Shown piece after piece: positions 1 to 21,952 of a stretch of 21,952 nt of DNA. The translations under genes were made by a program, and so were the position numbers. Source of the stretch: a virus; IMG/VR virus record IMGVR_UViG_3300042472_000523, positions 1 through 21,952 of that record, one strand, 5' to 3'. Below the pieces are notes generated by a model, which saw only the letters and a program-made list of their open reading frames with translations, was not told where the DNA came from and searched no databases. Each line of letters begins with the position of its first letter. The first letter of the stretch is position 1.

Positions 1-1
1 T

Positions 2-175
2 TTAGATGGCAATATAATAAGGCAAATAGAAGATAAATTGTTATACATTATTGATATAAATACCTTAGAAGATTTGCATAAACTAATTGATAAATATGGA
101 ACTCTAATTATTGAAAATGGAGATTCTATAAATAAAACACCAACTATTACTATATATGATGATTATATGGAATAA
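2..175 (+). CDS. C-terminal part of an unknown protein, cut by the window edge
   Basis: An open frame runs from the first bases to a TAA at 173-175, giving 57 residues without a start codon, so the gene begins before the window. The visible part is acidic and rich in Ile, Asp and Leu (for example IIDINTLEDLHKLIDKYG) and looks like alternating strands and helices. I do not recognise the family. It is followed after 25 bases by the next plus-strand gene, so it probably belongs to the same early operon. Confidence 0.6.
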   Translation, partial: LDGNIIRQIEDKLLYIIDINTLEDLHKLIDKYGTLIIENGDSINKTPTITIYDDYME

Positions 176-200
176 TTATTATTTTAAAAACTTAAAATTT

Positions 201-440
201 ATGAAACAAACACCAAAAGAGAAAGCCAAGGAGCTCTTTGACCACTACTATATTTTAATCCAAGAAATTGGAGGAGAATTAGGGCAGGAAATCCTTGTCT
301 CAATCCTTGCAGAACAATGCGCATTGTTTTTTGCAAGCCAAATGCAAGCGGAAAAGTGGTCACAAAAAAAATACAAAGCATACGAGTACTGGCATGAAGT
401 TGAAGTAGAATTAGTAAACTATGCAAATTTTAAACTATGA
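201..440 (+). CDS. Small helical phage protein of unknown function
   Basis: The protein has 79 residues and begins MKQTPKEKAKELFDHYY. I chose the ATG at 201 over the upstream ATG at 156: 201 follows an A-rich leader (TTTTAAAAACTTAAAATTT) typical of Bacteroidetes starts, and starting at 156 would overlap the preceding gene and add an unconvincing Asn/Tyr-rich tail. The sequence is almost entirely predicted helix, with a hydrophobic middle (EILVSILAEQCALFFA) and a charged end. Its stop overlaps the next start (ATGA), which suggests translational coupling. Such short helical proteins are common in early regions of Bacteroidetes phages. No function can be assigned. Confidence 0.7.
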   Translation: MKQTPKEKAKELFDHYYILIQEIGGELGQEILVSILAEQCALFFASQMQAEKWSQKKYKAYEYWHEVEVELVNYANFKL

Positions 441-643
441 CTAAACAAGACCGCAATGCCTATATGCGTGAGTATATGAAGAAGTACCGCGCCACTATGA
501 ATGAATACACTTACAAGAAGATCCGCGAACGGGAGAACCAACGCCTTCGTGCTAAGTACCATGCCATGAGCAGGGAGGAAAGGCAGAAGTACATAGAGTA
601 CCAAAGAAGCTATCACAAACTAAAACAATTTACTAATGAGTAA
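437..643 (+). CDS. Small highly basic protein, possibly nucleic-acid binding
   Basis: The 68-residue protein is dominated by Arg, Lys, Tyr and Glu. It opens MTKQDRNAYMREYMKKYRA and continues as charged helix with repeated aromatic positions (YMREYMKKYR, YIEYQRSYHKL). It overlaps the previous gene by 4 bases (ATGA) and the next by 8 bases, so three genes are read as a coupled set. The basic character suggests nucleic-acid binding, but no helix-turn-helix, zinc site or nuclease motif is visible, so this is inference from composition only. Confidence 0.7.
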   Translation: MTKQDRNAYMREYMKKYRATMNEYTYKKIRERENQRLRAKYHAMSREERQKYIEYQRSYHKLKQFTNE

Positions 644-1364
644 TTTAACAAAGTACCAACCGCGTAACTCCGACGAGCAGGCAATCATCACAGCCCGATC
701 TAATCGCATTGCTAACATGGAGCAAAAGCATGCTTACAAACAAACATTGAATGTTATCAGCTCCGTGTTTCCAATGTACGGCATTGATGGCGATTTAGCT
801 TTTTATGCAAACATAGCCAAGGAGATAGTAAAAACATTTGGGCAGATAGCAGCCAATGAGATTGAAATAGCCTTTCGCCTTTTCTCCGCAGAAACTTTAG
901 AACTGGATGATGATGTTAAATTCTATGGCAAAGCTAATATGCACACCATTGGCAAAATACTAAATGGGTATATGACTTACCGTAGGAAAATAATAGCAAG
1001 TCATGACAATGAAGTAGCAGCACTCCGACACCAGGTGCAGATGGAGGAACGCGGAAGATTGGAGAGAGAGAAATTGTACGCAGAATTTCCAACCATGATA
1101 AAAGAGTTTACCGGTAAGACATGGGAAGATGTGCCGCTATACTGGTATGATATGTGCTTAAAATTTGACATGATAACATACGACGAAGGAGAGAAAAGAG
1201 CGTTATGGGAAGAAGCTCAGGCCATCGCACTTAAAGAGCCACCAGAGTCATTAGACCTTATGACCATCCGCAGCCATGCAAAGAAAATAGAACAGGGAAA
1301 CATGAAAAGAGCAGTAGTGATTGCTCAGAAATTGGCTGTGTGGAGGAAAGTGATAAAAAAATAA
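636..1364 (+). CDS. Unknown early phage protein, possible replication accessory
   Basis: The protein has 242 residues. It has a globular N-terminal half (about residues 40-115, with FPMYGIDGDLAFYANIAKEI and an aromatic YGKANMHTIGKILNGYM segment), a strongly charged helix around residues 115-150 (RRKIIASHDNEVAALRHQVQMEE), and a C-terminal helical part with WEDVPLYWYDMCLKF. No ATPase, zinc or nuclease motif is visible. Its place at the head of the early operon, just before the OB-fold and nuclease genes, fits a replication or recombination accessory role such as a loader, but that is positional inference. It is the last gene before an AT-rich gap with a promoter. Confidence 0.75.
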   Translation: MSNLTKYQPRNSDEQAIITARSNRIANMEQKHAYKQTLNVISSVFPMYGIDGDLAFYANIAKEIVKTFGQIAANEIEIAFRLFSAETLELDDDVKFYGKANMHTIGKILNGYMTYRRKIIASHDNEVAALRHQVQMEERGRLEREKLYAEFPTMIKEFTGKTWEDVPLYWYDMCLKFDMITYDEGEKRALWEEAQAIALKEPPESLDLMTIRSHAKKIEQGNMKRAVVIAQKLAVWRKVIKK

Positions 1365-1394
1365 AAATAATTTAAATATTATTATGTATATTAA

Positions 1395-1414
1395 ATATAT
1401 ACTTTGTATATTTA
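1395..1414 (+). promoter_or_regulatory. Promoter/operator-like element, copy 1
   Basis: The gap 1365-1460 is very AT-rich and contains ATATACTTTGTATATTT at 1397-1413, identical over 17 bases to a second copy at 7004-7020. It holds an imperfect palindrome, ATATAC-TTT-GTATAT. The right half, TATATTTA, resembles the Bacteroidetes -7 box TAnnTTTG with the last base changed. It sits 47 bases before the start at 1461. No clear -33 TTTG box is seen. The duplication in front of two operons is the main support. Confidence 0.5.
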
Positions 1415-1460
1415 CGTATTGAAACAAACAAACGATATTTCACCTTAAAAAACAAAGATT

Positions 1461-1679
1461 ATGACAACTTTAGAAATTAATTTAGAAAGAAACGAAAAAA
1501 ATGTATTCTGGACGGCTAATGATAATGCTGGTTGGTATGCAATTTCAAGAGATGGAATTAATATGATAACTTTTTATGAGGGCAAATATACTTTTTCAAT
1601 AAAAAAAGATGTAATAAGATTTTACACTGAAAAAGGTTTTGCGAAAAGAGTTACACAACTCCTAAATAGAGGATACTAA
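1461..1679 (+). CDS. Small unknown protein, first gene after the promoter
   Basis: The 72-residue protein begins MTTLEINLERNEKNVFWTANDN and continues with alternating hydrophobic and aromatic residues suggesting a small beta sheet (GWYAISRDGINMITFYEG, KYTFSIKKDVIRFYT), then a basic C-terminal helix. The start follows an A-rich leader with no Shine-Dalgarno box. The gene is flanked by the promoter-like repeat upstream and a terminator hairpin 14 bases past its stop, so it may be transcribed alone at high level. Function unknown; a small host-takeover protein would fit, but nothing in the sequence proves that. Confidence 0.65.
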   Translation: MTTLEINLERNEKNVFWTANDNAGWYAISRDGINMITFYEGKYTFSIKKDVIRFYTEKGFAKRVTQLLNRGY

Positions 1680-1692
1680 AAATAAATTTCAC

Positions 1693-1720
1693 AGGGCAGT
1701 CCCCCAGCTGCCCTATTTTA
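1693..1720 (+). terminator. Intrinsic terminator after 1461-1679
   Basis: A 7-bp GC-rich stem AGGGCAG (1693-1699) pairs with CTGCCCT (1708-1714) around an 8-base C-rich loop and is followed by ATTTTA. The T-tract is short, so termination may be partial. It separates the single gene 1461-1679 from the operon starting at 1741. Confidence 0.65.
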
Positions 1721-1740
1721 TCACCTTAATAAAAACAAAC

Positions 1741-2004
1741 ATGAACGACATTAGCAAACGATTTGCATCCTACCTAATGGATGACTATCACATCAAAGGC
1801 ACAACAGAGGAGGATGTTGACAAAGCCATTAACAAAATCTTCCGCTATGAATTACTTGACGATGCCCAGCAAGTGTTATTTAACGAAATCATGACAGAAG
1901 CACTTGATGTGCCTTGGATAGCGGAGCAGCTCACAGATGTGTGGGATAGATATAATCAAGAGATTTTAGACTGCAAAAAAGAAGATTATTATGAAAATCG
2001 TTAA
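1741..2004 (+). CDS. Small acidic helical protein, unknown
   Basis: The protein has 87 residues, is acidic and helical, and begins MNDISKRFASYLMDDYHIKG. It contains EEDVDKAINKIFRYELLDDAQQVLF and a Trp-containing segment VPWIAEQLTDVWDRY. It starts after an A-rich leader just past the first terminator and overlaps the following OB-fold-like gene by 14 bases, so the two are probably translated together. No domain is recognised. Because it is co-translated with a putative DNA-binding protein, a partner role in replication is possible, but this is inference. Confidence 0.65.
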   Translation: MNDISKRFASYLMDDYHIKGTTEEDVDKAINKIFRYELLDDAQQVLFNEIMTEALDVPWIAEQLTDVWDRYNQEILDCKKEDYYENR

Positions 2005-2395
2005 AGGTGTGGTAAAATATGGTGCAGGTGCGCCAAGGGAAGGACAATATGGGCCTTCAATAAACATCCTTGTAACTCTGGAGGATCAAAGCCAAGTCAG
2101 AGTTTACGGAAAGCCTGGCGATGTTATTGAGAGATATAAGTCTGGGCAGAACATACAGCTAATAGATGATAAAGGCAAATACAAGGTAGTTGAAGATGAG
2201 CCGCAAACAATGCCAGTACAGGCAGAGCAAAGCGAAAAGCCAGACTTGGCTGCATTAGTGTTTGAGTTGTCTGCCATTTACTCACAGGCATACATTGACA
2301 TTTACAATAAGATAAGTGAGGCTGGAGTGCCGCATGAAAGTGCAACGGCAGCGACAAGCACTATCTTTATACAGGTATTTCAGAAATTGAGGTGA
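1991..2395 (+). CDS. OB-fold-like protein, candidate single-strand DNA-binding protein
   Basis: The protein has 134 residues. Residues 1-70 show the strand pattern and Gly turns of a small beta barrel: KIVKGVVKYGAGAPREGQYG, then SINILVTLEDQSQVRVYGKPGD, then a GQNIQLIDDKGKYKVVEDE end. This resembles OB-fold nucleic-acid-binding domains of phages. An acidic, Gln/Pro linker (about 70-83) leads to a helical C-terminal part (DLAALVFELSAIYSQAYIDIYNKI). It lacks the acidic tail tip of host SSB. It lies upstream of the PD-(D/E)XK nuclease, consistent with a recombination module. Binding of single-stranded DNA is inferred from fold-like features, not from a diagnostic motif. Confidence 0.55.
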   Translation: MKIVKGVVKYGAGAPREGQYGPSINILVTLEDQSQVRVYGKPGDVIERYKSGQNIQLIDDKGKYKVVEDEPQTMPVQAEQSEKPDLAALVFELSAIYSQAYIDIYNKISEAGVPHESATAATSTIFIQVFQKLR

Positions 2396-2407
2396 ATGAC
2401 TACATAC

Positions 2408-2435
2408 GAGGCAGTATCTGCGCTGCCTCTTTTTT
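2408..2435 (+). terminator. Strong intrinsic terminator
   Basis: A perfect 7-bp stem GAGGCAG (2408-2414) pairs with CTGCCTC (2423-2429) around an 8-base loop and is followed by six T. It starts 13 bases after the stop of the OB-fold-like gene. It ends the 1741-2395 unit. Confidence 0.85.
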
Positions 2436-2456
2436 AAAAACTTAAAAACAAAACAA

Positions 2457-2705
2457 ATGGCTTTAGATAGAAAAACACCGTTCAATGTTTCATTTTATGA
2501 CCATGATGAACAAAAAATACAAACTTGGGCATTTAATGGAAGTACAAGATTAGCTTTATTGGTAAATACTATTACGCATATAAAGAATAAAATAGACACT
2601 AATAAATATAATAATGAAAAAGAGATAGAGGAAGCAATAGATTATGTAAAATATGAAGTAAAGAAATTTATTGAAACACAATATACAACAGAAGAAAATG
2701 CTTAA
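2457..2705 (+). CDS. Small unknown protein preceding the nuclease
   Basis: The 82-residue protein begins MALDRKTPFNVSFYDHDEQK. Residues 10-35 look beta-rich (FNVSFYDHDEQ, TWAFNGSTRLALLV) and the rest is a long charged helix (NEKEIEEAIDYVKYEVKKFIE). The start follows an A-rich leader directly after the terminator at 2408-2435. Its stop lies inside the start region of the nuclease gene (8-base overlap), indicating coupling. I do not recognise the family. Confidence 0.65.
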   Translation: MALDRKTPFNVSFYDHDEQKIQTWAFNGSTRLALLVNTITHIKNKIDTNKYNNEKEIEEAIDYVKYEVKKFIETQYTTEENA

Positions 2706-3594
2706 ACTACCACGACCACACCTTTCTATCTCGCAGATTAATCTCTGGGAGTCCGATCCCTCCGCTTACATGAAGAGGTATTTCCTAAACATTCCCGATG
2801 CTCCTTCGCCTATGATGGAATTTGGAAAGCAGTTTGCCTCCGACATTGAGGACTATTGCAAAGGAGAGAAAAGAGAGTTTAATTTTCCTAATAACTTTCT
2901 AAACGATATATTAATTTATCCTCATGTTGAGCATAAGTTAGAGTACGATTTTGGTGACTTTAAATTTATTGGCTACATAGACAATGCGTCTGAAAACTTT
3001 GAAATTATACGCGATTTTAAAACAGGCACTGCTGCCTGGACACAAGACAGATTAGAAAACAGTTTACAAATGCAAGCCTATAGCTATGTAATATTTCAGC
3101 AATATGGCATTATCCCTACTTGTTTTATTGATTATTACAAGACAAGGATAAAAGGCAAAAGCATGGAGTGGACAGATGTGCATGAAACATATCAGCATAC
3201 ATTTACTATGACTGATTTAGCATTAGTACAAATGAGAATTATTAAAGCAGCGGAGGAAATAGCGGAAGCCTATGAGCTGCATTGTAATGAGGATTTAGAA
3301 CTTTTAATATTTAATTATATAGAGTGTGACAATGGTGTTAAATGGTTAACAGAAAAAAGAGATAAATATAGAAAGGAAATAGAGCAGCAGTTGCAGAATA
3401 GTAGGTACATGGTTCAAGTTGATAATAAGATTTTAAGTTATAGCACCTATCAGAAAAAGTCATATACTCATAGCCCAGAATTACAAGAGAGGGAGGAGCA
3501 ACTGGCTGCACAGAAGAAGCAGGAAATACTTTACGGTGTAGCGACAGAAGAAACTAAGACAATTACATTGCTTACGGTAAAAGATGTAAAGTGA
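2698..3594 (+). CDS. PD-(D/E)XK nuclease, RecB/Cas4-like
   Basis: The 298-residue protein carries the RecB-family nuclease core. The N-terminal LSISQINLWESDPSAYMKRY (residues 9-28) is the typical lead-in. GYID gives a metal-binding Asp at 95, DFKTG gives Asp106 and Lys108, and QMQAY (124-128) is the Q-x-x-x-Y-type motif that follows the active site. The iron-sulphur cysteines of Cas4/AddB are not evident. Likely role: phage DNA exonuclease in recombination or DNA processing in the cytoplasm. I chose ATG 2698 rather than the upstream TTG 2671, because it lies right at the end of the previous gene (8-base overlap) and the conserved region starts just after it. The C-terminus is a Glu/Gln/Lys-rich coiled segment. 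Confidence 0.85.
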   Translation: MLKLPRPHLSISQINLWESDPSAYMKRYFLNIPDAPSPMMEFGKQFASDIEDYCKGEKREFNFPNNFLNDILIYPHVEHKLEYDFGDFKFIGYIDNASENFEIIRDFKTGTAAWTQDRLENSLQMQAYSYVIFQQYGIIPTCFIDYYKTRIKGKSMEWTDVHETYQHTFTMTDLALVQMRIIKAAEEIAEAYELHCNEDLELLIFNYIECDNGVKWLTEKRDKYRKEIEQQLQNSRYMVQVDNKILSYSTYQKKSYTHSPELQEREEQLAAQKKQEILYGVATEETKTITLLTVKDVK

Positions 3595-3656
3595 AAGAGT
3601 ATAATAATATATGCCCCGAGTTCTGGGGAGACAGTGAAGGATTTTTTGATTTTTAA
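3591..3656 (+). CDS. Possible 21-residue micro-ORF
   Basis: A GTG at 3591-3593 overlaps the TGA stop of the nuclease gene and opens a 21-codon frame ending at TAA 3654-3656. It reads VKEYNNICPEFWGDSEGFFD plus F. The acidic, aromatic composition and coupled start make translation plausible, but so short a frame can be chance. It fills most of the 73-base gap before the next gene. Confidence 0.25.
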   Translation: MKEYNNICPEFWGDSEGFFDF

Positions 3657-3667
3657 AATAAATTAAG

Positions 3668-3889
3668 ATGAACGACAAATCATTAGAAAGAGTATTAGAT
3701 AATATATTAAATGATATGAATTCAGTTTTTATATTGTTAACAAAAAAAATAGAAGAACTTGAACAAGATTTAATAGATGTAGAAAAACTCTATGAACAAG
3801 TTAAGTCAGATAGAGATGAAGCTTTTGAAAAAGGCTACGAAAAAGGGCTAAAAGATGGATTGATGAGTGACGAAAGATTTCCATTTTAA
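3668..3889 (+). CDS. Small acidic coiled-coil protein, unknown
   Basis: The 73-residue protein is largely one predicted coiled coil: hydrophobic heptad positions run through NSVFILLTKKIEELEQDLID and VEKLYEQVKSDRDEAFEKGY. The C-terminus has a Gly/Lys pattern (GYEKGLKDGLMSDERFPF) seen in several small phage proteins. It starts after an A-rich leader and is separated from the next gene by 9 bases. No enzyme motif is present. It may act as a multimerisation or adaptor protein. Confidence 0.65.
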   Translation: MNDKSLERVLDNILNDMNSVFILLTKKIEELEQDLIDVEKLYEQVKSDRDEAFEKGYEKGLKDGLMSDERFPF

Positions 3890-3898
3890 AAAACTATC

Positions 3899-4309
3899 AT
3901 GAAAGAATATAATAGCAAGATGTTAGAAATTAAAGCTTTTTGTGAGGAGGTTAACGCCTGGATAAGCACAGCCCCATCGGCTGAAATGCTAGATGAATGT
4001 GATGAATATTTGAGACAATTATCTGCTTATTACTCTCGATACACGGTTATATCTGGTATGAACGAAAGTATTTATTCTTATCTAATGATGACTTGCATTC
4101 GCGATATGCCAGAGGAGGAGTATAAAAGAGTTAAGCACTCCTCCACATTAACCGATTTTTATGTTAAAGGGAAATACCCAAAAGCTACGGCGATCTTCGA
4201 ACAATGTAGAGCCGTTCAAAAGTTATTATTAGTAACTTCCGATAATTATCGAACTTTGCTTAGTAGCTTTAGGCAGGAAAGAATATTAGTAGGACACATG
4301 ACTACTTAA
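3899..4309 (+). CDS. Unknown helical phage protein near the nuclease
   Basis: The protein has 136 residues, all predicted helix, beginning MKEYNSKMLEIKAFCEEVN. Notable segments are YLRQLSAYYSRYTVISGMNE, the acidic/basic PEEEYKRVKHSS, and the C-terminal KATAIFEQCRAVQKLLL followed by YRTLLSSFRQERIL. This general pattern (helical, with a C-terminal LRTLISY-type segment) occurs in proteins placed near recombination nucleases in Bacteroidetes phages, from general memory. Three Cys residues are scattered and do not form a zinc site. The gene closes the recombination group; a non-coding gap follows. Confidence 0.65.
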   Translation: MKEYNSKMLEIKAFCEEVNAWISTAPSAEMLDECDEYLRQLSAYYSRYTVISGMNESIYSYLMMTCIRDMPEEEYKRVKHSSTLTDFYVKGKYPKATAIFEQCRAVQKLLLVTSDNYRTLLSSFRQERILVGHMTT

Positions 4310-4424
4310 AAATATTTGCAGACCTCGGGTTTAGGTGTTATGTTATTTTCCCCTGATTAGACATTTCTTTCCACCTATTCGCGTCAGAGGATGAATTGGC
4401 AATCTGGAATTAGACAGATAAATA

Positions 4425-4546
4425 GCAAGGTGGCGGAAGATAGACGCTAAAAAACTGTAATGAGGTACGCTAACCCTCACGTTAAACAAAAAGGGTATCA
4501 ACGCAGAAGTGCGGAAGCTTTGCAGGTATCGAATCCTGCCCTTGCA
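4425..4546 (+). ncRNA. Candidate tRNA-like structured RNA
   Basis: The gap 4310-4589 has no convincing gene. Within it GCAAGG (4425-4430) pairs with CCTTGC (4540-4545), like an acceptor stem. TG then GCG/CGC (4433-4435, 4445-4447) resembles the D arm of class II tRNAs such as tRNA-Leu (TGGCGGAA...TAGACGC). GCAGG/CCTGC (4522-4526, 4535-4539) with loop TATCGAAT resembles a T arm with one extra base. Between them TGAGG/CCTCA (4461-4465, 4475-4479) and CGCA-GAAG-TGCG (4502-4513) form hairpins, the second like a long variable arm. No canonical anticodon loop is found, the D loop lacks GG, and the length (about 121 bases) is too long for a tRNA. It may be a degenerate tRNA or a tRNA mimic. Confidence 0.4.
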
Positions 4547-4558
4547 CAATTAAAAACT

Positions 4559-4592
4559 TCTCTTAAATGTCTCTTAAATGTCTCTTAAAATG
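4559..4592 (+). repeat. Triple 11-bp tandem repeat at a gene start
   Basis: The unit TCTCTTAAATG occurs at 4559-4569 and 4570-4580 and, with one inserted A, at 4581-4592. Each unit ends in ATG. The first ATG opens only an 8-codon frame. The second and third share the frame of the membrane protein that follows. The repeat thus forms its leader and start region. Confidence 0.8.
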
Positions 4593-4766
4593 AAAACATT
4601 ATTAATTTGTATATTATTACAACTTGTTTTATTTATACCATTTTATTTAATTTGGAGAAACGACTGTAAAGAAATAGGCAAAGAAAATTTAGCAGTAAGT
4701 CTTAGTGAAAGATTTATTGCTTGGATATTATACTGTCCAATTTGGTTAATTGGATTTTTTCGTTAA
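4590..4766 (+). CDS. Small membrane protein, unknown
   Basis: From ATG 4590 the protein has 58 residues. It opens with a hydrophobic segment (MKTLLICILLQLVLFIPFYL, residues 1-20) followed by a charged loop RNDCKEIGKEN, and a second hydrophobic segment near the C-terminus (FIAWILYCPIWLIGFF). It is probably a two-pass inner-membrane protein or hairpin. The in-frame ATG at 4578 would add only MSLK; I prefer 4590 because its hydrophobic N-terminus looks natural. It lies between the structured gap and thyX. A phage membrane protein here could serve host takeover or exclusion of other phages; the sequence does not decide. Confidence 0.6.
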   Translation: MKTLLICILLQLVLFIPFYLIWRNDCKEIGKENLAVSLSERFIAWILYCPIWLIGFFR

Positions 4767-4799
4767 ACCATATCGTTGACATTAACAAAATGATAAACA

Positions 4800-5441
4800 A
4801 TGAAAATAGAACTATTAGAAATATTTGGCAATGATGAAATGGTAGTTAATGCCGCCAGAGTTAGCTATGGCAAGGACGCAACCAATTACACCAGTGGCGA
4901 GAACAAAAGCCTAATAAATTACCTTGCCTCACATGGTCACACTTCCCCCTTTCGCCATCCGCAAATCCAATACCGGATAACTTGCCCTATTTACGTTGAA
5001 CGGCAGTTGTTAAAGCACCAGGTAGGCTTATCTGCCAATAGTATCTCTGGTAGATACGTTGATTTTTCCGATACATACACTAAGGTAAATGTATGGAGAA
5101 AACAAAGTAAATCAAGTAAGCAAGGCAGCGAAGGTATGTTGTTTACCGATGTCGCAGAGAAGGCAAAGTTTATAGAGGAGCAACTTATTGACCATGCTAA
5201 AAGAGCGTATCAAACCTTAATAGAACTTGGAGTATCAAAGGAACAAGCGCGTACTATTTTACCGTTAAACTTAAATACTACCTTTATCTGGACTGGATCT
5301 CTCTACGCGTACATAAATATGTTTAAGCTACGCATTGACGCAAATGCCCAGGCAGAAACAAGATATATAGCCATGGAGATGCTGCATGAGTTAAAACTTA
5401 CAAATAAATTTATATTATCTTTAGAAGCATTTCACCTATGA
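4800..5441 (+). CDS. thyX: Flavin-dependent thymidylate synthase ThyX
   Basis: ThyX converts dUMP to dTMP using methylene-tetrahydrofolate, FAD and NADPH. The 213 residues match the family length. HTSPFRHPQIQYRI (47-60) and YVERQLLKHQ precede the signature KHQVGLSANSISGRY (72-86), the counterpart of RHRxxSxNxxSxRY with Lys and Gln replacing the two Arg and one extra residue, a form I know from phage ThyX. Ser78 is the likely counterpart of the conserved Ser. The C-terminal LPLNLNTTFIWTGSL, LR (177-178) and AQAETR (183-188) are typical FAD/dUMP-binding parts. Its stop overlaps the next start (ATGA), the first of three such overlaps in a nucleotide-metabolism operon. Confidence 0.93.
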   Translation: MKIELLEIFGNDEMVVNAARVSYGKDATNYTSGENKSLINYLASHGHTSPFRHPQIQYRITCPIYVERQLLKHQVGLSANSISGRYVDFSDTYTKVNVWRKQSKSSKQGSEGMLFTDVAEKAKFIEEQLIDHAKRAYQTLIELGVSKEQARTILPLNLNTTFIWTGSLYAYINMFKLRIDANAQAETRYIAMEMLHELKLTNKFILSLEAFHL

Positions 5442-5890
5442 ATAAACTTAATTTTTTAAAAACCTATATTGAACTTTACAAGTCAAATGAAATAATGAAT
5501 AAAGTTGAAAAATTAGAAACAAAAACAAACGAAGAAAGGGTTAAGGAGTTAATGATAGCTTCTGGAAGGAATCCTTGCATTGAAGAATATGGAGCATATA
5601 GGACAAATGAAAATAAACTTCGCTACGACCTTTGCCCAGCCATTGCGCAACGTGAGTATGCCAAAGTGTGGACACAAGGTTTAGAAAAGTATCCTGCCGG
5701 TAACTGGGAGAAAGGCTTTCCCTTTTCCGTTGTCATTGCCTCCGCTATGCGACACCTTGAAGCCATGCGACTTGGTGAAATGATAGACGCTGAAAGTGGG
5801 CTTTTGCATTCAGCGCACTTAATGGCAAATGCTGGAATGCTGACTGAATTTTATTTTACTCATCCAGAATTAAATGATTTACAAAAATGA
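5438..5890 (+). CDS. dATP/dGTP diphosphohydrolase-like protein (DUF5664 type)
   Basis: The 150-residue protein has the conserved core of the phage dATP/dGTP diphosphohydrolase N-terminal family: LRYDLCPAIAQREYAKVW (about 61-78), GLEKYPAGNWEKG (81-93), RHLEAMRLGEMIDAESGLLH (105-124) and AHLMANAG. Acidic and His residues here probably bind metal. A relative in vibriophage phiVC8 works in making 2-aminoadenine DNA, but the family also occurs in phages with normal DNA, and no purZ is seen here. The expected reaction is dNTP to dNMP plus pyrophosphate. The first 35 residues are a charged leader; ATG 5438 is chosen because it overlaps the thyX stop, although ATG 5495 is possible. Confidence 0.75.
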   Translation: MNKLNFLKTYIELYKSNEIMNKVEKLETKTNEERVKELMIASGRNPCIEEYGAYRTNENKLRYDLCPAIAQREYAKVWTQGLEKYPAGNWEKGFPFSVVIASAMRHLEAMRLGEMIDAESGLLHSAHLMANAGMLTEFYFTHPELNDLQK

Positions 5891-6090
5891 GCAAACAAAC
5901 GGCAGTTGAATGGGTAATTGAGCAATATATTAATAAAAATCGTGGACTTGAAGTATTTATGAAAGCAATACAAATGGAAAAGGAGCAGATAACGGAGGCT
6001 TTTAAAGAAGGAAATTTATATAATGGATGGGCATTAAAGCATGATCCAGAACAATATTACAACGAAACTTATAAAAAAATAGAAAAATGA
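5887..6090 (+). CDS. Small phage protein between nucleotide enzymes
   Basis: The 67-residue protein begins MSKQTAVEWVIEQYINKNRG, contains QMEKEQITEAFKEGNLYNGW and ends EQYYNETYKKIEK. This arrangement (TAVEWL..., MEKEQI, EQYYNETY) is a recurrent small-protein type in Bacteroidetes phages and genomes that I recognise, but it has no known function. It overlaps both neighbours by 4 bases (ATGA), so it is translated as part of the thyX-dcd operon. Confidence 0.75.
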   Translation: MSKQTAVEWVIEQYINKNRGLEVFMKAIQMEKEQITEAFKEGNLYNGWALKHDPEQYYNETYKKIEK

Positions 6091-6620
6091 TACTTACAGA
6101 CAAAACAATCATCGACGAAATCGCCTTAAAAAACATCGTCATTGAGCCATTAATAGAAGCAAACATTGGTACTAATAGTGTAGATTTAACACTAAGCAAC
6201 ACTTTGCTAATGTACACCGATACTATTCTTGACACCAGGAAGAAGAATGCTTATGCACCTTTTATTATACCGGAAGAAGGAATGATTTTAAGACCAAATG
6301 TTTTATACCTTGCCTCAACAGTAGAATATACGGAGACCTTGCGCCATGTACCAATTATACAAGGGAAATCAAGCCTTGGAAGATTAGGATTATTTGTCCA
6401 TGTAACGGCAGGTTTTGGAGATGTGAACTTTAAAGGACACTGGACGCTGGAGCTTGTTTGTGTACAGCCAGTCAAAATATATCCTTACATGAAGATTGCA
6501 CAAATCTGCTATCATGACATATCTGAAATGCCTTACACCGATTATGCCTCAAAAGCCGATGCCAAGTATAAAGACCAAGGCAAAGATCCAGTAGCAAGTA
6601 AAAACTATTTAAACAGATAA
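6087..6620 (+). CDS. dcd: dCTP deaminase
   Basis: The enzyme deaminates dCTP to dUTP, feeding dUMP to ThyX. The 177 residues show the dUTPase/Dcd trimer fold motifs: an N-terminal ILTDKTIIDEI, then NIGTNSVDLTL (26-36), the signature GKSSLGRLGLFVHVTAGF (93-110), and DVNFKGHWTLEL (112-123) with Glu122 as the likely catalytic acid. The C-terminal KYKDQGKDPVASK (160-172) is the usual nucleotide-closing tail. I see no separate dUTPase in the window, so this protein could be bifunctional or rely on the host enzyme. Its start overlaps the previous stop (ATGA). Together with ThyX and the diphosphohydrolase it shifts the dNTP pool towards dTTP. Confidence 0.9.
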   Translation: MILTDKTIIDEIALKNIVIEPLIEANIGTNSVDLTLSNTLLMYTDTILDTRKKNAYAPFIIPEEGMILRPNVLYLASTVEYTETLRHVPIIQGKSSLGRLGLFVHVTAGFGDVNFKGHWTLELVCVQPVKIYPYMKIAQICYHDISEMPYTDYASKADAKYKDQGKDPVASKNYLNR

Positions 6621-6622
6621 TC

Positions 6623-6751
6623 ATGCTAACAGAACAAGAAAAACAGAAATTAGGCAAAGACATTGCACTTATTATTGTAGCCGCTGGAGGGTTGCTAACT
6701 CTTGCTTATGCCATTTTTTTTATTGTTGACACCTTAAAAAAATGGTACTAA
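6623..6751 (+). CDS. Tiny single-pass membrane protein
   Basis: A 42-residue frame starts 2 bases after the dcd stop and ends TAA at 6749-6751. It begins MLTEQEKQKLGKD, followed by one clear hydrophobic helix (IALIIVAAGGLLTLAYAIFF, residues 14-33) and a basic tail VDTLKKWY. The stop overlaps the next start (TAATG). The clean transmembrane topology and the coupled ends support a real gene. Function unknown; small phage membrane peptides often act in inhibition or lysis control, but nothing here is specific. Confidence 0.6.
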   Translation: MLTEQEKQKLGKDIALIIVAAGGLLTLAYAIFFIVDTLKKWY

Positions 6752-6939
6752 TGGAAGTTAAAACAAAGCGCTTTATAATAAAGTACAGAGAAGGAATTGT
6801 TAGTGTAGCTGCTAATGATGTGGCAGAGGCTATTGAAAGATTTAAAGAATTACGCATCGAAACAAGTGCAAAAGAGTTAACCATTGTGCCAGCAGATGAG
6901 ATGCACAAGCGCAGAGAAGAACTTTTCCGAAAGGAGTGA
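6751..6939 (+). CDS. Small basic protein, unknown
   Basis: From ATG 6751 (TAATG coupling with the preceding gene) the product has 62 residues: MEVKTKRFIIKYREG, then a beta-like IVSVAANDVAEAIERF, an EAIERFKELRIE helix, a second strand ELTIVPADE and a basic end MHKRREELFRKE. The beta-helix-beta pattern resembles a small alpha/beta domain that rearranges sensory or ribosome-associated signals, but no family is recognised. An ATG at 6742 would add only MVL. It is the last gene before a strong terminator. Confidence 0.65.
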   Translation: MEVKTKRFIIKYREGIVSVAANDVAEAIERFKELRIETSAKELTIVPADEMHKRREELFRKE

Positions 6940-6951
6940 TTAGTGGTTTGT

Positions 6952-6984
6952 AGTGGGAAGTAATTTATTTCCCACTTTTTTTTT
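6952..6984 (+). terminator. Strong intrinsic terminator ending the nucleotide operon
   Basis: A perfect 8-bp stem AGTGGGAA (6952-6959) pairs with TTCCCACT (6969-6976) around a 9-base loop and continues into nine T (6976-6984). It starts 12 bases past the stop of the previous gene and precedes the second palindromic promoter. Confidence 0.9.
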
Positions 6985-7001
6985 ATTTTATTATTATATA
7001 T

Positions 7002-7021
7002 AAATATACTTTGTATATTTG
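7002..7021 (+). promoter_or_regulatory. Promoter with perfect palindrome, copy 2
   Basis: AAATATAC (7002-7009), TTT, GTATATTT (7013-7020) is a perfect 8-bp inverted repeat with a 3-base spacer. Its right arm overlaps TATATTTG (7014-7021), an exact match to the Bacteroidetes -7 box TAnnTTTG. The start codon follows 31 bases later at 7052. Seventeen bases are identical to the element at 1397-1413. No clear -33 box is visible. The palindrome overlapping the -7 box is what an operator for a dimeric regulator would look like. Confidence 0.65.
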
Positions 7022-7051
7022 TTTATCATTAATCATTAAAACATCACAAAC

Positions 7052-7951
7052 ATGAAAAAGAATTTTAACAATCAGAACTTTGAATGGCTATTCCAGGACA
7101 TTACCTCCTCAATGCCAAAGATTATTTTTACAGGTATAATTTTAACATACCTTATTACCGCAGCTCTCAATGTGTACTTCCTTCCCCTTCCTCTGCTGCT
7201 ATCCATTCCTGCCTCTCTAATGCTCCAGTTTGGCAGATTTGCCGTTGTCTTTATTGATTTCCTTAATCCATCTGACAAGCGCAGTAAATACCCTCCGCGT
7301 GTTGCTGCCATTGCTACAGTAATAGCATTGTTGGAATTGTGGTTTAGTATTCAAGGACAAAGCACTGGCGCAGAGTTTTGGGCAATGTTTTTCTTCATTG
7401 GTGCTATTATTTGTTTTGGCTATGTTCTTGAAATACAGTTTATCGAAAAAGGCATAGAGGCATACGGCATAGGAGTAAAAGAGCCAAGGACAAGGAGGAG
7501 AGTAGTAAGGGAGGTAACTAAAACAAACATTAGTAGCACGCAGCCGATCAAGTTTACTATGGCCGTTTGCTTTATCTTGGCAGTTGGCTATTTACCAGCA
7601 CAGAACAATCATTTCTTTGCTTATAACACTATGAGCCTTGAAAAGATAGGAAATAAACAATTAGAAAGATGTTATTACAGTGAGGCAGATGACTCTTACA
7701 CAGTTGATACAATAACTTATGATATGTTATCCGGAATAAACCTTTGGGATGGATATTCAAGGACTACCTATGATAATACCATGTTCATGACCTACGGCAC
7801 ACAAAACTTTGAATACTTTCCATTGGCAGGTGTATGGAAGTATAAAAATAAATACTATGACTATTACGATTTACTAAAATTTGTGAGCAAATATGTTAAA
7901 CGTAACTTTCTAAATAAAAAAATAAATTATGGCAAAATTCGTAGGCATTGA
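7052..7951 (+). CDS. Polytopic membrane protein with a soluble C-terminal domain
   Basis: The 299-residue protein has about five hydrophobic segments: around residues 24-42 (IIFTGIILTYLITAALNVYF), 44-70 (PLPLLLSIPASLML onward), 85-103 (AAIATVIALLELWFSI), 109-130 (FWAMFFFIGAIICFGYVL) and 170-185 (AVCFILAVGYLPAQ). A basic cytoplasmic loop (EPRTRRRVVREV) lies at 144-155. The last 110 residues are Tyr/Asn-rich and probably beta-rich (YSEADDSYTVDTITYD, YFPLAGVWKYKNKYYDYYD). It has its own promoter and overlaps the RuvC-like gene by 23 bases. I do not recognise the family. An early phage protein of this size in the membrane is a candidate for superinfection exclusion or host modification, as inference. 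Confidence 0.75.
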   Translation: MKKNFNNQNFEWLFQDITSSMPKIIFTGIILTYLITAALNVYFLPLPLLLSIPASLMLQFGRFAVVFIDFLNPSDKRSKYPPRVAAIATVIALLELWFSIQGQSTGAEFWAMFFFIGAIICFGYVLEIQFIEKGIEAYGIGVKEPRTRRRVVREVTKTNISSTQPIKFTMAVCFILAVGYLPAQNNHFFAYNTMSLEKIGNKQLERCYYSEADDSYTVDTITYDMLSGINLWDGYSRTTYDNTMFMTYGTQNFEYFPLAGVWKYKNKYYDYYDLLKFVSKYVKRNFLNKKINYGKIRRH

Positions 7952-8387
7952 CCCATCTATGAGGCTTAACGGATTTGCCGTTTGTATTATTGATGAGGAT
8001 AAAGTTTATTTTGGAAAGTACAAAAAACTTGCCGACTGGGCAAAAGACGCATTGACCTGGGCAACAGATATAAAAGTAGTAGTCGAAGATTCTTCTTTGC
8101 AAAATATTACTTTTAGAAAATATGTCGATGGAAGGGCAAGGACAAAGATTAGTCGAAATGTCGGCATGAATCAAGGAGCCAGTAGATTTACTATTGATTG
8201 GTTGGAATTGTACGGCCATACAGTTAAAGGAATATCACCACAGGATAAAGGCAGCAAATGGACATTGGATTATGCCATGTCCGTAATTAAAGGAATGAAA
8301 CTCGAAGTGACTGGAAACAAAAAATTATCACAAGATGAAATTGACGCATTTCAATTAGCGTTAATATCAAAAGCATATTTCAAATGA
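7929..8387 (+). CDS. RuvC-like Holliday junction resolvase
   Basis: The 152-residue protein has the RNase H-like fold acid pattern of RuvC: GIDPSMRLNGFAV with Asp8, VVVEDSS with Glu53, and SQDEIDAFQLAL with Asp139 as the probable C-terminal catalytic acid (Asp136 is near). The expected role is resolving branched DNA during phage replication and packaging. The length fits RuvC (about 150-180 residues). The start at 7929 follows an A-rich leader inside the end of the membrane-protein gene. It overlaps the next gene by 4 bases (ATGA). I leave the gene symbol blank because phage resolvases of this kind are divergent. Confidence 0.85.
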   Translation: MAKFVGIDPSMRLNGFAVCIIDEDKVYFGKYKKLADWAKDALTWATDIKVVVEDSSLQNITFRKYVDGRARTKISRNVGMNQGASRFTIDWLELYGHTVKGISPQDKGSKWTLDYAMSVIKGMKLEVTGNKKLSQDEIDAFQLALISKAYFK

Positions 8388-8560
8388 TACAGGAAAAAGT
8401 AATTAGGAAACGTCTTAACAATCTTGAACAAATATACATAGCCGAATCAATGAAGGATCGGAGAAAACAAGATAAATGGTTTATGGGCATTATTGAACAT
8501 CGCATGAAACAAGAGAAAACTAAACTCACACTACTAAAAATTGGAACACATGGCTGCTAA
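8384..8560 (+). CDS. Small basic helical protein, unknown
   Basis: A 58-residue frame starts at the ATGA overlapping the RuvC-like stop and ends TAA at 8558-8560. It begins MIQEKVIRKRLNNLEQIYIA and contains SMKDRRKQDKWFMGIIEHRM; it is very basic and helical throughout. It overlaps the next gene by 11 bases. The coupled ends support translation. Its charge and position next to the resolvase suggest a DNA- or protein-binding accessory role, as inference. Confidence 0.6.
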   Translation: MIQEKVIRKRLNNLEQIYIAESMKDRRKQDKWFMGIIEHRMKQEKTKLTLLKIGTHGC

Positions 8561-8843
8561 AAACTATGGACTGGATAAAAAGCAGATAGCACTTTGTGAT
8601 GCTATGATAGCAAAGTATCCAAAAGGAATAAAGACAAATAATGTCGTATCCTCCGCATCAACACTTGTATCTTTTTATAATTCAAAAGATGAAAGAAACA
8701 AACAATTTTACCAGTATATGAATCCGGAAAGAATGGTATCTTTGTTATGGCAGGTAGTTAAAATAAACAACGAGAAAGAGGATGTCAAAGAATCTGCCGT
8801 TAGATTATTAAATAAGTTATTGCAGGATATAGTTGTTAATTAG
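8550..8843 (+). CDS. Unknown protein, last plus-strand gene
   Basis: From ATG 8550 the product has 97 residues, beginning MAAKNYGLDKKQIALCDAMI. A TTG at 8541 in the same frame is less likely, since the ATG is present 9 bases on. The protein is helical with a central YQYMNPERMVSLLWQVVKI and a C-terminal VKESAVRLLNKLLQDIV. Segment AKYPKGIKTNNVVSSASTLV looks like a loop. No motif is recognised. It ends the early strand 27 bases before the convergent terminator. Confidence 0.65.
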   Translation: MAAKNYGLDKKQIALCDAMIAKYPKGIKTNNVVSSASTLVSFYNSKDERNKQFYQYMNPERMVSLLWQVVKINNEKEDVKESAVRLLNKLLQDIVVN

Positions 8844-8870
8844 TGTTTGTTGATGTTTAAGGTGTTTAAG

Positions 8871-8900
8871 AGGCGCAAGAGAGATACTTGCGCCTTTTTT
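8871..8900 (+). terminator. Terminator between convergent early and late halves
   Basis: A perfect 9-bp stem AGGCGCAAG (8871-8879) pairs with CTTGCGCCT (8887-8895) around a 7-base loop and is followed by six T on the plus strand (8895-8900). It lies 27 bases past the last plus-strand gene and touches the stop of the minus-strand amidase (8899-8901). Read from the minus strand the hairpin is intact but lacks a good T-tract, so it mainly stops plus-strand transcription and may protect the 3' end of the late mRNA. Confidence 0.9.
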
Positions 8901-9561
8901 ATTCCCATTGTACACCTTGCTGCACAGCGTAGTCTAAGATGCCCTTTGCGTGCGCTTTAGCAATACTCTGCTGCCAAGACAAATCAATCATTAAACCAGC
9001 ATCAGAATAATTGGTAAAGAATCCATTCTCAGACAACACCGCAGGCATTGACACATTGGTAAGCATGGTAAACCTTGCCTCCCTATCCAAATCTCCATCT
9101 AAATAATCAGCTCTATGCACCCAGCCTGGTGTAGCATTTTTCACCTGCTCCCCGATGCAAGTTGCAAGGAGATCCGCTTTTGTTTCTCCTGGTGATGTAA
9201 ATATCTCCCATCCTCTGGCAGTTGTTGCTGCGGCAGCATTGCCATGAATAGAAACAAGTACAGAGTGTTTGGCTACCGATGCGTAGGAGTTGGCAAGTTG
9301 GCAGCGTTTATTCAATGTTGTGTCATTGATAGGCTCGTATATCTTTTTAACTTTAAAGCCATAGTCAAGAAGGTACTGCTCTAAATAGTTAGCTAAAGAG
9401 CGATTAAACACTCCCTCAAAAAACCATCCATAGGAATGAAACTTGCCTGTGCGATGTTGGTAGCACTTTGAAGGATAGGTAACATATTTCTCTGGGCCCG
9501 TTCCGTTTCTCATGCCACCATGCCCGGCATCAAGGCATATTAAAAATTCATTTGCTTTCAT
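8899..9561 (-). CDS. N-acetylmuramoyl-L-alanine amidase, phage endolysin (Amidase_3)
   Basis: The enzyme cleaves the bond between muramic acid and the peptide stem of peptidoglycan, releasing phage at lysis. The 220 residues show the zinc and catalytic motifs of Amidase_3: LDAGHGG with His14, FEGVFNR with Glu49, SIHGNA with His106, and SENGFF with Glu178. There is no signal peptide, so export must depend on the holin encoded upstream. There is also no cell-wall-binding domain: nearly the whole length is catalytic, usual for Gram-negative hosts. A hairpin lies just before its start. It is the last gene of the late operon. Confidence 0.93.
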   Translation of the reverse strand: MKANEFLICLDAGHGGMRNGTGPEKYVTYPSKCYQHRTGKFHSYGWFFEGVFNRSLANYLEQYLLDYGFKVKKIYEPINDTTLNKRCQLANSYASVAKHSVLVSIHGNAAAATTARGWEIFTSPGETKADLLATCIGEQVKNATPGWVHRADYLDGDLDREARFTMLTNVSMPAVLSENGFFTNYSDAGLMIDLSWQQSIAKAHAKGILDYAVQQGVQWE

Positions 9562-9574
9562 ATTTTATATTTTT

Positions 9575-9604
9575 AAGGGGATAAGAAATTAATCCTATCC
9601 CCTT
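9575..9604 (-). promoter_or_regulatory. Hairpin just upstream of the endolysin start
   Basis: AAGGGGATA (9575-9583) and TATCCCCTT (9596-9604) form a perfect 9-bp stem with a 12-base loop. In the minus-strand transcript it lies 13 bases before the amidase ATG and is followed by A-rich rather than T-rich sequence, so it is a poor terminator. It more likely stabilises a processed mRNA end or controls translation of the lysin. Confidence 0.5.
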
Positions 9605-9630
9605 GGCACTAAGGTAGCGATTCTCTGCGC

Positions 9631-9924
9631 CTATAATTTAAAACCAATAAGGGCAAAAGCCGCGCTTATCAATGATAGCTTTGCAGGTAATTTTACTTCA
9701 ATCTCCTTCCCAGCACATTCGCGGCTTGTTTCTTTAATTTTATCCCAAATGATTTGAGCAAGTTGGATATATTCACGCCAAGTAAATTTCACTTTGTTTC
9801 CCTCAAGATGAACATTAATTTCACTTGCAAGTTCCGCAAAGTTCATTGAGTAACAAGCGATGTCACCCATTGGTGATTTTATTCCGTCTGCACTTTTTAA
9901 TGCTTCTTTTAAATTAGTCTGCAT
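9631..9924 (-). CDS. Small unknown protein of the lysis region
   Basis: The 97-residue protein begins MQTNLKEALKSADGIKSPMG. The middle is helical (MNFAELASEINVHLEG, REYIQLAQIIWDKIKET), and the C-terminus has a short hydrophobic stretch (LSLISAAFALIGFKL) that could touch the membrane. It lies between holin and amidase, 10 bases after the holin gene. The position suggests a lysis regulator or accessory, but no lipobox, signal peptide or spanin-like feature is visible, so the function stays unknown. Confidence 0.65.
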   Translation of the reverse strand: MQTNLKEALKSADGIKSPMGDIACYSMNFAELASEINVHLEGNKVKFTWREYIQLAQIIWDKIKETSRECAGKEIEVKLPAKLSLISAAFALIGFKL

Positions 9925-9934
9925 ATTATTTATT

Positions 9935-10339
9935 TTAACGATTAAAAAAACGTGTGATTAAAACGCCCAGATTTACACCCGTGATACGTTTTATATTTTC
10001 CGAAATGGAATATAACTCCACCGTTGCAATTAAAAACGCTGCCATGTATGTAATGTTAAAAGGAAGGCTAAAAGTATTTCTTGCACCTTCAAAAATAAGG
10101 ATAGCACAAAAATACACTACTATTTTTTCTATTGTCCGATAAAGTCCACGGCTATTTATCTTTTGCCCTTCCTTTTTTGCAGCCATGATTCCCGTTCCCA
10201 TGTCCGCAAAAACAACGAAGATTGTAAAAATCAAAAATCCTTTAATCGGAACAAAAAATGAAAATATCCAGCCGCAACAAATGGCGTATGTTATTTTTTC
10301 CCACCCAAGGTGCAAAAGATTGATTAAAGTTGTTTTCAT
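9935..10339 (-). CDS. Holin, phage holin family 4
   Basis: Holins form membrane pores at a set time and let the endolysin reach the cell wall. The 134 residues contain three to four hydrophobic segments (about 15-52, 72-86, 94-110), the family's conserved DMGTGIMAAKKEGQKINSRG (46-65) and RTIEKIVVYFCAIL, and a C-terminal ELYSISENIKRITG that matches the VE..S..EN motif. This is the phage_holin_4_1 type. It overlaps the upstream gene by 4 bases and sits two genes before the amidase, forming a standard lysis cassette. Confidence 0.88.
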   Translation of the reverse strand: MKTTLINLLHLGWEKITYAICCGWIFSFFVPIKGFLIFTIFVVFADMGTGIMAAKKEGQKINSRGLYRTIEKIVVYFCAILIFEGARNTFSLPFNITYMAAFLIATVELYSISENIKRITGVNLGVLITRFFNR

Positions 10340-10947
10340 CGTGTTGCAGATATTCTTCGGAGGTTTATTTTACCATCCTGTGAAACGTATAATTTTCTCC
10401 CTTCATCCCAATACAAATCAAGAAAGCTACCTGTCGTTGGGTAACTTGTAAGGCGTATCATATTCTTTCCAAATCCAAACATTGTCCGCGCCGCCGTTGC
10501 TTCCACTGTGTATCTTAGTACCTTATTTGCCGTGATTGTAAATGTAATCGGAACGTTGTTAATAACCCATTTAAACTTATCATTTGAAAGAAATTCAAAG
10601 GTACGCACGCCCAATGTATCAATAGGACTTTTGCCCGTGATTGATTCAATGCCTGCATTCTCCCTTATCGCTCCAGTTGTTTCCTTGCCATAAAAATATG
10701 AACCATTCACAAAGTTGGCAAAACTGTTTGCCGTGCTTTCAAACTTTTGCAACGCTGATAAGTAAAATTGAGCCGTGTCACCAATCATTGTCATTTTTTC
10801 ATAGTAAGATTCATCATCATACTCAATTCTGTTTACTAAGTAAAATTTTCCGTTTAACGGCAAAACATAAGTCGTATCAAAAACCTGATTTTGAGCCATT
10901 GTAAAGCTGGAGTAAAACAAGGCTATGAAATAAATAATTCTTTTCAT
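10336..10947 (-). CDS. Secreted protein of unknown function
   Basis: The 203-residue protein has a clear Sec signal peptide, MKRIIYFIALFYSSFTMAQ, with likely cleavage after Ala18 leaving an N-terminal Gln, as in many Bacteroidetes secreted proteins. The mature part is mixed beta (TYVLPLNGKFYLVNRIEYDD, WVINNVPITFTITANKVLRY) and ends in a basic RRISATR. No lipobox, so not a lipoprotein. It sits between the fibre genes and the holin. Roles such as periplasmic lysis helper or fibre-associated factor are possible; I cannot choose. Confidence 0.7.
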   Translation of the reverse strand: MKRIIYFIALFYSSFTMAQNQVFDTTYVLPLNGKFYLVNRIEYDDESYYEKMTMIGDTAQFYLSALQKFESTANSFANFVNGSYFYGKETTGAIRENAGIESITGKSPIDTLGVRTFEFLSNDKFKWVINNVPITFTITANKVLRYTVEATAARTMFGFGKNMIRLTSYPTTGSFLDLYWDEGRKLYVSQDGKINLRRISATR

Positions 10948-10957
10948 TATGATAAAT

Positions 10958-12886
10958 TTATTTTGTTACGAATACTTTAAATAATGCTGAAGCTGGGTCA
11001 ACTGTACCACTTGAATAATTATTAAATCTTACCGTCACCGTGTTTGCGGTTGATACCCATGCAGTATAACACGTATTTGCATTCACAGCACCATTGGGAA
11101 CGCCAAGGGACACAACGTCACCGTCTGCCGCGCCTGTTACTGTAATTGTTAAATCAGCTGATAACAAAGTTGTAGTTGATGGAAAATTCAATGTTGCTGA
11201 ACCTGTTAATCCGTGGTTGACTGTGTGTCTTGTTGTAGATGGGGAAAAGAAAAGATTTGTTCCATTAAATTCCATCGATCCAGCCTCAGCGGTTGTAAGA
11301 TTAACACCACTTGTAAATTTTAATGGTGCGGTGGATGCCGTTGCCGTGCCTGCTACAAGGTGAAGGCGTGCGGTAGGAGTGTTAACGGCTATACCTACAT
11401 TACCTGCTATGGTTGTTCCCGTGCCACTTGCACCTGTTATAAATAAAGCATTTTGATAAACACCTTGATATGAGCCATCTTGAACAGGTAAATCAAGGTA
11501 ACTGCCAATAACTACGTTGCGAGTGGCTGTAGACCTAATATTATCAGCTGCAAATGCACCTATCGCAATATTATCTGAGCCTGTCAATGATTCGCTGGGG
11601 TTATAAAGTGCACTTTCACCAGTAGCTATATTATTACTTCCTGTTGTATTACCTCGAAGTGCACTTACACCATTAGCAACATTTTTACTTCCTGTTGTAT
11701 TATTTCGAAGTGCACTTGAGCCATTAGCAACATTAAGATTTCCTGTTGTATTATTTAGAAGTGCATTTACACCATTAGCTATATTTTCAGAACCTGTTGT
11801 ATTATTTTGAAGTGCGCTTTGACCATTAGCAACATTACCATCTCCTGTTGTATTATTTAGAAGTGCGCCTGCACCATTAGCCACATTATTACTTCCTGTT
11901 GTATTAGCTCGAAGTGCACTTACACCATTAGCAACATTACTAATACCTTTTGTATTATTTTGAAGTGCGCTTTGACCATTTGCTACATTGTTACTTCCTG
12001 TTGTATTAGCTCGAAGTGCATTTACACCAATAGCTGCATTATTACTTCCTGTTGTATAAATTGCACCTCCACCAAAAGCAAATGTTGTGCTATTTGGCAT
12101 TCTTAATGAACTATACAAAGTTGCAGATCCATCGTCTTGCCCTGCAAATAAAACAGGCGCAGGATTTGATATTTGGACGACTGTAATATCGTCAAGATTT
12201 CCCGTAAATGATGAAGTAGTAAATCGAAAACCACCTGTTGCGATTGTTGGTAATAATAAAATTACGTTTGCCGTTGCATTTTGTGTTGGTAAAGCTAAAC
12301 TCACATTACCAAAAGCTACTGTTAATGTTCCAGCTGTATAACCTGTAAGCGTGTATGTAATTTCATACGCATTGCCACTTGTAACGGTTAATGAAGGCGT
12401 GTAAGTTAAATCTCCCGTTGCTGCCGTTGCTACTGCCTGTGTTCCGTTAAATGTCCAACCTGTGCCACGCGTCCAATTTGTCGTATCAGCTGCAAAGCCT
12501 TGCGTGGTGACAATCGCTGCCCTTGATGGCTCTTGACTGTTTTTTAAAATTAAATTTGAGGTTAATGTCTTAGCACCATTTACCGTTTGTGCGCCATAAG
12601 TGTTAACGTATGCTATGGATGTTGTATCACCGCCACCTGCCACGCTCCAAACATTTGTATTTATTTTATAATGAAAAAACCTGTTGTTTACCGTATCAAG
12701 AATGATGTACGCACTTGTATCGCTAAATGGTGTAATGACATTTGTGTCAGCCGCTAAGCCTCGATACACCAGCCCATCGGCAGTACTCTGTTCTCCGAGC
12801 GTTATCTTTTGATTACCATTGCTCGGGTACTGTGCCCATGCAAGACAAGGCAAAAGGAAGAGGAAGAGGAAAAGGAGTTGTTTCAT
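10958..12886 (-). CDS. Repeat-rich tail-fibre/adhesin-like protein with signal peptide
   Basis: The 642-residue protein starts with MKQLLFLFLFLLPCLAWAQ, a strong Sec signal with A-Q cleavage. Residues 28-86 (ITLGEQS... YRGLAADT ... VWSVAGG) resemble the N-terminal module of the 12897-16637 protein. Residues 130-240 form a jelly-roll-like module (TRGTGWTFNGTQ, LTVTSGNAYEI, SSFTGNLDDITVVQ) shared with the tail-tip protein. Residues 290-425 are eight 17-residue repeats of the AL-NNTTGS-NVANG type, like YadA-head beta rolls. A C-terminal fibre domain follows, with NVGIAVNTPTARLHLVAG and a SMEFNGTNLFFSP segment common in phage fibres. The likely role is host receptor binding, with trimer formation inferred. 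There is no S74 peptidase chaperone motif. Confidence 0.75.
   Translation of the reverse strand: MKQLLFLFLFLLPCLAWAQYPSNGNQKITLGEQSTADGLVYRGLAADTNVITPFSDTSAYIILDTVNNRFFHYKINTNVWSVAGGGDTTSIAYVNTYGAQTVNGAKTLTSNLILKNSQEPSRAAIVTTQGFAADTTNWTRGTGWTFNGTQAVATAATGDLTYTPSLTVTSGNAYEITYTLTGYTAGTLTVAFGNVSLALPTQNATANVILLLPTIATGGFRFTTSSFTGNLDDITVVQISNPAPVLFAGQDDGSATLYSSLRMPNSTTFAFGGGAIYTTGSNNAAIGVNALRANTTGSNNVANGQSALQNNTKGISNVANGVSALRANTTGSNNVANGAGALLNNTTGDGNVANGQSALQNNTTGSENIANGVNALLNNTTGNLNVANGSSALRNNTTGSKNVANGVSALRGNTTGSNNIATGESALYNPSESLTGSDNIAIGAFAADNIRSTATRNVVIGSYLDLPVQDGSYQGVYQNALFITGASGTGTTIAGNVGIAVNTPTARLHLVAGTATASTAPLKFTSGVNLTTAEAGSMEFNGTNLFFSPSTTRHTVNHGLTGSATLNFPSTTTLLSADLTITVTGAADGDVVSLGVPNGAVNANTCYTAWVSTANTVTVRFNNYSSGTVDPASALFKVFVTK
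11612..12019 (-). repeat. Eight 51-bp tandem repeats encoding 17-residue units
   Basis: Within the 642-residue protein, eight consecutive units of 17 codons cover residues 290-425. The consensus is AL-x-NNTTGS-x-NVANG-x-S. Units vary at three or four positions, while the DNA keeps recurrent blocks such as CATTAGC and GTTGTATTA. More degenerate copies flank both ends (GSNNAAIG, GSDNIAIG). The phase matches the codon frame, so this is a protein repeat, not a CRISPR array. Confidence 0.9.
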
Positions 12887-12896
12887 GTTTATGTTT

Positions 12897-15800
12897 TTAA
12901 TTTCTTTGCATTATATGCCAATTTGTACCATCTGCAACTAATGTACACCATTGAGGGGTAACGTTACCAGCGCCTAAAATTGCAGTACCAGCCGAACCAC
13001 CGTTAAAAGGTATTACATTTGATGCCGTGCTGACAATTGTTCCACTTGCAAGGTTTTTAATCATGTACATTCTTCCATTAGTTGCAGTCGTTAAATCTAA
13101 TTGTGTTGTTAAAGATCCTCCTGTATTTACAAGAGATACTCTATTACTTGTAAGTGTAGCAACTGTACCTGCAGTTACTTCAATGAATAGATAACCAACC
13201 GCCAAAGTAGTTCTTGCCACCGATGCACTTTCCGCACCAGTTCCACCGTTGGCAATAGGCAATGTTCCCGAAAATCTTCCAGACCTCCAATAAGGATTTA
13301 GCATTGTAGCCGTGTCGCCACGTTCAATGTACGGCGCTAACATTGTTGTAGTATCCGCACTTGTAAGAACATTGTTGCCGTTTTCGGTTATATCACTTTG
13401 AACAGCAAGTGTACTTGACAAAGTTGTTGGTTTATGAATAGTAACATTTCCCGTTTGTCTTACAATTGAAATTGCCAATTCATCGCCACTTGGGTCGGCT
13501 GAGAATGAATCGCGCATTACAAATTCTAATCTATCACTCGGGGAATTGTATTGTATTTTTGCACCAAATTGGACGTCGTTTTCATTTCTTGCATTTGTTT
13601 CGTAAAATAATAACCGCGGCACATTATTTGAACTTGCATCTAACATTATATTTTTACCCTGACCTAAAGTCAATGAGGCAAAAGGAGTAGTATTAATCCC
13701 AATATTTCCGCTGCTTTCTTGAATGACAGAATTACCTAATGTAGATGTGCCTGTAAATAATGGCAAAGTGTTTGTTGTTCCTGTGCCAGTAACTGGGTTG
13801 GTTAATGTGTTTTGCTTTGCCGCAAATCTGGAAGTAAGGTTAAGGCTTAAAGTATCGGACTGCGTAAATAAAAATGAAGTATCAGCTTGTAATGTGCCAC
13901 CTAAAGTTATATTTAATCCAGAACCTAAAGTAAATCTACCAACAGAATTTACTCCACTAGTTGTGTTTAATCCAAGTATTTGAGTTGGTATATCAGTTGT
14001 AGTATTTAGAAATAATAGGGAATCAATAGTCACACGATTTTTAAAAACTTTACTACCACCAAATAATTGTGAAGTTGTGGTTACTATACCGCTTTGAGTT
14101 TGAGATGCAGATAAAATAGATATAGTTCTATCTCCCGTCAAATTTCCTCCACCTTGTAATGGTGCGGTTGTTCCTATGGTGATTGTGCTATTTGCTGGAG
14201 TAAATCCTAAAGCACTTTGTTTATTATTGAATGTAGTCCAATCCGTTGAGGTTAAATACCCATTTCTTCCACTTGTTGCACTTAATAATTCAATGATTGG
14301 AGTGGTAGTTGTATTTAAAATAGATAAAGGATTTCCACTTGTTGCGGAAACCGTTACACTTGTTACAGTACCATTACCACTTCCTACTCCTGCTCCTATG
14401 GCTGTACGAAAGTCAGTAGCAGATAAAGCCGAAACACTATTGTCAACATTAAACCTTGGGAAAGTAATGGCTGAAGGATTAGTTAATGTAAATATTGACT
14501 GTCCAATAGTCGAACCTCCTAAACTTGTTCGACCTGTAGATGCAATTAAATCAGTGCTACCTCCATCCCATTTTAGTCTGTCGGTAAATGCGGTATTCCA
14601 ATTACTCGAATTATTTGTGATTGAAGATGCCCAAGTTGTGCCCGTAGATAGTGCAATGCCTGCCTCTGGATAGATTGGATTTCCTCCTTGAGCCGAACCG
14701 ACCGAACCAATACCGCTAACCGTTGCAACCGTATAATTAGCACCTACTTTAAAAGATGTCGAAACAATGGTAATTTTATTTGTGTCAGTTAAATTATACT
14801 GGTCATTGTTTAAAAGTTGTCCATTCCTAAATACCAAAATATAAGCCTTTAATTGGATAGGAAATTTAGGCGTTATTGTCCACGTCAAAACACTTGATAA
14901 GGCTGGTTGATATTCTTGTTTTAAAATCTTTATGGTATCGCCACCAATGGCAACGTTTATTGAATCCTGTAACCTTGCGTATATGGTTGACGTATCTAAA
15001 CGCAAAGTTCCCGTCGTTGTTATTGTTCCTCCAAGCAAGCCGAAGCCTGAACCTACACTTGTAACCGTGCCCGTTCCTTTTGCATCTATTCTATTTGATA
15101 ATGAAGCCGTGTCAGCTGAGTTTAATTTTGATGCAAATCTGGAAGTAAGGTTTAATAAAGTCGTATCGGTTAATTCCATTAATACAGAAAGGTCAGCCGA
15201 TACTGTGCCCGTGGTTGTTATTGGATTAGGATTAACTATTATTCCCGTTCCGCCTGAAATTGAAGTAAGGCTTCCAGATCCTCCACCGGAACCAGCACCA
15301 CCACCACGGGGAAAAATTACCGTGTAATTATCGTTAACTTTAAATGATGAAGCTGAAATAACCACGCTTGTTGACGTTGGTACGGTGTATTGAGAAGGTA
15401 ATAAGATTTGTCCGTTGCGATACACTTGAATAAAGGTAACTCCCCCAGGAATTAAAGTGTCTGTTTGTGTCCAAGTTAAAGTTGACGTTGTTACGCCTGT
15501 GGTATAATCCTGTCTTGCATATAATCGACCAGTTGTATCTGCGTATGCTTTAGTTGCGTAGTTGGCTAACATTGCAGCCGTGTCACTTACTAAAAGTGTT
15601 GGCGTTGTGTCTCGCCATAATCCACTTTTATAATATAAACTTGCGTTTGCAGAAGGTGACGTGATTGCAACATCATGAAGCTCATGCAATGCATAACCCG
15701 ATGCCACACGAATTGAAATTGTACCATTGTTTGAAGATGAATTTATACAAAAGCCAATAGGCATATCAATGTTTGGAGCAATAGGCTCAACATCTGTCCA

Positions 15801-16637
15801 AACACCAGCAGTAGTTGGCGAAGGATAAAGAATAGCACCAGCCGCAAATGTATCGGTGTTAACTTGTCTTATCTTGCCAAAGGAAATAACATAGCCATCT
15901 TCTCCATTAGTTAAATCGTGTGCGGTTATTCCTAATAGCAATTTTGCATCTATTGTGCCATTTGCTATGAACTTTGCAACTGTTATTCTGCCACTTGCTC
16001 CAACCGTGCCATTAGCATAAACAAGACTTCCTTTTGTAATGGTTGAGCCTGTCTGATTCTTGACAAGCCAAAAGTTTTTAAATCCTATTTCATTGGGCAC
16101 AGCATCATACATTCCCAGTACAACCGTACCTAACTCATAATCCCATCGCATTTTAGCCGTGTCAACATTGTTAGGGGAAACACTTGTATCAAAAAATAAT
16201 GAGTCAACAGGCTGCGTAAATGATCCGCCACCTACTAAAGATGCCCATGCGCCTTGTTTCCAAACATATATACTTCCCGTTAAACTATCTAAGACTAAAT
16301 AGGCTTTTACATTTTTATCTGCATAGCTTGTCGGCTTAGTTACTGTATCAGAAGCAAGACCTCTCCAAACCAACCCGTTTCCAGAAGTATTAAAACCAAG
16401 TCTTTGCTTGTTGCCTGTTATTGGGTAGGGTATGGAATCAATAGAGGCATAAGATAAGCCTGCCACCAAAAGAAATGCAATAACAAGTCCTTGCCGTTTG
16501 TTGCCTACTTTGTCAATAGCTTTGCCGATAAACTTGCGCCCAATGCCCATTATTAATTCATTGGCTAAAACCTTGGCAATGTTTCCAATGGCTTTTAAAA
16601 ATTTCCTTTCTTTCTTTGGTGCTTTTATCTCTTCCAT
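12897..16637 (-). CDS. Giant tail-fibre-like protein with internal membrane/export segment
   Basis: The 1246-residue protein opens with a basic amphipathic region (1-48), then a hydrophobic helix GLVIAFLLVAGLSYAS (50-65) that looks like an uncleaved or late signal. The module at 78-138 resembles the N-terminus of the 10958-12886 protein. Residues about 185-325 form a beta domain known from phage fibres (FWLVKNQTGSTITKGSLVYA ... LGITAHDLTNGEDG ... SGYALHELHDV). Two copies of an LTWT...RNGQ...QY module lie at 376-442 and 572-641. Long Thr/Ser/Gly/Asn-rich beta repeats follow, and the end (LVADGTNWHIMQRN) is a common fibre C-terminus. Probably a host-contact fibre. It overlaps the previous gene by one base. 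Confidence 0.75.
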   Translation of the reverse strand: MEEIKAPKKERKFLKAIGNIAKVLANELIMGIGRKFIGKAIDKVGNKRQGLVIAFLLVAGLSYASIDSIPYPITGNKQRLGFNTSGNGLVWRGLASDTVTKPTSYADKNVKAYLVLDSLTGSIYVWKQGAWASLVGGGSFTQPVDSLFFDTSVSPNNVDTAKMRWDYELGTVVLGMYDAVPNEIGFKNFWLVKNQTGSTITKGSLVYANGTVGASGRITVAKFIANGTIDAKLLLGITAHDLTNGEDGYVISFGKIRQVNTDTFAAGAILYPSPTTAGVWTDVEPIAPNIDMPIGFCINSSSNNGTISIRVASGYALHELHDVAITSPSANASLYYKSGLWRDTTPTLLVSDTAAMLANYATKAYADTTGRLYARQDYTTGVTTSTLTWTQTDTLIPGGVTFIQVYRNGQILLPSQYTVPTSTSVVISASSFKVNDNYTVIFPRGGGAGSGGGSGSLTSISGGTGIIVNPNPITTTGTVSADLSVLMELTDTTLLNLTSRFASKLNSADTASLSNRIDAKGTGTVTSVGSGFGLLGGTITTTGTLRLDTSTIYARLQDSINVAIGGDTIKILKQEYQPALSSVLTWTITPKFPIQLKAYILVFRNGQLLNNDQYNLTDTNKITIVSTSFKVGANYTVATVSGIGSVGSAQGGNPIYPEAGIALSTGTTWASSITNNSSNWNTAFTDRLKWDGGSTDLIASTGRTSLGGSTIGQSIFTLTNPSAITFPRFNVDNSVSALSATDFRTAIGAGVGSGNGTVTSVTVSATSGNPLSILNTTTTPIIELLSATSGRNGYLTSTDWTTFNNKQSALGFTPANSTITIGTTAPLQGGGNLTGDRTISILSASQTQSGIVTTTSQLFGGSKVFKNRVTIDSLLFLNTTTDIPTQILGLNTTSGVNSVGRFTLGSGLNITLGGTLQADTSFLFTQSDTLSLNLTSRFAAKQNTLTNPVTGTGTTNTLPLFTGTSTLGNSVIQESSGNIGINTTPFASLTLGQGKNIMLDASSNNVPRLLFYETNARNENDVQFGAKIQYNSPSDRLEFVMRDSFSADPSGDELAISIVRQTGNVTIHKPTTLSSTLAVQSDITENGNNVLTSADTTTMLAPYIERGDTATMLNPYWRSGRFSGTLPIANGGTGAESASVARTTLAVGYLFIEVTAGTVATLTSNRVSLVNTGGSLTTQLDLTTATNGRMYMIKNLASGTIVSTASNVIPFNGGSAGTAILGAGNVTPQWCTLVADGTNWHIMQRN

Positions 16638-17008
16638 TATATTATGTTTATTGCAAATACAATGTAATTACTTCCATCGTAATGTGTGTTAATATCTATC
16701 GTAATAGTAGCAGGTGCCGTTATTACATATTGACTGTCTATTAATTTCTGACCATTTTGGTAAACATGGATAGCAGCATTTAAATTAGTTACTGGTAAAA
16801 CTCCATTATTTTGTGTCCAGGTTAAAACATTGGATGAAGCTGCAATAAATTCTTGATTGAATATTGATACGGCAGAGCCATTTACTGTAACATTATTTAT
16901 TGTTTCTGTGACATTATTATTTACTACACCGCCACTGCCTGCATTGTTGGCTACTTCGTTAAAATCACGAGGTTTTGATAATACTGTTCTTTCTGTATAG
17001 TTAGGCAT
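16637..17008 (-). CDS. Small tail protein with fibre-type module
   Basis: The 123-residue protein begins MPNYTERTVLSKPRDFNEVA, followed by a Gly/Asn linker with Val-Thr repeats (NNVTETINNVTVNG). Residues 49-123 are a copy of the LTWT...NGQ...QY module found twice in the next large protein (SNVLTWTQN, HVYQNGQKLIDSQYVI, then a beta end). Charge and size suggest an adaptor joining the tail tip to fibres. It overlaps the hub gene by 8 bases and the giant fibre gene by one base, so all three are translationally linked. Confidence 0.7.
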   Translation of the reverse strand: MPNYTERTVLSKPRDFNEVANNAGSGGVVNNNVTETINNVTVNGSAVSIFNQEFIAASSNVLTWTQNNGVLPVTNLNAAIHVYQNGQKLIDSQYVITAPATITIDINTHYDGSNYIVFAINII

Positions 17009-19223
17009 CCAATTCTATTTTAAAGTAATCACCTTGCCAAATCTCTGTTTTTAAATCAAAACTACCTCTTTCAAAAACGTAATATCCAGATGAATATTCT
17101 ATGACCTTGTGAGGAAGATATGGATTGTCAACTGATAAATTTTGGAATGGCATATCAACCATGCGCAACTTTGGTGTAAGTTGTCCGCGTATTACTTCAT
17201 TTACTAATAATTGTGTGACATTGTTAAAGCCTGATCCGCTGCTAACATCCCATGAGCTGCTATTTTCATAGGTGCCAGATTCTAATACTTTTAATCCTCC
17301 ATCCGTTGTTTTACTCGGCCCATCGCCAAGGTATGTGTCAAGGCTAAATATAGTGGATGATTTATCGTCATTGTCAGAGCCATATTCAAGGATGTCACTT
17401 TGCCCAGAGACTGCACCAGTAGGAAGAAATTCAAGATAATTACTGCTTAATAAATATGATATACTAAAATTACCAGACACATTTGTTCCTGCCTCATTTC
17501 TCATATTTTTTAAGCGCATCTCCCATACATACTCTGCACTCTCTGGAATGTCTAAGGTATCAAATGTGATAGTTTTATAAGCAACAAAAGCAGCATCTGC
17601 TGTTATTGTTTCCGTATTAAACTCATATTCGTAAAATGTATTTTCCCAACTTGCAGCTTCTAACTGAAAGTTGAATCCACTTGTGTAATTTACATTTCTT
17701 TTTAAATACTTATTTTCCTGCTTTACCTGTAATGATTTAATTTTGCCAGTAAAACCTGGAGATGATAAACTATCTAATTGTAATGTATCTGTGTTAGTTG
17801 ATAAAATTACATAGTCATAATCACCACTTTCTGTAATTGTTTTTGTAACACCACCTAAACGTAGTCTAAGGCTACCACTATTTTCAATATCAACTTTAAT
17901 TTTAACATAATACTTTCTACCAGATGTAACTGTAAAAGTAGTGTAGTATGCTACCGTTGCTATTATTGTACCTTCAAGTATTCCATTATTAATAAACCAA
18001 CCGCTGCCCAATGTCCAGTTAGCATCGGCAAAACCTTGCAATGGAAAGCTATTAATAATAGATGCTACCTTTACAGCAAATACAAATTGAAAAGGCTCAA
18101 AGTTTACAGGATTTAAAGCCTGGGCATAAAAACCAAGTATTCCTGTGTATGATAATCTTGCATCTGCATTTGTAGCGTCTAATGTCGGAGTGATAGTTGT
18201 TATTGGTGTGGCATTAGTAGCATAGTTATATTCTACTCCGGCTAATAAGTTTTGTTTAGCAAAGTGATTGTATCTAACAACTACATTTTTTAGTGCAGGA
18301 TAATATGTCCATTTACCTCCGCTTAATCTCATTAAATCACTTCCTGGTAAATTAGTCTGTATATTAGACATGGTAAAATCAAAAGTAAATGTACCAGATG
18401 CCTGTACGCCTAATGCACTATATTTAAAATATCTGTGAGCTGAAGGATTTCTTGTGTATTCATTAACTTGTATAAACCAATATTGATTACCAGAAAATAT
18501 TAATCTTGCGCCAAAGGTTTGACATATCTTTTTTAAAACATCGTAGCAACTTTGATATATGTAGTTGTTTTTTGTATCCTTATGATAAAATGCCCTATGC
18601 TGTATTACTGTCAATAATGCGTAATCATTATCAGCATTGTAGGCTGTAGTATTCTCATTCCAATTAAAAACAGTGTGCAGCACTGGCAGACTATTTGCCA
18701 CCAATTCACTCTGTACAAAATCTAATTGATTAAGGCAGTTTAAAATATGTTGTACTACTGTGTCTTGTCCATTGTAAGGACCTACTGCACTTTTGTAATC
18801 CAATGTTTTTAGCCATCCTAAACCATCAATGGCAGATATTTGAGCAACATAACCAATAGACAAAGGGATGTCTTCAAATTGAACTAAATCTGTAACTATA
18901 TAACCATACCAATTAAATGATACTGTTGTATTGTCATCTTCGTACGCAGTTAAATGCATTGTAAACCTACCCTCAACTGCTAATCCAATATCAAGAAGTA
19001 AAGTCTGTAAATCGTTATTATTTATAAGTAATGATAAATTGCAGGATGATCCGATAATAGGAGTAAATCTTTCAGCTCCTTGTTGGCTTTCGCTATCGTA
19101 TTGTAATGACAGGCTAATAGTATCAAATGAATATGTCATGCCCGAAAAGACATTGTCTTTTATGGCAACATTAATCTTTCTACCTTTCTCATTATATACA
19201 GTCGTTTCAAACCTTACAGCCAT
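17001..19223 (-). CDS. Large tail-tip/hub (Tal-like) protein with binding module
   Basis: The 740-residue protein sits directly after the tape measure gene, where siphoviruses encode the distal tail/hub protein. N-terminal residues 1-135 are beta-rich (VRFETTVYNEKGRKINVAI, FNWYGYIVTDLVQF). A region at about 225-256 (YDVLKKICQTFGARLIFSGN, QYWFIQVNEY) is a pattern I associate with Bacteroidetes phage tail-tip proteins. Residues 397-502 (ANWTLGSGWFINNGILEG, FTVTSGRKYYVKIKV, SPGFTGKIKSLQVKQ) are a jelly-roll-like, carbohydrate-binding-type module shared with the fibre protein. No peptidase or lysin motif is visible. Function inferred from gene order and composition. Confidence 0.7.
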   Translation of the reverse strand: MAVRFETTVYNEKGRKINVAIKDNVFSGMTYSFDTISLSLQYDSESQQGAERFTPIIGSSCNLSLLINNNDLQTLLLDIGLAVEGRFTMHLTAYEDDNTTVSFNWYGYIVTDLVQFEDIPLSIGYVAQISAIDGLGWLKTLDYKSAVGPYNGQDTVVQHILNCLNQLDFVQSELVANSLPVLHTVFNWNENTTAYNADNDYALLTVIQHRAFYHKDTKNNYIYQSCYDVLKKICQTFGARLIFSGNQYWFIQVNEYTRNPSAHRYFKYSALGVQASGTFTFDFTMSNIQTNLPGSDLMRLSGGKWTYYPALKNVVVRYNHFAKQNLLAGVEYNYATNATPITTITPTLDATNADARLSYTGILGFYAQALNPVNFEPFQFVFAVKVASIINSFPLQGFADANWTLGSGWFINNGILEGTIIATVAYYTTFTVTSGRKYYVKIKVDIENSGSLRLRLGGVTKTITESGDYDYVILSTNTDTLQLDSLSSPGFTGKIKSLQVKQENKYLKRNVNYTSGFNFQLEAASWENTFYEYEFNTETITADAAFVAYKTITFDTLDIPESAEYVWEMRLKNMRNEAGTNVSGNFSISYLLSSNYLEFLPTGAVSGQSDILEYGSDNDDKSSTIFSLDTYLGDGPSKTTDGGLKVLESGTYENSSSWDVSSGSGFNNVTQLLVNEVIRGQLTPKLRMVDMPFQNLSVDNPYLPHKVIEYSSGYYVFERGSFDLKTEIWQGDYFKIELDA

Positions 19224-21262
19224 TATTGTATTCTACTTAATCCCTTTTGAGACCTATTTAACAATATAATTAAATCATTTCCGCTTATCCTTGTCTCCAG
19301 TGTGCCACCTACGCCCATGTCTCCCATCATTGATTTTAACTTTGATAGAGGAGCAATTACTTCCGGATCTACACGACTGTTCCTGTTATCTCCAACAGTT
19401 GCCATTGTGGGCCCAAATGCCAAGCCGCCTTCAGCAAGTTTGGGAGCACCAATCTTCATTATTAATGACCTTGCTACACCACCAGCAGCAGCAGCAATAG
19501 CAGGAGCAATAGCCACCATAAAAGGTGATAATGGTAAAGATGCTAATGCTTTTGCTACATACATTCTAATAAAATTAGCAATTATATCAGCAATGCTTTT
19601 TCGTACAGCTGCTGCAAGTTCCTTCATACTTTCAAATCCACTTGCAGCCAATTCACCAAAACTTAATATACTGGCAGCAATAATTTGTTGACCTTGCCCT
19701 AATGAATCATAGGCACTTTTTGCCACTGGCGTAATTTTAGTAAAAGAATTAGCTACATCTTCGTTTGTTTGTTTTAATCTTTCGTTTGCAGCTGATATAC
19801 TTTCTAATTTATCTGGAAGTAAATCTAAAGTCGGTAAAAGACCTATAACACCTAAACCTGCACCCATTGATGCAGCAGAACCTGCTCCACCTGCACCTGC
19901 ACCTGTTGGAGTAGTAGCACTTGGTTCTGTCGGCAAAGTTGGCACAGTAATACCTCCACCGCCACCAGTTGCTTTTGCACCAGTTGTAAATAATGAAGCA
20001 AGTTTGCCTTTTAAACTATCAACTGTATCTCCAATACTTTTAAACTCTGTAGCTACTATTCTTTGTTCCTTTTGATAAGATGTTAAACCATCAAGATTAA
20101 ATAAATTTAATCCTAATGCTTTCTGTAGATAATCAATATTTTTTAAAACATTAGCTACTCCTTCCATTACGGAGTTTTTAATGTTTATCCATATATTTTT
20201 AAATCTATCTGTGAAGGCTTGCCAGTTATCATAAACATATAATGCAATAGCACCAATAGCAGCAATTAAGGCAGTAACTACTAAAATCATTGGATTGGCA
20301 GCTAAATAGCTAAATGCTTTACTTATATTTCCTATTGCTTGTACTATTAATTTTGAGGCTCCTGCCAAAGCACCGTATGTACTTATTAATTTTCCTACTA
20401 TAAATATAATGGGCCCGATAGATGCAGCCACTAAAGCAGCCTTTACGATAAAGCCTTGTGTCTCTGGATTAAGGGCTTTAAATCCATCTACTAATCCTTG
20501 AATATATTTACTTAAACTTTCTGCAACGGCTTGTAGATTTAATGATTCATTTATAGCCTTGCCAAATTCTGCTAAAGAGGCAGTTACATTATCTTTTAAA
20601 TTATCAAAAGTATTACCTAATCCACCTTGCGCCCTTTCTAACTTTGCTAATGCAGATACAGAGCGCGTTATAAATTCCTCACTACTTACACCTATTGCTC
20701 TTATTCCTTCCGCAGTCACCGTTCCAAATTCCTCTTTCATCACTCTGGCAAACTCCGGTAGCCTTTCTTTTATCTGATTAAGGTCTTCCTGTGTAACTTT
20801 ACCAACCGCGCTTATCTGACTTAAAGCTAATGTAACTCCGCTAAACTGTTCTGCACCTCCTCCCGATCTCGCTACGGCATTACCAAACTGTGTTATAGTT
20901 TCCCTTGCAGCATCGGCAGACATTCCTACTGATTGTAAAGAGGCAGAAGCCTGTACAACTTGAGGCAATGCAAGACCAGGATTCTCTGCAACTTTACGCA
21001 ACTTATCCAACTCTTCCTTTGCTCCTTCACTTGTACCCATAATGGCAATCAATCCATTCTCCAACTTTTCCATGTCGGCAAATGCTTTCAATGAAGCTGC
21101 ACCGACACCAAGCAATGGCAGAGTTATAGACTGCGTCATAGTGCTGCCGATAGATTGCATTTGTCCGCCAAATCTTGACATCGCACGCTCAACCTTGCCA
21201 AGTTCTTTCTCAAGGTTGCTAACATCAATGCCAAGTTTTAAATTCAGTTTACCTATTGCCAT
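19223..21262 (-). CDS. Tail tape measure protein
   Basis: The protein sets tail length and passes through the tail tube during DNA delivery. The 679 residues begin GKLNLKLGIDVSNLEKELGK and show the tape-measure N-terminal domain (SLKAFADMEKLENGLIAIMG at 57-76, ALSQISAVGKVTQEDLNQIK and RLPEFARVM at 146-175). Two hydrophobic segments (271-292, 323-345) and a Gly/Thr/Ala/Pro linker (about 430-470) follow. The C-terminal KLAEGGLAFGPTMATVGDN with DPEVIAPLSKL is a common tape-measure end. Such a length suggests a tail near 100 nm, using about 0.15 nm per residue. It follows the frameshifted chaperone frame by 2 bases, the classical order. Confidence 0.92.
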   Translation of the reverse strand: MAIGKLNLKLGIDVSNLEKELGKVERAMSRFGGQMQSIGSTMTQSITLPLLGVGAASLKAFADMEKLENGLIAIMGTSEGAKEELDKLRKVAENPGLALPQVVQASASLQSVGMSADAARETITQFGNAVARSGGGAEQFSGVTLALSQISAVGKVTQEDLNQIKERLPEFARVMKEEFGTVTAEGIRAIGVSSEEFITRSVSALAKLERAQGGLGNTFDNLKDNVTASLAEFGKAINESLNLQAVAESLSKYIQGLVDGFKALNPETQGFIVKAALVAASIGPIIFIVGKLISTYGALAGASKLIVQAIGNISKAFSYLAANPMILVVTALIAAIGAIALYVYDNWQAFTDRFKNIWINIKNSVMEGVANVLKNIDYLQKALGLNLFNLDGLTSYQKEQRIVATEFKSIGDTVDSLKGKLASLFTTGAKATGGGGGITVPTLPTEPSATTPTGAGAGGAGSAASMGAGLGVIGLLPTLDLLPDKLESISAANERLKQTNEDVANSFTKITPVAKSAYDSLGQGQQIIAASILSFGELAASGFESMKELAAAVRKSIADIIANFIRMYVAKALASLPLSPFMVAIAPAIAAAAGGVARSLIMKIGAPKLAEGGLAFGPTMATVGDNRNSRVDPEVIAPLSKLKSMMGDMGVGGTLETRISGNDLIILLNRSQKGLSRIQ

Positions 21263-21264
21263 TA

Positions 21265-21603
21265 TTACTCTTTATCCCATTTGTCAAAAATTGACTTGTC
21301 AACTTCTGTCAAACTTCTTTTAGTTGGTTTTGGATTATCATTCTCCCATGGAAACTCAATTAAATCTTTAGGCTTAATTGATTTGCCTTTTGCCGTATGA
21401 ACATTCAATAAAAGTGTTGTTTGCCACCTGGCACGTTCCCACTCAAATTGCTGCTCTATTTCAAATTGATTATTATAACCTTGCATAGCTATAATAACCT
21501 CTCTTAGTGTCATCTCATAGTATTGCGGAGGATGGAATCTAAGGACTCCAAAACAAAATCTTTCGATGTAATCAAGTGTTAACTCACCTCCTCCGCTATC
21601 TCG
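21265..21603 (-). CDS. Tail assembly chaperone T part, expressed by -1 frameshift
   Basis: This frame has no convincing start of its own. It is open from 21603 to the stop at 21265 (112 residues after the shift). The stretch before the first ATG (21513) encodes LTLDYIERFCFGVLRFHPPQ followed by YYE, a conserved-looking start of gpT-type chaperones, so the ATG at 21513 is internal. The rest reads MTLREVIIAMQGYNNQFEIE, then WERARWQTTLLLN and a basic C-terminus. In lambda-like phages gpG and gpGT bind the tape measure before tail assembly; the same is expected here. The fusion with the upstream part would be 214 residues. Confidence 0.8.
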   Translation of the reverse strand, partial: RDSGGGELTLDYIERFCFGVLRFHPPQYYEMTLREVIIAMQGYNNQFEIEQQFEWERARWQTTLLLNVHTAKGKSIKPKDLIEFPWENDNPKPTKRSLTEVDKSIFDKWDKE

Positions 21604-21908
21604 TTTTTTCTTTCTGGATCTTCTGGTACTGAAATCTCATTTGTTATCAGCTCCGTTATCCGGTTTATCCCTCCCTTATCCAAATCTACTAAGTCGCAAA
21701 ACTTTTCTAAGGTATATGGACACTTCTCCCCTTTCGCCTTGTAACCTGCCTGTACACCTGCAAAGGCAAGTTCAAGAGCAAATAGGAGGTCTTCGCCAAG
21801 GAGGGAGAGGTCACTTAATTTAAGGTTCCTCTCCCTTAAAAATGTACCTAAAACGAACATACCAAACTTAACTGGTATGTCCGCATTAGCTATTTTTATT
21901 GTTTTCAT
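21579..21908 (-). CDS. Tail assembly chaperone G part
   Basis: The 109-residue unshifted product begins MKTIKIANADIPVKFGMFVL, contains RERNLKLSDLSLLGEDLLFA and a helical LELAFAGVQAGYKAKGE, and ends in an acidic tail. This matches the small G-type chaperone seen before tape measure genes. A slippery heptamer lies near its 3' end (codons 100-102), so most ribosomes would end at 21579 and a minority would continue into the T frame. The gene starts 18 bases after a possible upstream gene. Confidence 0.82.
   Translation of the reverse strand: MKTIKIANADIPVKFGMFVLGTFLRERNLKLSDLSLLGEDLLFALELAFAGVQAGYKAKGEKCPYTLEKFCDLVDLDKGGINRITELITNEISVPEDPERKNEIAEEVS
21603..21609 (-). other. -1 programmed frameshift site A AAA AAC
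   Basis: In the minus-strand transcript the G frame reads AGA AAA AAC, giving the heptamer A AAA AAC in the correct X XXY YYZ phase. A -1 shift moves ribosomes into the T frame (CGA GAT AGC ...), which stays open to 21265. The G stop is 7 codons further on. No strong stem-loop directly after the site is obvious; GGAGGAGG follows 10 bases downstream. Confidence 0.8.
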
Positions 21909-21926
21909 TTTAGGTAATTTTTAATT

Positions 21927-21952
21927 TTAAGATTTAACAGTCTTTGTAATAG
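21927..21952 (-). CDS. Possible C-terminus of a preceding late gene
   Basis: At the window edge one minus-strand frame reads ITKTVKS and stops at TAA 21927-21929, 18 bases before the chaperone start. In siphovirus order the major tail protein would lie here, and such short Thr/Lys ends fit it. Only seven residues are visible and the other frames are not all excluded, so this is tentative. Confidence 0.3.

Follow-up and report, generated by a model that had tools for sequence, protein, structure and literature searches.

Phage lambda uses the heptamer G_GGA_AAG as its own slip site. The lambda gpG and gpGT proteins are the reference for tail assembly chaperones made by translational frameshifting, as described in the studies cited in PMC5009743 (Levin 1993; Xu 2004, 2013, 2014). 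In the haloarchaeal virus HCTV-2, the g-t pair uses A_AAA_AAC; in E. coli, this heptamer slips far less than A_AAA_AAG, and in mammalian systems it ranks with the most slippery ones (PMC5009743). Its behaviour in the host of the phage studied here may differ from either. Related pairs also exist in Cellulophaga phage phi39:1 (gp19/gp20) and Bacteroides phage F4 (orfs 39/38), in both of which they are annotated as two separate hypothetical proteins. Here, we describe a G/T pair on a 21,952-nt stretch of viral DNA (IMG/VR record IMGVR_UViG_3300042472_000523, positions 1 to 21,952; hereafter the window). The phage group to which it belongs was the subject of no report in our search of open-licence papers.

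Organization and identity of the G and T frames

G (21579..21908, minus strand, 109 aa) is the first open reading frame of the window's minus strand and represents the zero frame, which would give the normal product. The −1 frame, open from 21636 to 21265 on the same strand, lies between G and the tape measure gene and overlaps G. Near the end of G, the heptamer A_AAA_AAC (21603..21609, minus strand) begins at the third position of a codon and is thus in phase with the gene. The T frame extends from the slip site to its stop (21265..21609, minus strand) and provides the C-terminal 112 residues of a G-T fusion of 102 + 112 = 214 residues. Past the slip site, this frame runs through 30 codons, including the stretch between the G stop and the first ATG (21514..21578, minus strand), before that ATG is reached at 21513; neither ATG nor GTG nor TTG occurs in it up to this position, and the open reading frame starting there encodes 82 aa. 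The initial annotation had proposed an in-phase A_AAA_AAC in a minus-strand G frame, 30 open codons ahead of an 82-residue ATG product and a 214-residue fusion, all of which we could reproduce. It had also warned that ATG-based gene calling would truncate T, and exactly this is illustrated by gp20 of phi39:1, whose annotated start is an internal ATG.

The two small overlapping frames sit immediately upstream of the tape measure gene (19223..21262, minus strand), which was recognized by both a PHROG (E 5e-26) and Pfam TMP_3 (E 2.8e-20). In L026, a close relative, a tail terminator gene is followed by the genes for the major tail protein, G, T and the tape measure protein. The position of the major tail protein gene, which lies outside the window, is taken from this relative (2285-2710; phrog_1407, E 1.9e-17, and Pfam Phage_tail_2), where G follows at 2729. 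The lambda-like order of G, GT and tape measure noted earlier is found in the window as well as in the relative.

The window's own G had no direct family match in PHROG or Pfam. Its relatives, however, matched the tail protein family phrog_2115 (8/21), the tail chaperone family phrog_183 (2) and Pfam Phage_TAC_12 (1). The predicted fold of G (pLDDT 81) resembles predicted phage proteins including annotated tail assembly chaperones, one of them being A0A8S5M2L5 (E 2.9e-4, TM 0.75; annotated as 'Tail assembly chaperone protein'); the PDB held no sequence match for G or T and no solved structure matching the fold of G. T belongs to phrog_16333, a family of unknown function (E 5.5e-16), with the match starting 14 residues ahead of the first ATG, and the same family was matched by 21/21 relatives tested. 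Against Pfam PF09550 (Phage_TAC_6), T scores 15.0 bits, below the curated cut-off of 23.4, and the T proteins of 3/21 relatives match this family at E <= 0.01 (best 3.6e-5). In phi39:1, gp14-18 and gp21-22 were identified as virion proteins by mass spectrometry and gp19 (G) and gp20 (T) are unmarked, which fits chaperones leaving the finished tail. Altogether, family matches, fold and gene order suggest that the pair acts as a tail assembly chaperone. The host is probably a member of the Bacteroidota, as judged from its relatives, which are phages of Cellulophaga and Bacteroides and a provirus of the Prevotellaceae; the latter (L155, in a Prevotellaceae MAG) was the single, distant provirus found in the genome collection.

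Conservation of the slip site

Among the near relatives obtained by T-protein searches of IMG/VR (62 distinct sequences), A_AAA_AAC is in phase in all that span the site. The heptamer is missing from L113 alone, whose contig starts past the site. Overall, the slip site is kept across hundreds of relatives, and the heptamer stays constant while its codon context varies by clade (AGA AAA AAC, CAA AAA AAC or GAA AAA AAC). For more distant comparisons, an alignment query yielded 508 relatives, and sequences were fetched for the 80 best. In 33/33 G/T pairs examined, the short frame overlap carries an in-phase X_XXY_YYZ heptamer, against 3.2 expected from how often such heptamers occur further upstream in these G frames, although many of the 33 pairs are related to one another and do not count as 33 independent events. 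The heptamers A_AAA_AAG, A_AAA_AAA, G_GGA_AAG, G_GGA_AAC and C_CCA_AAC occur here, always with the same frame relation. Conservation of the heptamer, which the initial annotation had put forward as a check, is thus seen directly in the near clade and in the form of in-phase substitutes further away. The bare string is ordinary in this A-rich window, where RAAAAAAC was seen 3 times against 7 expected from shuffling; judged from these comparisons, it is the phase, place and conservation of the heptamer that are not due to chance.

A conserved stem downstream of the slip site

The initial annotation had considered the site unusual in lacking a stimulatory structure, a view that we had to revise. 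Folding of the 67 nt after the heptamer indeed gave nothing (z +0.71), in agreement with the emptiness described at short range, but a fold of 107 nt (-26.7 kcal/mol, z -2.4) contains a conserved stem, GCGGAGGA/UCCUCCGC. This stem had been missed because its partner strand lies about 70 nt away, outside the 60 nt considered. It starts 6 nt past the heptamer, after the spacer GAGATA (21597..21602), with the 5' arm GCGGAGG (21590..21596) pairing with CCUCCGC, encoded by CCTCCGC at 21525..21531 (all minus strand); A at 21589 and T at 21532 add an eighth pair. The 3' arm is located in the region coding for T only (codons CCT CCG CAA), and the 7-8 bp encloses a loop of 56-58 nt. The 6-nt spacer followed by a stem fits a −1 frameshift signal with a downstream stimulator, for which a spacer of about 6-9 nt before a stem or pseudoknot has been quoted (PMC3835772).

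The combination of heptamer and stem is present in at least 120 viral DNA stretches. All 267 pattern matches in the fetched loci, many of which overlap, are exactly 85 nt long, so that the total length of the motif is constant, and shuffled versions of the window yielded zero matches. Protein searches, which do not select for the stem, supplied 24 distinct cores; in these, 168/168 cells pair, and sliding the partner by 1-3 columns lowers this to 43-71%. As an extension to 10 pairs fails in 9-11/24 sequences at the added pairs, we claim seven pairs (eight in the window).

One possible explanation for this conservation is that the frameshift is real and the stem merely a by-product of coding constraints that does not stimulate slippage. 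Six of the seven pairs never vary and only one covaries, synonymous shuffles give an equally good helix in 0.2-22% of cases, and some distant relatives are without a stable structure past the site. On the other hand, in every near relative the helix sits at the same place behind a 6-nt spacer, and no longer helix is conserved across 118 distinct sequences. Position 4 speaks against a by-product as well: in 75 distinct cores it is A-U (50), G-C (17) or G-U (8) and never A-C, a combination that the search pattern permitted, even though the exchanges alter the encoded residue in both arms (GGA/GAA and CCG/TCG). In addition, the codons of the 3' arm are invariably CCT plus CCG or TCG, and the latter two are rare in the phage of the window (11% of Pro and 5% of Ser codons, respectively). 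We therefore regard a mere by-product as rather unlikely and a stimulatory role of the stem in frameshifting as probable; the invariant pairs, the kinship of the sequences and the shuffle results keep us from a stronger statement. A search for a pseudoknot between the loop and downstream sequence revealed only a conserved 6-bp GU-rich helix (51-56 with 125-130 from the heptamer), which we judged weak, and an Rfam scan of the region gave chance-level matches only.

Local folds of the distant relatives are mixed, with clear hairpins in L186, L209, L220 and L221 and none in L163, L170 and L173. In a sister clade (L074, 3028-3097; L153, 3001-3070), the G frame is 13 codons longer than that of the window, so that the dual-coding region covers much more of the stem loop. 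A large marine group (L161, L173, L205 and relatives) has a slip site abutting the stop codon (AAA AAG GGA AAG TAG) and is mostly without stable downstream structure; here, ribosomes may be paused by the stop codon itself. In L207, L208, L214 and L227, the sequence right past A_AAA_AAG forms a strong local hairpin (GCCAAGAAG and a matching arm similar to CTTCTTGGC), a separate candidate stimulator.

Selection on the T frame and alternative origins of the fusion

A different explanation would be that T is a separate gene, expressed by reinitiation past the G stop from the ATG at 21513 or from a non-standard start, with the heptamer being incidental. Indeed, near relatives have an ATG at this codon in 58/58 cases, and a purine run (GGAGGAGGTGAG) is located immediately ahead of the G stop. 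The stretch between the G stop and this ATG, however, evolves as a protein: in the 62 distinct near relatives its pN/pS is 0.124, compared to 0.125 in the remaining T, and the two alternative frames give 1.28 and 1.35. Moreover, 60/62 of these sequences contain no ATG, GTG or TTG there, the N-terminus of T can be aligned with relatives of about 30% identity, and helices are predicted with high confidence for T residues 12-22 and 27-32. What the initial annotation had called a conserved-looking segment ahead of the ATG is thus under purifying selection, which indicates that the T frame is translated despite having no usual start codon. It had named a conserved separate start at 21513 as one observation that would speak against a fusion; in the distant relatives the methionine is unconserved, and it is the in-phase heptamers that are retained in all 33 pairs. 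Taken together, a separately initiated T is very unlikely.

Slippage could also occur at the level of transcription, with RNA polymerase producing fused-frame transcripts at the A run. Runs of nine A in the distant L083, L084 and L155 would be compatible with this, but the run in the window comprises only six, and relatives with G_GGA_AAG or C_CCA_AAC manage without a long run. Furthermore, the phase rule and a downstream stem are required only by ribosomal slippage. The polymerase is an even less likely source of the fusion than a separate T gene. Finally, the chance of an assembly or sequencing error, or of a defunct gene disrupted by a frameshift, is negligible, as the arrangement is repeated in at least 120 viral contig stretches from many samples and the region is under purifying selection; the relatives had already refuted this candidate, and we found no supporting point for it.

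Proposed mechanism

A programmed −1 ribosomal frameshift of the lambda G/GT type, the reading already favoured by the initial annotation, therefore best explains the conserved phase of the heptamer, the selection on a start-less T, the synteny and the fold, and we assign it a probability of roughly 0.94. From these patterns, we infer the following course of events. Most ribosomes would finish G at its stop and release the 109-aa chaperone. In a minority, the tRNA-Lys and tRNA-Asn positioned on AAA and AAC would each re-pair with AAA one base further back; these ribosomes would continue in T to produce the 214-aa G-T fusion. The stem probably pauses the ribosome and could thereby set the slip rate. 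By analogy to lambda, the G domain would coat the tape measure protein and the major tail protein would be recruited by the T domain, with neither G nor G-T remaining in the finished virion.

Other genes of the window

Downstream of the tape measure gene, three genes (12897-16637, 17001-19223 and 16637-17008, minus strand) encode proteins of 1246, 740 and 123 aa, respectively. None had a PHROG or Pfam match at E <= 0.1, although tail tip or receptor-binding parts would be expected here. The gene at 10958-12886, which matches virion structural and tail spike families, contains a tandem repeat of 51 bp (17 codons) at 11606-12057 with about nine copies and 79% matches, likely a variable tail fibre stalk. 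On the other strand, a nucleotide metabolism block (4800-6620, plus strand) comprises a thymidylate synthase, a match to dATP/dGTP pyrophosphohydrolase and a dCTP deaminase. The middle gene of this block also matches an endolysin-labelled PHROG, so that one of the two labels is probably wrong.

Comparison with known systems

The locus resembles lambda G/GT in having an overlapping pair of frames between the major tail protein and tape measure genes, a −1 slip heptamer near the end of G and a T that would be made in the fusion only. It differs in its heptamer, A_AAA_AAC, with the G_GGA_AAG type of lambda occurring in distant relatives, in a T that scores 15.1 bits against the Pfam family of lambda T (PF06223, Phage_tail_T) and thus below the curated cut-off of 25.9 bits, and in the conserved downstream stem. 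HCTV-2 shares the heptamer and the g-t pair, but infects a host of a different domain. In phi39:1 and F4, the T proteins are homologous and the gene order is the same, with A_AAA_AAA in phase.

PHROG 16333, the family matched by T, is annotated neither as a chaperone nor as a frameshift product; this widespread, unnamed family could now be assigned a function, namely that of the T portion in tail assembly chaperones. The natural series of slip sites together with one conserved stem offers test material for the setting of frameshift rates outside E. coli. At about even odds, the observations combine into a large and abundant environmental phage group, probably of Bacteroidota, in which A_AAA_AAC is paired with a long-range stem in coding sequence as a dedicated stimulator of a sort unseen in other G/T pairs. 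This stem would enclose a loop of nearly 60 nt, perhaps forming a three-way junction with GGAGU/AUUCC inside, and would be preserved by paired amino-acid changes (Gly-Pro versus Glu-Ser). In conclusion, the G/T pair itself is an ordinary but well-supported instance of the known lambda G/GT frameshift, and the conserved RNA stem is probably a new stimulator.
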